Below are positions 1 through 64,000 of a stretch of DNA of 64,000 bases, piece after piece. Source of the stretch: Lentisphaeria bacterium (GTDB lineage Bacteria > Verrucomicrobiota > Lentisphaeria > Victivallales > Victivallaceae); contig JAFWBQ010000092.1 in the NCBI GenBank assembly GCA_017507125.1, positions 1-64,000 of the forward strand. Reading direction: 5' to 3'. Made by a program: the position numbers and the translations under genes. Below the pieces are notes generated by a model, which had not been told where the DNA came from, did no database searches, and worked only from the letters and a program-made list of their open reading frames with translations. How positions within the stretch are numbered: the first letter of the stretch is position 1; the number at the start of each line of letters is the position of its first letter.

Positions 1-951
1 CGTCAGGATGCTGTGGACCGCTTCGGTTGTCAGGTCTATGAGAGCTTTGAGGAAATGATTGAGAAGGGCGGTTTCGATCTGCTGATCAACGCAACCCCCA
101 GCCGCTTCCATGTTGCCTGCTCCAAGCTCGGTCTTTCCAAAGGCTTCAACGTCATCAGCGAAAAACCCAGCGCCCCCAATGTGGCTGAATTCGATATGCT
201 GGTTGCTCTGGCTGAACAGAACAACTGCCTTTTCATGCCCTATCAGAACAGCCGTTTCTACCCCTTCTTCACCAAGATCCGCGAAATCATCGCTTCCGGT
301 GTTCTGGGCAAAATCGTCTGCATCCGTTCCAACTGGAGCAACTTCGCCCGCCGCTGGGACTGGCAGACCCGTCAGGATCAGCTCGCCGGCAACCTTTACA
401 ACACCGGTCCGCACCCCGTTGACCAGGCCATCGTTCTTTTCGGCGAAGGTATGCCTCAGGTCTTCTGCCGCATGGCTGCTCTGCACCATGGTCTGGGCGG
501 CGATGCCAACAACTTCTGTACCGTCAGCCTCTACGGTGAAGGACATCCTCTGGTCGAAGTCCAGATCAGCTCCTTCCAGGCTTATCCCCAGGGCGAGATG
601 TATAACATCCAGGCTGAATACGGCGGTCTGACCGGCGGTCCCAACGGACTCAAATGGAAATACTTTGATCCCGCCAAGGCTCCCAAACAGGAGTTCTGGA
701 AACCCTGGAGTCAGGATCGTAAGTACTGCTCCGAGAAACTGGACTGGATCGAAGAAGAGTGGACCTTTGACAACAGCGAATCCAACTCCAGCGGATTCAA
801 GGGACTTTCTGCCGCCATCTATGACAATTACTACAATGTGATCGTCAATGGCGCTCCCCGCGAGATCACTCTGGATCAGGTCCGCCGTCAGGTCTATGTC
901 ATGGAAGAAGCTCACCGGCAGAACCCCCTTGCCAGGACTGTTCTTCCCTGA
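1..951 (+). CDS. Gfo/Idh/MocA family oxidoreductase, 5' end missing
   Basis: The frame is open from base 1, so the start lies before the window and the nucleotide-binding GxGxxG turn is missing. What remains has the family EKP motif (EKPSAPN, about residue 50 of the visible part) and the C-terminal alpha/beta domain. Members are NAD(P)-dependent dehydrogenases acting mostly on sugars or cyclitols; the substrate cannot be read here. Codon use is strongly biased to a narrow C-ending set (AAC, TTC, CCC, CTG), more than in most neighbours, suggesting high expression. A terminator follows, so it ends a transcription unit. The family is sure, the substrate unknown. Confidence 0.9.
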   Translation, partial: RQDAVDRFGCQVYESFEEMIEKGGFDLLINATPSRFHVACSKLGLSKGFNVISEKPSAPNVAEFDMLVALAEQNNCLFMPYQNSRFYPFFTKIREIIASGVLGKIVCIRSNWSNFARRWDWQTRQDQLAGNLYNTGPHPVDQAIVLFGEGMPQVFCRMAALHHGLGGDANNFCTVSLYGEGHPLVEVQISSFQAYPQGEMYNIQAEYGGLTGGPNGLKWKYFDPAKAPKQEFWKPWSQDRKYCSEKLDWIEEEWTFDNSESNSSGFKGLSAAIYDNYYNVIVNGAPREITLDQVRRQVYVMEEAHRQNPLARTVLP

Positions 952-1001
952 TCGGTCTGAATACTCCCCGGGAAAGACTTTTTCCCGGTGAAGTTTTGAT
1001 C

Positions 1002-1050
1002 AAACTGCGTTCCACAAGTTGTCGTTGACTTGTGCGAGCGCAGTTTTTTT
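1002..1050 (+). terminator. Rho-independent terminator after the oxidoreductase
   Basis: The outer stem AAACTGCG (1002-1009) pairs with CGCAGTTT (1039-1046). An inner stem pairs CCACAAGT/ACTTGTG around 1012-1034. A run of seven T at 1044-1050 follows. A smaller hairpin, CCGGGAAA/TTTCCCGG at 968-988, sits just upstream and may add to termination. Confidence 0.85.
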
Positions 1051-1125
1051 GTCTCCATCTCCGGGAAAAAAGGGAAAAACGACTGCTTTTATTCTGGAAA
1101 GTTTTGTTTTTGAATTAATTAGGAC

Positions 1126-1153
1126 TTGCAAATTATTTGATTTGTGTTATATT
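1126..1153 (+). promoter_or_regulatory. Promoter of the MarR-RND operon, with candidate operator
   Basis: The -35 TTGCAA (1126-1131), a 16-base spacer and the -10 TATATT (1148-1153, inside TTATATTATAA) form a good sigma-70-type promoter. The spacer overlaps an 11-bp palindrome CAAAT-T-ATTTG (1129-1139), which could be the binding site of the MarR protein encoded just downstream. The promoter is seen; the operator role is inferred. Confidence 0.7.
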
Positions 1154-1205
1154 ATAAGAATGTATTGTGTTTTTGGATCGATTCGGATAAAAAAGGAATA
1201 TTGCC

Positions 1206-1649
1206 ATGAGTGAAGAGTTCAACTGGCGTCACTTTTTCGGTTCCATAGACCGCTTTCGTGAACGCATGATCTGCCAGTATCCCTTCAAGTTTGATGTGGA
1301 TATTTTTTCTCTGACCATGAGTCAGCAGCGCCTGCTGCGGGAACTTGCTTTGCAGACAGGGCCGGAGTCAGAGGGTGTATCTTTGAAACATCTTGCCGAT
1401 GAACTCAATCTTTCATCAAGTGCCGTATCGGTCATGGTGGAAATGCTTGTTCAGAAAAAGGTTCTTGAACGGAAGAGTTCTGAAGTTGACCGCAGACAGG
1501 TTCTGATCCGTCTTTCGGATGCCGCGTGGGAGTCTGTGGCTGTCTACGATGCAGCCTGCCGTGACTTTTTCAACGGATTTTCTGAGGAGGAATTGGCTTT
1601 GTTCCGGAAAATTACGGTGCGCCTCGGCAGCACTGATAAAAATAAATGA
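1206..1649 (+). CDS. MarR family transcriptional regulator
   Basis: A 147-aa winged-helix protein. The core reads SLKHLADELNLSSSAVSVMV for the recognition region, followed by a wing with ERKSSEVDRRQ, where DRR is the usual MarR signature (about residues 60-100). MarR proteins are dimeric repressors released by small phenolic or drug-like ligands. It is the first gene of a run into a periplasmic adaptor (45 bases later) and an RND permease, so it most likely controls that pump and itself through the palindrome in its promoter. Length is normal for the family. The ligand is not known. Confidence 0.9.
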   Translation: MSEEFNWRHFFGSIDRFRERMICQYPFKFDVDIFSLTMSQQRLLRELALQTGPESEGVSLKHLADELNLSSSAVSVMVEMLVQKKVLERKSSEVDRRQVLIRLSDAAWESVAVYDAACRDFFNGFSEEELALFRKITVRLGSTDKNK

Positions 1650-1693
1650 CTTTGATGCAGAATTTTAAACCCATAAAAAGGAGAATGATAAAA

Positions 1694-2818
1694 ATGAAAA
1701 AATCACTAATCATCACAGGCCTTTTCGCAACAGCTGTCATGCTGTGCGGAGCTGAAGCCAAAAACAAAAGCAAAGCTCCGGCTGCTCCGCAGATGCCGGT
1801 CCCCACAGTGCTGGCTGATACTGTTGTGGTCAGAACCAACAATGAGACCAAAAAGTACATTGGTATGCTCAAAGCTCATCTGGACGCAACGCTGGTTGCC
1901 AAAGTCTCCGGAACAATCGATGCCCAGCCTGTCGCTCACGGAAGTTTTGTCAAGAAAGGTGAGATGATCCTTCATATCGATGACATCGTTTATCAGGCTC
2001 AGGTCAAGTCAGCCAAAGCCATGATTGCTCAGACAGAGGCTGAACTTAAATTTACAAAGAAAAACTTTGAGCGCCAGAAGCAGCTCTACAAACAGAAAGC
2101 CACCTCGGAAACCACTTATGAAGAGGCGCAGAAAAACTATCTTACCACTCTTGCCCGGCTGAATAATTACAAAGCTCAACTCATTCTTGCTGAAGACAGT
2201 CTCCGCGATACCCGGGTGTGCGCCCCCTTTGACGGACGGATCGGTAAAGTGATCCTCAGCCCCGGAAACCACGTTTCCCCCGGCAAGGAGCTTGTGCGTC
2301 TGGTGACGATCTCCCCTGTGAATGTGGATTTTTCCATCAGTTCCCGTGACTTCCTTGAAATGTTCGGCAGCATGGATGCCCTGAAAGCCAAAGGCAAAGC
2401 CTATATTGAACTTGCCGACGGCTCCAAATATCCCGGCGACGGACGCATCATCTTCATGAGCAACAGTGTTGATACCAACACCGATACCATTGAGATCCGT
2501 GCCAGCTTTGACAACCCCAAAGGCAAATTGATCCCCGGCGGTCTGGTGACTGTCCGTCTGGGACTGCGTACTCCTCCCCGGATGCCTTCCGTTCCCGTCT
2601 CTGCCGTTCTGAACAGCAAACAGGGCTCTTTTGTCTATGTGATCGGCAAAGACAAAAGAGCCATCCGCCGCGCTGTTACTCCCGGTCCTGTGGTGGGCAA
2701 TTATCAGTTTATCGCCAAAGGCCTCAAGGCAGGTGAATCTGTTGTTTCCGGCGGAAGCAACAAAGTGTTCCCCGGTATGCCTGTGAATCCGGTCTTTGAG
2801 AAAAAGGCGGAAAGGTGA
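1694..2818 (+). CDS. RND efflux periplasmic adaptor (HlyD/AcrA-type)
   Basis: Membrane fusion protein of 374 aa that links an RND permease to an outer-membrane channel. The start at 1694 is chosen because AAGGAG ends 10 bases before it, and it gives an N-terminal signal sequence MKKSLIITGLFATAVMLCGA; an upstream in-frame ATG at 1646 lacks these. The order is signal peptide, lipoyl/barrel-sandwich half, a coiled-coil hairpin (about residues 95-165, rich in K/E/Q/A), the second lipoyl half (VCAPFDGRIGKV), then beta-barrel and membrane-proximal domains. It lies 9 bases before the permease. No TolC-type gene is present in this operon. Confidence 0.92.
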   Translation: MKKSLIITGLFATAVMLCGAEAKNKSKAPAAPQMPVPTVLADTVVVRTNNETKKYIGMLKAHLDATLVAKVSGTIDAQPVAHGSFVKKGEMILHIDDIVYQAQVKSAKAMIAQTEAELKFTKKNFERQKQLYKQKATSETTYEEAQKNYLTTLARLNNYKAQLILAEDSLRDTRVCAPFDGRIGKVILSPGNHVSPGKELVRLVTISPVNVDFSISSRDFLEMFGSMDALKAKGKAYIELADGSKYPGDGRIIFMSNSVDTNTDTIEIRASFDNPKGKLIPGGLVTVRLGLRTPPRMPSVPVSAVLNSKQGSFVYVIGKDKRAIRRAVTPGPVVGNYQFIAKGLKAGESVVSGGSNKVFPGMPVNPVFEKKAER

Positions 2819-2827
2819 TGGAGCAAG

Positions 2828-5800
2828 ATGATCTCCCAGGTATTTATTGATCGCCCCCGTCTGGCAATCGTCATCTCTGTGGTGACAGTGCTGCTGGGCG
2901 GACTCTGTCTTTTGAAGGCGCCTGTTGCGGAATATCCGGAAATCGCGCCTCCTTCACTGGTGGTTCTGGCGAACTACACCGGTGCCGGTGCTGAAGAAGT
3001 CGCCGACACCGTCGCAACTGTTATTGAAGAGCAGATGAACGGTTTGGAAGATCTGCTCTACTTTTCATCCACATCAAGCGATGCCGGACTTTATATTCTG
3101 AGCATTACTTTCAAATCCGGTACGGACACCGATATTGCATTGGTGAACGTGCAGAATGCTGTGAGCCGGGCAGAACCTCTCTTGCCGCAGATCGTCAAAG
3201 ACAACGGTGTGAAGTACTTCAAGCGCTCCAGCGATATTCTGGCGCTTTACAACTTTTCAACCGACGGCAGCGAGTTGAATCAGGTGCAGCTTTCCAACTA
3301 CATCCGCACCAACATCCGGGATCCCCTGGCGCGTGTTGACGGTGTCAGTGAAGTCAGCATCATGGGTGAGCGTAACTACTCCATGCGTATCTGGGTCGAT
3401 CCCGTCAAACTTTCTGCCCTCAATATCACCCCTGAAGATGTGGCAAATGCGGTCCGTTCACAGAACCAGCAGGCTGCTGCGGGTGCTGTGGGAACTGAGT
3501 TCAGCCATGACTCCATGCAGCTCAAAGTCAATACTCTTGGTCGTTTGAAGACGGTTGAAGAGTTCGGCAACATTGTTGTCCGCGCCGGAAACGCCGGAAG
3601 ACTTGTCAAACTCAAAGACATCGCCCGTATCGAGCTGGGTTCCGAGCAGTATTCAAACTCCAGTGCCTACAACGGCGAAGAGAGTGTTGCTCTCATGATT
3701 TACCGCAACGATGACTCCAACGCCATTGAGGTTGTGGACCGGGTCAATGCTCTTTTGAAAGATCTTTCCAAAACCTTCCCCAAGGGTATCAGCTACACCA
3801 TTGCCTACGACCCCACAAAGTATATCCGTATCTCTCTTGAAGAGATCGCCATGACTCTGCTCATGACTCTGATCCTTGTGGTGGTCATCACTTACATCTT
3901 CCTGCAGGATTGGCGTGCAACTCTGATTCCCACGATTACGATCCCTGTAAGTTTGATCGGTACATTCATCTTCCTGATCCCTCTTGGTTTTTCCATCAAC
4001 CTTCTGACCATGTTCGCATTGATCCTTGTGATCGGTTCACTTGTGGACGACGCCATTGTGGTGACTGAAAATACCATGAGTATCATGGAAAAAGAGGGGC
4101 TCGGTCCCAAGGAAGCTGCCTCCAAGAGTATGCAGCAGATCACAGGCGCAGTTATCGCCACGACTCTGGTGATCGTTGCCATTTATGCTCCTGTCGGTTT
4201 TTACGGAGGAATGGTGGGAACCATCTATGTGCAGTTCGCTGTGACCATGTGTATTGCACTGTGTCTCTCAACAGTCAATGCTCTGACCCTGAGTCCTGCT
4301 CTCTGCTCAATTCTGCTGCGTAAACCCAAACCGACCCGCAATCCTCTCTTCAAGGGATTCAACTTCTGTCTCAACAAGAGCTGCGGATGGTATCTGAAGG
4401 TGTCCGGATTCCTGATCCGTTACATCGTCATCACGATCATTCTTTTCGGAGGCGTTCTTGCTCTCAACTACTTCTTCTACAACCGTATCCCCGGTTCATT
4501 CATCCCCAACGAGGATAAAGGTGCTTTGATGGGCTCTGTGGAGCTGCCTCCCGGTGCCGCATTGACCCGTACCGGCGAGACCCAGAGCGAAGTGCTCCGG
4601 AAGGTCTCAAAGATCCCCGGCGTCAAGGATATCATTACCGTCAGCGGATTCAGTTTTACCGGCGGTACCGGTGAAAACGTGGGTATGGCGATCTTTGTCC
4701 TTGAGGACTGGGATAAACGTACGACCAAAGAAACTGAAGCTGATGAGATCATGAAAAAGATCCAGGGGCAGATGGCAACGATCCCCACCGGCAGTGTGCA
4801 GGTCTTCCAGCCCCCGGCGATCATGGGACTGGGTGTTACCGGCGGTATCAGCTTCATGCTCCAGTGTACCGGTAAACAGACGCCTCAGGATCTTGAAGTT
4901 GCGATCCGCAACATTGTGGCAGACATCCGTTCTTTCCCCGGAGTCCGGGTGGCTTTCTGCAGCTATGACGCTTCAACGCCTCAGCTTTTCGTTGATATTG
5001 ACCGCGATAAAGCTGAAGCCATGGGGGTTCCCGTCAGCCGTATCTTCTCTGTCCTTCAGGGTAATATCGCCTCCTCTTATCTGAATGACTTCAACTTGCA
5101 GGGATACTCCTTCAAGGTGAAACTTCAGGCCGAGGGCAGAGATCGTGAAACCGTCAATACGCTTAATGCTCTGATGGTCAAAAACAACGAGGGCAAAATG
5201 GTGCCTTTGAGCTCTTTCGCCACTTTGCGTTACAATGTGGGCCCCCGCCTTGTGACCCGTTTCAATCAGTATATGTCGGCTCAGGTCAATGTGATCCTGG
5301 TGCCCGGAACACCTTCATCCTCCGTCATGGGACTGGTTGAAAAGGCTGTTTCTGAGAAACTCGGCCGTGATTACTCTGTTGAGTGGATCGATATGGCGCG
5401 TCAGGAACGGGATAATGAAGGACGTATTCTTCTTCTGCTGCTTTTCGCAACGGTTTTCGGATACCTCTTCCTGGTCGGTCAGTACGAGAGCTGGACTATT
5501 CCGCTGCCTGTTATGCTGACCATCTCCTTTGCAACTCTGGGCGGTCTGATGGGACTCAAATACATTGTTCCCATCGGGAAGTTCTTCGGTATCGAGTACA
5601 TGAATATGGACTTGAGTATTTACGCTCAGTTGGGATTGGTGATGCTGATCGGTCTTTCAAGCAAAAACGCCATTCTTATGGTTGAGTTTTCCAAGCAGGC
5701 GCGTGAAGAGGGACTTTCCATCAAAGATGCCGCTCAGGAAGGCTTCAAACAGCGTTACCGCGCTGTGTTGATGACGGCGTGGAGTTTCGTGATCGGTGTG

Positions 5801-5977
5801 TTCCCCATGGTTATTGCCACTGGTGCCGGTTCTGCCAGCCGTCGTGCCATCGGAGTAACCACCTTCTACGGAATGCTTCTGGCGACCCTTATCGGTATTG
5901 TCTTCATTCCGCCGTTGTTTGTGATCTTCCAGACCATCGGTGAAAAGATCATGGGCGGAGTCCAGAAACGCCGATAA
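2828..5977 (+). CDS. RND multidrug efflux permease (AcrB/HAE1 family)
   Basis: Inner-membrane proton/drug antiporter of 1049 aa, full length for AcrB-like proteins. It opens with MISQVFIDRP, the usual first helix. The TM4 proton-relay pair is intact, LVDDAIVV with D407 and D408 (matching AcrB numbering exactly), and TM10 has the partner lysine in GLSSKNAIL (K946). Two large periplasmic loops follow TM1 and TM7. It forms a trimer with the adaptor encoded just upstream. The substrate cannot be inferred. It contrasts with the second permease in this window, which lacks these residues. Confidence 0.95.
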   Translation: MISQVFIDRPRLAIVISVVTVLLGGLCLLKAPVAEYPEIAPPSLVVLANYTGAGAEEVADTVATVIEEQMNGLEDLLYFSSTSSDAGLYILSITFKSGTDTDIALVNVQNAVSRAEPLLPQIVKDNGVKYFKRSSDILALYNFSTDGSELNQVQLSNYIRTNIRDPLARVDGVSEVSIMGERNYSMRIWVDPVKLSALNITPEDVANAVRSQNQQAAAGAVGTEFSHDSMQLKVNTLGRLKTVEEFGNIVVRAGNAGRLVKLKDIARIELGSEQYSNSSAYNGEESVALMIYRNDDSNAIEVVDRVNALLKDLSKTFPKGISYTIAYDPTKYIRISLEEIAMTLLMTLILVVVITYIFLQDWRATLIPTITIPVSLIGTFIFLIPLGFSINLLTMFALILVIGSLVDDAIVVTENTMSIMEKEGLGPKEAASKSMQQITGAVIATTLVIVAIYAPVGFYGGMVGTIYVQFAVTMCIALCLSTVNALTLSPALCSILLRKPKPTRNPLFKGFNFCLNKSCGWYLKVSGFLIRYIVITIILFGGVLALNYFFYNRIPGSFIPNEDKGALMGSVELPPGAALTRTGETQSEVLRKVSKIPGVKDIITVSGFSFTGGTGENVGMAIFVLEDWDKRTTKETEADEIMKKIQGQMATIPTGSVQVFQPPAIMGLGVTGGISFMLQCTGKQTPQDLEVAIRNIVADIRSFPGVRVAFCSYDASTPQLFVDIDRDKAEAMGVPVSRIFSVLQGNIASSYLNDFNLQGYSFKVKLQAEGRDRETVNTLNALMVKNNEGKMVPLSSFATLRYNVGPRLVTRFNQYMSAQVNVILVPGTPSSSVMGLVEKAVSEKLGRDYSVEWIDMARQERDNEGRILLLLLFATVFGYLFLVGQYESWTIPLPVMLTISFATLGGLMGLKYIVPIGKFFGIEYMNMDLSIYAQLGLVMLIGLSSKNAILMVEFSKQAREEGLSIKDAAQEGFKQRYRAVLMTAWSFVIGVFPMVIATGAGSASRRAIGVTTFYGMLLATLIGIVFIPPLFVIFQTIGEKIMGGVQKRR

Positions 5978-5989
5978 AAACTGCTGCTG

Positions 5990-6021
5990 CTGCCGGAAAA
6001 TTTTTCCGGCAGTTTTTTTTT
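5990..6021 (+). terminator. Rho-independent terminator of the first RND operon
   Basis: CTGCCGGAAAA pairs with the following TTTTCCGGCAG (5990-6012), and nine T follow (6013-6021). It sits 12 bases after the permease stop codon. Confidence 0.9.
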
Positions 6022-6051
6022 GCCTTGGGGGAAAGAACGGGAGGAGTTTTT

Positions 6052-6378
6052 TCAGAAAAGATGGGGGAAATACTGTTTTGCTATGGAACGTGCCCCTCCA
6101 ATGATCATAGCGCCGCCGATGATCCAGGGAGAGTTGAAAAAGAACATGAGAAAAGAGTGATCCTGCCGGTTTTGGATGGTGTTTTCAAGACCTGTGAATT
6201 TTTCAAAAGAGGTCGTGTTGAATTTTACAGCAAGAAAGATCCCCAGAGACAGCAGCACTGCGCCCAGGCAGATCAGGATGACAGCTCCCTGCAGGTGATG
6301 CTTTCGGCTTTCCGGATTCAGCTTTTCAGGCGTTGCCCACGCCCATTTATCTTTACTGTTCTTATATTTTCTTTTCAT
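6052..6378 (-). CDS. Small two-helix membrane protein, unknown function
   Basis: A 108-aa protein with a basic, hydrophilic N-terminus, then two hydrophobic segments: about residues 31-51 (GAVILICLGAVLLSLGIFLAV) and about 82-97 (SPWIIGGAMIIGGARS). I do not recognise a family. It is supported as a real gene by a near-consensus promoter (TTGACA, 17 bases, TATATT) that places the expected transcription start at or within a base or two of the ATG, with no Shine-Dalgarno. It is convergent with the RND operon and divergent from the alpha-galactosidase gene. An open frame on the opposite strand over the same DNA has no such support. Confidence 0.7.
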   Translation of the reverse strand: MKRKYKNSKDKWAWATPEKLNPESRKHHLQGAVILICLGAVLLSLGIFLAVKFNTTSFEKFTGLENTIQNRQDHSFLMFFFNSPWIIGGAMIIGGARSIAKQYFPHLF

Positions 6379-6386
6379 AATGGCTT

Positions 6387-6415
6387 AATATAACATCAAA
6401 GAGCCGGAATGTCAA
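6387..6415 (-). promoter_or_regulatory. Promoter giving a probably leaderless mRNA
   Basis: Read on the minus strand: TTGACA (6415-6410), a 17-base spacer, TATATT (6392-6387), then 8 bases to the ATG at 6378. Transcription should start at or next to the start codon. Confidence 0.75.
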
Positions 6416-6434
6416 GAAAAAACAAATTCCTCCC

Positions 6435-6462
6435 TTGAAAAGGAAAAAGCAGAGAGTATATT
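6435..6462 (+). promoter_or_regulatory. Promoter of the alpha-galactosidase gene
   Basis: TTGAAA (6435-6440), 16 bases, TATATT (6457-6462, in TATATTAT). Because the promoter lies here, an upstream in-frame ATG at 6435 cannot be the start; translation begins at 6492. Confidence 0.75.
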
Positions 6463-6491
6463 ATCACAAGCACAATTTTACGGAGAATATA

Positions 6492-8339
6492 ATGAAAAAA
6501 CTCAATCCATTTGCCGGTCTTCGCGCCGGATGGTTGGACCTGTCCGGAGCTGTTTCTGAAATCAGCGCAGATGGACTGAGCCGCTCTCTTGCATGGGTTC
6601 TGAATGATGACGGAACTTTTGGTGCTGATGATGAAACGGCACTTTTTACCCTGGCTGTTGAAAAACTTTCCTTCGGAGCTCGTATCAGATGCACCGCAGA
6701 GTGGAAGAAAAATGTGCCGGAGCACCTCATCTTTACCCTTGTGACTTTCCCTGCCTTTCCGGCTGACCACGCCTTCTTTTGCGGTGAACGCATGGGAAAG
6801 GCCCAAACTGCCGTGCTGCCTGTGAAAAAGAGCCGGGATTTTCAGGGACGCCATTATGCCGCTCTGACCCGGGGAAAAGAGACACTCCTTATGACATCCC
6901 CCCTCAATCAGAAGTTTGACAATTTTTTCCGGGGAAAAAGCGTCGGTGGATTGATGTTGAAATGGCGCTGTGATTTTGAGTTTCATCATAATGATCTGAG
7001 TGGAAAAACAGAGTTTGATCCAGTGACCATTGAATGCGGCAACGGCATCCGGATGCTGGAGCAGTATGGTGATGACAATTGTGAAGTCAAAAAAGATTTT
7101 TCCAAACAGCCGGAGTGCGGCTGGAACTCCTGGGATTACTACCGGTGGACCATCTCTGAAGAAGAGGTGCTGCAAAACGCCGCCTTTATCGCCGCTGATC
7201 CGGTGCTGAAACACTATGTCAAACGTATTATTGTGGATGACGGTTGGCAGTATTGTTACGGCGAATGGGATGCCAATTCACTTTTCCCGGGCGGAATGAA
7301 ATTTCTGGCCGATGAACTGCACAAAATGGGGTTCAAACCGGGGCTCTGGTTCGCTCCCGCCATCGTTGAACCTCACTGCCGGATCGCTCAATGGGATTAT
7401 GACATGCTTGCATGTTCCGAGGGCGGACAGCCCTGTCTTGCCTATCACTGTATGGAGCGTCACGGATTTGTCCTTGACCCGACACTCCCCAAAACGCAAA
7501 AGCATCTGGAACAGCTCTTTGACCGTTATGCCGGAATGGGATACGAATACTTCAAACTGGACTTTCTTGGCGCTGTGATGTCAGCAAAACGTTTTGCTGA
7601 CCGTACTGTACCCCGCTGCCAGGTGCTGAGAAAATTGATGGAGGCTGTCTGCAAAGGTGTTGCGGGCAGGGCGGAAATTCTGGGGTGTAACTACCATTTT
7701 TACAACGGCAACAGCTTTGTTGATTCGGTGCGCGTAGGGGGGGATATCCACTCCCACTGGAGAAGTATCAAAGCCAACACCGTTTCGGTTGCGGGAATGT
7801 TCTGGGCTAATAAAAAATTGTGGATCAATGATCCGGACTTTTCTCTCTGCCGCGGTCTTGAAACTTCAAACGATCCTGATCTTCAGCGCCTGAAACCCTG
7901 TCTGGTTTCCTGTGCTCCCCATGATGAATACAATGAGGGATTGGAGTTCAATCTTGCCTCAACGTGCCTTGAAGAGCAGAAAGTTCTGCTCTCTCTTGAT
8001 CTTATGGCGGGCGGTGCCGTCAACTTGTCGGATAAAATGTCTCTGCTCAATGAAAAAGGAATTGAGCTTGCCCGTAAGGTCGTTGCCGCTGAGTCCGGCT
8101 CTGCCGGCAGACCCCTTGATATTTTTGAAAGAGAATTGCCGGTTTACTGGCATCAGTCCCTGAAAAAAGGGGGCAGGTTCCTGGTTGTCAACTGGGAAGA
8201 TGTGCCTCAGGAAATAAGGGTTGATTGGAGTATTGCCGGAAATCCCGTTGAAGTAAAGGATTTCTGGAACGGAAAAATTGAAAAATGTGTCAGTTCTGTG
8301 ATGCTTGATCCTCACAGCTGCAAACTTTGGGAGTATTGA
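6492..8339 (+). CDS. Alpha-galactosidase-like glycoside hydrolase (GH36 / clan GH-D)
   Basis: A 615-aa cytoplasmic-looking enzyme with no signal peptide. A beta-sandwich N-terminal part is followed by a (beta/alpha)8 barrel with WNSWDYY (about residue 210) and IIVDDGWQ (about 245). KLDF carries the expected nucleophile D357, and VGGD the likely acid/base D418. A small C-terminal beta domain closes the chain. The clan hydrolyses alpha-1,6-galactosides; raffinose-synthase-like activity is an alternative. The start at 6492 follows a weak ribosome site (CGGAGA) and the promoter 30 bases upstream. The metallo-hydrolase gene follows after 4 bases and is probably cotranscribed. Confidence 0.85.
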   Translation: MKKLNPFAGLRAGWLDLSGAVSEISADGLSRSLAWVLNDDGTFGADDETALFTLAVEKLSFGARIRCTAEWKKNVPEHLIFTLVTFPAFPADHAFFCGERMGKAQTAVLPVKKSRDFQGRHYAALTRGKETLLMTSPLNQKFDNFFRGKSVGGLMLKWRCDFEFHHNDLSGKTEFDPVTIECGNGIRMLEQYGDDNCEVKKDFSKQPECGWNSWDYYRWTISEEEVLQNAAFIAADPVLKHYVKRIIVDDGWQYCYGEWDANSLFPGGMKFLADELHKMGFKPGLWFAPAIVEPHCRIAQWDYDMLACSEGGQPCLAYHCMERHGFVLDPTLPKTQKHLEQLFDRYAGMGYEYFKLDFLGAVMSAKRFADRTVPRCQVLRKLMEAVCKGVAGRAEILGCNYHFYNGNSFVDSVRVGGDIHSHWRSIKANTVSVAGMFWANKKLWINDPDFSLCRGLETSNDPDLQRLKPCLVSCAPHDEYNEGLEFNLASTCLEEQKVLLSLDLMAGGAVNLSDKMSLLNEKGIELARKVVAAESGSAGRPLDIFERELPVYWHQSLKKGGRFLVVNWEDVPQEIRVDWSIAGNPVEVKDFWNGKIEKCVSSVMLDPHSCKLWEY

Positions 8340-8343
8340 AAAA

Positions 8344-9159
8344 ATGACAAAATTACTTATTTGCGGCAGCGCTGCCGCTGAAGCTGTTCCCGGTGTTTTC
8401 TGTACCTGTCCTCTCTGCCTCAAAGCCCTTGAAGAGGGCGGCAAAGATATCCGCAGCCGTACCGCGTATCAATTGGGAGAGTCCATCCGGATCGATCTTG
8501 GCCCGGATCTTTTTTATCACATGGTGAAATTCGGCTTGCGTCTGGATAAACTCCGGGAGCTTGTCATCACCCATAATCACAGAGATCACTTTTATCCCGA
8601 TGAACTTGCCAACCGGAGACAGGGAATGTCCAAAGTTCCGGAGGGGGCCGTGTTGCGGGTCATCGGTTCCCCGATCGTGGTGGAACAGGTGAAAAACACC
8701 ACAGATCCGGAAAAAAGCCTTCTCAAGTTTGAGAGTGTCGAACACGGTTCAAAAGTGATGCTCCACGGCGATGTTGAGCTGACTGCATTTCAGGCCAATC
8801 ACGGAGCACCGGAATCACTCTTTTACGCTTTCCGGACAAAAGAGTACTCTCTGCTCATCGCCAACGATACCGGATGGTTCCCGGATCAAAGCTGGGATCT
8901 GCTGAAAAACTTTGCCTTTGACGCAGTGATCCTTGACTGCTGTTATATGCACTGGGATCAGCGGCACGGTCACATGGGGGGCGACAGCTTTATTGCCTGT
9001 CTTGAGGAACTTCGCAAACAGGGATCTCTCAAAGAAAATGCACTCCTTGTTGCCAACCACTTCTCTCACAATCCGAACCTGAGCCACGAGGAACTTTGCA
9101 GCTGGCTGACCCCGCGCGGGATCGAAGTCGGTTTTGACGGTATGGAAATTGAACTGTAA
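8344..9159 (+). CDS. Metallo-beta-lactamase fold hydrolase (PhnP-like)
   Basis: A 271-aa protein with the MBL metal motif THNHRDH (about residues 77-83), later conserved metal-site segments (NHGAPES, ANDTGW) and a C-terminal ANHFSHN. The N-terminus carries C20-x-C22-x2-C25 (CTCPLC), the structural zinc motif seen in PhnP, a phosphodiesterase of the phosphonate pathway. No other phosphonate genes are nearby, so the substrate is open. The start ATG at 8344 directly follows the alpha-galactosidase stop; an upstream in-frame ATG lies inside that gene. Confidence 0.82.
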   Translation: MTKLLICGSAAAEAVPGVFCTCPLCLKALEEGGKDIRSRTAYQLGESIRIDLGPDLFYHMVKFGLRLDKLRELVITHNHRDHFYPDELANRRQGMSKVPEGAVLRVIGSPIVVEQVKNTTDPEKSLLKFESVEHGSKVMLHGDVELTAFQANHGAPESLFYAFRTKEYSLLIANDTGWFPDQSWDLLKNFAFDAVILDCCYMHWDQRHGHMGGDSFIACLEELRKQGSLKENALLVANHFSHNPNLSHEELCSWLTPRGIEVGFDGMEIEL

Positions 9160-9163
9160 AGAG

Positions 9164-9192
9164 TTGCAATTTTGCAGTTCAGGCGTTATATT
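9164..9192 (+). promoter_or_regulatory. Promoter of the hisE-led operon
   Basis: TTGCAA (9164-9169), 17 bases, TATATT (9187-9192) inside the palindromic 13-mer GTTATA-T-TATAAC (9185-9197). It predicts an untranslated leader of about 77 bases before hisE. I see no His-codon leader peptide and no clear attenuator in it. Confidence 0.72.
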
Positions 9193-9276
9193 ATAACGAT
9201 GGTGGTTTTTTTGTTTGAAATCACCTGCCGGAGTTGTTTTGTTTTTAATTGAATTTATACAGGAAGGTTTCCCGCT

Positions 9277-9540
9277 ATGAAGCGTTTTGAAGAACTTTTT
9301 GCAGAGTTGAAAGCCAAGGCTGCTGCCAATGATCCCGAATCCGGAACCGTTAAGGAGCTTGCCAAAGGAACTCATTTTATCGGCAAAAAGATTATTGAAG
9401 AAGCCGGGGAAGTCTGGATCGCTTCTGAATACGAATCAAAAGAACGCACCGCTGAAGAGATCTCTCAGCTGCTTTATCATCTTCAGGTGATGATGATCGA
9501 TCAGAAGATCGAACTTGAAGATATTTACCGTTATCTTTAA
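9277..9540 (+). CDS. hisE: Phosphoribosyl-ATP pyrophosphatase
   Basis: An 87-aa all-alpha NTP pyrophosphohydrolase that converts phosphoribosyl-ATP to phosphoribosyl-AMP, the second step of histidine synthesis. The family pattern is clear: [24 protein letters not shown], with the EEAGEV metal-binding motif, then [12 protein letters not shown]. It stands alone rather than fused to hisI. AGGAAGG precedes the ATG. hisG follows 18 bases later, so the first two pathway enzymes are cotranscribed; the rest of the pathway is not in the window. Confidence 0.93.
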
Positions 9541-9558
9541 TGGGAAAGAGGTGTTGTC

Positions 9559-10410
9559 ATGTTGAAAGTTGCTGTTCCCAATAAAGGTTCTCTTTCTGAA
9601 GGAGCCGTGAAACTTCTTACAGAGTCCGGGTTCCGCTGCCAGCGTTCCGGCAGAGAGCTGGTGGTCACTGACCATGCGAATGATATGGAGTTCCTTTTTC
9701 TTCGTCCCCGCGACGTTGCCATCTATGTGGGTAACGGGATCATTGATCTGGGTATTACCGGCAGGGATCTTGCCGCTGACAGCGGGGCGGAAGTCGCTGA
9801 ATTGATGCCCCTGAATTTCGGACGTTCACGTTTTTGTTTTGCTGCACCCAAAGAGCTTGAACTGACCTCTGTCAAAGAACTTGATAAAAAGCGCATTGCC
9901 TGTTCCTATCCGCAGCTTCTCAAGTCAAAATTGGCGGAACTGGGCCTCGATTGTCCGGTGGTCCGGTTGGATGGGGCTGTTGAACTTTCGGTGAAACTGG
10001 GAATCGCTGACGCTGTTGCAGATGTGGTTGAATCCGGTTCCACTCTCAAGGAAGCGGGACTTGCCATTCTGGGGGATCCGCTGCTCCACAGTGAAGCTGT
10101 TCTTATTGCCCGTGACAGCAGTTGTGCCGATCTGCCCGGAGCCCGTAAACTCATGAGCCGTATCAAAGGTGTGATCGTCGCCTCTTCTTACGTAATGGTC
10201 GAGTATGACATCCGGCGGGAGTCTCTGGAAAGTGCCTGCCGGATCACGCCCGGTATTGAAGCACCTACCATCGCACCTCTTTCCAACCCCGACTGGGTCG
10301 CTGTCAAGGCCATGATCAAGAAAAACGATGTAAACTCCATTATGGATGAACTTTATGAAATCGGTGCCCGCGGTATCTTCATTACCGAGATTCGTGCCTG
10401 CCGGATGTGA
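9559..10410 (+). CDS. hisG: ATP phosphoribosyltransferase, long form
   Basis: Catalyses the committed step of histidine synthesis, ATP plus PRPP to phosphoribosyl-ATP. The 283-aa length is the long (HisG-L) form with a C-terminal ACT-like regulatory domain (about 210-283), so it should be feedback-inhibited by histidine without HisZ. Visible motifs are MLKVAVPNKGSLSEGA at the start, GITGRDLA (about 70) and the PRPP-loop-like ADAVADVVESGSTLKEAGL (about 150). Its start follows GAGGTG with 5 bases. Its stop is 11 bases before the kdsD start. Confidence 0.93.
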   Translation: MLKVAVPNKGSLSEGAVKLLTESGFRCQRSGRELVVTDHANDMEFLFLRPRDVAIYVGNGIIDLGITGRDLAADSGAEVAELMPLNFGRSRFCFAAPKELELTSVKELDKKRIACSYPQLLKSKLAELGLDCPVVRLDGAVELSVKLGIADAVADVVESGSTLKEAGLAILGDPLLHSEAVLIARDSSCADLPGARKLMSRIKGVIVASSYVMVEYDIRRESLESACRITPGIEAPTIAPLSNPDWVAVKAMIKKNDVNSIMDELYEIGARGIFITEIRACRM

Positions 10411-10421
10411 TGAGGTGTTGT

Positions 10422-11399
10422 ATGAACGAGGCTGTATTGGATCGTGCCAGAGAGGTGTTTGATATTGAGATAGAAGGCCTTACTGCATTGCGGGATCATC
10501 TGGATGACAAATTCGTCAAACTGGTGGAACTTTGTTCAAAAACCATTGATGCCGGGGGCAAACTTATTATCACCGGTGTCGGTAAATCCGGTCATATCGG
10601 CAGAAAGATCGCTGCAACACTGTCAAGTGTAGGGACTCCTTCTGTATTTATGCATCCTGTTGAAGCACGTCACGGAGATCTTGGACTCATTCAGGAAAAT
10701 GATCTGATGCTTGCAATTTCTTACAGCGGTGAAACGGAGGAGCTCCTTGTTGTGCTTCCTCCCGCCAAGAGGCTCGGTGTACAGATCGTCGGCATTACTT
10801 CAAGCGCTCAATCCACACTGGGCGGTATTTGTGAGTTCGTTTATGAAATGCCTGTCCCCCGTGAAGCATGTCCTTTCAACCTGGCGCCCACCACCACAAC
10901 AACTGCCCTTCTGGCTTTAGGGGATGCTTTGGCTCTGGTCCTGCTGGAACAGCGCGGCTTTACCAAATCCGATTACGGACGCCGGCATCCCGGCGGAGCC
11001 ATCGGGCGCATGGTGACAATGACCGCAGGAGACATTATGCGGGATCTGGAACACATTGCCGTTGTTTCTCCTGAGCGGACGGTCAGAGAGACCATATATG
11101 CCATGAGTCATGCCCGCTGCGGTTCTGCAGTGGTCACCGGAGCCAGAGGGGAACTGCTGGGGATCTTCACCGATGGCGATTTCAGGAGAGGCGCGGAAAA
11201 AGATCCCGATATCCTGAAAAAGCTCATTGGTGATGTCATGACGCCGGAACCGGTAACAGTCCAAAAAGATGTATTGGTTGCCGGTGTCCTTAAGGTGTTG
11301 GAAAAAAGACGCATTGATGATATTATTGTCGTGAATTCTGAGAATATTGTTCAGGGATGTATTGATGTGCAGGATCTGCCTGCTCTGAAGATCATGTAA
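10422..11399 (+). CDS. kdsD: Arabinose-5-phosphate isomerase (KdsD/KpsF family)
   Basis: A 325-aa enzyme interconverting ribulose-5-phosphate and arabinose-5-phosphate, the first step to Kdo of LPS. An N-terminal SIS domain (ITGVGKSGHIGRKIA, then SYSGETEELL and HPGGAIGRM) is followed by two CBS domains (about 200-325). The start at 10422 is preferred: GAGGTG lies 4 bases upstream, the same spacing pattern as hisG; in-frame GTG/ATG codons at 10407-10410 have none. It sits among hisG and outer-membrane genes, consistent with envelope biogenesis. Confidence 0.92.
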   Translation: MNEAVLDRAREVFDIEIEGLTALRDHLDDKFVKLVELCSKTIDAGGKLIITGVGKSGHIGRKIAATLSSVGTPSVFMHPVEARHGDLGLIQENDLMLAISYSGETEELLVVLPPAKRLGVQIVGITSSAQSTLGGICEFVYEMPVPREACPFNLAPTTTTTALLALGDALALVLLEQRGFTKSDYGRRHPGGAIGRMVTMTAGDIMRDLEHIAVVSPERTVRETIYAMSHARCGSAVVTGARGELLGIFTDGDFRRGAEKDPDILKKLIGDVMTPEPVTVQKDVLVAGVLKVLEKRRIDDIIVVNSENIVQGCIDVQDLPALKIM

Positions 11400-11417
11400 T
11401 GTTTCAGGAACTTTTTT

Positions 11418-12500
11418 ATGTTAAAAAAAGTAAAACTTGCCGGAGTCCTGTTTTTGCTGACAGCAGGCGTTTTCGGAGTTGTGGCTGATGATGCTGATGC
11501 TGTAAAAAGTTACCAGGAGGGATTGAAACTTTTTAACGCAAAAGAGTATTATGAAGCGTTGAAAAAGTTTAAGGATTCGGAATTACTGGCTGAATCCAAC
11601 ACGATCCGCGCCAATTCTCTGCGCGCCCAGATCGGTGCCGCGAAAATGGCAGAGCTCCCCTGGCAGGAGTTCGAACTGATTGAGGCTCTTTTGTCCCGTT
11701 TCCCTGAATATGCCGATGTGCCGGAGTCCGTTAAGCGTGAGTATCAGTTGGGGGAAATCTTTTTTAAAGGCAAAAGAGAACCTGCTTTTTATGCAATGAG
11801 GAAGATCCCGTGGCTTACGGGGCCTGACAAGACCCTTGAAATTTACACTCAGGCATTGAAAAGGGCTCCTTATGCTCCGGAAGCTCCGACTGCAAGACTG
11901 CGGTTGGCATTTATTTATGACCAGAGAGGCGAGGTGATGAAATCTCTGGAGCAGCTGCGGATCGTGGAGCGCACTTTCCCTGAATCCGGCAGCTATAAAC
12001 TTGCTCTGCTGGCGTTGGGATACGGATGCTATGAAATGGCTCTCAGAGGCGACGGCGATGGACGTTATGCCCGTGAATGCGCCGAAATGAGCGCCAAATT
12101 TCTGAAACTGTATCCCGATGATGTTTCTGCTCCCATGGTCAAACGCAACCTGCAGCGCATCCGGGATGCTCAGGCAAGGCGTCTCAGTGAAATGGCAGAG
12201 TTTTACCGCCGTCAGGGAAGAACTGAAACGGCGGCACGTTATCTTGCCCGCGTGATCAGAGAGTATCCCGATACAAGTGCAGCTCCGGAATCAGAAAAAA
12301 ATTTGGCAGCTCTTGATAAAAGTTTCTCCCCGGGGGATTTTCCGGCGGAAGGAGCGCCGCGTTTTGTGCAGTACAAAACTGCTGAATTGCCGAAAGAAGC
12401 GGAAAAAGTATTGTTCTTCCCGGGTGAAAAGGGCAAACACAATCTTTTGCCCATCCCTGATTTGCAGGAATATTTCGACAGGGAGATGAAAAAGAAATGA
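11418..12500 (+). CDS. Secreted TPR protein, BamD-like
   Basis: A 360-aa protein with a signal peptide (about residues 1-23) and repeated TPR-type helices (SYQEGLKLFNAKEYYEALKK; later repeats around 130-180 and 240-280 with RAPYAPEAPTARLRLAFIYDQ and EYPDTSAAPESEKN). This layout resembles BamD/YfiO, the lipoprotein TPR component of outer-membrane beta-barrel assembly, but no lipobox cysteine is visible, so it is probably periplasmic. Its stop overlaps the lptE start by four bases (ATGA), suggesting translational coupling. A general tol-pal-type TPR protein is the main alternative. Confidence 0.7.
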   Translation: MLKKVKLAGVLFLLTAGVFGVVADDADAVKSYQEGLKLFNAKEYYEALKKFKDSELLAESNTIRANSLRAQIGAAKMAELPWQEFELIEALLSRFPEYADVPESVKREYQLGEIFFKGKREPAFYAMRKIPWLTGPDKTLEIYTQALKRAPYAPEAPTARLRLAFIYDQRGEVMKSLEQLRIVERTFPESGSYKLALLALGYGCYEMALRGDGDGRYARECAEMSAKFLKLYPDDVSAPMVKRNLQRIRDAQARRLSEMAEFYRRQGRTETAARYLARVIREYPDTSAAPESEKNLAALDKSFSPGDFPAEGAPRFVQYKTAELPKEAEKVLFFPGEKGKHNLLPIPDLQEYFDREMKKK

Positions 12501-13012
12501 GAATTAAAACGATTATTCTGTCTGCTCTCCTTGCTTTGGGGTTGAGCGGATGCGGTTACCGGATCGGTTTTGTGGGACACCCGCAGATCGAAAGTATGGC
12601 TGTGGCTCCGGTTGTCAATGAGACTTTGCTTTTCAATGCTTCAGGAAATCTGCGTGCCCTGCTTTGTGAAAGGATCATGACAGACGGGACCTACAAGCTC
12701 CGGAACGAAGGGAAAGCTGACTGTATTGTCAATGCGCGTATTGTCAATGCTGAATTCAGTGAAGTCTCCTGGAGCAGTGATGATAAAGACTCCGGGGATT
12801 ATTTCCCTGAGTATTACCGTGTTAAAGTAAAGGTGCAGTATTCAGTGATTCTGCCCGGAAGAGTCACTCCCCTCATCGGGCCGGCAACAGTTGTCGGAAC
12901 GGCTATGTTTGACCATATGATCGACCTTGAAACGGCACGCCGGAATGGTGTCAAACAAGCCTTGTGGGATGCTTCCAAGAAAATAGTTGATGCCTGTACG
13001 GAGTCGTGGTAA
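12497..13012 (+). CDS. lptE: LPS assembly lipoprotein LptE
   Basis: A 171-aa outer-membrane lipoprotein with lipobox LSGC at residues 16-19 followed by GYRIG, typical of LptE/RlpB. LptE plugs the LptD barrel that inserts LPS in the outer leaflet. The body (VAPVVNETLLFNASGNL, then RALLCERIM and a C-terminal ARRNGVKQALWDASKKIV) fits the bacterial LptE pattern also seen in planctomycetes and their relatives. It overlaps the TPR gene upstream and lies 6 bases before trkH. No lptD is in the window. Confidence 0.82.
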   Translation: MRIKTIILSALLALGLSGCGYRIGFVGHPQIESMAVAPVVNETLLFNASGNLRALLCERIMTDGTYKLRNEGKADCIVNARIVNAEFSEVSWSSDDKDSGDYFPEYYRVKVKVQYSVILPGRVTPLIGPATVVGTAMFDHMIDLETARRNGVKQALWDASKKIVDACTESW

Positions 13013-13018
13013 TACTTT

Positions 13019-14371
13019 ATGTCTATATCACACGTCAAAAGAGGACAGCTTTTTTTTCTGGCAACTTTTGCCGCTATGATCGTATGCGGCACGGCGCTTC
13101 TGGCGCTTCCCTTTGGGACTCCCTGTGAAAATTACCCTTTCATCAATGCCGTTTTTATGGCGGTCAGTTCTGTTTGTCTGACCGGACTTGCTACCAATGA
13201 TATCTGTGAATTTTCTTTTGCAGGGCAGTTTATTATCCTGTGCCTGGTACAGCTGGGGGCTATCGGGATCATGACTTTGAGTGCCTCGATCCTGTTGGCT
13301 CTGGGGCGCGGTCTTTCTTTCAGCAACACGTTGATGATCTCAAACTTGAACGACAATTTTTCTCTCAAGGGAACTGAAGGGTTGACCAGAGTCGTTTTAC
13401 GCTATACTTTAAGTTGTGAAATTGCAGGCGCCGTGCTGATCTATATCGGTCTCATGTTCAACGATCCTGCCGGTAACGGTTTCGGAACAAGTGAGCTTTT
13501 TGAACCCGAAAAATATCTGATCAACGCATGGTACGCTGTTTTTCTCGGAGTCAGCGCTTTCTGCAACGCCGGTTTTTCCCCCATACCCGGCAGTTTGAGC
13601 AGAACCAATGAGCTTGTGCAGCTTACTGTCGCTCTGCTTGTTATTTGCGGCGGATTGGGAATATATGTGATCTACGATCTCCTGGAGTGGGTCAATAAAA
13701 GACGCATGTTTCTGCGTTTGCATTCCAAGGTCGTGTTGTGGGCAACGGGGATCTTGCTGACTCTCGGAACGCTCCTGACTCTGGTGTTAAGCATAGACAG
13801 CGGAAAGCCTCTTTCGCTTTTCAACGCTTTCTGTATTTCCGTCTTTGCAAGGACTGCCGGATTTTCTCCCCTTGAAGGAACAGCCTTCTGGACTCCGGGA
13901 GTTGCTTTTGTGGTCATGGTGCTGATGCTTTTAGGAGGTGCTCCGGGATCCACGGCAGGCGGTATGAAAGTGACGACAGCAGCAATTGCCTTTGCCGCTA
14001 TTAAAAATACCCTCAAGGGAAATCGTGAGGTTCTGCTTTTTAACCGCAGTGTGCAGATGGATGTGGTTTTGCGCGCTTTTACGATGATGGTCATATTTCT
14101 ACTGCTCTTTTTTGCCGGCAGCATGATTTTGTACATTCTCTGCCCCGCTCATATTCCCCTTTTGGACTCCATGTTTGAAGCCGCTTCTGCCATTACCACC
14201 ACCGGTTTATCCATGGGGGTCACAGGAAAACTTACTACCGGAGGAAAGATGTTTGTTATCTTTCTCATGATAATCGGCCGTCTGGGACCATTTACTGTGC
14301 TGCTCTTTTTGCTGGGCAGAGAAAAGCCGGGACAGCTGAAATATCCCTCTGAACGGGTCATTATCGGATAA
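13019..14371 (+). CDS. trkH: Potassium uptake channel subunit TrkH/KtrB
   Basis: A 450-aa polytopic membrane protein with four pore-loop repeats; the selectivity-filter-like segments include AVSSVCLTGLATND (about 48-61), GVSAFCNAGFSPI (about 178), SVFARTAGFSP (about 275) and AASAITTTGLSMGV (about 388). It conducts K+ (sometimes Na+-coupled) inward and is gated by the cytoplasmic RCK protein encoded 27 bases downstream. Length is nearer KtrB (about 450) than E. coli TrkH (about 480). Confidence 0.93.
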   Translation: MSISHVKRGQLFFLATFAAMIVCGTALLALPFGTPCENYPFINAVFMAVSSVCLTGLATNDICEFSFAGQFIILCLVQLGAIGIMTLSASILLALGRGLSFSNTLMISNLNDNFSLKGTEGLTRVVLRYTLSCEIAGAVLIYIGLMFNDPAGNGFGTSELFEPEKYLINAWYAVFLGVSAFCNAGFSPIPGSLSRTNELVQLTVALLVICGGLGIYVIYDLLEWVNKRRMFLRLHSKVVLWATGILLTLGTLLTLVLSIDSGKPLSLFNAFCISVFARTAGFSPLEGTAFWTPGVAFVVMVLMLLGGAPGSTAGGMKVTTAAIAFAAIKNTLKGNREVLLFNRSVQMDVVLRAFTMMVIFLLLFFAGSMILYILCPAHIPLLDSMFEAASAITTTGLSMGVTGKLTTGGKMFVIFLMIIGRLGPFTVLLFLLGREKPGQLKYPSERVIIG

Positions 14372-14398
14372 CTCTCAGGAAAAGGAGTCTGGCAATTT

Positions 14399-15052
14399 AT
14401 GGGAAACAGTTATGCTATTCTCGGTCTTGGATCTTTCGGATCCAAGTTGGCAATTTCATTGAGCAAGTTGGGGAATACCGTTCTTGTCTGTGATGTCGAT
14501 CCGGTGCGTATTGATGACATGCGCGACAAAGTGGCTGAAGCGGTCATTGCCGACGTGAGCAATCCTGATGCTGTCAAAGAGCTCGGAGTCAGTAAATTCG
14601 ATGTGATCATACTTGGAATGAGTTCCCATTTTGAGGATCAGATACTTGCTTTGACACATCTGAAACAGGAAGGCGCCTCCAAGATCATCGCCAAAGCAAC
14701 AAGCGACGTTCAGGAAAAGATCCTTTACCGCCTGGGGGCAGATGAAGTCATTCAGCCGGAGCAGGATGTTGCTGAGCGTCTCAGCCGCCGGCTGACATGG
14801 CACAATATCAGTGATATCATCGACTTCAAAGGTGCTGCCATCGCCGAGGTGATCGTACCCGGTCGTCTTTCAGGCAAATCTTTGCTTGAATTGGACTTGC
14901 GTAACCGTTACAATGTAACTGTGCTGCTGCTGCGGAAAAGCGGTAGCACTGAAAATATTCCTACCGGCCCCGGAACCGTGCTGGAAAAAGGTGACCAGCT
15001 GACTGTTTTCGGCAGCCGTCAGGCCATTATAGAAGTATTCAAGGAGGATTAA
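14399..15052 (+). CDS. trkA: Potassium channel RCK regulatory subunit TrkA/KtrA
   Basis: A 217-aa single RCK protein: a Rossmann RCK_N domain with GLGSFGSKLA (residues 10-19) and the acidic strand end VCDVDP, then an RCK_C domain (about 140-217). It binds NAD(H)/ATP-type nucleotides and gates the channel encoded just upstream. The single-unit length matches KtrA rather than the doubled TrkA of enterobacteria. It is separated from the HIT gene by 3 bases. Confidence 0.93.
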   Translation: MGNSYAILGLGSFGSKLAISLSKLGNTVLVCDVDPVRIDDMRDKVAEAVIADVSNPDAVKELGVSKFDVIILGMSSHFEDQILALTHLKQEGASKIIAKATSDVQEKILYRLGADEVIQPEQDVAERLSRRLTWHNISDIIDFKGAAIAEVIVPGRLSGKSLLELDLRNRYNVTVLLLRKSGSTENIPTGPGTVLEKGDQLTVFGSRQAIIEVFKED

Positions 15053-15055
15053 ATT

Positions 15056-15475
15056 ATGAGCAGCTGTATTTTCTGCAAGATCATCAACGGTGAAATTCCC
15101 TCAACCAAAATCTACGAGGATGAGTTGGTTTACGCTTTTTTGGACATTTCTCCCATCAACTTCGGTCATACACTGGTTATCCCCAAAGAACACCATGAGT
15201 CTGCGTCAACTATTCCAGAAGAGACTGCCGGCAGAATGTTCAAGGTCGCCTCTCGTATCGGTATCGCCATGAAACGGGAACTGGATATGGACGGCTACAA
15301 TCTGCATCTTGCTGACGGTCTCGCTGCCGGGCAGGTTGTGATGCATGCCCATCTGCACGTAGTGCCCCGGGGCGTGGAAGATGATTTTCATTGGAACTGG
15401 CGCCAGCTTGCCTATCCTGAAGGCAAGATGGCCGGGATCGCAGAAAAGATCATCAGTAAACTCAAGATCAGTTGA
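15056..15475 (+). CDS. HIT family nucleotide hydrolase
   Basis: A 139-aa Hint/HIT protein with the zinc-type N-terminus SCIFCKII and the catalytic triad region MHAHLHVVPR (His-x-His-x-His, about residues 103-112). HIT proteins hydrolyse purine nucleoside phosphoramidates or dinucleotide polyphosphates. An AAGGAGG lies at 15040-15046, inside the end of trkA. No pathway is implied by context. Confidence 0.93.
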   Translation: MSSCIFCKIINGEIPSTKIYEDELVYAFLDISPINFGHTLVIPKEHHESASTIPEETAGRMFKVASRIGIAMKRELDMDGYNLHLADGLAAGQVVMHAHLHVVPRGVEDDFHWNWRQLAYPEGKMAGIAEKIISKLKIS

Positions 15476-15499
15476 AAAATTTGACAGGGAGGAGATGAA

Positions 15500-16177
15500 A
15501 TGAAAAAAACAGCCTTGCTCCTTTTGTTGTTTGCTTTCAGCGTTGTACTCCGGGCAGATCTGCTTGATGATGTTTCACGGCAGCTTGATCTTCTGGAAAA
15601 AGAGTATTGGCGCTCCCAATACAGCAGCAGCGGTGATTACCGTACCGGTGTTGAGAATCGTCTGCGTTCCATGATTGCCAATATAAATCGTATCAGCAAC
15701 CGGCTCCGGCAGGCACGCCTTCACAGGCTTGTCGATCTCAGCACACCTGCGGGCAAACTTATTGGATACTATGGAAAAGTGCGTCCAGCCACCATCAAAC
15801 GGTTCAGTTTGACTTTTTCCGGAACCTCTATGCGTGACTATACCCGCGAATACCGCGCTTTTCTCCGTGAAAAAGAGGATTTGGCTGCAGAGAAAGAGAG
15901 CGCTTCGGGAAGCGACCGACAAAAAAAGAAACGTACCCGCAGCAGTGCACGGCGGGCTGTGCCGACTCTTGCCAACGTGGATATAATCGAATATGAGCGC
16001 TGGCTTTCTCAGGTCGTTGCTTCAAATATGGACAAATTTTTGGGGAAAAGAAATAACGGTTCCGACTCTGAACGTGATAAAATGAATAATATGGTCAGTG
16101 TCTATCTGACAGCAGTCAAGGATATCCGCCTGGGGTTGGTCAAGATCCGTCAGAAAACAAAAATGGAGTTTAAATAA
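15500..16177 (+). CDS. Secreted protein of unknown function
   Basis: A 225-aa protein with a clear signal peptide (MKKTALLLLLFAFSVVLRA, cleavage near residue 19-20). The mature part is rich in Arg, Lys, Ser and Asp, predicted mostly helical, with a low-complexity basic patch near residues 136-152 (RQKKKRTRSSARR). No cysteines or recognised domain are visible. GGGAGGAG precedes the start. It lies inside the hisE-to-SGNH run, two bases before the SGNH gene, so it is probably cotranscribed with envelope genes. Confidence 0.72.
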   Translation: MKKTALLLLLFAFSVVLRADLLDDVSRQLDLLEKEYWRSQYSSSGDYRTGVENRLRSMIANINRISNRLRQARLHRLVDLSTPAGKLIGYYGKVRPATIKRFSLTFSGTSMRDYTREYRAFLREKEDLAAEKESASGSDRQKKKRTRSSARRAVPTLANVDIIEYERWLSQVVASNMDKFLGKRNNGSDSERDKMNNMVSVYLTAVKDIRLGLVKIRQKTKMEFK

Positions 16178-16179
16178 GA

Positions 16180-16815
16180 ATGTCAAGTTTCAAAATCCTT
16201 TTTCAGGGGGATTCCATCACAGACTCCGGCAGAATGCTGGACTCTACTGCGGGTTTTCCCAACCACGGACTCGGCCCCGGATATCCCTCTATCGTTACCG
16301 GCAAACTTCAACTTGCTTACCCCGAAATGGAGTTTGAAAACGCCAACCGGGGTATCAGCGGCAATAATATCTATCACCTTTATTCCCGTTGGAGACGGGA
16401 GACTCTTGATTTGAATCCGGATATGCTCAGCATGCTTATCGGTATCAACGACTCCTCTCTTGAAAGCCGCACTGCGGCCTACGGAAAAGATCCTCTCTCT
16501 TACGGCGAGGTCTACCGGGCACTTCTTGCCTGGTGCCGCAAGGTGAACCCGGATATCCGTTTTGTGCTTCTTGAGCCTTTTCTGCTTCCGCGCAACGATG
16601 AACACCAGCAGTGGAAGATCATTCTTGAAGAGCGGCAGGCAGAGCTGCGGCAGATCGCAAAAGAGTTTGATGCCGTCTTCATCGGTCTTCAGCAGCTCTT
16701 TGATGACGCAAGCAAGATCAAACCCTCTGAATTCTGGTCAGCAGACGGCGTGCATCCTTCTCTTGCCGGACACCACCTTATTGCCAACGCATGGGTTGAA
16801 AAGGTCAGGTTCTGA
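16180..16815 (+). CDS. SGNH/GDSL-type lipase or esterase
   Basis: A 211-aa hydrolase with block I LFQGDSITDSG (nucleophile Ser about residue 12), block II RGISGN, block III GINDS, and block V DGVHPSLAGH with the catalytic Asp and His. There is no signal peptide. It is related in fold to acetyl-esterases acting on sugars. The start lies 2 bases after the previous stop and lacks a ribosome site, so translation is probably coupled. It is the last gene of the run; a terminator follows. Confidence 0.9.
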   Translation: MSSFKILFQGDSITDSGRMLDSTAGFPNHGLGPGYPSIVTGKLQLAYPEMEFENANRGISGNNIYHLYSRWRRETLDLNPDMLSMLIGINDSSLESRTAAYGKDPLSYGEVYRALLAWCRKVNPDIRFVLLEPFLLPRNDEHQQWKIILEERQAELRQIAKEFDAVFIGLQQLFDDASKIKPSEFWSADGVHPSLAGHHLIANAWVEKVRF

Positions 16816-16833
16816 GAAAAATTTTTTGAAAGT

Positions 16834-17598
16834 TCAAGGCATATCGGGCGTTTTTTCCCGGTATGCCTTTTTTGAAGAGGAAATTTTGATTTTGAGAGGT
16901 GTTCTGGCGATACAGAGGACCTTGACTGATTCAGCACCATTTTTCAACAGCACCTTTGCTGCTGTACTGACAGTTGCTCCTGTTGTCAGAACATCATCAA
17001 GAAGCAGAACCTTTTTGCATTCAAAGGAACGACTCCTGACAGCAAAGCAGTTTTTCAGAAATTTCTGCCGCTTGCTCTTTTTCAAACGGGATTGATGAGG
17101 CGTGGCTCTTACTTTCTTCAAGCCGCGGATCACAGGCTTACCCATTTCGGAACCGATCAGTGATGCCAGAAGTTCTGTCTGGTTGTAGGAGCGTTTGAGA
17201 AAACGCTGCCAATGAAGAGGAATGGGAACGATCACATCAAACTCCATACCGCTCTTACGGAGTTGTTCCACTGCCAGATATGCCAGAGGGCGCGCCAGTT
17301 CCGGATGTCCGCTGAATTTCATTTCCCGGATCAAAGTTCTGCCGGCGCCGGAGTATTCCATGACCGCAAGAGCATCACTGTAAGGACGCGCCGGGAAAGT
17401 GATACAGCCGGAACAAACCGCAAGCGCCGAATCATTTCTGCCGCCGCATCCACGGCAACGTCCCTCTGCAGGAAGCAGTTCCAGCAGGGAACGGCATTCC
17501 GGGCAGAGTTCATTACGTCCGTTGCCCCCTTTTTCTTTACAGAGCGGACAGCGGAAAAAGCCGCACCAGGCGGCGAAACGGCGTAAAAGATCTTTCAT
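16834..17598 (-). CDS. ComF family protein (phosphoribosyltransferase-like)
   Basis: A 254-aa protein with an N-terminal double zinc-knuckle region (CPLCKEK, CPECRSL, CRGCGG, CSGC; about residues 19-68) and a C-terminal PRTase domain whose PRPP loop reads LLLDDVLTTGAT (about 200-212). ComF/GntX proteins act in DNA uptake or in carbon utilisation. The ATG overlaps the yraN stop by four bases (ATGA). It ends the minus-strand run from the 81-aa protein. The window also has PilT-type motors, so a role in transformation is possible but not shown. Confidence 0.9.
   Translation of the reverse strand: MKDLLRRFAAWCGFFRCPLCKEKGGNGRNELCPECRSLLELLPAEGRCRGCGGRNDSALAVCSGCITFPARPYSDALAVMEYSGAGRTLIREMKFSGHPELARPLAYLAVEQLRKSGMEFDVIVPIPLHWQRFLKRSYNQTELLASLIGSEMGKPVIRGLKKVRATPHQSRLKKSKRQKFLKNCFAVRSRSFECKKVLLLDDVLTTGATVSTAAKVLLKNGAESVKVLCIARTPLKIKISSSKKAYREKTPDMP
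16836..16873 (+). terminator. Terminator closing the hisE-SGNH run
   Basis: AAGGCATA (16836-16843) pairs with TATGCCTT (16862-16869), with CGGG/CCCG inside; T run 16868-16873. The hairpin overlaps the last codons of the convergent comF gene. Confidence 0.8.
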
Positions 17599-17990
17599 TT
17601 GCAGGGGAAAATATCAAGGTGGTGGACAATATTTACAAGTTTGCGGGGATTGTTGCGCGCAACAGTGATTTCGATCAAATCATAACGGTGACGGTTTTCC
17701 GGAATCCCGAAAAGAGTCAGGTAAAGTCTGCCTGTGGCACGGTTGCGCCGCATCTGCCTCAGAGAAAGATTACACGCCGGAGTGTAGCCCGGTATCTGGC
17801 GGAGCGTCTTCACTTCGATAAAAACAATCGTCAAACCGTCAAGAGCCACAATATCCAACTCGCCGCTTTTGAGACGGAAATTTCTGGCAAGAATGCAATA
17901 TCCTTTATATTTCAGAAGTTCAACAGCGGTATTCTCTCCGAATTTTCCCAACTTCAGATGGGCTTTACGGGCGGCTGGGGTGATGAACAT
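17595..17990 (-). CDS. YraN family protein (UPF0102, nuclease-like fold)
   Basis: A 131-aa protein with the family pattern of a PD-(D/E)xK-like site: GKFGENTAVELLKYKGY, then SGELDIVALDG and FIEVKT (about residues 16-62). UPF0102 proteins are predicted endonuclease-like but biochemically poorly defined. It sits 6 bases after prmC and overlaps comF. Confidence 0.9.
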   Translation of the reverse strand: MFITPAARKAHLKLGKFGENTAVELLKYKGYCILARNFRLKSGELDIVALDGLTIVFIEVKTLRQIPGYTPACNLSLRQMRRNRATGRLYLTLFGIPENRHRYDLIEITVARNNPRKLVNIVHHLDIFPCK

Positions 17991-17996
17991 CTTTGA

Positions 17997-18824
17997 TCAC
18001 TCCTTGTAAAGAATGACAAAACGCGCTTTCCCCTCAAGGTCGCGGACGCTTTCCGCTTTGAAGTTCATAGATCTGCCAAAGGCACAAATCATCGGATTCT
18101 GGGTGTGCGACAGTTCAAAAATCGCAGCTCCCCCGGGCAGCAAATGGGCGTGGAGCTCTGAGATCATCTTTTCCATCAAAGCAAGTCCATTGTGAGGAGC
18201 AGTCAGAGCCATGACGGGTTCAAAAAAGATCTCTTTGCTGCACTCCTTGTATTCCTCTTCTGAAACATAGGGGAGATTTGCTGTGACAAGATCAAAACTC
18301 CGTTCAGAGAGATTCTGCCAGAGATCAGAGTGGATGAATTCGATATCTGTCTGATAACGTCCGGCATTGAGTTGAGCTATCTTGAGCGCTTCGGGACTCA
18401 GATCTGATGCCGTAAGCTGCAAGTCTGGCCTTTCATATTTCAATGCAATGGGAATGGCTCCGGAACCGGTTCCCATATCAAGGACCTTTCCATTCACCGG
18501 AGCAAGTTTCAGAGCAAGAGTGACAAGCTCTTCTGTTTCCGGGCGGGGAATGAGAACAGCCTGAGTTACAGTCAGTTCAAGCTCTCTGAAAGGAGCGCTT
18601 CCCAGAATGTACTGCGCAGGCTCATGCTGCGCCCTGCGCCGGAACATTTCAAGAATACGATCGCATTGGGGAGCTGCTATTTCCAGAGCCGGAACAAGGC
18701 ACAACTCCAAAAGGGGCATTCCCAGTGCACCTGACAAAAGGTAGTCGCACTCATGCCGGGGCGCATCGAAGCCGGCACTTTTCAGAATCTCAACTCCTGC
18801 TTTGCGGAGCTCTGCTGCAGTCAT
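17997..18824 (-). CDS. prmC: Peptide chain release factor N5-glutamine methyltransferase
   Basis: A 275-aa SAM-dependent methyltransferase that modifies the GGQ glutamine of release factors. It has the N-terminal helical domain (about 1-90), IPRPETEELV (about 92-101), the SAM loop DMGTGSGAIPIAL (about 116), and the catalytic signature here spelled ANLPYVSEEE (about 185) where most members have NPPY. The start overlaps the stop of the 81-aa gene upstream (ATGA). prfA is not adjacent. Confidence 0.93.
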   Translation of the reverse strand: MTAAELRKAGVEILKSAGFDAPRHECDYLLSGALGMPLLELCLVPALEIAAPQCDRILEMFRRRAQHEPAQYILGSAPFRELELTVTQAVLIPRPETEELVTLALKLAPVNGKVLDMGTGSGAIPIALKYERPDLQLTASDLSPEALKIAQLNAGRYQTDIEFIHSDLWQNLSERSFDLVTANLPYVSEEEYKECSKEIFFEPVMALTAPHNGLALMEKMISELHAHLLPGGAAIFELSHTQNPMICAFGRSMNFKAESVRDLEGKARFVILYKE

Positions 18825-19066
18825 CTTTCTGAGGCCTCGCGCATCATGTCGCGGAACTCTTCAGGAGAAAGTTCCTTGAGATGTTTGCCTTTTCTGGCCA
18901 GCTTCTCATTGAATTTGATCGCTGTTTCTGTCATGCGTTCATGAGTTTCTTCTGAACCCCCGACCAGACAGAAATTGTCCCCTTTGGTCATGCGCTTATG
19001 ACCATCTTCATTATCCAATCCCATGCCGAGCAGCATGGCATCCGGGCTTTTTTTGTTGTTGATCAT
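18821..19066 (-). CDS. Conserved 81-aa protein, unknown function
   Basis: A short acidic/basic mixed protein, MINNKKSPDA at the start, with LLGMGLDNEDGHKRMTKGDN and GGSEETHERM in the middle and EKLARKGKHLKELSPEEF at the end. I recall similar small proteins in other bacteria, but know of no function. AGGAGGA lies 8 bases before the ATG, and a promoter stands 27 bases upstream. Its stop overlaps the prmC start, so the two are translationally coupled. A much longer open frame exists upstream but begins before the promoter. Confidence 0.82.
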   Translation of the reverse strand: MINNKKSPDAMLLGMGLDNEDGHKRMTKGDNFCLVGGSEETHERMTETAIKFNEKLARKGKHLKELSPEEFRDMMREASER

Positions 19067-19092
19067 ATCAGAATTTCCTCCTTCCTGCTTAT

Positions 19093-19121
19093 AATATAAC
19101 CCTTTTTTTTCAAAATTCCAA
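19093..19121 (-). promoter_or_regulatory. Promoter of the 81-aa protein/prmC/yraN/comF run
   Basis: On the minus strand: TTGGAA (19121-19116), 17 bases, TATATT (19098-19093) within TTATATTATAA (19099-19089). A short leader with AGGAGGA follows. Confidence 0.75.
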
Positions 19122-19229
19122 TTTGGAAAAGAGGGAAAGCGGTGATATTTTAAGAAAAGAGCAATTTCTTTATCCGGAAATGCTCTCTTGCGAACATCAG
19201 TCATATTTTAGAAGATGAGGAGAGAAACA

Positions 19230-20786
19230 GTGGCTCTTTACATACTTGACAAAGTCGCTGTGAGCGCACGGAAGGCGCCACGGGATATTGATGCAAAGCT
19301 CCGTCCGGTCATCGCCGGAAAACTTGGTGTCAAGCCGGAAGAGGTGGATTATCATATCCTGAATAAGAGCATCGACTCCCGGCGCAGCGAGGCAATGTTC
19401 ATTTACCGCCTTGCCGTTTCCTCAGAAAAGAAACTGGCGCTGCCGGAACTTTCTGCTGAACAGATGGGGGCTCTCGGAAAAGCGGAGCTGCCCTTGCCGG
19501 AAAAATGTACCTTGCGGAATCCTGTGGTGGTGGGAACCGGTCCTGCCGGAATTTTCGGCGCTCTTGCTCTTGCCATGGCAGGAGCTGAACCGATAGTTAT
19601 TGACCGGGGATATCCTGTGGATCACCGCCGTGCGGAGTGGGAAAAATTTCTGCAGACAAGGAGCCTTGACACAGAAAACAATCTGCTCATAGGAGAGGGG
19701 GGCGCCGGAGCGTTTTCTGACGGAAAACTCTACACCGGAACAAAGGATGTGAACCGCCGCTTTATACTTCAGGAAATGATCGAAGCCGGAGCGCCGGAAG
19801 AAATTGCCTATTTGAGCCGTCCGCATGTCGGGTCTGACAAACTCCCTCTGATTTCCATCAATTTGCGCCGGAAGATCGAATCTCTGGGAGGAAAATTTCT
19901 TTTCGGTAAAGAGGTTACTGATGTGGCGGTTCATAATGGAAGATGCAGCGGTCTCTTTTGCGGAAGTGAACTTGTTCCGGCTCCCGCAGTATTGCTTGCG
20001 CCGGGACTGGGGGGAAGAGAGTTGGTCCGTAAACTTCTTTCAAAAGTTGCTTTTTCCATGAAACCTTTCCAGATGGGCTGCCGTATTGAGCATCCCCAGA
20101 CTCTTATTGACCGCTGTCAATACCATACCTCAAATCGTCCGGCAGCACTTGGCGCTGCCGAGTATCATCTTGTTTCCCGGCCGGGAGATGCCTGGGGCGT
20201 CAGCTCCTTCTGCATGTGTCCGGGGGGCACAGTTGTCAACGCCACAGCATGGGAAAAGCACTCCATTTCCAACGGAATGAGCAATTATGCCCGGGATGGA
20301 GAGTTTGCCAACAGCTGCCTCATCGCCACTCTTGGTGCAGATTTCTTTTCGTCTCCGGATGAGGCTTTCGGATTGATTGACAGGATCGAAACTTCTCTCT
20401 TCGATGCCGGCGGCGGCGACTACACCATGATCGCTCAGGATGCTGCCGCATTCCTTGCCGGCAGACAAGGGCTGAACAACAATCGCAGCTCCTGTGAAGT
20501 GGGGATCGTTCCCGGCAGGGTGGATCATCTGCTTATTACCGAACTGCAGAGCGCTCTGCGTGCTGCATTGAAATTTTTTGACCGTAAATGTCCCAATTTT
20601 ATCCGGGATGGAAAATTCATCGGTGTCGAAAGCTGTGTTTCTTCACCGGTACGGATCCTGCGGGATGAAAACTGTCACTCCTCACTGCCCGGACTTTATC
20701 CGGCAGGGGAGGGCGTCGGCGCCGCGGGCGGCATTCTTTCTGGAGCCGCTGACGGTATCCGCTGTGCCCTTGCCATGTTAAAGTAA
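19230..20786 (+). CDS. FAD-dependent dehydrogenase (COG2509 type)
   Basis: A flavoprotein of 518 aa. After an N-terminal extension of about 95 residues the FAD-binding turn reads VVVGTGPAGIFGALALA, followed by a middle domain with GEGGAGAFSDGKLYT, and a C-terminal FAD segment GLYPAGEGVGAAGGILSGA. The family is predicted from sequence and its substrate is unknown. I prefer the GTG start at 19230 because AGGAG lies 7 bases upstream; an in-frame ATG at 19215 precedes that site and has none. Confidence 0.88.
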   Translation: MALYILDKVAVSARKAPRDIDAKLRPVIAGKLGVKPEEVDYHILNKSIDSRRSEAMFIYRLAVSSEKKLALPELSAEQMGALGKAELPLPEKCTLRNPVVVGTGPAGIFGALALAMAGAEPIVIDRGYPVDHRRAEWEKFLQTRSLDTENNLLIGEGGAGAFSDGKLYTGTKDVNRRFILQEMIEAGAPEEIAYLSRPHVGSDKLPLISINLRRKIESLGGKFLFGKEVTDVAVHNGRCSGLFCGSELVPAPAVLLAPGLGGRELVRKLLSKVAFSMKPFQMGCRIEHPQTLIDRCQYHTSNRPAALGAAEYHLVSRPGDAWGVSSFCMCPGGTVVNATAWEKHSISNGMSNYARDGEFANSCLIATLGADFFSSPDEAFGLIDRIETSLFDAGGGDYTMIAQDAAAFLAGRQGLNNNRSSCEVGIVPGRVDHLLITELQSALRAALKFFDRKCPNFIRDGKFIGVESCVSSPVRILRDENCHSSLPGLYPAGEGVGAAGGILSGAADGIRCALAMLK

Positions 20787-22172
20787 TTTTGCCGCGATGG
20801 CGGCAAGAGTGCTGCGCTCACTGCGGTTCAATGTGACGTGTCCGTAAAGGGGCTGTCCTTTAAGTTTTTCCACGGCATAAGAAAGTCCGTTGCTGGATTT
20901 ATCCAGGTAGGGATTGTCGATCTGCCCCGGATCCCCCGTCAGTATCATCTTTGTGTCATTGCCGCAGCGGCTGATGATGGTCTTGACCTCGTGCGGGGTC
21001 AGATTTTGGGCTTCATCAACGATAACGAACTGGCGGGCGATGCTGCGTCCGCGGATATAGGTGAGAGCTTCAAGATCGATTTTGCGGGTGTTGAGCAGAG
21101 ATTCAACGGTCATTTTTGTTTGACGTTTGGGAGCCGCTTTTTCCTGGGGAAGAGAACCGCTGTCCGCAAGAAGAAACTGCAGATTATCAAAAACCGGCTG
21201 CATCCAGCTGCCGAGTTTGGCATCCTTTGATCCGGGGAGAAAACCGATGTCTTTGCCCAAAGGAATAATAGGACGGGAAACAAGAATGCGTTCAAACTCT
21301 TCCTTCTGCAAGGTCAGCTGAAGCGCTGCCGCCAGTGCCAGCAAGGTTTTTCCGGTCCCGGCGCCTCCCACGAGCGTCACCAGACGGACTGCCGGATCAA
21401 GAAGCAGGTCAAGTGCCATGCGCTGCTCCTTGTTTTTGGGAACGATATTCCAGACCCGGTCCGTGAGTGTATAGTCAAGGAGTTTCAGCTTCCCTTCTCC
21501 ATTTGCCCGTGCAACGGCGCAACGCTGACTGTTATCATCACACTCTAAAAGCGCAAAACAATTGGCGGGCAGTTGATGATCCTCCATCTCTTTTTCCTGA
21601 AAAAGACGGGTGATCGTTTCTTCAGTAACACTTTTCCGGCTTATTCCGGAATAAAATTTTTCCGAACTGACGCGGTTGCTGTCAAAGTCCATGACCCTGA
21701 TACCGAGAGCGTCAGCTTTGAGTCTGACATTGATATCCTTGCTGATCATGATCACCTGATTCTGATGTTTCAGGTGGCGTTCGTAGGCGACGCGGAGGAT
21801 CCTGTTGTCCGGCACGCTTGCGGGCATGTCTCCGGAACTGAATAGAGCATCAACAGCTTTTTCCTCCGGCGACCCCGGTTCAATGCAGGAGTTGAGAACA
21901 AAAAGCCGCCCGGTCGCTGTTTTGGAAACACGGGAAAGGGGAATCCCTTCTTTGAGTTTTCCGGGGGCGGGCTCTGACTGACGCAGACGATCCAGTTTCC
22001 GGATCACCATGCGGGCGTTGCGTCCCAGTTCATCGTTGTTCTTTTTGAATTTATCCAATTCTTCCAGAACCGCCATGGGAATTATCACATCGTTATCCTG
22101 AAAGGACTCAATACTCTGACCGCTGTGCAGCAGTACATTGGTGTCAAGAATGAAGCTTTTGATCTTTCCCAT
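20778..22172 (-). CDS. PhoH-like ATPase with N-terminal PIN domain
   Basis: A 464-aa two-domain protein. The PIN domain (about 1-140; FILDTNVLLH, LEELDKFKK, MISKDINVRLKA) has the acidic residues of PIN ribonucleases. The PhoH domain (about 245-464) has Walker A GGAGTGKTLLALAAA and Walker B FVIVDEAQN. PhoH2-type proteins are RNA helicase/RNases. It lies 18 bases downstream of the lipoprotein gene and converges with the flavoprotein gene, overlapping its 3' end by nine bases. Confidence 0.93.
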   Translation of the reverse strand: MGKIKSFILDTNVLLHSGQSIESFQDNDVIIPMAVLEELDKFKKNNDELGRNARMVIRKLDRLRQSEPAPGKLKEGIPLSRVSKTATGRLFVLNSCIEPGSPEEKAVDALFSSGDMPASVPDNRILRVAYERHLKHQNQVIMISKDINVRLKADALGIRVMDFDSNRVSSEKFYSGISRKSVTEETITRLFQEKEMEDHQLPANCFALLECDDNSQRCAVARANGEGKLKLLDYTLTDRVWNIVPKNKEQRMALDLLLDPAVRLVTLVGGAGTGKTLLALAAALQLTLQKEEFERILVSRPIIPLGKDIGFLPGSKDAKLGSWMQPVFDNLQFLLADSGSLPQEKAAPKRQTKMTVESLLNTRKIDLEALTYIRGRSIARQFVIVDEAQNLTPHEVKTIISRCGNDTKMILTGDPGQIDNPYLDKSSNGLSYAVEKLKGQPLYGHVTLNRSERSTLAAIAAKLL

Positions 22173-22190
22173 GGTGAAACCCCTTTTGTT

Positions 22191-22619
22191 TTACGGCTCC
22201 CTGTCGTAGCTTTCCCGGGCGTTGCGGAGCGCTGCGGAGCGGGAACGGACACCTGTCGCGGAGACATTGAGGATCTTTTTGCTCACAAAGGGGAAGGGCA
22301 CATAGCTTTCCATCATCACCAGATTCTGATTGATGAGGCGGGTCGCACCTTTGCTTTTTGCCTCTTTTGTCAACATCCAGATGGCATTATCAGTGGTTTG
22401 GGTGTAGGTGAAAAATGTGAACTTTCCGTCAGCAAGACCGCCGGTGATGATGGGCAGTCCGATAAAGTAGTAACCGGGAATCTGGATCAGAATCTGGCAA
22501 GTTGCCTTTTCTGTCGGTGTGCCGCAGGCAAGACCATTGAAATTCTGGGTGGACTCAATTGAGGTGCATCCGGCAAAAAGCAAACCGGCGGCAGCAAGAG
22601 AAAGAAGAGATTTTTTCAT
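22191..22619 (-). CDS. Small lipoprotein, unknown function
   Basis: A 142-aa lipoprotein: signal MKKSLLSLAAAGLLFAGC with lipobox LFAGC at about residues 14-18. The mature part starts TSIESTQNFNGL, contains a hydrophobic patch IPGYYFIGLPIITGG, and ends with a basic Arg-rich tail (GVRSRSAALRNARESYDREP). No family recognised. CAGGAG precedes the ATG at 9 bases, and a promoter sits at 22665-22693. It heads the operon with phoH. Confidence 0.8.
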   Translation of the reverse strand: MKKSLLSLAAAGLLFAGCTSIESTQNFNGLACGTPTEKATCQILIQIPGYYFIGLPIITGGLADGKFTFFTYTQTTDNAIWMLTKEAKSKGATRLINQNLVMMESYVPFPFVSKKILNVSATGVRSRSAALRNARESYDREP

Positions 22620-22664
22620 GTAATTGTGACTCCTGTGTTTGATTTATATTCAAAGTACATTGAT

Positions 22665-22693
22665 AATATAATACTTTTTTCTGTTTACTGCAA
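22665..22693 (-). promoter_or_regulatory. Promoter of the lipoprotein-phoH operon
   Basis: Minus strand: TTGCAG (22693-22688), 17 bases, TATATT (22670-22665) within TATATTAT. Confidence 0.7.
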
Positions 22694-22744
22694 GGGCGTA
22701 CAAAACAAATTTTGAAAAAAATTAACGATTTACTTTTTTGCTGC

Positions 22745-22773
22745 TTGAAAAGAGATGTGTTTGATGTCATATT
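22745..22773 (+). promoter_or_regulatory. Promoter of the pseudopilin gene
   Basis: TTGAAA (22745-22750), 17 bases, CATATT (22768-22773). The leader to the start at 22835 is about 55 bases. Confidence 0.65.
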
Positions 22774-22834
22774 AAGAGGACGTTTTGTTTGAAAATTACT
22801 ATTGATTTTTGTTTTTTACAAGGTGATGTCTGAA

Positions 22835-23539
22835 ATGGAGAGAAAAAAGAGTACTTTTACGCTCATAGAGCTGCTTGTCGTCATTGCCATTATTGCTATT
22901 CTTGCCGCCATGCTGCTTCCGGCACTTCAGCAGGCCCGGAACAGAGGACGCTCTGCGGCATGCATCAACAATATGAAACAGCTGGGACTTGCCGTCCAGA
23001 GTTACCTGGACTCCAATAATGAGTTCTATTTCGGCAATGACAATGCCGCGTCAGGAAGTGCCTCCAGTCCTCCCGGCGGGTGGGACGGATATATGATCGC
23101 AAAAGGACTTGTTTCTCTTACCGGGCTGCGCTGTCCCGGAAATGACGGAAAAGCGCCTTCCCTTGAAAATGAATGGAAGCCGGAGAATATACATTACGGA
23201 TACAATTACTTCCATCTGGGCAGTTCTGTACGCAACGGGGGCACCAGTGATGTTTCAGCAAAGTACACGCAGCTGACCAAACCTGCCAATACTCTTGCCA
23301 TGGCTGATAACCGGATCCTCGGAGGCACAGCTGACTACTCCAGCAGATCCCTTAATGACAGTTATACGGTCGGAACCTCTTTCGGACTTATCTATCCCTG
23401 GCACTCAGGAAGTTCCAATATCCTCTGGTGCGACGGACATGTTTCTGCCCTGCGCTGTATAACTGCTGAAAATGCCTACAACCCGGGAATGATCGGAAAA
23501 AAGACAAACAACCTTTCCCGTTGGAAGAGAATTCAGTGA
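22835..23539 (+). CDS. Pseudopilin-like protein, type IV/T2SS N-terminus with H-X9-DG motif
   Basis: A 234-aa protein with a prepilin N-terminus, [20 protein letters not shown], and a 20-residue hydrophobic helix. The residue before the Phe is Thr rather than the usual Gly. The C-terminal part has [14 protein letters not shown], the H-X9-DG motif typical of the large pseudopilin families of planctomycetes, verrucomicrobia and lentisphaerae. The start at 22835 follows AAGGTG at 10 bases; an earlier ATG at 22826 is too close. It lies 7 bases before a DUF4838 gene. Confidence 0.9.
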
Positions 23540-23546
23540 GGAGCTG

Positions 23547-25838
23547 ATGATGAAGAAGATTTTAAGTACCCTGTTATCCTTTGCATTTTTTATTTCTCTG
23601 TATTCAGCAGAGATTCTTTTTTGGGAAAAAGGAAAGAATTTTTGTGAGATCCTTCTGCCCGCAAAACCCGATCCCCGGGAAAATGAAGCTGCAGAATTAC
23701 TGAAAAAAAGTTTTCCTGCCATGGGCAGCGGTAAATTTTCAAAATCAGAGGGCAATAAAGGCGTCAGAATCCATATCGGCAATACCCCTGCCGGGAAAAA
23801 GATGATTGCCGCCGCAGGCAGGATAGATCCTGACGGATTTGTTATTGATGCTCCTGACAGTAAAAATCTGGTTATCGCAGGCGGTTCCCCTTTGGGAACT
23901 CTTTTTGGAGTCATGGAGTTTCTGGAGCGTTACGCAGGCGTTATGTGGGTGTGGCCAGGCAAATACGGTACGGTCATCCCCCGGAAAGAAAGTTTTTCAG
24001 CCGTTGTCAAATATCAGCGTGAGGAACCTGCATTCCGGATCAGACAGCTGGGGGTGGATCCCTCAATGGCCCATTTTTTCCGCTTTGCCATCAGAAATAC
24101 TGACGACGAAAGAGCGCAGTACAGTCATAACATCAACAAGACCATGCCGCCCAAATTGTGGGAAAAACATCCTGAATATTTCAACATGCTCAACGGTGTC
24201 CGCCGGAAACCTGTCAAGATGAAACGTCAGGCTTGTACTTCAAATCCCGCAGTCATCAAAATCTTCATTGAAGGAGCCGCCCGTTATTTTAAGCGTTTTC
24301 CCAGGCGCGAAAGTTTCAGTGTCGCCCAGAGTGACGGCGGACACTTCTGCGAATGTCCCCAATGCCGCGCTCTGGATGTGCCCGGCGTTCCCGGTGTGAC
24401 TGACCGCTATTTTACTTTTGCCAATCAGGTGGCTGACGGTATTGCAAAAGAATTTCCGGAAAAATTCATTGCCTCTCTGGCTTATGGCGACGGAACTCAG
24501 GAGCCGCCTTCAAAAATTTCGCTGCGGCCCAATGTGATCCCCTGCCTGGTGATCCCCAGCATGTCTCATCCTCGGCAGAGCGTGGAGAAATGGGCGGCAA
24601 AAGCAAGCAACCTTTACGCCTATTTTCATTTGCACGGCAGAGAAAATCCCAAACTCTATGCCACAGTCTTTGCTGAATATCTGCGTTTTCTCAAGAAGAA
24701 CAAGGTCGTCGGCATCTGCGGCGAACTTCATCCCGCTCTGCCCAAACTCAACGGCAGTTATGAGATCGACGGTCCCCGGAGCTGGATCATCAGCAAGTTG
24801 ATATGGAACCCGCAGCAGGATCCCGGAGAGCTGCTGAAGATGTTCTGTGATAAGTTTTACGGACCTGCGGCAAAACCCATGCTGCGTTATTACTCCATTC
24901 TGGAAAAGGCATGGCAGAAACTTGACAATGTATATGACTTCCGTTGCGACTACGACAATTCTGGATTCTTTCTCTATACTCCCGGAGAGATGAAAGAGAT
25001 GGTTCAATGTGTCCGTGAAGCGGAAAAACTTGCAGGGCGGGATAAAGAAATCAAAGGCAGGATCGCAGCTTTGAAAAAACTTCTTTTCCCAAGAGCTTCT
25101 TATTACTGCTTTGCCGGATTGAAAAAAGATCCTTCACCTGAGAAGGTGATCCGTGCCATTGAAGAAGCAAAGAAACTCAACCCGGTAAACCCCATGCTTT
25201 ATTTGCCTGCTGAGGAAGCAGAAGCGGTTGATTTGGCTTTCAGAAAACTCCCTGCAGGGAAATTTTCAGCTCTGATGAAAAAAACGCCTGAGCTTGACTT
25301 TTTTGACCACTCCGGCGCAAAGTATAAAAACTTTTGCAGCAATCCCGGTTTTGAAAAACAGGGCAGGAGCCGGAAAGTCGCCGGCGCTGACTGGCAGAAA
25401 ATCAATGCCGCCGGATGGAGCAGTTGGATCGGCGTTTATACGCCCGGTTCCGTTACCATTTCTCCGGCAGCCGCACGGAGCGGAAAAAGAGGCGTGCTGT
25501 TTGACGGTTGTCAGGCGGCAACAGTCAACTATGTGATCCCTGTTTCGCCCGGAGAACGTTACAGGGTGACAGCCTGGTTCAAAGGAAAAGGGGGGCACAT
25601 TTCTGCCAACTTCAAAGACAAGGCAAAAAAATGGCTTCACAAAAGTTCTTTTATCAAATCCCGGATCGCAAATGGCAACGGGGAATTTGAAAAAATAACT
25701 ATGACCTTCTCCGTTCCCCTCAAGGCAGCAAGCTGTTCGCTCCTTTTCGGAGTCCGCGACCAGAAGAAGGGAGAGAAGATGTATTTGGATGATGTGGAAA
25801 TAATCCGCCTCGGAAACAGCGTTTCTGAAAGTAAATGA
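23547..25838 (+). CDS. Secreted DUF4838 / GH67-like protein with C-terminal CBM
   Basis: A 763-aa protein with a signal peptide (about residues 1-20). An N-terminal alpha-glucuronidase-N-like domain (about 25-140) is followed by a TIM-barrel-like DUF4838 region. There CECPQC gives C268-x-C270-x2-C273, a motif shared with the three other large proteins of this island. The last 170 residues look like a CBM4/9-type jelly roll (NPGFEKQGR, then MYLDDVEI). The family is predicted to act on uronic-acid or N-acetyl sugar polymers; no activity can be assigned. GAGGAG precedes it; ATG codons at 23547 and 23550 are both possible. Confidence 0.82.
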   Translation: MMKKILSTLLSFAFFISLYSAEILFWEKGKNFCEILLPAKPDPRENEAAELLKKSFPAMGSGKFSKSEGNKGVRIHIGNTPAGKKMIAAAGRIDPDGFVIDAPDSKNLVIAGGSPLGTLFGVMEFLERYAGVMWVWPGKYGTVIPRKESFSAVVKYQREEPAFRIRQLGVDPSMAHFFRFAIRNTDDERAQYSHNINKTMPPKLWEKHPEYFNMLNGVRRKPVKMKRQACTSNPAVIKIFIEGAARYFKRFPRRESFSVAQSDGGHFCECPQCRALDVPGVPGVTDRYFTFANQVADGIAKEFPEKFIASLAYGDGTQEPPSKISLRPNVIPCLVIPSMSHPRQSVEKWAAKASNLYAYFHLHGRENPKLYATVFAEYLRFLKKNKVVGICGELHPALPKLNGSYEIDGPRSWIISKLIWNPQQDPGELLKMFCDKFYGPAAKPMLRYYSILEKAWQKLDNVYDFRCDYDNSGFFLYTPGEMKEMVQCVREAEKLAGRDKEIKGRIAALKKLLFPRASYYCFAGLKKDPSPEKVIRAIEEAKKLNPVNPMLYLPAEEAEAVDLAFRKLPAGKFSALMKKTPELDFFDHSGAKYKNFCSNPGFEKQGRSRKVAGADWQKINAAGWSSWIGVYTPGSVTISPAAARSGKRGVLFDGCQAATVNYVIPVSPGERYRVTAWFKGKGGHISANFKDKAKKWLHKSSFIKSRIANGNGEFEKITMTFSVPLKAASCSLLFGVRDQKKGEKMYLDDVEIIRLGNSVSESK

Positions 25839-25850
25839 AGAGGGATTGGT

Positions 25851-27053
25851 ATGTACGCAAATTGGATCGCTGACCGGCAGCTCGCCTTGAGCATGCTCAA
25901 ACCCTCCCCGAAAGAAGTTGAACACGGGCTGGAACTTCACCGGGACTCACTTGTTTTTGATGCTTACGGCTTCATGCCCTCCGGCGGAGGACATAACGAA
26001 AGGGCGGAAAAGATCATTTCTGAAAACGGCTCAAAGCATGAACTTCAGGCTGCCAATGAAGAGTTTGCAAGCTGCCTTTCTTACATGAAAGACCCGGAGA
26101 TGGTCAAACTGCTTCAGCAGGCCTTTGAGTACTCCGGTGTGGATTGCATCTTTCAGAATGCGGGCGTAGAGGGCAACGATGTGGGAAACATGCTGAAACG
26201 CCTGAGCTGTTTCACCTTCCTGACCGATCACCAGCCTGAGGTTTTTGAAAGAGTCGTATGGCCGGATAAATTTGAAGAGATCCGTGCAAGGGGACACAAA
26301 GCACTTTGTTTTACCACCAATGGAGTTCCTCTGCCTTCACATTTCGTTTCGGCTGAAGAGGCACTGGAACATATTGCCGTTTTTGCCCGGTTCGGGGTCC
26401 GCATGATGCATCTCACCTACAACAGACGCAATCTTATCGGCGACGGATGTGCCGAAAAAGCCGATAGCGGCTTGAGTGATTTCGGTCGCATGGTCATCGC
26501 TGAGATGAACCGGGTGGGGATCATCCCGGATGTGGCGCACAGCGGACAGCGTACCAGTCTTGAAGCGGCACTCTGCTCGCAGAAGCCCGTAGTCGCAAGT
26601 CATACGGTTGCCGGGAAACTTTCTTTTCATTTCCGTGGAAAGTCCGATGAAGTCATTGAAGCCATCAAAAAAACAAACGGCTATGTCGGCATTTGCGCCA
26701 TTCCCCGCTTTTTGAGCGGCAGCTCAAATATCTGTGCCATGATGGATCACATTGAGTATGTCGCCCGGAAATTCGGCGTTGACCATGTCGCCATCGGAAC
26801 TGACCGTTCAACCCGCCTTGCCCCTGTTGAAATCAATGGCGTTCCGGCGCTCTCCCGGCGCGGCTGGGAAAATTTCTGGCCCGATCCCGGTGACGGCGGT
26901 TCCAAAGTGACCGAAGAGCAGTTCCGTTCTCTCGCCTTTCTCAACTGGCCCCTCTTTACTGTGGGGCTGGTTCAGAGGGGATTTTCTGACGATGAGATCA
27001 GAAAGATCATCGGCGGAAATGTACTGAGAGTCATCAGAGAAACCTCTCTTTGA
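25851..27053 (+). CDS. Membrane-dipeptidase-like protein (peptidase family M19)
   Basis: A 400-aa TIM-barrel metallohydrolase relative of renal dipeptidase. Recognisable motifs are LTYNRRNLIGDG (about residues 190-200), IPDVAHSG and VASHT (histidine ligands of the binuclear zinc site), and AIGTD near the end. However, the N-terminal H-x-D ligand pair, normally DGHND, is replaced by DAYGF (D37-F41), so the metal site may be incomplete or altered. It lacks a signal peptide and follows the DUF4838 gene by 12 bases. Confidence 0.82.
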   Translation: MYANWIADRQLALSMLKPSPKEVEHGLELHRDSLVFDAYGFMPSGGGHNERAEKIISENGSKHELQAANEEFASCLSYMKDPEMVKLLQQAFEYSGVDCIFQNAGVEGNDVGNMLKRLSCFTFLTDHQPEVFERVVWPDKFEEIRARGHKALCFTTNGVPLPSHFVSAEEALEHIAVFARFGVRMMHLTYNRRNLIGDGCAEKADSGLSDFGRMVIAEMNRVGIIPDVAHSGQRTSLEAALCSQKPVVASHTVAGKLSFHFRGKSDEVIEAIKKTNGYVGICAIPRFLSGSSNICAMMDHIEYVARKFGVDHVAIGTDRSTRLAPVEINGVPALSRRGWENFWPDPGDGGSKVTEEQFRSLAFLNWPLFTVGLVQRGFSDDEIRKIIGGNVLRVIRETSL

Positions 27054-27146
27054 AGAATTTTTCCGGAAATCGTAATAAAGCAAACAGACACAATATTACA
27101 GAAAGTTATTTCTCCGCAAACTCAAATCAGGAAAGAATTGTGATTT

Positions 27147-30083
27147 ATGAAAGTAAAATTTATTTGGATGGCCTTTTTGCTGCTTTGTTCCGGTTTGACA
27201 GCAGCGGCGTTGCGCTCTGATATGGATCCTGCGATCCCCCGGAAGGTGAATGTGGGGCAGAAAAGTGTGATGGTGCTTGATAAAAACACTCACATCGTGC
27301 TTCCGCCCAAATCAAAACCTACTGCGAAGTTTGCTGCTGAGGAGCTGGCGAAGTTTCTGGGAAAATGTTTTAACAGCAAAATACAGATCGTCCCGGCGCC
27401 TTTGAAAAACGGAGTTGCCATTGTTGTCGGCGAAAATACTTATTCCCGTTCACTTGGCATCGACACAGCACGGTTCGACCGTGACGGTTTTGCCATCAAG
27501 TCCGGGAAAAATATGATCGCTATCGCAGGAAGGGATTCTGCAAGTGGTAATCCCGCCCATAAAAATGACAACTACTTTGAACATGCCACACTTTTCGGAG
27601 CCTATGACTTTCTGGAGCGTTTTGCTGAAGTCCGTTTTTATTTCCCCGGCAAGTATGGCGTTGTCGTGCCGCAGAAAAAAGCGATTCCTCTGGGCAGCAT
27701 TGACATTTATGACCGTCCGGATCATTTTCAGCGCCGCAGTCATGAATTCAGCAATGCCTGGTATGACAGAGAAACTGCCAAAGGCGGTCCTGTCTTGCAG
27801 GATTACCGCCGCCGTTCACAAACCTTTTATGTCCCCTGCTGCCACAGTCTGGAGCACAGCGGATACTATCGCCGTTTTGCCAAAACGCATCCTGAGTATT
27901 TTGCCAAAGATCCCAATGGAAAGATTTATGCCGCAGACCACTGGTCCGTAGGCAGCGGATGTTATCTTTCTGAAGGCTACCGCAACGAGATCTTTCTTGA
28001 TGCAGTTTCTTATTTGAAAGGGGAACCCGCTTCCAAACGGGGTGTGCTGCGGGGCACTGACCGCCATCCGAAGTCCGGTTACGGCTGGGATGCTGTTGTG
28101 GGACAACCCGGATTTTTCAGCATCATGCCCGGTGACCATCACCGCCGCTGCCTTTGTGAAAAATGCAAAGTCTATATGGCAAAATACGGCGAAAACGAGT
28201 ATGTGTGGGATATGGTCCTTGATGTGGCACGCCGCATTCTTAAATCCGGCGTCAAAGGCAAGATCACCGCAATGGCTTATGCCCGTTATACAGAAGTTCC
28301 GAAACAGGATATCCCTGAAAGCATGGAGATCATGGTTGCAACCACTGGACCATGGGCAGAAAGGATCAGTTCCATGCGTGAAATGGGGGATAAACGTGTT
28401 ATTTCATGGACACGGAAACTCAACCGCAAGGTGTGGCTCTGGAACTACCCGAGCAAACTGAACAGCAACGCCAATGTGGGGATCCCGCAAATGGCTCCCC
28501 GGACAGTGGGAAAATACTATAAACGTCTGGGGCCTTATATTTTCGGAACTTTCTATGAATCCGAATCAGATAAGTGGATCTTCAACTACCTCAATACCTA
28601 TGTGTTTTTCAAACACGCCTGGAACAACAGCGTGGATATTGACGCCCTTGTGGATGAACATCACAAAGTCATGTTCGGCGCGGCAGCTCCTGAAATGAAT
28701 AAATTTTATAACGAGCTGGAACATATATGGATGAATAAAATCCTCGGTAAGATCGTGGAAACACCCTTGGGGCCTGTTGTTTCCCCGCCAGCTGTCCATG
28801 AGGTCTGGGAAAAGATCTATTCGCCTGCCAAACTCAAAGAGTTCGCGGAGTGTTTTGACCGTGCCGGGAAGAAAGTCACCGGGGAGTACAAAGAGCGGCT
28901 TGAATTTATCCGTAAACATTTTCTCGGTTCTTTGGAAGAGGCCTCCCGGAAATATTTCCGGGAAAAAGAGGCTCTGGCTGATTGGAGCTATCACGTGAAA
29001 GATCTTGCCGTCAGTGAAAAGATCGTGATCGACGGTAAATTGGATGACTCCGGCTGGAAAAAGTGTGAACCCACATATCTGCTTCCCGTGACCGGTGATA
29101 TCTGCGAAGTCAAAACCGCCGTCAGAGTGCGGCGCGGCAAAGAGCATCTCTACTTCAGTTTTGAATGTATGGAGCCCCTGATGAGTGAGATCGTCACAGA
29201 AAGGCTTACATTTGACCACAAGGATCTCTGGATGGATTCAGTGGTGGAATTTTTTCTCAATCCTTCCGGCAACGGTAAGGAGTATTATCAGTTCATCATC
29301 AACTCCAGAGGCGTTTATTCTGATTTGTACAATATCCGTTCCGGCAACAATTCACAGACCAACAGTTCGTGGCGTTCCGGGATCAAGGTCGCCGTTCTGA
29401 GGCACGAGGACCGCTTTTGCATTGAAGCAGCTCTCCCCATCAAAGATCTTGACAACTATGATCCCCGCAACTTCAGAGCCAATTTTTGCCGTCACCGTTC
29501 CCTGCGCAAATCGAAAGTCAAAAGCCGTTATTATTCCTGGTCCCCCAATCATATCGGATACCATGAAGTTGAAAATTACGGCCAACTCCTTTTTGAGAAA
29601 AAAAATGACGGTAATATGATCGTCAATGGCGATTTCACCAAGCCTTTCAGAGGCTACTGGTCAGTCAACTCCCATAAAGAGGATGGCCCCCGGTTTGACG
29701 AAACGACTTTTATCACCGGCGGCCGCAGTGCTTTGCTTGACGCAACAGACGGAAAATTCAAGTGGGTCTTTCAGGGATTGCCTCTGAAAGCCAATACAAC
29801 TTATGCAGTCAGTTTTCATCTCAAGATGGAAAATGTGACCCCCACCGCAGCCAATGGCGGATTCCAGCTGCTGCTTGGAGATAACAAAAATAATTTTTTC
29901 CCGCAAGTCCCCTATACCGGGACAATGCCCTGGACGCGGCAGGGATTTTTCTGGACCACAGGAAAAGACGGAGGAAAAGTTATCAAGGGACGCAGCCGCT
30001 GCATCCGTTTGGGGATCCGCAACGCCAAAGGGAAGGTCTGGATCGACAACATTAAATTTGCCGAAGTGAAAAAAGAAAAATAA
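27147..30083 (+). CDS. Large secreted DUF4838/GH67-like protein, first of a tandem pair
   Basis: A 978-aa protein. It has a signal peptide (1-21), an alpha-glucuronidase-N-like domain (about 40-190) with VVVGENTYSR, and a DUF4838 catalytic-type barrel (about 190-600) with RRCLCEKC (C335, C337, C340). A CBM9-like domain (about 625-815) has KIVIDGKLDDSGW and WMDSVVEFFLNPSG. A final CBM4/9-type jelly roll (about 825-975) has NGDF and KVWIDNIKF. Such proteins degrade or bind glycans; the substrate is unknown. Its paralogue follows after 43 bases. A weak promoter is possible around 27050-27078 (TTGAAG, 17, TAATAA). Confidence 0.82.
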   Translation: MKVKFIWMAFLLLCSGLTAAALRSDMDPAIPRKVNVGQKSVMVLDKNTHIVLPPKSKPTAKFAAEELAKFLGKCFNSKIQIVPAPLKNGVAIVVGENTYSRSLGIDTARFDRDGFAIKSGKNMIAIAGRDSASGNPAHKNDNYFEHATLFGAYDFLERFAEVRFYFPGKYGVVVPQKKAIPLGSIDIYDRPDHFQRRSHEFSNAWYDRETAKGGPVLQDYRRRSQTFYVPCCHSLEHSGYYRRFAKTHPEYFAKDPNGKIYAADHWSVGSGCYLSEGYRNEIFLDAVSYLKGEPASKRGVLRGTDRHPKSGYGWDAVVGQPGFFSIMPGDHHRRCLCEKCKVYMAKYGENEYVWDMVLDVARRILKSGVKGKITAMAYARYTEVPKQDIPESMEIMVATTGPWAERISSMREMGDKRVISWTRKLNRKVWLWNYPSKLNSNANVGIPQMAPRTVGKYYKRLGPYIFGTFYESESDKWIFNYLNTYVFFKHAWNNSVDIDALVDEHHKVMFGAAAPEMNKFYNELEHIWMNKILGKIVETPLGPVVSPPAVHEVWEKIYSPAKLKEFAECFDRAGKKVTGEYKERLEFIRKHFLGSLEEASRKYFREKEALADWSYHVKDLAVSEKIVIDGKLDDSGWKKCEPTYLLPVTGDICEVKTAVRVRRGKEHLYFSFECMEPLMSEIVTERLTFDHKDLWMDSVVEFFLNPSGNGKEYYQFIINSRGVYSDLYNIRSGNNSQTNSSWRSGIKVAVLRHEDRFCIEAALPIKDLDNYDPRNFRANFCRHRSLRKSKVKSRYYSWSPNHIGYHEVENYGQLLFEKKNDGNMIVNGDFTKPFRGYWSVNSHKEDGPRFDETTFITGGRSALLDATDGKFKWVFQGLPLKANTTYAVSFHLKMENVTPTAANGGFQLLLGDNKNNFFPQVPYTGTMPWTRQGFFWTTGKDGGKVIKGRSRCIRLGIRNAKGKVWIDNIKFAEVKKEK

Positions 30084-30126
30084 TCAGGAATTTTCAGGAT
30101 TAACATAAAAACAGAAGGGATGTTTG

Positions 30127-33081
30127 ATGAAACTCAAGATTTTTTTGTTACTTTTATGTGCGGCAGGGGCAGGAGTCCTTGCCGCGGCACAGCTGCGTTC
30201 TGATTACGATCCGAAACTTCCCCGGAAGGTGAATGTAGGGCAGAAGAGTGTGATGGTGCTTGATAAAAACACCCACATTGTACTGCCTCCCAAATCAAAA
30301 CCCACGGCGAAATTTGCCGCAGAAGAGCTTGCAAAGTTTCTGGGAAAATGTTTTAACAGCAAAATACAGATCGTCCCGGCGCCTATGAAGAACGGAGTTG
30401 CCATCGTTGTGGGGGAAAACTCCTATGCCAAGACCCTTGGCATAGACACCGGGAAATTTGACCGCGACGGTTTTGCCATCAAGTCCGGGAAGAACATGAT
30501 CGTGATTGCGGGACGGGATTCTGCAAGTGGTGATCCCGCCCGTAAAAATGATAACTACTTTGAACACGCCACCCTTTTCGGGGCCTATGATTTTCTGGAG
30601 CGTTTTGCGGGAGTCCGTTTTTATTTTCCCGGCGAGTACGGTGTTGTCGTGCCGCAGAAAAAAGCGATTCCTCTGGGCAGTATTGACATTTATGACCGTC
30701 CTGACCACTTTCAGCGCCGCAGCAGCGAGTTCTACAACAAATGGTTTGACTCTGAAAACGCCAAAGGCGGCGCAGTTCTGCAGGATTACCGCCGCCGTTC
30801 ACAAACCTTTTATGTTCCCTGCTGTCACAGCTTGGAAAACAGCGGTTACTACCGCCGTTTTGCGAAAACCCATCCTGAATATTTTGCCATTGACCCTCAG
30901 GGCAAAATCTACTCTCCCGATCACTGGTCTGTGGGGAGCGGATGCTATCTTTCTGAAGGGTTCCGCAACGAGATCTTTCTTGACGGCGTTTCTTATTTGA
31001 AAGGTGAAGCTCCTGCCAAACGGGGGATCATGGCAGGCTATGACCGCAAACCCCAACCCGGATACCGCTGGTCTCCGGTTGTGGGGCAACCCGGATTTTT
31101 CAGCGTTATGCCCGGTGACCACCACCGCCGCTGCCTCTGTCCCAAATGCAAGGCTTATATGGCAAAACACGGCGAAAATGAGTATGTGTGGGATCTTGTT
31201 ATCGACATTGCCAAACGCATTCAGAAAGCCGGATTCAAAGCTAAAGTGACCGGTATGTCCTACGCCCGTTACACAGAAGTTCCCAGGCAGAAGCTGCCCT
31301 CCAATTTGGAGGTTATGGTTGCCATTACGGGGCCCTGGGCGGAAAATAATAAGGTTGTCCGCGAAAAGAGTGACGCCCGGATCAGAAGCTGGACCAAAGC
31401 TCTGGGGAAAAAGGTGTGGCTCTGGACCTATCCCGGAAAACTCAACGCCAACAGCAATCCCGGCATTCCACAGATGGCTCCCCGGACCATCGGTAAATAT
31501 TACAAGCGTCAGGCACCTTTTACTTTCGGCTCTTTTTATGAATCAGAATCCGATCAGTGGATCTTCAATTATCTCAACACTTATGTCTATTTCCGCCAGG
31601 CATGGGACAACAGTGTGGATATTGATGCCCTTGTAGATGAACATCACAAGATCATGTTCGGCAAGGCGGCTCCCCTCATGAACCGTTTTTACAACGAACT
31701 TGAACGCATCTGGATCACTCAGATCGTTGGAAGAGTCACCGAAACTGCCCTCGGGCCTGTCGTGACGCCCCCGGTTGCCAATGAAATCTGGGAAAAACTT
31801 TATTCCCCTGCCAAATTGAAGCAGTTTGATGACCTTTTCGATCAAGCTGAAAAAATCACTTCAGGCGGGTACAAAGAGCGGGTCAGATTCATCCGCAAGC
31901 ACTTCCTCGGCTCTCTTCAGGAGCGTTCTGCCAAATATTTCCGGGAAAAAGAAGCTCTTGCAGATTGGAGCTATTATGTGAAAAAACTTGCTCCCGGCGA
32001 AAAGATCAATATCGACGGCAAATTTGATGAAGATGCCTGGAAAAAGAGTGCTGCAACCTATCTGCTGCCCATGAAGGGAGATGTCTGCAAAGTAAAGACA
32101 ACGGTCAAAGCGCGTATAGACAAGGATTTCCTCTACTTTGCCTTTGAGTGTTTTGAACCGTTGATGAGTGACCGCAAAGGCGAAAAACGCTCCCGCGATC
32201 ATAAAGATCTCTGGGGAGACTCCTGCGTTGAGATCATGCTCGACCCCACCGGAGACGGGAAGGTGTATTACCAGTTTATGATCAACAGCTTCGGCAGTGT
32301 TGCGGATTTTAAGAATCTCCGCCGCGGCAACTCCGTTGGCAACGATATTTCATGGAACTCAAATATGAAGAGTGCCGTACAGGCTCAGAAAGACCGTTTT
32401 ACAGTTGAGGTGGCGATCCCCCTCAAGGATATCGGGAAATTTGATCCTGAAAATTTTAAAGCCAATTTCTGCCGCAACCGCGCTCTCAAGCAGACCAGTG
32501 ACAAAGCTCCTTTTTATGTCTGGTCACCCAACCGCATCGGATATCATGAAGTTGAACATTACGGGAAGCTCCTCTTTGTGAAAAAAGATGACGGCAATAT
32601 GATCAAATACGGAGATTTCCCCTTTGCCTCATTCAGAGGAAACTGGGACGTGAACAGTCATGACCCAGTCAAGGGTATGGTCACTGATGAAACCACCTTT
32701 ATTACGGGAGGCAGAAGTGCTCTTTTCAACTGTACTGATCCCAAACAGAACAAGTGGCTTTACAGAAGTCTCCCTCTTAAAGCCAACACCACCTATGCTG
32801 TGAGTTTCTACCTGAAGATGGAAAATGTGAAGTCTGCCGGTAAATACGGCGGATTCCAGATCCTGCTGGGGGACAATAAAAACAATTATTATCCTGATTC
32901 GCCCTATACCGGGACTATGCCCTGGACACGGCAGGGATTTTTCTGGACCACAGGAAAAGACGGAGGAAAAGTTATCAAGGGACGCAGCCGCTGTATCCGT
33001 TTCAGTCTGCGTAATGCTACCGGAAAAGTTTGGATTGACGATTTGAGATTTGTCGAAATAAAAAACGAAGTAAAAAAATAA
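30127..33081 (+). CDS. Large secreted DUF4838/GH67-like protein, second of a tandem pair
   Basis: A 984-aa paralogue of the preceding gene with the same architecture: signal peptide (about 1-20), alpha-glucuronidase-N-like domain, DUF4838 barrel with RRCLCPKC (C336, C338, C341), CBM9-like domain and terminal jelly roll. The ATG at 30127 follows AGAAGGGA by 6 bases. Over most of the gene the two copies differ at many synonymous sites, but some blocks are identical at DNA level (30334-30384 with 27351-27401; 32929-32993 with 29937-30001), suggesting gene conversion or local constraint. The two probably act together in one operon. Confidence 0.82.
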   Translation: MKLKIFLLLLCAAGAGVLAAAQLRSDYDPKLPRKVNVGQKSVMVLDKNTHIVLPPKSKPTAKFAAEELAKFLGKCFNSKIQIVPAPMKNGVAIVVGENSYAKTLGIDTGKFDRDGFAIKSGKNMIVIAGRDSASGDPARKNDNYFEHATLFGAYDFLERFAGVRFYFPGEYGVVVPQKKAIPLGSIDIYDRPDHFQRRSSEFYNKWFDSENAKGGAVLQDYRRRSQTFYVPCCHSLENSGYYRRFAKTHPEYFAIDPQGKIYSPDHWSVGSGCYLSEGFRNEIFLDGVSYLKGEAPAKRGIMAGYDRKPQPGYRWSPVVGQPGFFSVMPGDHHRRCLCPKCKAYMAKHGENEYVWDLVIDIAKRIQKAGFKAKVTGMSYARYTEVPRQKLPSNLEVMVAITGPWAENNKVVREKSDARIRSWTKALGKKVWLWTYPGKLNANSNPGIPQMAPRTIGKYYKRQAPFTFGSFYESESDQWIFNYLNTYVYFRQAWDNSVDIDALVDEHHKIMFGKAAPLMNRFYNELERIWITQIVGRVTETALGPVVTPPVANEIWEKLYSPAKLKQFDDLFDQAEKITSGGYKERVRFIRKHFLGSLQERSAKYFREKEALADWSYYVKKLAPGEKINIDGKFDEDAWKKSAATYLLPMKGDVCKVKTTVKARIDKDFLYFAFECFEPLMSDRKGEKRSRDHKDLWGDSCVEIMLDPTGDGKVYYQFMINSFGSVADFKNLRRGNSVGNDISWNSNMKSAVQAQKDRFTVEVAIPLKDIGKFDPENFKANFCRNRALKQTSDKAPFYVWSPNRIGYHEVEHYGKLLFVKKDDGNMIKYGDFPFASFRGNWDVNSHDPVKGMVTDETTFITGGRSALFNCTDPKQNKWLYRSLPLKANTTYAVSFYLKMENVKSAGKYGGFQILLGDNKNNYYPDSPYTGTMPWTRQGFFWTTGKDGGKVIKGRSRCIRFSLRNATGKVWIDDLRFVEIKNEVKK

Positions 33082-33148
33082 AACGTTTTCCGGGACAGGA
33101 AAAGAGGAAACTGCTCCCGGCGTTTCCAGAGGAATGACAGGAGTTGTT

Positions 33149-33772
33149 ATGGCAAAAATTTTATTTTTCGGTGATTCCATCACTGCTTACCGGAAAAATT
33201 TTATTTCCGCATCGGAGTTTTTTGCGGAAAATTTTCCGCAGCATGAGATCATCAATAAAGGTGTCGGCGGTAACGATACAAATCTGGCAAAAGAGCGCTT
33301 TCAAAAGGATGTGCTCGACGAAAAGCCGGATATGGTCATCTTCTGTTTCGGATGCAATGATGCGGCAATAGATGTCCACAAACAGAAAACAGTTCCGCGG
33401 CTGACCGTGGAAGAATATGTGGGGAACTTGCGTTATTTTATCCGTGAGCTCCGCGCGATCGGTGCAGAAATGATCTTCTGGACCACACCTCCCATGGTGC
33501 TGGTGGAGGGGTTGAAACCCTACTACGGTGGTGAGCCTTACACTTCAAAGGGATTCAACTTTATGCTGGATCAGTTTATTGAGGCCGCCTGCAAACTGAT
33601 GGAAGAAGAAAAAATCGAAGTCGTCCATATCAACAGAGTATTCCGGGAAGTGACCGGAAATGACGAGGCAAAAATGGTTGAACTGCTGCCTGACGGCATG
33701 CATCCGAATACGGAAGGGCAGAAGATCATTTTCCGGGAGTTGAACAAGGCATTTGCAAAGTTTTTCAATTGA
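33149..33772 (+). CDS. SGNH/GDSL-type hydrolase
   Basis: A 207-aa hydrolase with block I LFFGDSITAYR (Ser at about residue 9), block II NKGVGGNDT, block III GCNDA, and block V DGMHPNTEGQ. No signal peptide. It is probably a sugar O-acetyl esterase by analogy. The ATG at 33149 follows CAGGAG at 6 bases; an in-frame ATG at 33134 lies upstream of that site. It sits between DUF4838-type genes, suggesting deacetylation of the same glycan. Confidence 0.88.
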   Translation: MAKILFFGDSITAYRKNFISASEFFAENFPQHEIINKGVGGNDTNLAKERFQKDVLDEKPDMVIFCFGCNDAAIDVHKQKTVPRLTVEEYVGNLRYFIRELRAIGAEMIFWTTPPMVLVEGLKPYYGGEPYTSKGFNFMLDQFIEAACKLMEEEKIEVVHINRVFREVTGNDEAKMVELLPDGMHPNTEGQKIIFRELNKAFAKFFN

Positions 33773-33799
33773 TTTGAAAAAGTTAAGGGATATTAGAAA

Positions 33800-36370
33800 A
33801 TGAATAAAGAACTTTTTAAGAAATTTGATGACATTCCCTGGCCTCCCCGGGGAGAGCTGAGATTTGTGGAAGAAATCAAGGAGTATGAAGAAATCGCTTC
33901 TCCGCGCACAAAAAAGATTTATGTGACTACGCCGGAACTTCTGCCCGAAGCCGCAAAGATCACTTTTGAACGGCACTTTATCCCTGATGAAAAAGGGTTC
34001 CCGCTTACTCTGGTAAAAGATGATTCACTCTGTGCCGAAGAGTTCATTCTTGATGTGTCAGATGAAAAAATCACCATAACCGCTGCCGATGACAGCGGGT
34101 TCCGGTACGGCGTCTGCGAATTGGAAGAACGCTTTGCAGGCAGAGATTTTACCGGCACCATCCGGCGTAAGCCCTGGGTGAAACACCGTATATCACGCTG
34201 TTTTTTTGCGCCAAACACCCGGCCCCCGTTGAAACTTGATGAGTTGACCGACGATCAGGATTACTATCCCGAAGCCTATCTTGACCGCATCATGCACGAA
34301 AGACTCAATGGTGTTTGGCTGACTCTTTATCTCAATGATATGCCCAGTTCTTTCTTCCCGGAGCGGGGAAAAGATGCTGACCGGAGGCTGGCTAAACTTA
34401 AAAAAGTTGCTGAACGCTGCGCCAAATACGGAATCAAATGTTATATTTTCATGGCTGAACCCAGAAGTTTCGCAGGTACTTGGAAAAGTAATACCAAAGA
34501 AGATATGGCAAGACATCCGGAACTGGCAAGTGTTTCAAGAGTTCTGGGGAATGAAGTGACCTATTTCTGCACCACTTCGCCTGAGGGAAAACAGTATATC
34601 TCCGAAACTGTGGGCTACATCTTTTCCAAAGTTCCTGAACTGGGAGGCATCATCAATATCATGTCTCTTGAAAGTTCACACCCCTGTGCGGAGCGCAAAC
34701 TTTATCCCCATGTTGCCAAATGTGAATGTCCCCGGTGCTCCCCTTACAGCGGCGCCGAGCTTTATGCTGAAATGGCAAAGACCTTTAACAAGGCCATGAA
34801 AAAATACTCTCCTGATGCAGAGTTCTTCGGCTGGTATTACTCAGCGTTCCACATGCCGGGCGAGCCGGAAAATGAGGTGGTGCAGCAGACTGCCTCCATG
34901 TGGCCTGAGGATTGCACTTTGCTTTACAACTGCGAAACAGGCGGTGAAAATCAGCAGTGCGGCAGAACCATGATCGTGCAGGATTACTCTCTTTCATGGG
35001 CGGGCCCCTCAAACTTCTGGAAAGGTCTTGTATCAAGAGCGAAAAAGATCGCTGCCAAGATGCAGACCGGCGTTTCTCATGAAGATGCGACTGTTCCTTA
35101 TTTCCCTGTTCCGGATATCCTCTTTGAGCGTTATCAGGGACTCCATGCTGTGGGCAACTGCGAAGCTGTGATGCAATGCTGGTATTTCGGAAGTGTTCCC
35201 AGTATTATGAACAAAGCTGCCGGAAGACTTTCCTTTTCCCCCATGCCTGCCAGCGATCAGGAGTTCCTGCTGGAACTGGCAGCTCCTGACTGGGGAGAAC
35301 ATGCTCTTAAAGTGGCACAGGCGTGGAAGGCATTTTCACTTTCCTACCGGAATTTCCCTGAATGCATCGCTTTCAAATGGGCTGGTCCTCTGCACTTTTC
35401 CATTGTCTACCCCTGGTATGTGTATCCCGCCGATCTGCCTATTTCCCCCAGCTACACTCAGGCGTTCCCCAAGAACTCCGGTGACCGTATCGGTGAGTGT
35501 GTGGGATATGCTTTCACCTTTGCCGAGATCCGCAGCCAGCTGAAACTGATGGATGAACTGTGGCAGAAAGGTATGGCACTGCTTGAACCCTGCTGTGATA
35601 CAGAGCTGCGTAAAAAAGAACTGCGTGTGGCAGAGGCCATCGGTTTGCAGTTTGCTTCAACCCGCCGCCTCTTTGAATTTTATTATCTGCGTGATGATAT
35701 GATTTTCAACGGCAATGACAACAAAAAAGCTATGAAAGAGCTTGTTGCCGCTGAAATCGAGGCGACGCTCAAGATGGCGGAACTCTGCAAACTGGATTCC
35801 CGTCTGGGATATCATTCTGAGGTGGAAAGCTACTGTTTCTTCCCGGAAAAACTTTATGCCAGAGCAGAGCTCCTCAAAGATGCCGCCGCCGATCTTGATG
35901 ACTACAAGATGGACTCTCAGGCCGTGCTGGACTACAAGGGGATCCCCGGAAAGACCATTCCTGTTTCCTCTTTTGCCCAGTGGCAGAAGTTGGGCGAAGT
36001 GGAGTTCAAAGCATCTGCGGATGACAAAAATTTAGTCTTCATGTTCCGCAACATTACTGAGAAGATCCGCCTTGATCTTGAGCCGGGAAGATTGTGCCGG
36101 GTGATAGATATCCGCATCGACACGCCTGAGACTCACGGTCATGATGCCGACTTCATCAAAGGGGTGAATTTCCTCCACGACAACGGCGTTGTAACAGTGA
36201 CCATTGAACGTGACAAGTTTGAGGGGTTCAGAGTCAGTGACAAGATGCCTTGGCGTTTCAATATTTCAACCCCCACAGGCGCTTTGAGTCCTCTGCACCC
36301 CTGGCCCCGCCGCCTCTGTCAGGGCGATGGAAATCCTGCCGACCTGCTTTATCTTGACTCAGAGAAGTAA
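33800..36370 (+). CDS. GH20/GH67-like glycoside hydrolase family protein
   Basis: An 856-aa protein without a signal peptide. The N-terminal 120 residues look like a GH20b/alpha-glucuronidase-N fold (FILDVSDEKITITAADDSGF, RYGVCELEERF). The barrel carries LNGVWLTLYLND, a KCECPRC cluster (C308, C310, C313) and SWAGPSNFW. The C-terminal 250 residues hold a helical segment and a beta-rich tail. It resembles the other DUF4838-type proteins in order and in the C-x-C-x2-C motif but is probably cytoplasmic. The 3' end overlaps a convergent gene by 12 bases. Confidence 0.75.
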   Translation: MNKELFKKFDDIPWPPRGELRFVEEIKEYEEIASPRTKKIYVTTPELLPEAAKITFERHFIPDEKGFPLTLVKDDSLCAEEFILDVSDEKITITAADDSGFRYGVCELEERFAGRDFTGTIRRKPWVKHRISRCFFAPNTRPPLKLDELTDDQDYYPEAYLDRIMHERLNGVWLTLYLNDMPSSFFPERGKDADRRLAKLKKVAERCAKYGIKCYIFMAEPRSFAGTWKSNTKEDMARHPELASVSRVLGNEVTYFCTTSPEGKQYISETVGYIFSKVPELGGIINIMSLESSHPCAERKLYPHVAKCECPRCSPYSGAELYAEMAKTFNKAMKKYSPDAEFFGWYYSAFHMPGEPENEVVQQTASMWPEDCTLLYNCETGGENQQCGRTMIVQDYSLSWAGPSNFWKGLVSRAKKIAAKMQTGVSHEDATVPYFPVPDILFERYQGLHAVGNCEAVMQCWYFGSVPSIMNKAAGRLSFSPMPASDQEFLLELAAPDWGEHALKVAQAWKAFSLSYRNFPECIAFKWAGPLHFSIVYPWYVYPADLPISPSYTQAFPKNSGDRIGECVGYAFTFAEIRSQLKLMDELWQKGMALLEPCCDTELRKKELRVAEAIGLQFASTRRLFEFYYLRDDMIFNGNDNKKAMKELVAAEIEATLKMAELCKLDSRLGYHSEVESYCFFPEKLYARAELLKDAAADLDDYKMDSQAVLDYKGIPGKTIPVSSFAQWQKLGEVEFKASADDKNLVFMFRNITEKIRLDLEPGRLCRVIDIRIDTPETHGHDADFIKGVNFLHDNGVVTVTIERDKFEGFRVSDKMPWRFNISTPTGALSPLHPWPRRLCQGDGNPADLLYLDSEK

Positions 36371-37747
36371 GAGTCCGGCGGTAAAGTTCGCCTCAAATCC
36401 GGGACATTCATTCAAATGGATCTCCCGGATTTTTTTTGACAGTCCGGACATTTCTTCAAGAACTCCCGGCGTTACGGCGCAGTGTGCCGCTCCGGCAAGA
36501 CTCAGATTGCCGCAGATAAGGGCGGGGCAGGGGGGGAGAAGTCCGATTTTCCGGGCGGACTCCGGATCAAGATAGCGGGCGAATCCCCCAGCGATCTTCA
36601 GACGGCGGAGTGGCTCCCCGCAGTATTGCTCCAATGTTTTGACTGCAGCATAAACGGCTGCTTTTGCCTTCAGGAGTTCGGCGATATCCTCTTCATTGAC
36701 ACTGATCCCGGGGGCGATTTCAAAACATTTTGCTCCTGAAGTGAATCTGCCGAAACGGTCAAGGTTCCCTCTGGCTCTTTCAACGGCGAGAAAATCCACC
36801 AGAGCAGAGCCGCAAAGCCCATAAGGTTTTATGCCGCCGATGACGGAAATTCTGCCGTCGCTACAGTAATGATCTATGGCGCCGGGGGCTGCCCGGGAGC
36901 CGCAGGAGATTCCGGCGCCTTCAAAAGCGGGACCGGCGGCGGCAGAGGTGCCGAAAAGTCCGGCGGAACTCAGGAAGATGATTTCACAGTTTGTGCCGAG
37001 ATCAATGAGCATTTCCCCCACTTCAAGTTGGGATTCATAGAGGCCTGCTGTAATATCTCCTCCCAGAAGTCCTGTCAGAGAGGGGAGTGTCACTACACTT
37101 TTCTCTCCCCAGAGATCCCGGCGCTCAGGGAAAAGAAGCTGAGGCGCCTTGAAGGGATAAAAACCGATGGAAAAGGGCGAGATCCCGTGAAGAAAGCAAT
37201 TCATTACCGTATTTCCAGCAATTCCTATGCGTTCAACGTTTTGGTAATCAAGTTCTTCAAGAAGTTTTTTGATGGTTTCAAGCAGAGCGCTTCTCAACGC
37301 AGAGAAATTTTCTTTTGAGTTTGCAATGCGGCTCATTACATTGTCGCCGAAAGAGATTTGATTGTTGAAGGCACTTGCACTTTTAACGATAGAGCCGTTT
37401 TCGATCCTTGCCGCCGCGATGGTGGTAGTTCCCATATCCACGGCAATGACCGCTTCTGCAAGACGGGGGAGTGCCGGAACATTGCTCCACGTTTCTGCAG
37501 ATTGCGGAGGGGAAGTTTGTTCATCGGGTATTTCTATGGTACCGATACAGCTTTTCAGGCGTGTGATACAGGCAACGGCAGTTGCAGGAGCCGGAAGAAG
37601 TTTGCCTTCTGACTCCCAGAGTCCCGACAGGAGTTTGACGCGGCATTTGCCGCACCCCTTGTGGAGCGTGCAATCCGACTTCATTCCCCGTCCGGTACGG
37701 CGCAGAAGATCTGAAAGGATTTCTCTGTTTTTGACTTCAATGATCAT
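36359..37747 (-). CDS. RACo-like protein: [2Fe-2S] ferredoxin plus DUF4445/ASKHA ATPase
   Basis: A 462-aa protein. The N-terminus has a plant-type [2Fe-2S] pattern C26-x5-C32-x2-C35 with a fourth cysteine at C60. The rest is an ASKHA ATPase of the DUF4445 family (VIAVDMGTTTIAAARI for phosphate binding; MLIDLGTNCEI; LKIAGGFARYL). RACo-type proteins use ATP to reduce inactive Co(II) corrinoid proteins of methyltransferase systems. The usual linker domain is short. No corrinoid protein or methyltransferase is in the window. The start at 37747 lies 8 bases from a TTGACA-17-TATCTT promoter, without a ribosome site. Confidence 0.85.
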   Translation of the reverse strand: MIIEVKNREILSDLLRRTGRGMKSDCTLHKGCGKCRVKLLSGLWESEGKLLPAPATAVACITRLKSCIGTIEIPDEQTSPPQSAETWSNVPALPRLAEAVIAVDMGTTTIAAARIENGSIVKSASAFNNQISFGDNVMSRIANSKENFSALRSALLETIKKLLEELDYQNVERIGIAGNTVMNCFLHGISPFSIGFYPFKAPQLLFPERRDLWGEKSVVTLPSLTGLLGGDITAGLYESQLEVGEMLIDLGTNCEIIFLSSAGLFGTSAAAGPAFEGAGISCGSRAAPGAIDHYCSDGRISVIGGIKPYGLCGSALVDFLAVERARGNLDRFGRFTSGAKCFEIAPGISVNEEDIAELLKAKAAVYAAVKTLEQYCGEPLRRLKIAGGFARYLDPESARKIGLLPPCPALICGNLSLAGAAHCAVTPGVLEEMSGLSKKIREIHLNECPGFEANFTAGLLLL

Positions 37748-37755
37748 AATGGTAT

Positions 37756-37784
37756 AAGATACCATATTCACAGTGAAATGTCAA
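37756..37784 (-). promoter_or_regulatory. Promoter giving a probably leaderless mRNA
   Basis: Minus strand: TTGACA (37784-37779), 17 bases, TATCTT (37761-37756), 8 bases, ATG at 37747. Same geometry as at 6387-6415. Confidence 0.75.
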
Positions 37785-37794
37785 GGGCTTTTAC

Positions 37795-37823
37795 TTGATT
37801 TATCCTGACTTTGGTGCTATATT
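37795..37823 (+). promoter_or_regulatory. Promoter of the peptidase U32 gene
   Basis: TTGATT (37795-37800), 17 bases, TATATT (37818-37823). The leader is about 35 bases with GGAG at 37852-37855. Confidence 0.65.
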
Positions 37824-37864
37824 TAACACTGAATATGAAATAATATTTATTGGAGATGTGTGAC

Positions 37865-40081
37865 GTGAACAAACCTGAATTGCAGGCTCCTGCGGGAACG
37901 CCTTCGGCGGCCCTTGCCGCACTTGAATCCGGCGCTGATGCCGTTTATGCCGGACTTTCCCGATTCAATGCCCGTGAACGGGGCGAAAACTTTACGCCTG
38001 ACGCCATGGGGAAGATCATTGAACACTTTCACCGTCACGGGAAAAAAGTCTATGTGACATTCAATACTCTGCTCAAGGAAGAGGAACTTTCCGCTGCTTT
38101 TGAACAGCTTGCGCTGCTCAATTCTCTGCAGCCCGATGCGCTTCTTGTTCAGGATCTCGGTGTGATCCGCATGGTTAGAGAATATTTCCCGAAATTGAAT
38201 CTTCACAGCTCCACCCAAATGGGATTTCACAACTCCGCCGGATTGGCTGTCGCTGAAAAGCTGGGGGTTTCACGGGTCGTCCTTGAACGGCAGGTCACCA
38301 TGGAGGAGTTGGCTCTCATCAGGAAAAAAACAAAGCTGGAACTTGAAGTCTTTATTCACGGCGCTCTTTGCTGCTCCCTTTCCGGCGCCTGTTATTTTTC
38401 CTCTTATCTCGGTGGATACAGCGGCAATCGGGGCAAGTGCAAACAGCCTTGCCGCCGCCGTTATTTTTCAGGCAAGGGGAACGGATTCTTTTTTTCACCC
38501 CAGGATCTTTGTGCCATTGAATTGATTCCCGAACTCCGCCGGATCGGCGTTGCTTCTCTCAAGATCGAAGGACGCCTGCGGCAGACCGACTATGTGACGG
38601 CAGCCGTTTCCGCCTACCGGATGCTGCTGGATACGCCTGATGAAGAGTTTTCCAAAGCCATCCCTGAAGCGCGGCGGATCCTTTCAGGCGTGGGCGGCAG
38701 ACGCTGGTCTCATGGATTTTACAGCAGCGCCTCAAGCAAAAGTCTGATCCGTCCAGATGCTCTCGGCAGTGCCGGTAAACTTTGCGGCAGTGTTGAGGCC
38801 GTTGCGGAAAACGGATTCGGATTTACCGCCTCCACCCGGCTTTTTATCGGTGACCGGATCCGTATTCAACCTGAAAACGGCGATGAAGGTCCCGCGTTGA
38901 CTATGACCAAATTTTTTGTTGAAAATATGCCTGCAACCAGAGTTTCTCCGGGGCAGCGGGTTTTTGTCTGCTGTGATAAGGCAGTTCCGCCCCGGGGGCA
39001 GGTATTCAAACTGGGGGGAAACCTTGCCGATTATTCAAAGGCTCTTGCCGCCTTGCCCGAAAAGAGGACCGCTCTTGACCTTGATATCAAACTTTCTGCT
39101 CAGGAAATAAGTGTTGCCCCGGCAGCACTTCCGGCGGTGGTCTGGAAAAAGGAGCTTTCTCTCGCCCCTGCCAAAAGCCGATCTGTTGATGCTCAACAGA
39201 TCGCAGAGGAATTCCAGGCTTCTGACTCGCCGCTCTGGTGTGCAGGAGTTATCCGCGCCGAGGTGGAAAAAGGACTTTTTCTTCCTGCTTCTGAACTTAA
39301 ACAGATGCGGCGTGAAGCGTGGGATTTTTTCAAAAAAGAATTGATCCCCGCCATGGTCGCTGACAACGGCAGTATCGAAATGGAAAAGTTCCGCAGAGAT
39401 TATGCCAAACTCGAAGGGATCCCCTTTGCTGAAAAAAGAGAGGAAACGGCGGCACTGCGGTCAAAAGGTGAAGAACCTGCCAACCGGAAAAGTTTCCGTT
39501 CCGCAAGCGTCTTTGAATTTGACTCCCTTTCCCGTGAGGTCATTCTTCCGGAATTTATGCCTGAAGGAAAACTCAGCGTTCTTGAGAAAGCGATCAAACG
39601 TGCCGTGGATGCCGGGATCCGCAGGTTCCGTGTCACCTCTCTTTACGGCGTGGAACTGTTGAAAGATTATCCTCAACTGACGGTGACTTTTTCCGTGCCG
39701 CTGCCCATTGCCAACTCTCAAGCTGTGCTTATGGCCCGGGAACTTGGGGCATCAAGAGCATTGGCGCACATCGAACTCGACCGCGAATCATGCATGGCTT
39801 TGAGAGCCAAATCCGTTCTGGAATTGGAGCTTTACCGTCTGGGGCGTCCGGCGCTGCTGGTCACCCGGGCGGAGATCCCGGTGGAGGGGGATGTGCGGGA
39901 TGCCAGAAACAACAGTTTTGTGGTGCGTTTTGATTCCAGGAGCAATCTGACCCGGATCTACCCGAAAAAGGTCCATTCCATTCCCCGTCTGCCCGGGTTC
40001 CACGATTTCTTTGATCTGACTATGGCACACTGGCGCGCGGAAGATACTGACTCTTTCAACTTTGACCGGGAACTGCCTTGA
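37865..40081 (+). CDS. Peptidase U32 family protein with DUF3656-type C-terminus
   Basis: A 738-aa member of the U32 (collagenase-like / RlhA-type) family. It opens ELQAPAGTPSAALAALESGADAVYAG, has VQDLGVIRM and a cysteine cluster in the segment HGALCCSLSGACYFSS, then GKCKQPCRR (about residues 165-195), and a long C-terminal extension. RlhA and TrhP are tRNA/rRNA hydroxylases that bind Fe-S clusters through such cysteines, so RNA modification is more likely than proteolysis. GTG at 37865 is preferred because GGAG lies 9 bases upstream; ATG at 37856 touches the ribosome site. Confidence 0.87.
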   Translation: MNKPELQAPAGTPSAALAALESGADAVYAGLSRFNARERGENFTPDAMGKIIEHFHRHGKKVYVTFNTLLKEEELSAAFEQLALLNSLQPDALLVQDLGVIRMVREYFPKLNLHSSTQMGFHNSAGLAVAEKLGVSRVVLERQVTMEELALIRKKTKLELEVFIHGALCCSLSGACYFSSYLGGYSGNRGKCKQPCRRRYFSGKGNGFFFSPQDLCAIELIPELRRIGVASLKIEGRLRQTDYVTAAVSAYRMLLDTPDEEFSKAIPEARRILSGVGGRRWSHGFYSSASSKSLIRPDALGSAGKLCGSVEAVAENGFGFTASTRLFIGDRIRIQPENGDEGPALTMTKFFVENMPATRVSPGQRVFVCCDKAVPPRGQVFKLGGNLADYSKALAALPEKRTALDLDIKLSAQEISVAPAALPAVVWKKELSLAPAKSRSVDAQQIAEEFQASDSPLWCAGVIRAEVEKGLFLPASELKQMRREAWDFFKKELIPAMVADNGSIEMEKFRRDYAKLEGIPFAEKREETAALRSKGEEPANRKSFRSASVFEFDSLSREVILPEFMPEGKLSVLEKAIKRAVDAGIRRFRVTSLYGVELLKDYPQLTVTFSVPLPIANSQAVLMARELGASRALAHIELDRESCMALRAKSVLELELYRLGRPALLVTRAEIPVEGDVRDARNNSFVVRFDSRSNLTRIYPKKVHSIPRLPGFHDFFDLTMAHWRAEDTDSFNFDRELP

Positions 40082-40163
40082 AACGTGGAAATTTAAACTG
40101 CTGGATCGACTGGGGAAAAACTTCTCTTGAGTATCCCCGATCTGAAAATATGAAAGGAGCCGA

Positions 40164-40994
40164 ATGACTATGAAAGTATTGACCATCGGAAACAGTTTTA
40201 CCTGGAGCTTGAAAGCATGTCTCCCCGCTATTGCCGAAGCTCAGGGCGAAGAGCTGAAACTTGAATTTGCCAATTTCGGAGGCTGTGAGTTCCGGCGTCA
40301 TTGGGCGTATATCACTGCTGAAGAAAATGAACCCCAGTGCCGGATGTATATGGAGTATACCATGAAACTCCGTGAGCTTCTGGCAAGCGACAACTGGGAT
40401 GTGGTAACGATCCAGTCCGCCAGCCACGAAAGCTGGGACTATGCCAACTACGTCCCCTTTGCCGGACTTATTATTGACTATGTTAAAAAACATGCCCCCG
40501 GTGCCAGGATCGTCATTCAGCAGACTTGGGCATACCGTGAAGATGCTCCCCGGCTGATCGACTGGGACTTTGACCGCGACGAGATGTACCGCCGTCTGGA
40601 TGGAGCCTATCGCCGTTTGGGCAGAGAGTACAATCTGCCCATCATTCCCTCCGGCAAGGCTGTTGAACTTGCCCTCGCTGAACAGCCCGGAGGCAAGTTT
40701 GTCAATTACTCTCCCGATCTGCTGCTGCAGCTGCGCTGGCCCGATCTGCCGCCTCAGGCACACTCTCTCATCGGCAGATGTTACTGGGCGAAGGATCCTG
40801 TTTCCGGAGAACTGGTTCTCAAACGCGACACGATCCATTTGAATATCCGCGGTCAGTATCTGCAGGCCTGTGTCTGGTACGGATTCCTTTTCAACAAGGA
40901 TCCCCGCAAGATCAGCTGGGTTCATGAAGAAGTTGCCAATTCCGATGCCGCATTCCTGCGTGCTATGGCTGCGCGGGCACTGAAGGAGTTCTGA
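40164..40994 (+). CDS. DUF4886 domain protein (SGNH-like hydrolase)
   Basis: A 276-aa protein with LTIGNSFTWSL (a variant block I, Ser at about 10), VVTIQSASHESWD, QQTWAYR and a C-terminal DTIHLNIRGQYLQACVW with a catalytic-type Asp/His. DUF4886 proteins have an SGNH fold and sit in glycan-use loci. AAGGAG lies 4 bases before 40164 and 10 before an in-frame ATG at 40170, so either start may be used. Operon with GH20 2 bases downstream. Confidence 0.82.
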   Translation: MTMKVLTIGNSFTWSLKACLPAIAEAQGEELKLEFANFGGCEFRRHWAYITAEENEPQCRMYMEYTMKLRELLASDNWDVVTIQSASHESWDYANYVPFAGLIIDYVKKHAPGARIVIQQTWAYREDAPRLIDWDFDRDEMYRRLDGAYRRLGREYNLPIIPSGKAVELALAEQPGGKFVNYSPDLLLQLRWPDLPPQAHSLIGRCYWAKDPVSGELVLKRDTIHLNIRGQYLQACVWYGFLFNKDPRKISWVHEEVANSDAAFLRAMAARALKEF

Positions 40995-40996
40995 AG

Positions 40997-42400
40997 ATGG
41001 AAAATCTTGACGTTCTGATACCGCGTCCCCAGAGCATTATTGCTGATCCCGGCGTGGTCAAGGTTGAATCCCTGGGCAGTGTGTCTGCACCTGCCGGATG
41101 GGAACGTATCGGCGGACAGCTTATCCGCAACGCAGGGATCATGGGACTTGATCTGACTCAGGAAGGCGTTCCTGTTAAACTGATTCTCTCTGAGGATATC
41201 AAAGTTGAGTCCTTTGAAATCACCATTTCCCCTGATGAAGTGATCATTTCAGGCGGCGACCCCGCGGGACTTTTTTATGGGGCAGGTGCCTTTGAACAGC
41301 TGCTTTGCATCTCTGTCATCCGTGGAACCAAAGGGGCGGAGATCCCTTGCGGAAAAGTGGCTGACTCCCCCCGGTTCGGATATCGGGGATTCATGCTTGA
41401 CAGTGCCCGTCATATTCAGAGTGTTGAAACCATCAAGAGCGTGCTTTCTCTTATGGCAAAGCTGCGTCTCAATGTCTTCCACTGGCATCTCTGCGACAGC
41501 CAGGGATATCGCGCCGAATCAAAACTTTTCCCCGAACTCAATACCCTTGCCGATATGACACCGGGATTCTTTACTGCAGAAGAGATCAAAGAGATCTGTG
41601 ATTTTGCGGCAGAGTGTTTTATTACGGTCATTCCTGAAATCGAAATGCCCGGGCACTCCAAAGGATTGCTCGCTCTGCATCCGGAATTGGCTTGTGATCC
41701 GGAGGAGCCCGGTAAAGAGTTCTGTCTTGCAAAGCCTGAGGTACGGGAATTTCTGGAAAAACTCATTGCCGAGTTTGCCGCCCTCTTCCCGGCAAGCAAA
41801 GTCATCCACCTTGGCGGTGACGAGGCGGAAACAGAACACTGGGAAAAATGTCCCGCCTGTCAGAAGCTGATGAAGGATAAAGGTTTGAGCAATCTCCGGC
41901 AGCTTGAAAACGACTTCATGAACGATATGGCTTCTTATGTCCGTTCACTTGGGTTGACTCCTGTAACATGGTTCACCGGAAGCATCATGGAGCACTCCAC
42001 CATCATTCAGGCGTGGCGCAGCATCCATGAATTGAAAGAGACCCTTGCCCACGGTAACCGTATGATTTTCTCGGTTCACGACCAGCTTTATTTGGATTAT
42101 CCCTGTACGGCTGCTGAGCCTTTTGAAAACTGGATGCCTCTTCTCTGCGAATCTGGCGTCTACAATACCGAACCCTTTGCCGCATGGGAAAAAGAGATCG
42201 GTGATTTGCTTTTGGGGCCGGAAACCTGTCTCTGGACCGAGACGGTTCCCGATCACCGGATCTTTGCAAAACTTCTTCCCCGGCTCATTGCTTTTTCGGA
42301 AACCGCCTGGTGCCGTCCGGCTCAGAAAGATTGGTTCAGTTACATCCGGCGCAAAGATGTTCTTTCAGCCGGTGCATGGTTTGATATGAAAGCGCTCTGA
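40997..42400 (+). CDS. GH20 beta-N-acetylhexosaminidase-like enzyme
   Basis: A 467-aa protein: GH20b N-terminal domain (about 1-115), then a barrel with RGFMLDSARH, NVFHWHLCDSQGYR, IPEIEMPGHSKGLL, the catalytic pair HLGGDE (D275, E276) and a C-terminal CLWTETV. Such enzymes release terminal GlcNAc/GalNAc by substrate-assisted catalysis. It lacks a signal peptide, so it would act on imported oligosaccharides. AAGGAG overlaps the end of the DUF4886 gene. xseB follows after 2 bases. Confidence 0.92.
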   Translation: MENLDVLIPRPQSIIADPGVVKVESLGSVSAPAGWERIGGQLIRNAGIMGLDLTQEGVPVKLILSEDIKVESFEITISPDEVIISGGDPAGLFYGAGAFEQLLCISVIRGTKGAEIPCGKVADSPRFGYRGFMLDSARHIQSVETIKSVLSLMAKLRLNVFHWHLCDSQGYRAESKLFPELNTLADMTPGFFTAEEIKEICDFAAECFITVIPEIEMPGHSKGLLALHPELACDPEEPGKEFCLAKPEVREFLEKLIAEFAALFPASKVIHLGGDEAETEHWEKCPACQKLMKDKGLSNLRQLENDFMNDMASYVRSLGLTPVTWFTGSIMEHSTIIQAWRSIHELKETLAHGNRMIFSVHDQLYLDYPCTAAEPFENWMPLLCESGVYNTEPFAAWEKEIGDLLLGPETCLWTETVPDHRIFAKLLPRLIAFSETAWCRPAQKDWFSYIRRKDVLSAGAWFDMKAL

Positions 42401-42402
42401 AA

Positions 42403-42690
42403 ATGGAAATACCTGAAGAAATCCGTACTCTTACCTTTGAAGAAGCAAGGGCGCAGCTTGAAGAGCTGGTCGGACGCATGGAGTCCGGCAACATGCCCCT
42501 TGAGCAGCTGATCAACGCCTATGAACGCGGTTCCCATCTTGCCGCCCACTGCCGGAATCTGCTGGCAGGGCTTCAGCGCCGGGTGGAAATCATCATCAAC
42601 GGCAACGATCCTCAGGCCCGTGAGGCGCGCTGCACAGAGTTTGCCCCCGATGTGAATCAGGGGGACAGACGCACTGTGGATCCTTTTTAA
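42403..42690 (+). CDS. xseB: Exodeoxyribonuclease VII small subunit
   Basis: A 95-aa protein with the family pattern LTFEEARAQLEELVGRMESGNMPLEQLINAYERG (about residues 9-44) and CRNLLAGLQRRVE. It supports XseA in single-strand DNA degradation; xseA is not in the window. It is unusual to find it after a GH20 gene. A long C-terminal tail beyond residue 65 exceeds the usual length (about 75-80). An inverted repeat follows. Confidence 0.88.
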   Translation: MEIPEEIRTLTFEEARAQLEELVGRMESGNMPLEQLINAYERGSHLAAHCRNLLAGLQRRVEIIINGNDPQAREARCTEFAPDVNQGDRRTVDPF

Positions 42691-42699
42691 GGTCCCCCG

Positions 42700-42768
42700 C
42701 AATCACTGTGTTTCCAATCGGCCTTTGCTTTCAATAAAGACTGTCAAACCGATTGGAAACATGGATTG
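42700..42768. repeat. Long inverted repeat after xseB
   Basis: TGTTTCCAATCGG (42709-42721) is the exact reverse complement of CCGATTGGAAACA (42749-42761), with a 27-base loop. Past a small bulge CAATC (42700-42704) pairs with GATTG (42764-42768). Six T follow at 42776-42781. It lies between convergent genes and may be a terminator or a small repeated element. Confidence 0.7.
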
Positions 42769-42791
42769 TAATAACTTTTTTCTGCTTATTT

Positions 42792-43901
42792 TCAGCTGTT
42801 GCGAAAAAGTTTGTTCAGGTCCGGAAAAATTTTTCGTTTTTCAGTGTGAGACCGGAGCGCCTCGCAGGCGATGAGGTTGGCCGCCGCTCCGGCGTAAAGA
42901 TCAATGGGGGATCTTCTGATCTCTCCTGCTGCGAGCTGCCGGAAAACTTCCATTTCCTGTGCGTGTCCCTTGTCAACGTGCACCTGGCGGTCGTAGTAGT
43001 AACCGACGGATTGTTCTTCCGGAGTGATGGAAGAACGGAACGCTCTGAGTTTTTCCTCCATTTCAACATGGCTTGTAGTATACTCACGCCCTGCAATGGT
43101 ATAGGGATAACGGCGTCTTTCAAAGAGCTTGCAGGCGGTGATTTCAAGTTCTGTGAAATTATATCCGGCGATGGTGGTGTAATTCCCGTTGATCTCAAGG
43201 TATTCCTTGGGAAATCCCACTGAACCGTTATCCCCGGCGATGATGACTGCTGTTACATTTCCGGGGTACTCCAGAGTGATGATGTTGTCGACATTGCCTC
43301 CTCCTGCGGTGTGAACGCTTACAGGAAAATTTCCCGTAAGAAAATGGAGCAGCTGGAAGATGTGCGTAACTTCGTGAATGATGGTGGACTCTTTTTTATT
43401 GATGACTGCATCATAGTGAGCTGGGGGCCAGATGAGGGCTTCGCCGACAATGCGGTATATGATCGTTGTGGCGGTGCCGCCGCAGTGCTTTTTGAAAAGT
43501 TCATACGCGTCTTTCATCAGAGGGGAAAACTGTCGGTTGAACCCCACAAAGAGAAAATCTCTGAACTCCTTCATCATATCAACAGTCTTCAGAGTCTCTT
43601 CTTCTCCCCAGCAGAGAGGTTTTTCCACAAAGAGCGGTTTGCGGTATTTGAGAGCCAGAGCCATAATATCCCTGCGGGCGTCAGGTTTTGTGGCGCAGAC
43701 GACTCCCCGGATTTCCGGATCGGCAAAAAGCTCCTCCATATCGGTGGTAATACGCCGGACATTGAATTGTTCCAAACCGTCAGTATTGAGATCACAAAGG
43801 GTTTTCAGATCAACAGCCGGATTTTTCAGCAGATTGGGAATATGATTTCCCCGGCAGAAGCCGCCGCATCCCACAACACCCAGTTTTGTTTTTTCAGACA
43901 T
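42792..43901 (-). CDS. Gfo/Idh/MocA family oxidoreductase
   Basis: A 369-aa NAD(P)-dependent dehydrogenase: GVVGCGGFCRGNHIPNLL (nucleotide-binding turn), FVEKPLCW (EKP motif about residue 92), then the alpha/beta catalytic domain with EVTHIFQLLHFL. AGGAAGA is upstream of the ATG. It is divergent from an AraC regulator and its FAD oxidoreductase partner, and is probably controlled by that regulator. Substrate unknown; sugar or inositol derivatives are usual. Confidence 0.92.
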   Translation of the reverse strand: MSEKTKLGVVGCGGFCRGNHIPNLLKNPAVDLKTLCDLNTDGLEQFNVRRITTDMEELFADPEIRGVVCATKPDARRDIMALALKYRKPLFVEKPLCWGEEETLKTVDMMKEFRDFLFVGFNRQFSPLMKDAYELFKKHCGGTATTIIYRIVGEALIWPPAHYDAVINKKESTIIHEVTHIFQLLHFLTGNFPVSVHTAGGGNVDNIITLEYPGNVTAVIIAGDNGSVGFPKEYLEINGNYTTIAGYNFTELEITACKLFERRRYPYTIAGREYTTSHVEMEEKLRAFRSSITPEEQSVGYYYDRQVHVDKGHAQEMEVFRQLAAGEIRRSPIDLYAGAAANLIACEALRSHTEKRKIFPDLNKLFRNS

Positions 43902-43933
43902 AATAAATCTTCCTTTATTTTCAATGCGGTTAT

Positions 43934-43962
43934 AATATAATGGCAGAAATTTGAAAAAAACA
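43934..43962 (-). promoter_or_regulatory. Promoter of the Gfo/Idh/MocA gene
   Basis: Minus strand: weak -35 TGTTTT (43962-43957), 17 bases, TATATT (43939-43934) in TTATATTATAA (43940-43930). The weak -35 suggests activator dependence. Confidence 0.55.
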
Positions 43963-43973
43963 GGTGAAAAAAT

Positions 43974-44002
43974 TTGACAATTATGTAAAAAACAAATATA
44001 TT
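43974..44002 (+). promoter_or_regulatory. Promoter of the AraC regulator gene
   Basis: TTGACA (43974-43979), 17 bases, TATATT (43997-44002): nearly consensus. The -35 lies only 11 bases from the -35 of the divergent gene. Confidence 0.75.
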
Positions 44003-44025
44003 ATGGAAAATCAAAGGAGTTTGTT

Positions 44026-44865
44026 GTGAAAAATAATAGTACAGACTCTCCTGTTTCCATTTATTTGTGCGGTTATGATTTTGAGGTCGGTTCGGAATTC
44101 ATCAGCCGGGAGCATCGGCACTCGTTTTACCAGCTGAATCTGGTCTCCGCCGGGCACGCTGAAATGGAAACGAAAAAGGGCAGATATGCTGTTGCTTCAG
44201 GGGATGCCATCCTTGTGCCTCCCGGGGAGCTGCACTGCCTCTGGCCGGGGAAAGATTTTTGCGACTGCTCATTCAAGTTCTTTGTCAATCAGGAAATGGA
44301 ACAGATCCCCGGCAGCGTGATCTTTACGGAGCCTGAACTCCGGGAGCAGCAGCTGGTTTGGATCAAGGCCCTGGAGGAAATATTCCGTTCTATTGCGCCT
44401 CCGGAGCTTTTCAATACCACAAAGGAGTTTCCGCTGGGGGCGGAACTGCCCGGAGTGGAACTTCTGGAAGAGCTCCTTTGGGGCTTCTGCCGCCGCATCA
44501 TCAACAGTGCCGTATCTGGAGAATCCAGGATCATCCGCAACATAAAATTCCTTGTCCGGAGCAGAAAGGGTGCTCCGTTAACAGTCAGCGAATGTGCGGA
44601 AAAGTTTAATTGTTCTGCCGAGCATCTGCTGACTCAGGTTCGCAAAGAAACCGGCATGACCACAAAAGAGGTGATCGACCGGGAGCGTATCAGGATCGCC
44701 ATGGAATTTCTGACTTATTCAGATATTTCCATATCACAATTGGCACTCCGGATGCGTTTCAACGATCTGATATATTTTGATAAATTTTTCCGTAAATACA
44801 CTGGGGAAAGTCCCCGGGATTACCGGAAAAAACATAAAATCATCCCCGATGGACAACTGAAATAA
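44026..44865 (+). CDS. AraC family transcriptional regulator
   Basis: A 279-aa regulator with an N-terminal cupin sensor (REHRHSFYQLNLVSAG, GDAILVPPGELH; about 25-75) and a C-terminal double helix-turn-helix (SECAEKFNCSAEHLLTQVRK and ISISQLALRMRFNDLIYFDK, RKYTGESPRDYRK; about 185-272). It begins with GTG, 6 bases after AAAGGAG. It precedes an FAD oxidoreductase by 14 bases and faces a sugar dehydrogenase gene, so it probably switches on one or both in response to a sugar. Confidence 0.92.
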   Translation: MKNNSTDSPVSIYLCGYDFEVGSEFISREHRHSFYQLNLVSAGHAEMETKKGRYAVASGDAILVPPGELHCLWPGKDFCDCSFKFFVNQEMEQIPGSVIFTEPELREQQLVWIKALEEIFRSIAPPELFNTTKEFPLGAELPGVELLEELLWGFCRRIINSAVSGESRIIRNIKFLVRSRKGAPLTVSECAEKFNCSAEHLLTQVRKETGMTTKEVIDRERIRIAMEFLTYSDISISQLALRMRFNDLIYFDKFFRKYTGESPRDYRKKHKIIPDGQLK

Positions 44866-44879
44866 GGAGAATGCTCAAC

Positions 44880-46595
44880 ATGCTTGAGACCCAAAAACAC
44901 AAAGTAGAATTTTGCGTCGTCGGCGGCGGTCTGGCAGGAATGTGCGCTGCCATAGCCGCCGCCCGGCGCGGCGTGAAAACACTCTTGATGCATGAACGCC
45001 CTGTTCTGGGCGGCAACGCTTCAAGCGAAGTCAGAATGTGGGTTTGCGGCACTCCCGGAGTTATTGAAACCGGGATCATTGAAGAGCTGCGGCTTGAAAA
45101 TCTCTACCGCAACACTACACCCTGTTATTCCGTCTGGGACAGTATCCTTTATGAAAAGGTCCGCTTTCAGGAAAATCTGACTCTTCTTCTCAACTGCTCC
45201 TGCCAGGATGCGGTTTGTGAGGAGGGGAAAATCAAAAATATCAAAGGTTATCAGCAGACGACTCAGACATTCCATGAAGTTGAGGCCGACTTTTTTGCCG
45301 ATTGTTCCGGTGACAGTATTCTGGCGCCCCTTACAGGAGCAGAATACCGCTGGGGCAGGGAGGCAAAGAGCGAATTCAACGAGACGCTCGCTCAGGATTC
45401 CGCCGACCGCAAAACTATGGGCTTGAGCTGCATCTTGCAGGCGCGGGAAACGGATTCCCCCAGGAAATTCATCCCTCCGGAGTGGGCATACACTTATCCC
45501 GATGATGATTCTCTGCCGCCCCGGGATTACAAGATGGACCGCTTCCAGAATTACTGGTATCTTGAACTGGGCGGCGACCGGGATACGATCCGGGATACTG
45601 AAGAGATCCGGGATGAACTGCTGAAAATCGCTTTCGGCCTCTGGGATCATCTGAAAAATCACGGGGATCACGGTCTTGAAAACTGGTGCCTTGACTGGGT
45701 GGGATTTCTCCCCGGAAAGAGAGAATCCCGCCGTTATATGGGGGATTATATTCTGACCGAAGAGGATATTCTGACCGGTAAAATCTTTGATGATGCTGTT
45801 GCCTATGGCGGCTGGCCCGTGGACGATCACCATCCCGGCGGCTTCAACTACTTCGGAGAACCCAATCTCTGTATCAGACTCCGGAAGCCTTATACGGTGC
45901 CTTTGCGTTCTCTCTACTCTGCAAATATTTCCAACCTTTTCTGTGCCGGACGCAACATCAGCACCACTCATGTGGCATTGAGTTCATCAAGAGTCATGGC
46001 GACCTGCGCCCTGCTGGGACAGGCCGTAGGGACTGCCGTTCACTTTGCTGTTGCCAACGGATGCACTTCCAACCGGGAAACCGCTCAAAAATATACCCGC
46101 GCCATTCAGCAGACGCTTCTTGAGGATGACTGTTATCTGCCCGGATTCCGCCGTGAGATATCTCCCTGCTGCGCCAATGCGGAGCTGCGGTCTTCTGTAA
46201 ATGACCCGGCTCCCCTGCGGAGCGGCATTGACCGTGAGATCGACGGAGAGGCAAACGCCTGGATCTGTGCTGAGGGGAGTTCTGCAGAATATATTCTGCC
46301 TGCCGGGGAAAAAGTCCGTTCTCTTCGTCTTGTCTTTGACTCAGATTTGAAACGGGATCACTTGAACATGGTTTCCAACTATACTCTTGTACCTGCGGTT
46401 TATACCCCTCCCGAAACATTGGTGCAGGGATTTTCCCTGGAAATTGATGGGGAAGAGATATTCCGCTGTGAAAACAATCATCAGCGTTTTGTGGTGATCC
46501 CTGTTGAAAAAGAGTGCCGCTCGATCAAACTTGTCATAAACAAATTAACACCCGGCAGGGATACTGCGCGGGTGTTCCGTTTTGACTTCTGCTGA
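44880..46595 (+). CDS. FAD-dependent oxidoreductase (FAD_oxidored type)
   Basis: A 571-aa flavoprotein with VVGGGLAGMCAAIAAARRG (FAD-binding turn), LGGNASSEVRMWVCG, FADCSGDSI and a second FAD segment ISNLFCAGRNISTTHVALSS. PF12831 members are common in lentisphaerae and planctomycetes; few are characterised. The last 130 residues are beta-rich, resembling a small carbohydrate-binding-like domain. The start at 44880 lies 10 bases after AAGGAG; an ATG at 44871 is only 1 base from it. Confidence 0.88.
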   Translation: MLETQKHKVEFCVVGGGLAGMCAAIAAARRGVKTLLMHERPVLGGNASSEVRMWVCGTPGVIETGIIEELRLENLYRNTTPCYSVWDSILYEKVRFQENLTLLLNCSCQDAVCEEGKIKNIKGYQQTTQTFHEVEADFFADCSGDSILAPLTGAEYRWGREAKSEFNETLAQDSADRKTMGLSCILQARETDSPRKFIPPEWAYTYPDDDSLPPRDYKMDRFQNYWYLELGGDRDTIRDTEEIRDELLKIAFGLWDHLKNHGDHGLENWCLDWVGFLPGKRESRRYMGDYILTEEDILTGKIFDDAVAYGGWPVDDHHPGGFNYFGEPNLCIRLRKPYTVPLRSLYSANISNLFCAGRNISTTHVALSSSRVMATCALLGQAVGTAVHFAVANGCTSNRETAQKYTRAIQQTLLEDDCYLPGFRREISPCCANAELRSSVNDPAPLRSGIDREIDGEANAWICAEGSSAEYILPAGEKVRSLRLVFDSDLKRDHLNMVSNYTLVPAVYTPPETLVQGFSLEIDGEEIFRCENNHQRFVVIPVEKECRSIKLVINKLTPGRDTARVFRFDFC

Positions 46596-46599
46596 ATCT

Positions 46600-48282
46600 T
46601 CAGTTGTTGAGTTCAGCAAGTTTCAAATTGAGCTTGTGCCGCAGCTCAAGGAGCCATTTTTCATCTCTGGGATATTTTCTCATGGAGATGCGGCAGCCTG
46701 TCTCTTCCTCAAGCCACTTGAGGACTGTTTCTCTTGAAGTTTTCTTCTCAAAGAGTCTCAGCGCCATTTCATCTCTGAAGCCTTCAGCAATGACCTCATG
46801 ACGCAGGGAGTCTATGGGACCGTCGGGGCCGGGATAGACCAGATAGGCACCGCCGCTGCAGAAACTGCGTTCACAGTTGGAGTCGCTCCAGACATCCACA
46901 TCCCAGGTGCGGTTGAACTGACTGAACCAGAAGTTGTAACCCCACTCAAGGAAACCATCGCATCCGTAAACGTAAAGCAGTATGCCCAGCACCCGGTTGC
47001 GGAGCGAGGGCATACCGAATTGGCGTCCCGGCATTCCATCCTGCCACTGTCCGGCGTAGTAGACCCAGCGTTCAGCGACCTCTTCTGCCATAAACTCATC
47101 AAGTTCTCCCTCGTGGGGCACCGGACGGTCAATGTAGCCTTCTTTCAGAAACTTTGTGCTTGAAAGGGCATCAATGTAAGGGAATCCGTCCAGAATTTCT
47201 TTGAAAAGATTTGAGGCGTAACGGTAGTTTTCAAGAGCACTTTCCTGAGGTTCGTCGGAAATGTGGAAGTAACAATTTTCAGGACTCAGCCCCATATTTC
47301 TCAGGAACGGCAGCAGTTCTTTCATCAATGCCCGCAGAAAATCGGCATACTCAGGAGCGGTCAGAGGCGTGGACTGCCCGAACATGGGCAGCTCTCTGCC
47401 CTGCTGCTCCACCATGATCTCAGGCGCATATTTCAACCCCCACTGGCTGAACGCGTGGACCATCTCAAAGTTTTTGATCCCGCATTTCCGTGCGGTGTTG
47501 ATCCAGCGCTCAAGGCGGCTGAAGTCAAAGCGCCATTTATTTCCCTCAAAGGTGATTTTAAGGAGCTGTGACAAGGGCCGGGTGGTGCGGCCGGGGATCA
47601 TATCCAGAGGCACGCTCCACAGAGGAGTCAGCAGCAGATTGTTGTTGTGTGCGGCGTAGTTGCGGAAGAATTTTTCCAGAAGCCCCCAGTGCTCTTCGCT
47701 CCATGCACTGACTTTGTAATGGTGCTGAAGACAATCTGAGTAGAACCAATGAGTGACTTTCAGCTCCTGTTCTGGAAGTTCCGCATTGACGATCTCAAGT
47801 TCAATATTTTCTTCAGCGTCAATGACTGGTTGGGTGCACCAGGCACAGTGAGCATAGCGTGAAGTGAAACTTACCTTGAATTTCAGTTCATATTTTCCGG
47901 GCAGGGCAGTCAGAGGAACGTCCACTGACACCCAGACCGCGTGCCAGTTGTCTGCTGAAATGGCGATTTCTTTTTTGATGGGCATCAGGGCATCCGGGAA
48001 AAGTCCCGGCTCGGTGCTGACCGTGTATTCATCAGCTTTGACCGCCGGCATGAGACTTGGAACACAGAGGACCTCTCGAAATGTAATCTTTTCTTCTAAC
48101 TCCTCCGGAGCTCCGGCGACAGCGACTTGCAAAGAGGCGCACTCAATTTTGCACCGCACGGCGATTTGAAAGGAGACTCTTTCGCCTTTCAAGGCTGAAA
48201 GTTTCTTGAGAGGAGCAGACTCCAAGGTGGAGGAACAGAATACTTTTTCAAGTGAACTGACAACGCGTGTTTCAATTTCCAT
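46600..48282 (-). CDS. DUF4091 domain protein, glycoside-hydrolase-like
   Basis: A 560-aa protein: a beta-sandwich N-terminal domain (about 1-165), then a TIM-barrel-like part with LTPLWSVPLDM, FEMVHAFSQWGL, FHISDEP (a likely acidic active-site segment, about residue 340), and the C-terminal DUF4091 region with GFLEWGYNFW and YPGPDGPIDSLRHE. No signal peptide. The family is predicted to hydrolyse glycans but is uncharacterised. The start at 48282 avoids overlap with the isomerase gene; it is 50 bases downstream of it and probably in its operon. Confidence 0.85.
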   Translation of the reverse strand: MEIETRVVSSLEKVFCSSTLESAPLKKLSALKGERVSFQIAVRCKIECASLQVAVAGAPEELEEKITFREVLCVPSLMPAVKADEYTVSTEPGLFPDALMPIKKEIAISADNWHAVWVSVDVPLTALPGKYELKFKVSFTSRYAHCAWCTQPVIDAEENIELEIVNAELPEQELKVTHWFYSDCLQHHYKVSAWSEEHWGLLEKFFRNYAAHNNNLLLTPLWSVPLDMIPGRTTRPLSQLLKITFEGNKWRFDFSRLERWINTARKCGIKNFEMVHAFSQWGLKYAPEIMVEQQGRELPMFGQSTPLTAPEYADFLRALMKELLPFLRNMGLSPENCYFHISDEPQESALENYRYASNLFKEILDGFPYIDALSSTKFLKEGYIDRPVPHEGELDEFMAEEVAERWVYYAGQWQDGMPGRQFGMPSLRNRVLGILLYVYGCDGFLEWGYNFWFSQFNRTWDVDVWSDSNCERSFCSGGAYLVYPGPDGPIDSLRHEVIAEGFRDEMALRLFEKKTSRETVLKWLEEETGCRISMRKYPRDEKWLLELRHKLNLKLAELNN

Positions 48283-48332
48283 AGTATAAAAACTCTCTGA
48301 ATGGTTTGAAGGAGTTGAAATTTTTTTCGCTA

Positions 48333-49250
48333 TCAAAAACCAAGATAACGGAATGTATCTGCCAGACGGCGGATCGAGTATCCGCCCGCAGGAGCCAGCA
48401 GCTGGCCCGCCCGGTTCCTGCCTGAGTTCATGCACACTTCAGTTTGAAAGTCGATCATACGGGGACAGGCAAAAAGTTTAGGCATCAGTTCACTCCAATT
48501 GATAGTTCCGTCAAAGGGCATTCCGTGGAGATCACTCAAACCGGTGTTGTCATGGATATGGCAGGTAACGATTTGACTTTGCAGCGTTTCAATGGCGTTG
48601 TCTTCGTGGACAAGTCCCCCATCCCACCAGCATACTGCCACATAGGGTTCATATTGATCGCGGGTCTTTCCGGGCGCAGAGGCAAGCATATTGGCGTGTC
48701 CCGTATCATAACAGACGCCCACGTTGGGATGATTGTTGAAGTGATTGACGATCCCCATGACTTCTGCGGCAGTGTTGCTTGGCTCCTGACTGTTTTCCAT
48801 GGCGATGATCATATCCAGTTTTTCAGCGGTGGGCAGCAGTTTTTCAACACCGTCTTTTGCAAGGGGGCGCAAAACGTCAAGGGGGATGTGGTCATAACAG
48901 TGTTCTGCCGCCCCCACATGGATGGCATAGGTCCTGCATCCGAAAGAGGCGGCGATCTCCATGGCTTTGATGTGGTCGGCAAACATGGCAGGGCGTCCTT
49001 CAAGGTTGGTGTAATTGAGGTCGTAGCCTTTGCCGTAGAGCGCGTGAACAGAAGGAAACTCCACTTCCATATCAGCGCAGAGCTGACGGAGAAACTTTAC
49101 TTTGTCATCAGACTTTATCAACTGCTGAAGCAATGGACTTGTGATCACAAAACGGCGGCAGCCGTTGTCTACGAATTCGCGGACAGTTCTGTAAAAATCC
49201 TCATTGCTCAATGAGGCCCAATCAAAATAGTAACTGAGTTTTCTTTCCAT
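48333..49250 (-). CDS. Sugar phosphate isomerase/epimerase family protein
   Basis: A 305-aa xylose-isomerase-like TIM barrel: YAIHVGAAEHCYDHIPLDVL, IAMENSQEPSNT, VGVCYDTGHANM, ETLQSQIVTCHIHDN, with the expected His/Glu/Asp metal ligands. The ATG at 49250 has AGGA 10 bases upstream; an in-frame TTG at 49271 is less likely. A possible operator lies near the predicted transcription start. Confidence 0.85.
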   Translation of the reverse strand: MERKLSYYFDWASLSNEDFYRTVREFVDNGCRRFVITSPLLQQLIKSDDKVKFLRQLCADMEVEFPSVHALYGKGYDLNYTNLEGRPAMFADHIKAMEIAASFGCRTYAIHVGAAEHCYDHIPLDVLRPLAKDGVEKLLPTAEKLDMIIAMENSQEPSNTAAEVMGIVNHFNNHPNVGVCYDTGHANMLASAPGKTRDQYEPYVAVCWWDGGLVHEDNAIETLQSQIVTCHIHDNTGLSDLHGMPFDGTINWSELMPKLFACPRMIDFQTEVCMNSGRNRAGQLLAPAGGYSIRRLADTFRYLGF

Positions 49251-49280
49251 TATTGTAAAATCCTGTTTCAAGGGGGAAAT

Positions 49281-49293
49281 TCACCTTGGGTGA
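49281..49293. promoter_or_regulatory. Candidate operator near the transcription start
   Basis: Perfect 5-3-5 inverted repeat TCACC-TTG-GGTGA just downstream of the predicted transcription start of the isomerase operon. The role is inferred from position and symmetry. Confidence 0.45.
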
Positions 49294-49302
49294 TTGTTGT
49301 TT

Positions 49303-49331
49303 AATGTAACACTTTTTTTGAAAAAATACAA
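49303..49331 (-). promoter_or_regulatory. Promoter of the isomerase-DUF4091 operon
   Basis: Minus strand: TTGTAT (49331-49326), 17 bases, TACATT (49308-49303). A palindrome, TCACC-TTG-GGTGA, at 49281-49293 would cover about +4 to +16 of the transcript, where a repressor could act. Confidence 0.55.
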
Positions 49332-49382
49332 GCGGATTACAATAAAACAGCATTACTTTGAGACAAATGAAAAGATTATTTC

Positions 49383-49411
49383 TTGCTTTTTTCTTTTTTG
49401 AGCAGTATATT
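49383..49411 (+). promoter_or_regulatory. Promoter of the metallo-hydrolase gene
   Basis: TTGCTT (49383-49388), 17 bases, TATATT (49406-49411) in TATATTAT. Confidence 0.65.
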
Positions 49412-49444
49412 ATTCCAACATGTCTTTAATTCAAGGAATAAAAA

Positions 49445-50191
49445 ATGAAACTTGTGTTTATCGGAACCGGACACGGCAGCGCAACTGCAACCCACATGTC
49501 AAGTATCACTTATCTGGAATGCGGCGGCAAAAGTTATCTTGTGGATTGTGCCGACGGTGCGGATGCAATGATGATGAAGAAGAAATTAAGCCCCTCAGAA
49601 CTTTCAGCTGTTTTTATCACCCATCTTCATCTTGACCATACAGGCGGACTGCCGGTCGTCCTGAAACGGACTCTCAAAGAGGAGGGCCCTGGGATCAATG
49701 TTGTTCTGCCCGCTCTCGCAGCCGCTCCTGTCATCAAAGAGTGGCTTCGCTTTAACGGATTTGCCGCAAAACTTGAAAAAAATCCTCAGGCAGTTTGTTT
49801 CAGGAGTTCCCTTGAAGGTTTCAATGACGGCAATGTGGAAGTTGCAGCGTTCCAGACGCAGCATCTGACTGATCCGGAGCGTCCCAGTTATGCATACAGT
49901 ATCAAAACGGAAGGAAAGAAACTGTTTTTTACCGGAGATTTGAGAGGTGACTGCGCCGATTTCCCCCTTGAGGCTGCAAACGGCAGTGATCTGGTAGTTT
50001 CAGAACTGACCCATTTCCGTATGCACCATATATGGCCCTTTCTGGAAAAACTCAATACAAAAGCTCTTGTTTTCAACCATATCGGCAACTGGAGCCAGGT
50101 GCCTGAGGAACAAAAAAATATCCTTGAAAAGTGTAAAGAGCTGCCCTATCCTGTGACCATCGCTTTTGACGGTATGGAGTTTGAACTCTGA
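49445..50191 (+). CDS. Metallo-beta-lactamase fold hydrolase
   Basis: A 248-aa MBL protein with MKLVFIGTGHGSA, ITHLHLDHTGGLPVV (HxHxDH motif, about residues 58-66), FTGDLRGD and VFNHIGNW. It resembles RNase Z/arylsulfatase-type hydrolases but has no clear exosite, so substrate is open. CAAGGAA precedes the ATG. It stands alone between the isomerase operon (divergent) and a convergent membrane-protein gene. Confidence 0.85.
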   Translation: MKLVFIGTGHGSATATHMSSITYLECGGKSYLVDCADGADAMMMKKKLSPSELSAVFITHLHLDHTGGLPVVLKRTLKEEGPGINVVLPALAAAPVIKEWLRFNGFAAKLEKNPQAVCFRSSLEGFNDGNVEVAAFQTQHLTDPERPSYAYSIKTEGKKLFFTGDLRGDCADFPLEAANGSDLVVSELTHFRMHHIWPFLEKLNTKALVFNHIGNWSQVPEEQKNILEKCKELPYPVTIAFDGMEFEL

Positions 50192-50232
50192 ACAGATACT
50201 TCTGCTGAAACTGACTGCACTGTAATTCAGTT

Positions 50233-50271
50233 GCCCTCTTGGGGGGCATAGACCATGTTCCCCGGGAGGGC
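50233..50271 (+). terminator. Strong hairpin between convergent genes, possible terminator
   Basis: GCCCTCTTGGGG (50233-50244) pairs with CCCCGGGAGGGC (50260-50271) over 12 positions including two G-U pairs, with a 15-base loop. No T run follows, so a rho-independent role is uncertain. Confidence 0.5.
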
Positions 50272-50305
50272 TGTGAATTTCAGATTTTGATTATGGCATC
50301 TATAA

Positions 50306-52096
50306 TCAACGGGCAGTTTTCCTGTCGGAGATGGGGACGGTCACTGTAACGCTGAATTCTCCTTTTGACGGAGATTTCAGTTGCCGGGCAGAAATTGTGA
50401 ACTCTCTGTTTCCTTTTTCGTACACCTCTTTTTTGACCGTCACCTTGCCGTGGATATACTGCATGGGCTTTTTGCTGAAAGGATCAATGGGCAGTGGCAG
50501 TTTATCAGGGAACTTGCCGTGTTCAAGGCGGTAGAGCTCCTGATCAATAAAAAATTCTATGGCCTGCTGCTCCAGATCACGCTGAAGAAATCTGTTCCCG
50601 GCTCTCAGGAAGGTGGGGACAAGGGATTGGGCAAGATGATTAAACACCGTACAAGACATTTCTGCTGATGCCATCGGCACATCATGGAATTTCTTTGCAT
50701 TGCAGTACAAGTGCATGAGATTCAGGCGGTTGCTTTCAGCAATAAGCCAGAGTTGCGGCAAAAGGAAATGGAATTTCTCAAGGGGAACGATTTTTATGCC
50801 GCTCCAATTTTCTGAATGAACGGCTCCTTCAATGTAATCCAATCCGGCCAAGGCTTCGCTCCAAAGGATGTCGCTTTCCGCCGTTTCAAGGTGTTTACGG
50901 ATCATACGGCTTTGCTGTTTCAGGGCAAGAAGATCATCCTTATTGAGGATTCTTGCTCCAAGGAGGATTTCAATCGCACGGATCTTGTATGAGTCTATCG
51001 CCAATTTTACCAACGTACTGATGAGAAAAGGCTGCTTTGCAAGATAAGCGCTTAAATGATCCATTCGTTTCAAGGCTGTCATTGCCGCACTCCGATCACC
51101 TTTTTCCGCAGCAAAACGGCAATGCCACACTTGAACCCTTGCCATGTACCTGATCTGTGACAAATCAGGCAAAAGAACAGCGGTAAGATTGTATTTTTCG
51201 ATCTTCCGGGGATGAGAGTGCAGAGGATTTGAGATCAGCCTGTCAAGTTCCGGGAAAATTTTTGAGGACTCAAAACGTTTGCGCCATGAAGCAAGTTGAG
51301 AAGGAGTGAATTCAGCAAGACAGTAGAGGGTTTCACGATTTTTGTCATTCTGACACAGTTCGTTGATTTTTTTCCAGAAAGCATCAGAACCTTTTTCATT
51401 TTCCAAAGTTGCTTTTATCAAAGCCTCCACGGTCAGGGGGCGGTTGAAGTGTTTTTCAAGAGCGGTCTTTTGTGCTTCACATTTTTTCTGAATGATCAGG
51501 GAGGCTGAGATCATTCCAGCGTAAACAAGAATTACCGCTGCCGCAAGGATCTTCACCGGCAGAGTAAAAATTTCTCTGTAAGGGAATCTGCCTGCCGTGC
51601 TGAAAAATTTGGCGGATGATAACACACTTGCCAACAGCAGCAGCAAAAACAAAGCCGCAAAAGAGGGCAAAGCAGCCCCTCCGGCTTTTATGTAACTGAA
51701 GCCTGAACAAAAGTCAGAGCTTCCATATTTTTGCACAAGAAAGAGACAATATCTGCCGCAACTCAAAGCTGCAAGCCAAAGCAAAAGAGAAGCTCCAAGC
51801 CACTTTTTACAGGAGCTGCCGCACTCATTCCAACAGAACCCCCACCAGAAATGTATCTGTTGAAAAAGGAAATAGAGAATAAAAAGCACAACTGCCGCTG
51901 AAGGCGCTGCCAGCAGGCAAATCCCTTCTGGAGTGAATTTCCCTGTTACAGCATTATACATCATCATGTTGCCGCTGACGCTGAGAACAAAAAATGTTCC
52001 AACCAGCCAGGAGCCGAAAAGAAGCAGTACGATCCCGAGAAAAGCTCCCTTTTCTGGAGAATCAACGTAAAACAAGTTTTTTAATAATTTTTTCAT
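50306..52096 (-). CDS. Polytopic membrane protein of unknown function
   Basis: A 596-aa protein. About the first 220 residues contain five hydrophobic segments (around 17-41, 58-87, 101-125, 140-165, 175-205); the remainder is soluble, Lys/Glu/Leu-rich and helical. The end has LYRLEHGKFPDKLPLPIDPF, a segment I associate with the C-terminal portions of pseudopilin-related proteins in planctomycetes and relatives. No enzyme motif recognised. The ATG at 52096 follows GAGGGGAAATC; an in-frame ATG at 52144 has no ribosome site. A promoter lies at 52189-52217. Confidence 0.75.
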   Translation of the reverse strand: MKKLLKNLFYVDSPEKGAFLGIVLLLFGSWLVGTFFVLSVSGNMMMYNAVTGKFTPEGICLLAAPSAAVVLFILYFLFQQIHFWWGFCWNECGSSCKKWLGASLLLWLAALSCGRYCLFLVQKYGSSDFCSGFSYIKAGGAALPSFAALFLLLLLASVLSSAKFFSTAGRFPYREIFTLPVKILAAAVILVYAGMISASLIIQKKCEAQKTALEKHFNRPLTVEALIKATLENEKGSDAFWKKINELCQNDKNRETLYCLAEFTPSQLASWRKRFESSKIFPELDRLISNPLHSHPRKIEKYNLTAVLLPDLSQIRYMARVQVWHCRFAAEKGDRSAAMTALKRMDHLSAYLAKQPFLISTLVKLAIDSYKIRAIEILLGARILNKDDLLALKQQSRMIRKHLETAESDILWSEALAGLDYIEGAVHSENWSGIKIVPLEKFHFLLPQLWLIAESNRLNLMHLYCNAKKFHDVPMASAEMSCTVFNHLAQSLVPTFLRAGNRFLQRDLEQQAIEFFIDQELYRLEHGKFPDKLPLPIDPFSKKPMQYIHGKVTVKKEVYEKGNREFTISARQLKSPSKGEFSVTVTVPISDRKTAR

Positions 52097-52188
52097 GATT
52101 TCCCCTCTCAACAGGTAATTTATACGGCGTGTCTGAAAAAACATTTATCTTGATGCTCAAAGTCTTAAGTGATTCCGGGAGACGTGTT

Positions 52189-52217
52189 AAAATAGCATAT
52201 ATTCTCATTTTTTTCAA
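52189..52217 (-). promoter_or_regulatory. Promoter of the polytopic membrane protein gene
   Basis: Minus strand: TTGAAA (52217-52212), 17 bases, TATTTT (52194-52189). Leader about 85 bases. Confidence 0.6.
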
Positions 52218-52245
52218 GTTCCGTTAATAAAAATTTTTTAAATTT

Positions 52246-52442
52246 GAGGTAATTTCAAAAGTCATTCAAAAAATGGCAAAGATGTCATTCGCAAAGAGCT
52301 GTAAAGGGTAGTTTGAAGCTGCTACCTGCAAGGTAACAGGCGCTTGTCCCGCCGTAGCTTTATGCGAAGGCGGAAAAACGCTCCCTTTATCAGATCGAAG
52401 CGAGGGCGCTTTGACAATTTTGAGGAGTTTTGAAATTGCCTC
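52246..52442. mobile_element. Candidate MITE (197 bp, terminal inverted repeats, 4-bp duplication)
   Basis: This lies in a 422-base stretch without genes (52097-52518). The left end GAGGTAATTTCAAAA (52246-52260) and right end TTTTGAAATTGCCTC (52428-52442) are inverted repeats with 14 of 15 matching, and similarity extends weakly inward. The 4-mer ATTT flanks both ends directly (52242-52245 and 52443-52446), like a target duplication. The interior has no credible gene but contains hairpins, including CCGCC...GGCGG at 52349-52373 and TACC-TGCAA-GGTA near 52323-52335. Seen: repeats and flanks. Inferred: mobility. Confidence 0.5.
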
Positions 52443-52450
52443 ATTTGCAT

Positions 52451-52491
52451 AAAAAAAACTTTCCTTCCATGTCAGACACGGAAGGAAAGTT
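52451..52491 (-). terminator. Rho-independent terminator of the second RND operon
   Basis: Read on the minus strand, AACTTTCCTTCC (52491-52480) pairs with GGAAGGAAAGTT (52468-52457), followed by a T run opposite the A tract 52451-52458. It lies 27 bases after the permease stop. Confidence 0.85.
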
Positions 52492-52518
52492 ACAAGAGGG
52501 CAGGGGGGGCAGAAAAGA

Positions 52519-55500
52519 TTACTTCTTCTCTTCTGCCTCAGGTGCGGCAATGACTTTGTCTTTCACAAAGGCAAAGTAGAGTGCCGGGATCATGTAGAGG
52601 GTCAGCACCGCGGAGAACGCAAGTCCGCCGACCACGCCCATACCGCAGGAACTGCGGAGTTCGGAACCGAGTCCGGTACCCAGCGCCATGGGGAGCATAC
52701 CCGCAACAGAGGCAATACTGGTCATCACGATGGGACGGAACTTGGCTTTGGTGGCTTCAAGCATGGCGGTATGGGTGGATTTGCCCTGAGAGGTGAGAAC
52801 CGCACATTCATCCATAATAAGGATGGCGTTGTTCACCACGATACCGATCATCATGACACCGCCCAGAAGTCCCATCATGGACATGGACATACCTGCCAGA
52901 TAGAGGGTCAGATACATGCCGAGGAAACCCAGCGGCACGGTGAACATGATGAGGAAAGGCTTTGTCCATGACTCCATGATCGCCACGATCAGCAGATAGG
53001 TGAGAAAGATCGCCAGCACAATAACTTCAATGAACTCAAGAGAGGTTTCACCCATGCGTTCCACCTGGCCGATGAATCGGACGCTGTATCCGGGGGGGAG
53101 GATCTCTTCAGAGGTCTTCCGCAGAGCCTGCACCGCATGGCCCAGAGCCACGCCGGGGGCCACGTTGGCGTAGAGCCAGATGGCGCGTTCTTTGTCGTAG
53201 CGGTTGATACAGACGGAACGGGTGTTCTGAGTCAGATTGGCAAGAACATTGATGTTCATGGGATAGCCTTCACGGGCACCGATGGCAAGACTTGAAAGCT
53301 GATCAAGCCCCAGTTCCTCATCCTGCTTCAGACGGATGTCAAAGGAGCGGTTCCCCATACGGAAGGTTCCAACTTCAATACCTTCATAAGTTCCGCGGAC
53401 AGAGTTGCTCAAAGTCTTTGCGGAAATACCGAGGTTCTGAAGCACAGGACGCCGGGGAGTGATGTCAATGTTGGGTTTGCCCACACGGATACTGGTATCA
53501 AGGTCAGAGATAAGGGGCATATCTTTGGCAAGTTCCTGAGCCTTGCGGCCGATGCGCTCAAGCTCTTCCAGACTGGAGCCGCTTATACGCATGGGGATAT
53601 CCGCCGAAGAACCGCCGCCCGATTTGGGGATATTGATGGTGACGATGCAGTTATCCATGTAAGAGAGGGTGTCGCGTGCAATGTCAATCAGTTGGGGGAG
53701 CGTCTCTTTACGCTCATTTTTTCTGGTCATACGCACATGGATCTGGCCCAGATACACAGCCGCAGAAACCTGTCCGCCGGCACCGCTCACGTTACCGACT
53801 GTGATACTGACGCCTTTCACAAAAGGCAGCGCCTTGATTTTGTTGGCAGCTTCAATGGTCCGTTTGGTTGTCGTATCCAGGTTGTAGTAAGTGGGGTACT
53901 CCAGGCGGATCGTCATTTCACCCTGGTCGGCATTGGGCAGAAACGAAAGTCCCACCTGAGGCACGATAGCAAAGTAGATGAAAGCACAGCCGCCAACGAT
54001 TATGGCAAGAACCAGCCAGGCAAAGCGGCGGGTGAAATCCATGGTGCGGTTGAAAGCGTTGCAGAGGGCATCGTAACAGAAGTTCCATGGAGTGAAACAT
54101 TTTTCCACAAAAGAAACTTTCCCCTTTTCCTGCTTGCGCAGTAAAAGCATTGCCAGAATGGGGGTCAGTGTGAAACTGATGAAAAGTGAAATAATGGTTG
54201 CCACCACCATAACCCCTGCAAAGGGCGCCATCATCAAACCGGTACGGGTGGTCATCATTGAAACAGGCACGAAGACCACCACGTTGGTCAGAGCACTTGC
54301 TGCAACAGCGTTGATAACTTCATTGGTACCTCTTTCGGCAGCCTCTTTGGGGGAGTCCCCGGCATCAAGGCGTTTGAAGATGTTCTCAATAACCACAATG
54401 GAGTTGGTGACCAGCACACCCACGGAACATCCCAGTGACAGAAGTGTCATGATGTTGAAAGTGTAATCCAGCATCTGCATGGCGGCAAATGTCACGATAA
54501 CAGAGATAGGCATTGAGATCAGGACGATCAATGTGGAACGCACTTCGTGGAGGAAGAGGAAGAGAAGCAGACCCGTAAGAATGATACCGGTAAGAATACT
54601 GCTCCAGGAGTCGTCCACCGAGGACTGGATAAAGTCGCCGGAGTCGCTGTACCAGATCAGTTCCATTCCGGAAGGCAATTCTCCCTTGCTGACGATCTGA
54701 TTAAAGGTTTTGCGGACTCCTTTGATGACTTCCATCACGTTGGCATCGCTTCGTTTGACAATGCTGAAACCGGCAGCAGGTCTGCCGTTGATAAAAGCTC
54801 TTCCACGGGCTTCACGGGAAATAAGCTGGGCTTTTGCTACGTCGCGCAGATAAACACGTTTGCCCTGATGTTTGCCGATTTCCAGAGATTCGATGTCATC
54901 AAAGCTCTTGAACTCTCCATCAAAGGTGATGTTGGTTTCCTGATTGTTGCCGCGGATACGTCCGGCGGGGATCTTCACATTGTTTTCCTGAAGTTTTTTC
55001 ACCAGGTCATCAATGGTCAGGTTGGTTGAGGCAAGTTTCCGGCGGTTGACCAGAATATGGATCTGCATTTCGTTGGAGCCGCGGACGCGGACTTCACCCA
55101 CACCGGGAATGGCTGAGAATTTATCGGCCAGTTTATCATCGGCGTAGTCATAAATCTCATCAATAGGACGGTCGCCTGTCAGGAAGATGTGAGCCACAGA
55201 GGTGGCGTTGTTGTCGATCTTACGGATCGTAGGTTCATCAACACCGTCAGGGAAGTCGTCCCGGATACGATTGAGCTGTTCGCGGACTTCTGTTGCCGCA
55301 ATATCAATATTGGTTCCCATGTTGAACTCAAGGCTGACGCGGCACTCGTTTTCCATACACATGGCGGAAACATGGCGCAAACCTTCAAGAGAGGAAACTG
55401 CATCTTCAATACGGCGGGCGACTTCAACTTCGATTTCTTCAGGGCTGCCGCCCTGATATTCTGCCCGGATCAGAACAAAGGGCGAATCAATACTGGGCAT

Positions 55501-55608
55501 CAGGTCAATGCTCAGCTTACGGTAGGAGTTGACTCCCAGCATAAGCAGCACGATAATAAATGCGGTCATTGCAATAGGTCGCCGCACCGACCAGTGGGTC
55601 AGAAACAT
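52519..55608 (-). CDS. RND efflux permease with altered proton-relay residues
   Basis: A 1029-aa RND permease, starting MFLTHWSVRRPIAM and full length, with two periplasmic loops. The TM4 site, normally LVDDAIVV, reads LVTNSIVV (T401, N402), and the TM10 lysine is replaced by Asn in GIVVNNAIL (N926). So none of the three canonical AcrB relay residues (two Asp, one Lys) is present. The gene looks otherwise intact. The adaptor gene ends 3 bases before its start. Substrate and energy coupling are unknown. Confidence 0.92.
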   Translation of the reverse strand: MFLTHWSVRRPIAMTAFIIVLLMLGVNSYRKLSIDLMPSIDSPFVLIRAEYQGGSPEEIEVEVARRIEDAVSSLEGLRHVSAMCMENECRVSLEFNMGTNIDIAATEVREQLNRIRDDFPDGVDEPTIRKIDNNATSVAHIFLTGDRPIDEIYDYADDKLADKFSAIPGVGEVRVRGSNEMQIHILVNRRKLASTNLTIDDLVKKLQENNVKIPAGRIRGNNQETNITFDGEFKSFDDIESLEIGKHQGKRVYLRDVAKAQLISREARGRAFINGRPAAGFSIVKRSDANVMEVIKGVRKTFNQIVSKGELPSGMELIWYSDSGDFIQSSVDDSWSSILTGIILTGLLLFLFLHEVRSTLIVLISMPISVIVTFAAMQMLDYTFNIMTLLSLGCSVGVLVTNSIVVIENIFKRLDAGDSPKEAAERGTNEVINAVAASALTNVVVFVPVSMMTTRTGLMMAPFAGVMVVATIISLFISFTLTPILAMLLLRKQEKGKVSFVEKCFTPWNFCYDALCNAFNRTMDFTRRFAWLVLAIIVGGCAFIYFAIVPQVGLSFLPNADQGEMTIRLEYPTYYNLDTTTKRTIEAANKIKALPFVKGVSITVGNVSGAGGQVSAAVYLGQIHVRMTRKNERKETLPQLIDIARDTLSYMDNCIVTINIPKSGGGSSADIPMRISGSSLEELERIGRKAQELAKDMPLISDLDTSIRVGKPNIDITPRRPVLQNLGISAKTLSNSVRGTYEGIEVGTFRMGNRSFDIRLKQDEELGLDQLSSLAIGAREGYPMNINVLANLTQNTRSVCINRYDKERAIWLYANVAPGVALGHAVQALRKTSEEILPPGYSVRFIGQVERMGETSLEFIEVIVLAIFLTYLLIVAIMESWTKPFLIMFTVPLGFLGMYLTLYLAGMSMSMMGLLGGVMMIGIVVNNAILIMDECAVLTSQGKSTHTAMLEATKAKFRPIVMTSIASVAGMLPMALGTGLGSELRSSCGMGVVGGLAFSAVLTLYMIPALYFAFVKDKVIAAPEAEEKK

Positions 55609-55611
55609 GAC

Positions 55612-56775
55612 TTATTTCTCCATTCGATTGGAAACAACTTTGTCACCGTTGTTGACAAAAGTGTGACCGGAAATGATAACGGACTCATTCTTCAGCTTGC
55701 TGCCGTCGATGATTTCTGCATAGAGAGGTTCCGCGATGCCCCGTTTGACCTCGATCATCTTGGCTTTGCCGTTGTCAAGAACAAAGATGACTTCGCGGCC
55801 TTTGTCACGGGTCATGATGGCATCCGCAGGCACTCCGTAACCCTGACGCTCCTGAAGCATCAGCTCCACATCGCAGAGCAAACCGCTCACCAGAGGGGTA
55901 TCTTTGGGAAGACGGATCTTGATTTTGAAAGTTCTGCTCAGGGGATCCACACTGGGAGAACGGTAGGATACTACTGCTGAACCGGCATTTTTACCATCCA
56001 GTTTGAAGTCAGCTCTGGTTTTTCCGGGGATGATCATATTGTAATAAACAGAGCTGATGAAGCACTCAACTTCAAGAAGGCTCTGATCTTCGATCTTGAG
56101 GATCGCTGTTCCCTGGCTCACATATTCGTTGGGCTCAAAGTCGCAAAGTGTGATGATACCGTCAAAGGGGGCGCGCACTTCTGAGTCGGCAAGATTTTTG
56201 CGGGCGATCTTCAGATTGTTTTCCTGCTGATCCCGCTTGGCAATGGCGATCTTGAGCTGTGCATTGCTGCTTTCAACTTCGGCAATAGCTCCTTTGAGAT
56301 CGACCTCGGCGCTTTCATAGTTTTCTTGAGAAATCGCTTTGGTTTGGTGGAGCGTCCGGGCGCGTTTGAAGTCCAGTTCCGCTTTGCGGAGCCGGATCTT
56401 CGCCAGATCAAGGGCGATCTTTGCGGTTTCAACTTCAGAACGGCAGACATCAAACTGGCGCTGGGCGACAGTGACCTGATTTTCCAGATTGGATTTATCC
56501 ACCTGGAAGAGCAAAGCATTTTTCTTCATCTGCTTGCCTTCTGAGGCTTCAAGAATATCAAGAGAACCGGAGGTTTTACTTGAAAGCGTTGCATAACGCA
56601 CCGGCGCAACAGTTCCCTGGACGGGAATACGCTGCTGGAACATTTTGTAAACAGGCTTCATCACGCCGACGCGGACGACTTTTTCTTTACGCTCCTGAAC
56701 CGCTTTTTTACGGCATCCGGAAGCACAGGACACGGTCATCACGCCTGCCAGCAACAAAAAAACAAACTTTTTCAT
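55612..56775 (-). CDS. RND efflux periplasmic adaptor, probable lipoprotein
   Basis: A 387-aa membrane fusion protein with a signal sequence ending in a lipobox-like ASGC (about residue 19), so it is probably a lipoprotein. A long coiled-coil hairpin (about 90-185, rich in K/E/Q) is flanked by lipoyl halves (VRAPFDGIITLCDFEPNEYVSQG) and followed by beta-barrel domains. ATG codons at 56778 and 56775 follow GAGGAG; the second has better spacing. A 14-bp palindrome lies in the promoter spacer upstream. Confidence 0.9.
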   Translation of the reverse strand: MKKFVFLLLAGVMTVSCASGCRKKAVQERKEKVVRVGVMKPVYKMFQQRIPVQGTVAPVRYATLSSKTSGSLDILEASEGKQMKKNALLFQVDKSNLENQVTVAQRQFDVCRSEVETAKIALDLAKIRLRKAELDFKRARTLHQTKAISQENYESAEVDLKGAIAEVESSNAQLKIAIAKRDQQENNLKIARKNLADSEVRAPFDGIITLCDFEPNEYVSQGTAILKIEDQSLLEVECFISSVYYNMIIPGKTRADFKLDGKNAGSAVVSYRSPSVDPLSRTFKIKIRLPKDTPLVSGLLCDVELMLQERQGYGVPADAIMTRDKGREVIFVLDNGKAKMIEVKRGIAEPLYAEIIDGSKLKNESVIISGHTFVNNGDKVVSNRMEK

Positions 56776-56834
56776 CATTCTCCTCTTTTTTTTTACTTTC
56801 AGTAAATAACAGGTCATAAAAGTCAAACTTTTTT

Positions 56835-56863
56835 AATATAGTGACCGCCCGGTCATTTTTCAA
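56835..56863 (-). promoter_or_regulatory. Promoter of the second RND operon with operator in spacer
   Basis: Minus strand: TTGAAA (56863-56858), 17 bases, TATATT (56840-56835). The spacer contains TGACCG-CC-CGGTCA (56842-56855), a perfect 6-2-6 palindrome. This is the form of known TetR/AcrR-type operators, and binding here would block RNA polymerase. No TetR gene lies in the window. Confidence 0.75.
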
Positions 56864-56904
56864 GAGCAAAATAAAAAAATCAGGAAATTTTTTTTAAAAA
56901 AGAC

Positions 56905-56933
56905 TTGAAAAATCCGTAAAGATGAGGTATGTT
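56905..56933 (+). promoter_or_regulatory. Promoter of the tRNA-Leu gene
   Basis: TTGAAA (56905-56910), 17 bases, TATGTT (56928-56933), 14 bases before the tRNA. Confidence 0.6.
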
Positions 56934-56947
56934 ATAGACATGAACAA

Positions 56948-57033
56948 GCCGGAGTGGCGAAATGGCAGACGCGCTAGACTCAAAATCTGGTTTCAGCAAT
57001 GAAGTATGGGTTCAAGTCCCATCTCCGGTACCA
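56948..57033 (+). tRNA. tRNA-Leu, anticodon CAA
   Basis: An 86-base class II tRNA. The acceptor stem GCCGGAG pairs with CTCCGGT (G1-U72 wobble), discriminator A, and CCA encoded. The D stem is GCG/CGC, the anticodon stem CTAGA/TCTGG, and the loop CTCAAAA gives anticodon CAA (reads UUG). A long variable arm TTCA-GCAA-TGAA and T stem ATGGG/CCCAT complete the fold. Confidence 0.95.
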
Positions 57034-57139
57034 ACTTTGTTTTCCTGTTCCCGGTGAAGTGTTTTCTCCGGGTTTTTTTATGTCTGTCGACAGGGAATAT
57101 TGAAACATCTGCTGATGAAAAAACAACGCTGGAGGACGA

Positions 57140-59350
57140 ATGGAACTTGAAAAACTTCTTGACATTCTGGCAAAAGATAACGTTTCAGATATTATCCTTG
57201 CTGCGGGAGCCCGCCCCAGGGTCCGGAGCAATGGAGAGTTCCTTGAAAAACAGGATTTGGAAACTGTTGCTGCTGCTGACATAGATGCATTCCGGCTGCA
57301 GATCGCCGGGGAAAAGAGAGAAGTCCAGTATCATAAAAACGAGGGCCTGGACCTTTCGATCCCTCTTCCCGGCAACCGCCGCTGCCGAATCAATTTTTTT
57401 ACGACGATCCACGGTCCCGGAATGGCGGTGCGTCCTTTGAGGGACGGCTCCCTGGTGACTGTTGAAAATCAGGGACTGCCTGAGATCCTTAAAAAGTTTG
57501 CTTCTGACGCACGGGGATTGCTCCTTGTTACCGGTGCCACGGGGAGCGGCAAGACAACGACTTTGAGTGCCATGGTGAATTTTATCAACAGCAATTTCCC
57601 CAAACACGTTTTGATGATCGAGGATCCTGTTGAATATCTGCATAAAAGCAAAAGATCCATGATTACTCAGCGGGAAGTGGTTAGCGGTGAGGCTGGGGGA
57701 TTTCAAAGAGCTCTTAAATTTGCACTCCGCGAAAATCCGGATGTCATCGTGATCGGGGAAATACGTGATCCGGAGACCATGGAAACGGCATTGAATGCCG
57801 CTTTGACCGGACATCTTGTCATTGCATCACTTCATACTGCAGATGCACTGCAGAGTATTGAACGGATTCTTGGTCTTTATCCTGAGTCTTTGCGTCAGCA
57901 GGCCGCTCAGGATCTTTCTCTTGCCATCAATGCTGTTGTTTCCCAGCGGCTTCTGCCACGGGCTGACGGCAGTGGACTCCTGGCTGTTACCGAGATACTT
58001 TCCGGAACGCCTACTGTGAAAAAGCAGATTGCCGAAAGAGATCTTGAAGCTCTTGATATGACTTTGCATGCCGGCAGAAGCGATGGAATGGAAACCTTTA
58101 ACAGGTCGCTGCTCAGAAGATATCAGAAAGGGGAACTGACTTTTGAAACTGCCATCGGAGCTTCCTCAAACCCCGAGGAGTTCAAACTCCTTATAAGAGG
58201 TATGGAAAACGGCTCTGCCACTCTCATACCCTGTTATGGAACCGGTGATGAAACAGAAAACATTTCTGAACAGATAGATATGCGTTCTTTGCTGCGTTCT
58301 GCCATCAGAAATGATGCCAGCGATTTGATTCTGACAGCAGGCGTGCCCCCTCTGGTAAAAATTTCAGGATCACTCAGAAAACTTGATCTCCCGTCCCTTA
58401 TGCCCACAGATATAGAGAGGCTGATTTTCAGCATTATCACCCGCCGCCAGCGTGTGATCCTTGAAGAAAAAAAAGAACTTGATTTTGCGTTGTCTGTCCG
58501 TCTGCCGCAAATTTGTGCCGATGAAGATGAGAGTGTATGCCGTTTCAGGATCAACGCTTTTTATCAACGCGGGGCATTGGGGGCAGCTGCCAGGGTGATC
58601 AACAGCCGTATTCCGGAACCCTCAAAATTAGGGCTCCCGCCGGTACTTTCAGACTTAGTCAGAAAAAGTCAGGGGCTTTTCCTTGTGACAGGGCCCACCG
58701 GCAGCGGAAAATCTACGACTCTTGCCAGTTTGATTCGGAAAATCAATCAGGAAAGGGCGTGCCACATCATAACTATTGAGGACCCTGTTGAATATGTCTA
58801 TGAAAATGATCGGGCCGCTATCGAACAGCGGGAAGTGCACGCCGACACTATGAGTTTTTCTGCAGCATTGCGTTCTGCTATGCGGCAGGCACCTGATGTG
58901 ATATTGCTGGGGGAGATGCGTGATATTGAGACGATCAGTGCAGCATTGACTGCGGCGGAAACAGGACATCTTGTTCTTGCCACACTGCACACAAACAGTG
59001 CCGCCCAGACAGTTGACCGGATCGTGGACTCCTTCCCCGCCGGACAGCAGAATCAGATCCGTCAACAGCTGGCAGCAACGGTGCTGGCTGTTGTCTCGCA
59101 GCGGCTGCTTCCCCGGAAAGATGGTACGGGAATGGTTGCCGCCTTTGAAGTTATGACCGGAACGCCCCCCGTCAGGGCGCTGATCCGGGAAAATAAAACC
59201 CATTTGCTGCAGTCCACTCTTGAAACCAGTTTCAAGGATGGCATGCAGACCATGGAAAAATCTCTGGAGGAACTTTACGCTGACGGACTCATCTCAGAAG
59301 AAGAGTCCAAACGTCTGGCGGCAGACTGCTCAAAAGTCAAAGAGTTTTGA
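57140..59350 (+). CDS. Tandem-fused PilT-type ATPase (two complete motor units)
   Basis: A 736-aa protein made of two successive PilT-like units, each with a PAS-like N-terminal domain and a RecA-like ATPase core. Unit 1: DNVSDIILAAG (about residue 13), Walker A GATGSGKT (132-139), VIVIGEIRDPET, HLVIASLHTAD. Unit 2: NDASDLILTAG (about 393), Walker A GPTGSGKS (518-525), VILLGEMRDIET, HLVLATLHTNS. PilT drives pilus retraction as a hexamer of single units of about 350 aa. Both copies look intact. AGGACG lies 5 bases before the ATG. No pilus structural genes are adjacent; a pseudopilin is at 22835. Confidence 0.93.
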   Translation: MELEKLLDILAKDNVSDIILAAGARPRVRSNGEFLEKQDLETVAAADIDAFRLQIAGEKREVQYHKNEGLDLSIPLPGNRRCRINFFTTIHGPGMAVRPLRDGSLVTVENQGLPEILKKFASDARGLLLVTGATGSGKTTTLSAMVNFINSNFPKHVLMIEDPVEYLHKSKRSMITQREVVSGEAGGFQRALKFALRENPDVIVIGEIRDPETMETALNAALTGHLVIASLHTADALQSIERILGLYPESLRQQAAQDLSLAINAVVSQRLLPRADGSGLLAVTEILSGTPTVKKQIAERDLEALDMTLHAGRSDGMETFNRSLLRRYQKGELTFETAIGASSNPEEFKLLIRGMENGSATLIPCYGTGDETENISEQIDMRSLLRSAIRNDASDLILTAGVPPLVKISGSLRKLDLPSLMPTDIERLIFSIITRRQRVILEEKKELDFALSVRLPQICADEDESVCRFRINAFYQRGALGAAARVINSRIPEPSKLGLPPVLSDLVRKSQGLFLVTGPTGSGKSTTLASLIRKINQERACHIITIEDPVEYVYENDRAAIEQREVHADTMSFSAALRSAMRQAPDVILLGEMRDIETISAALTAAETGHLVLATLHTNSAAQTVDRIVDSFPAGQQNQIRQQLAATVLAVVSQRLLPRKDGTGMVAAFEVMTGTPPVRALIRENKTHLLQSTLETSFKDGMQTMEKSLEELYADGLISEEESKRLAADCSKVKEF

Positions 59351-60269
59351 CAGAGTATTCCGGCAGAAGTTTTTCCGCTTCTTCCGGGAAATATTTGCCG
59401 GGAGTGGGATTCAGACAGTTTGCGCTTGCTGCAGCAAGTGCTTTTTGGAATGCCGGGAAAAAAGCGGTACCTGAACAAAGTTCTGAAAGAAGGATCGCGC
59501 TTGCTGTATCGCCGCACCCCAAAGGGCTTGCAACATAGGACAACTCCGGCAGTGTGTATCTTGCAAGTGAAATGCCGTCCGATGCAAAGGCATCTGCCGG
59601 TCCGTCGGTGATAGCTGCATATTGTATGGAACGAAAAGTGCGGAACACATTTTTCAAGCCGGCTTCGATGCCTTTTTCGCCCGAAAGTTTTTCCAGCTCC
59701 TCTTTATTGATCTTGAGAAGAACTTTTTCGGCTGCTGCAAAGACTTTATCCAAATCTCTGAAAGCGTCAATAAGCAAAAGAGCATGATGTTTTGCCGCAA
59801 GCTGTGCCGCTTTGACATACATGTCAGGATCTGTTCCGTCAGGCAGAGAACCGCAGAAGGCAATTCCGGATGCACCTGAAAGTGAACGGTCGCAGGCTTC
59901 AAGAAAAGAACAAACTTCACCTTCCGAAGCCGGAAAAGAAGGTTCTATGATCTCTGTCATCACCTGAGCATTTTCATCCAGACAAGTGGTGCAGCAGCGG
60001 GTTTCCCCGGCAACTTTGATAGAGATAAAATCCATGGCAGCACTTTGCAGTTCCGCATCCAATCTGCTGCCGTTATCTCCGCCGCTGAACTGAAGAAGTG
60101 TAAACTTGCTTTGTCCCTGACATTTCAGAGCCCGGCAGAAGTTGATGCCTTTGCCGGAAGCGAGAGTTTCCATTTTTCTTGCCCGGTTGACGGCCCCCCT
60201 GGTGAAGTCGGGGAAAAAAAGTGTCTTCTGCCATGCCGGATTAGGTCCCAGAACAATAAGTTTTGTCAT
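59337..60269 (-). CDS. PfkB family hexose/1-phosphofructokinase-type kinase
   Basis: A 310-aa ribokinase-fold kinase with LASGKGINFCRALK (substrate side), an ATP-binding end SPLGCGDTASAILL with GCGD in place of the usual GAGD, and PTPGKYF near the C-terminus. This fits the 1-phosphofructokinase/tagatose-6-phosphate kinase branch. Its start overlaps the ADH stop by four bases (ATGA), and its 3' end overlaps the PilT gene by 14 bases in convergent orientation. Confidence 0.88.
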   Translation of the reverse strand: MTKLIVLGPNPAWQKTLFFPDFTRGAVNRARKMETLASGKGINFCRALKCQGQSKFTLLQFSGGDNGSRLDAELQSAAMDFISIKVAGETRCCTTCLDENAQVMTEIIEPSFPASEGEVCSFLEACDRSLSGASGIAFCGSLPDGTDPDMYVKAAQLAAKHHALLLIDAFRDLDKVFAAAEKVLLKINKEELEKLSGEKGIEAGLKNVFRTFRSIQYAAITDGPADAFASDGISLARYTLPELSYVASPLGCGDTASAILLSELCSGTAFFPAFQKALAAASANCLNPTPGKYFPEEAEKLLPEYSVKTL

Positions 60270-61372
60270 ATCAGTTTCTCCAGCAGGGAAGCTACCTCTT
60301 CATCACTGAAGGGGCGCGGATTACTTTTCATGCTGCCGGAACGGCAATTTTTGACAACGAAAGGGAAATCCTGAGGAGCAAGACCCCACTCTTTGAAATT
60401 TTCAGGGAGATGACATTTCCGCCGCAGTTCCATTACAGCTTCAATAAATTCTTCAGAGGAGTTCATGCCCAGACGCAGTGACAGCTGTTCCATCCGGGGG
60501 CGGGCAACCGGAAGATTCCACTTGAGGACCTCTGCAAGTAAAATGGCACAGCAGACCCCATGGGGAACGCCCTTCAATCCGCTGATGGGATGACCGATAC
60601 CGTGAGCTGCGCCCAATCCTGAGCGGACAAAGGCGGCTCCGGAAAGCATACAGCCTCTGGCAAGATCTTCGTAAACTTTATCGCTTTTACAATTGTCACT
60701 GTAAAGCTGCAATGCCTGCCAGGTAAGAAAAGTGCCTTCAATGGAAAGCATCATGGTCATAGCGTCAGCTTTGGCTGAGATGGTACTTTCAATGCCCTGA
60801 GTCAAGGCATCAAATCCGGAGCTGAAGATCACTTCATCAGGAGCACCATTGAGAAGTTCGGGATCGATCAACGCCGCATCAGCAAACATGGCGGTGCCGC
60901 GCAGTGATTTTTTTATACCTGTTTCAGGATCGCAGAGAACGGCATTGGGAGTCATTTCGGCGGCAGTTCCCGCGGTGGTGGGGAGTGCCGCAAAAAAACA
61001 GCTGCGCTGACCAAGTGAAAGATCCGTGCGGAACGCCTCGGTTGCGCTGATGCCGCTGTCAAGAAGAGAGGCCACTGTTTTGGCGGCATCTATACAGCTT
61101 CCTCCCCCCCAGCCGATGATGGAACGCGCATTCATTGCCCGGGCGGCGGAGAGGGCTTTATCAGTAATATCCAGAGGGGCTTCTGCCGGGAAACCGGTGA
61201 AAATTTCAACTTTTTTTCCGGCAAGTTCCGGCAGCAGTTCTTCTTCCAGGAGCTTTTTTGAGTGATGACCGCAGATAATAAAAACATTACCGTCAGGCAG
61301 CAGATGAGGCAGCTGATGTCTCACATTTTTGCCGAAAAAGAGTTTTTCGGGCCCTTGCATCTCAAAAATCAT
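60266..61372 (-). CDS. Iron-containing alcohol dehydrogenase family protein
   Basis: A 368-aa enzyme with the NAD-binding GWGGGSCIDAAKTVA (about residue 90-105), LPTTAGTAAEMTPNAVL and SGLGAAHGIGHPISG. At the metal site the first ligand pair reads D188-ALT-Q192 where many members have D-x3-H. The Fe-ADH family reduces or oxidises aldehydes/alcohols; with PfkB next to it a sugar-derived substrate is possible. It overlaps rnc by 11 bases. Confidence 0.9.
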   Translation of the reverse strand: MIFEMQGPEKLFFGKNVRHQLPHLLPDGNVFIICGHHSKKLLEEELLPELAGKKVEIFTGFPAEAPLDITDKALSAARAMNARSIIGWGGGSCIDAAKTVASLLDSGISATEAFRTDLSLGQRSCFFAALPTTAGTAAEMTPNAVLCDPETGIKKSLRGTAMFADAALIDPELLNGAPDEVIFSSGFDALTQGIESTISAKADAMTMMLSIEGTFLTWQALQLYSDNCKSDKVYEDLARGCMLSGAAFVRSGLGAAHGIGHPISGLKGVPHGVCCAILLAEVLKWNLPVARPRMEQLSLRLGMNSSEEFIEAVMELRRKCHLPENFKEWGLAPQDFPFVVKNCRSGSMKSNPRPFSDEEVASLLEKLI

Positions 61373-62063
61373 CTTTGATCACTCCCTTGCGTTTTAAAAA
61401 TTGGAAAAGCGACGCGGCGGCATTGAATTCTGCCTGTTTGCGGCTGCGTCCTCTGCCGACGGCTGTGTAGCGGCGCAGATTCAGTTCCACTTCGTAAAGA
61501 GGCAGATGCTGGGGACCGCTGTGGCGCAGTACAGTGTAGTGGGGCACATCGTTCCACTGCTGCTGTGAGAACTCCTGCAATTTCCCTTTGGGATTGAGCT
61601 CCTGAAGCAGACGGCGGGGATCGGGGAAATGTGTTTCCACAAGTTCCAGAAGAATTTTCCGGACAGGTTCAAAACCGAGCTCCAGATAAAGGGCTCCGGT
61701 AAAGGCTTCAAAAAGATCGGCCAGTGTGGAGTCGCGCTCAATACCGCCGGCTCCCTGTTCGCCTTTCCCGATTCTCAGAAAGGGCCCCAGTTTCATTTCA
61801 CGTGCCAGCAGCGCAAGAGAACTTTCGCAGGCGAGAGCTGAACGTGTTTTGGTCATATCTCCTTCTGTCATTGAAGGATAAAGTTTAAAAAGATGTTCTG
61901 TCAGAACGATTTCCAAAACAGAGTCTCCGAGAAACTCCAGACGTTGATTATCATAGTTAAGATTGTGTTCCACGGCATAACTGCGATGGGTGAAGGCTTC
62001 AAGCAGATATTGGGAATCTGCCGGAATGTTGAATCGGATGGCAATTTGTTTCAGAAGGTTCAC
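61362..62063 (-). CDS. rnc: Ribonuclease III
   Basis: A 233-aa enzyme that cleaves double-stranded RNA. It has an N-terminal endonuclease domain (LLEAFTHRSYAVEH, the signature NQRLEFLGDSVLEIVL about residues 40-55, GTLADLFEAFTGALYLELG-like segment about 115) and a C-terminal dsRNA-binding domain ending RKQAEFNAAASLFQFL. The GTG start at 62063 follows AAGGAG by 6 bases and gives the family length; an upstream ATG would add 88 unrelated residues overlapping the LPS kinase gene. Two hairpins lie in the leader upstream. Confidence 0.92.
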   Translation of the reverse strand: MNLLKQIAIRFNIPADSQYLLEAFTHRSYAVEHNLNYDNQRLEFLGDSVLEIVLTEHLFKLYPSMTEGDMTKTRSALACESSLALLAREMKLGPFLRIGKGEQGAGGIERDSTLADLFEAFTGALYLELGFEPVRKILLELVETHFPDPRRLLQELNPKGKLQEFSQQQWNDVPHYTVLRHSGPQHLPLYEVELNLRRYTAVGRGRSRKQAEFNAAASLFQFLKRKGVIKDDF

Positions 62064-62089
62064 TGGTATTCTCCTTGGCAGAAAGATTT

Positions 62090-62166
62090 CCGGAAGGAAT
62101 TCCGGGAAGAGTTCTGCATGTGTCCGCATCCGTGAGCTGGGGACCGACGGAATAAAACCGGTCCCC
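62090..62166 (-). promoter_or_regulatory. Two hairpins in the leader of rnc
   Basis: In the 106 bases between the LPS kinase stop and rnc: GGGGACCG (62139-62146) pairs with CGGTCCCC (62159-62166), and CCGGAA (62090-62095) with TTCCGG (62100-62105) close to the ribosome site. RNase III of other bacteria cleaves a stem-loop in its own leader, so autoregulation is possible. Inference from position. Confidence 0.45.
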
Positions 62167-62169
62167 GGG

Positions 62170-62925
62170 TCACGCACGCCGACGGTTGTAAAGGTAGCTT
62201 GTTCTGGAGTCAAGAGCACTGCCTGAAAGATCAGTACTGCAATGTTTTCGGTAAAACTCCAGAAACATCCGTTTGAATTCGTCGATAGGAAGAGAGGGGT
62301 TGTTTTGTGCCGCTGAACTGATGACACGTGCCAGCTCCCTCGTACGCACAGAGTTGTTCAGAGGAGCTTTGCCAAGGCGGCAACCGTCCAAATCTATAAC
62401 ACCGGCTTCGCCTGTATCTGTAATATAGATGTTGCGAAAACTCAAGTCTCCGTGCTCAATGCCGTTATCATGGAGTTTTGCCATACATTCAACGATTTTA
62501 TGGGCACTTTCCTCCGGTGCTTCGCAGACATATCTGGTCATAAAAACTGTATCCGGGGGAAGCACATCGGTAAAGAGATAATCACGCAGGGGAAGAAAAA
62601 CACCATATTCCCTGAAAAATCCCCATGGGGCAGGTGTGGCAACTCCTGCCTTTTTTACTGCTAAGGCGCAGAGCGTTGAATGTCTGGCTCTGGAAATACG
62701 GATCCTGTGACGGAATTGACTCCATAAATTATTGTAAAAATAACATTTGATGAAGACATCTTCCGTCACAGCAGAAGTGATTTTTTTATTGCTTTTGCAA
62801 ACCCGGACCTTGTCCTTTCTGAACAGGGCCGCAGATTCAAAAAGATCGACCGGGGAGTCAACACGGACCCAACCGGAAAGATCCCCTTTCCGGCTGCGCT
62901 GAAATTTGATTTCCCCGGTATTCAC
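62170..62925 (-). CDS. LPS kinase family protein (WaaP/KdkA-like)
   Basis: A 251-aa protein-kinase-like fold with FMTRYVCEAPEES, the catalytic loop IEHGDLSFRNIYIT (Asp at about residue 170) and GVIDLDGCRLG (metal-binding, about 185). Members phosphorylate Kdo or heptose of LPS core. The GTG start at 62925 follows GAGGTAA at 5 bases and lies 10 bases after the leuB-like stop; an upstream ATG would extend into that gene. Fits the Kdo isomerase and LptE genes elsewhere in the window. Confidence 0.85.
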   Translation of the reverse strand: MNTGEIKFQRSRKGDLSGWVRVDSPVDLFESAALFRKDKVRVCKSNKKITSAVTEDVFIKCYFYNNLWSQFRHRIRISRARHSTLCALAVKKAGVATPAPWGFFREYGVFLPLRDYLFTDVLPPDTVFMTRYVCEAPEESAHKIVECMAKLHDNGIEHGDLSFRNIYITDTGEAGVIDLDGCRLGKAPLNNSVRTRELARVISSAAQNNPSLPIDEFKRMFLEFYRKHCSTDLSGSALDSRTSYLYNRRRA

Positions 62926-62935
62926 GCGTTTTACC

Positions 62936-64000
62936 TCAGAGAGCCTCGACCACAAGGTCGCCGACTTCAGTGGTGGAGTACCCCATCTTTCCGGCAGCCA
63001 TGGATTTAAGCTTGTTTCCGGTGACAAATGCCATTGCCTTTTCAACGGCGGCGGCGGCATCTTTTTCACCGAGATAGTCCAGCATCATGGCACCGGCACC
63101 GATCGCCGCCATCGGGTTGATGACATTGAGTCCGGTATATTTGGGCGCAGAACCGCCGATGGGTTCAAACATGCTGACGCCTTCGGGATTGATATTTCCG
63201 CCGGAAGAAATTCCCATACCGCCTGCGGTCATGGCGGCCAGGTCGGTGATGATGTCACCCATGAGGTTTTCGGTGACGATGACATCAAACCATTCCGGAT
63301 TTTTGACCATCCACATGGTGGTGGCGTCAACATGGCAGTATGCGGTCTTGACGGTGGGATACTGTTTTGCCATTTCGTTGAATGCCCGTTCCCACATACC
63401 GCAGACATAGGTCAGCACGTTGGTTTTGCCGACCAGAGTGAGCTGAGAGGTGAAACCTGCCGCCTTGTCTTCTTCGGAAAGCCCTTTCCAGGGATTTTCT
63501 TTGGTGTGGCGTTTAACTGCCAGTTCAAAGGCATATTTGAGGCAGCGGTCAACCTGTTTACGGGTGTAGACCCAGTTCTGCACAGCGACTTCATCAGGAG
63601 TATCCTGCTGGACGGTTCCGCCCATACCGGTGTAGACACCGCCTGAGTTTTCGCGAACGACCACATAGTCGATATCTTCAGTGCCTTTGTTGGCAAGAGG
63701 GGTTTCCACGCCGGGGAAAAGTTTCACCGGACGGAGATTGATATACTGGTCAAGCTCAAAGCGCAGACGCAGAAGGATGCCTTTTTCAAGGATACCGGGT
63801 TTGACTTTGTTGCTGCCGATGGCGCCCAGCAGACAGGCGTCGTACTGACGGAGCTGATCGGAAGCATCATCCGGCAGGATCTCTCCTGTAGCCAGATAGT
63901 GATCGGCGCCCCAGTTGAATGCGGTCTTGTCGATGGTGAAACCGAATTTTTTTCCGGCGGCATCCAGAACCTTCAGCGCCTCATTGACGACTTCAGGACC
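62936..64000 (-). CDS. 3-isopropylmalate dehydrogenase-like enzyme, 5' end missing
   Basis: The frame runs open off the right edge, entering at GPEVVNEALK (following the expected GDGI), so about 10-15 residues are missing. The 354 visible residues include LRLRFELDQYINLRPVKL, YVVVRENSGGVY, DATTMWMVKNP, the metal-binding VTENLMGDIITDL and FEPIGGSAPKYTG. The family covers LeuB, isocitrate and tartrate dehydrogenases; the IGGSAPKYTG spelling is one I associate with PVC-type proteins annotated as LeuB. Leucine synthesis is likely but not proven, and no other leu genes are visible. Confidence 0.85.
   Translation of the reverse strand, partial: GPEVVNEALKVLDAAGKKFGFTIDKTAFNWGADHYLATGEILPDDASDQLRQYDACLLGAIGSNKVKPGILEKGILLRLRFELDQYINLRPVKLFPGVETPLANKGTEDIDYVVVRENSGGVYTGMGGTVQQDTPDEVAVQNWVYTRKQVDRCLKYAFELAVKRHTKENPWKGLSEEDKAAGFTSQLTLVGKTNVLTYVCGMWERAFNEMAKQYPTVKTAYCHVDATTMWMVKNPEWFDVIVTENLMGDIITDLAAMTAGGMGISSGGNINPEGVSMFEPIGGSAPKYTGLNVINPMAAIGAGAMMLDYLGEKDAAAAVEKAMAFVTGNKLKSMAAGKMGYSTTEVGDLVVEAL

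Follow-up and report, generated by a model that had tools for sequence, protein, structure and literature searches.

A probable PilU-PilT fusion among the type IV pilus retraction ATPases of Lentisphaeria

Layout of the tandem ATPase

The window, a 64,000-nucleotide stretch of contig JAFWBQ010000092.1 from a Lentisphaeria bacterium, carries a forward-strand open reading frame (ORF) of 736 codons (57140-59350) with an ATG start and no internal stops. Its product matches TIGR01420, the model covering PilT and PilU, in two stretches (791.7 bits), and each half scored alone exceeds the curated cut-off of 319.1 bits (N-half, 352.4 bits; C-half, 446.4 bits). The initial annotation, which described two PilT-family units in one uninterrupted frame with Walker A motifs at residues 132-139 and 518-525, 386 residues apart, is thus borne out (Table 1). 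Both halves contain Walker A, the Asp box, an atypical Walker B with its glutamate, the His box and arginine fingers; loss of a catalytic residue, which that annotation had raised against its own reading, was seen in neither half of this protein.

In the AlphaFold model, the halves are confidently predicted as two PilT folds (mean pLDDT 89.3), the pTM is 0.55, and residues 357-376 fall below a pLDDT of 50; the disordered linker and the low pTM together argue against a fixed packing between the halves within one chain. The linker spans about 20 residues here and 14-22 among 101 relatives. The best structure matches of the tandem model are chains of 6OJX (Geobacter PilT) and 6OKV, with 47-48% identity and a TM-score of 0.93 by target length.

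Table 1. Features of the tandem retraction ATPase gene, in positions of the window
Feature	Coordinates	Strand	Basis
PilU-like unit, linker and PilT-like unit in a single 736-aa ORF	57140..59350	+	TIGR01420 in two stretches
Strong GGAGG ribosome-binding site, 4 bases 5' of ATG	57131..57135	+	direct sequence reading
N-half, PilU-like retraction ATPase unit, residues 1-356	57140..58207	+	TIGR01420, profiles, tree
Linker, residues 357-376, predicted disordered	58208..58267	+	pLDDT <50
C-half, PilT-like retraction ATPase unit, residues 377-736	58268..59347	+	TIGR01420, profiles
N-half Walker A GATGSGKT (132-139)	57533..57556	+	Lys in 101/101 relatives
N-half Asp box LMIEDPVEYL (158-167)	57611..57640	+	motif inspection
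N-half Walker B region IVIGEIRD (203-210)	57746..57769	+	motif inspection
N-half L222, at the pore-glutamate position of PilT and PilU	57803..57805	+	Glu in 0/101 N-halves
N-half His box GHLVIASLHT (224-233)	57809..57838	+	motif inspection and relatives
N-half TPTVKKQIAE (290-299), degenerate AIRNLIRE segment	58007..58036	+	Arg not among tabulated N-half residue types
C-half N-domain motif CRFRINAFYQRG (467-478)	58538..58573	+	its QRG missing from N-half
C-half Walker A GPTGSGKS (518-525)	58691..58714	+	motif inspection
C-half Asp box ITIEDPVEYV (544-553)	58769..58798	+	invariant, 101 relatives
C-half Walker B region VILLGEMRD (587-595)	58898..58924	+	E592 invariant
C-half His box GHLVLATLHT (609-618)	58964..58993	+	H617 invariant
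C-half TPPVRALIRE (675-684), AIRNLIRE-type segment	59162..59191	+	R683 in 101/101 C-halves

Distribution of the fused proteins

An assembly or sequencing join of two neighbouring genes, the other objection foreseen at the outset, is ruled out, since the same two-unit ORF recurs at 41-75% identity in many genomes and in varied gene contexts, and a second two-unit protein, 47% identical to the first, is encoded on contig C126 of the same genome. Two-unit proteins were detected in 41 of 60 sampled relatives. A phylum-wide sample listed 90 of 388 genomes, one of which (G292) proved to hold adjacent unfused genes, leaving about 89/388, all belonging to the class of the window. A search across bacteria for two PilT domains in one protein, as the initial annotation had suggested, thus finds them recurrent in this class; none was present in one ORF among 80 loci from other phyla, nor in whole genomes of four other phyla (0/100, 0/349, 0/198 and 0/199; 0/846 in all), where few candidates were scored per genome, so that these negatives limit rather than exclude a wider occurrence and a divergent fusion could be missed in these larger samples. 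By sequence comparison, the fusion is old and, within the samples, restricted to one bacterial class. Within the literature searched, no earlier report of a fused PilU-PilT was found.

The two genes of G292, which belongs to another class of the phylum, are PilT-family genes lying 18 bases apart (L180:6281-7351 and 7370-8461, plus strand). They possibly resemble the arrangement before fusion, a candidacy that was set aside on account of the upstream gene, which is long-branched, slightly nearer PilT and unreliably placed in the tree.

Genomic context

The fused gene is a solitary one, flanked on one side by an RND efflux pair and on the other by a sugar-kinase/alcohol-dehydrogenase pair, both on the opposite strand, and no pilus genes were found beside it. 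Across the class, conserved neighbours of the fused gene were found only among close relatives. Elsewhere in the genome, a PilB-like ATPase scores 667 bits, just below its cut-off of 675.65, and a PilM-like match also falls below the cut-off. Co-occurrence of PilM was discarded as a clue, since PilM-like matches occur in relatives whether or not these carry the fusion.

The same genome (G000) also carries, on contig C17, an ordinary pair of separate, adjacent PilT-like genes (L003:1429-2550 and 2571-3941, minus strand), which forms clades with pairs of Akkermansia, Verrucomicrobiaceae and one Lentisphaerae genome. In the tree both genes group towards PilT, and the pair is therefore distinct from PilT-PilU. 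It had been considered as a second fusion, but its "open frame" of 820-1028 aa counts through stops, and direct translation yields two genes.

The isolation of the fused gene, the uninformative PilM signal and the additional PilT-like pair could be taken to mean that the fusion serves another type IV filament machine (type II secretion or a pseudopilus), or is a general regulator of it, rather than acting in type IVa retraction. This reading appears very unlikely, because the C-half, which matches the PilT and PilU profiles, retains both the pore glutamate and an arginine of AIRNLIRE type, and a PilB-like ATPase is present, if marginally below threshold.

Residues retained and lost in each half

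The AIRNLIRE segment has a generally recognized role in PilT. Residues were surveyed across 101 two-unit proteins, with pore and catalytic roles taken from published work (PMC5424180). The C-halves keep all catalytic residues, with the pore glutamate in 100/101 and the AIRNLIRE arginine in 101/101. In the N-halves, the Walker A lysine is universal (101/101) and the remaining catalytic residues are kept in 92-100%, whereas the pore-glutamate position is occupied by L in 76, M in 21, Q in 2, I in 1 and R in 1. Glutamate, which known PilU retains within AETGH, was sought there and found in none. The AIRNLIRE arginine is likewise gone (A298 in the window protein; arginine is absent from the tabulated N-half residue types), and QRG, missing from the N-half of the window protein, is mostly lost among N-halves. 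The C-half accordingly shows the features of the PilT subfamily, being nearer PilT than PilU and possessing both its AIRNLIRE-type arginine and its pore glutamate, whereas the N-half shows none of these (A298, L222 and a score nearer PilU). With its catalytic residues kept and these positions changed, the N-half has the appearance of a functional ATPase from which the residues that normally contact the pilus have gone. The description of two complete motors hence holds as far as catalysis goes; it fails for coupling to the pilus, since the N-half has lost the pore glutamate as well as the QRG and AIRNLIRE positions.

One C-half of the 101 (L179:6740-8935, plus strand; G049) has an altered T221 equivalent (L) with an intact His box; a sequencing error and a real variant are both possible.

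Origin of the two halves

The matched profiles drew on a single set of 26 genomes, with 26 sequences for PilT and 26 for PilU; the RNLIR motif occurs in 25/26 PilT and 0/26 PilU. The N-half of the window protein scores 308.3 bits against the PilU profile and 283.2 against that of PilT, while the C-half scores 405.6 bits against PilT and 360.4 against PilU. The same preference extends across the set of halves, with 101/105 N-halves favouring PilU (mean +28.5 bits) and 105/105 C-halves favouring PilT (mean -29.8). In maximum-likelihood trees, the N-halves form one clade (100/100), as do the C-halves, and the N-halves group with PilU in three trees (98/86, 99/87 and, in the best-sampled, 100/99), both N-halves and PilU lying on long branches. 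Furthermore, five residues of the window protein (F19, D258, E307, F320 and L350) are common to N-halves and PilU and absent from PilT and C-halves; in the same comparison with PilT and PilU, no residues common to N- and C-halves alone were found.

A different history, in which a single PilT gene underwent internal tandem duplication and its N-copy drifted towards PilU-like features, would accord with the membership of both halves in one family and with their long stems. The corresponding N+C clade was rejected by the AU test in the cleanest sample (p=0.0004), but not in a second sample, where the result was borderline (p=0.051), nor in a third, which contained a long stray branch (p=0.123). 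Against duplication also stand the proximity of nearly all N-halves to PilU and the contrast between the five residues shared with PilU and the lack of any unique to both halves, and this origin appears quite improbable. Profiles, trees with the AU test, and diagnostic residues together argue for a PilU-PilT fusion, and on these comparisons the halves are of different origins, PilU for the N-half and PilT for the C-half. The proposed comparison of each half with the two subfamilies by phylogeny therefore supports the earlier notion of a built-in PilT-PilU pair, and the age of the fusion and the separate origins of its halves agree with the view that no recent tandem duplication was involved.

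Paralogues with a decayed N-half

In seven paralogues (L002 and L149-L154), the N-half has lost its counterparts of H230, T221 and D161 in 7/7 and of R195 in 6/7, whereas the C-half keeps all four in 7/7. The His-box histidine and the Asp-box aspartate are gone from these N-halves, and the Walker A lysine is kept; they likely form a pseudo-ATPase ring, judging from the residues involved. Loss of the hydrolysis residues with retention of the ATP-binding lysine suggests that the PilU ring of this subfamily would probably be structural or regulatory.

The fused paralogue on C126 is preceded by a Ser/Thr kinase-PilB fusion and a small membrane protein, a gene order found in four genomes overall (three others), two of the four being cut by a contig end. 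The kinase-PilB ORFs 5' of the paralogous fusion (L147:10315-14154, minus strand, G000:C126, 1280 aa; L152:409-3969, plus strand, 1187 aa) combine zinc-ribbon-like cysteines, a Ser/Thr kinase (Pfam, 158 bits, HRD intact), a transmembrane segment and a PilB/GspE ATPase (337 bits), an architecture that suggests an extension motor under phosphorylation control. Immediately 3' of another fused PilU-PilT lies a gene of 1062 aa with ankyrin repeats and a degenerate GspE-like ATPase with Walker A GEPGNGRR (L190:7156-10341, plus strand; G183:C80).

Assembly of the fused motor

The residues lost from the paralogues bear on how the units pack. T221-H230 is an inter-chain contact and R195-D161 an interface contact (PMC6858323), the two domains of the latter belonging to different chains by our own reading of the packing-unit definition. 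Their joint loss in the N-half and joint retention in the C-half fit a packing of N-halves with N-halves and C-halves with C-halves: in homotypic rings one ring may decay as a whole, whereas in an alternating ring each intact C-half site of the paralogues would meet a damaged N-half. The argument presupposes a role of T221 and R195 in hydrolysis and draws on perhaps two lineages, and with so few independent loss events it lends homotypic rings moderate confidence.

Published work points in the same direction. PilT and PilU form separate, independent homohexamers (PMC6821130), PilU density has been located directly beneath PilT, and modelling sets the C-terminal domain of PilU against N-domains from two PilT subunits, where a K36 (PilT)-D366 (PilU) salt bridge has been put to the test (PMC13142100). 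PilU ends in 30 disordered residues that may hold PilT, and a back-to-back model of the two rings has also been reported (PMC12607626), so that published ring orientations disagree. D366 is close to the PilU C-terminus; matched approximately by length, its equivalent here would be in the linker or next to it, and fusion would then make an existing contact permanent.

The initial annotation had proposed that three chains close into a single ring of six units, its two non-identical motors, here the PilU-like and the PilT-like unit, alternating; C3 symmetry would then be fixed. Such a ring would be compatible with the window-type proteins, which keep all interface residues in both halves, with a linker long enough to permit the packing, and with the C3 open-closed alternation observed in both PilT and PilU (PMC6858323; PMC12607626). 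However, the PilT and PilU known so far keep to separate rings (PMC6821130), the C-half sites of the seven paralogues would face S/N in place of T221 and mostly S/N/H in place of R195, AlphaFold did not place the two halves as fixed neighbours, and C2 is favoured as the working state by the authors of PMC6858323. The three-chain ring is consequently unlikely, and six-chain stacking is favoured by the N-half-only contact losses of the paralogues and the published homohexamers, with PilU beneath PilT. If the three-chain ring were true, it would force C3 symmetry and put the C2-versus-C3 question to the test for the whole motor family.

The favoured interpretation, to which we give somewhat better than even credence, is that two type IV pilus retraction ATPases have fused naturally in the order PilU-linker-PilT, and that six such chains would build two stacked homotypic rings. 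The PilT ring, carrying the pore glutamate and the AIRNLIRE arginine, would engage the PilC platform, while the tethered PilU ring may add ATP-driven force or control the PilT ring. Fusion would lock PilU:PilT at 1:1 and set the end of PilU beside the start of PilT, as has been proposed for the unfused proteins of Vibrio; the PilU-then-PilT order agrees with that contact. A fuller account, that of a covalent double-ring motor of 1:1 composition whose PilU ring hydrolyses ATP but has given up contact with the platform protein, with the paralogue ring serving as an inactive nucleotide-binding regulator beside the kinase-PilB fusion, is evenly balanced between acceptance and doubt.

Comparison with known systems

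The fused PilU-PilT represents a variant of a known motor family, the partners of which are separate proteins in other bacteria. ClpB and p97 are AAA+ proteins with two ATPase units per chain, in which six chains form two stacked rings, one of them sometimes weakened; the resemblance is a functional analogy, since the fusion belongs to the PilT/VirB11 family and is unrelated in origin, and for the fusion alone stacking is something we infer. The N-half is like PilU (Vibrio cholerae and Pseudomonas aeruginosa; PDB 9n32; PilT-dependent) in profile, tree and five diagnostic residues, with complete ATPase motifs and an AIRNLIRE segment degenerate as in PilU. Unlike PilU, it is joined covalently at its C-terminus to PilT, has L or M in place of the pore glutamate, and bears a linker instead of a free C-terminal tail. 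The C-half has all the motifs of PilT (Geobacter, PDB 6OJX; Aquifex, 2GSZ), the pore glutamate and AIRNLIRE arginine among them, but differs in having another motor fused ahead of its N-terminus. In Pseudomonadota, the same two partners are encoded by a pair of genes in the order pilT-pilU, whereas here a single gene carries them in the reverse order, PilU-PilT. The cooperation of PilT and PilU, including their ratio and relative orientation, continues to be debated (PMC12607626, PMC13142100); with both partners fixed in one chain, ring number, orientation and each ATPase site become testable on a single protein.
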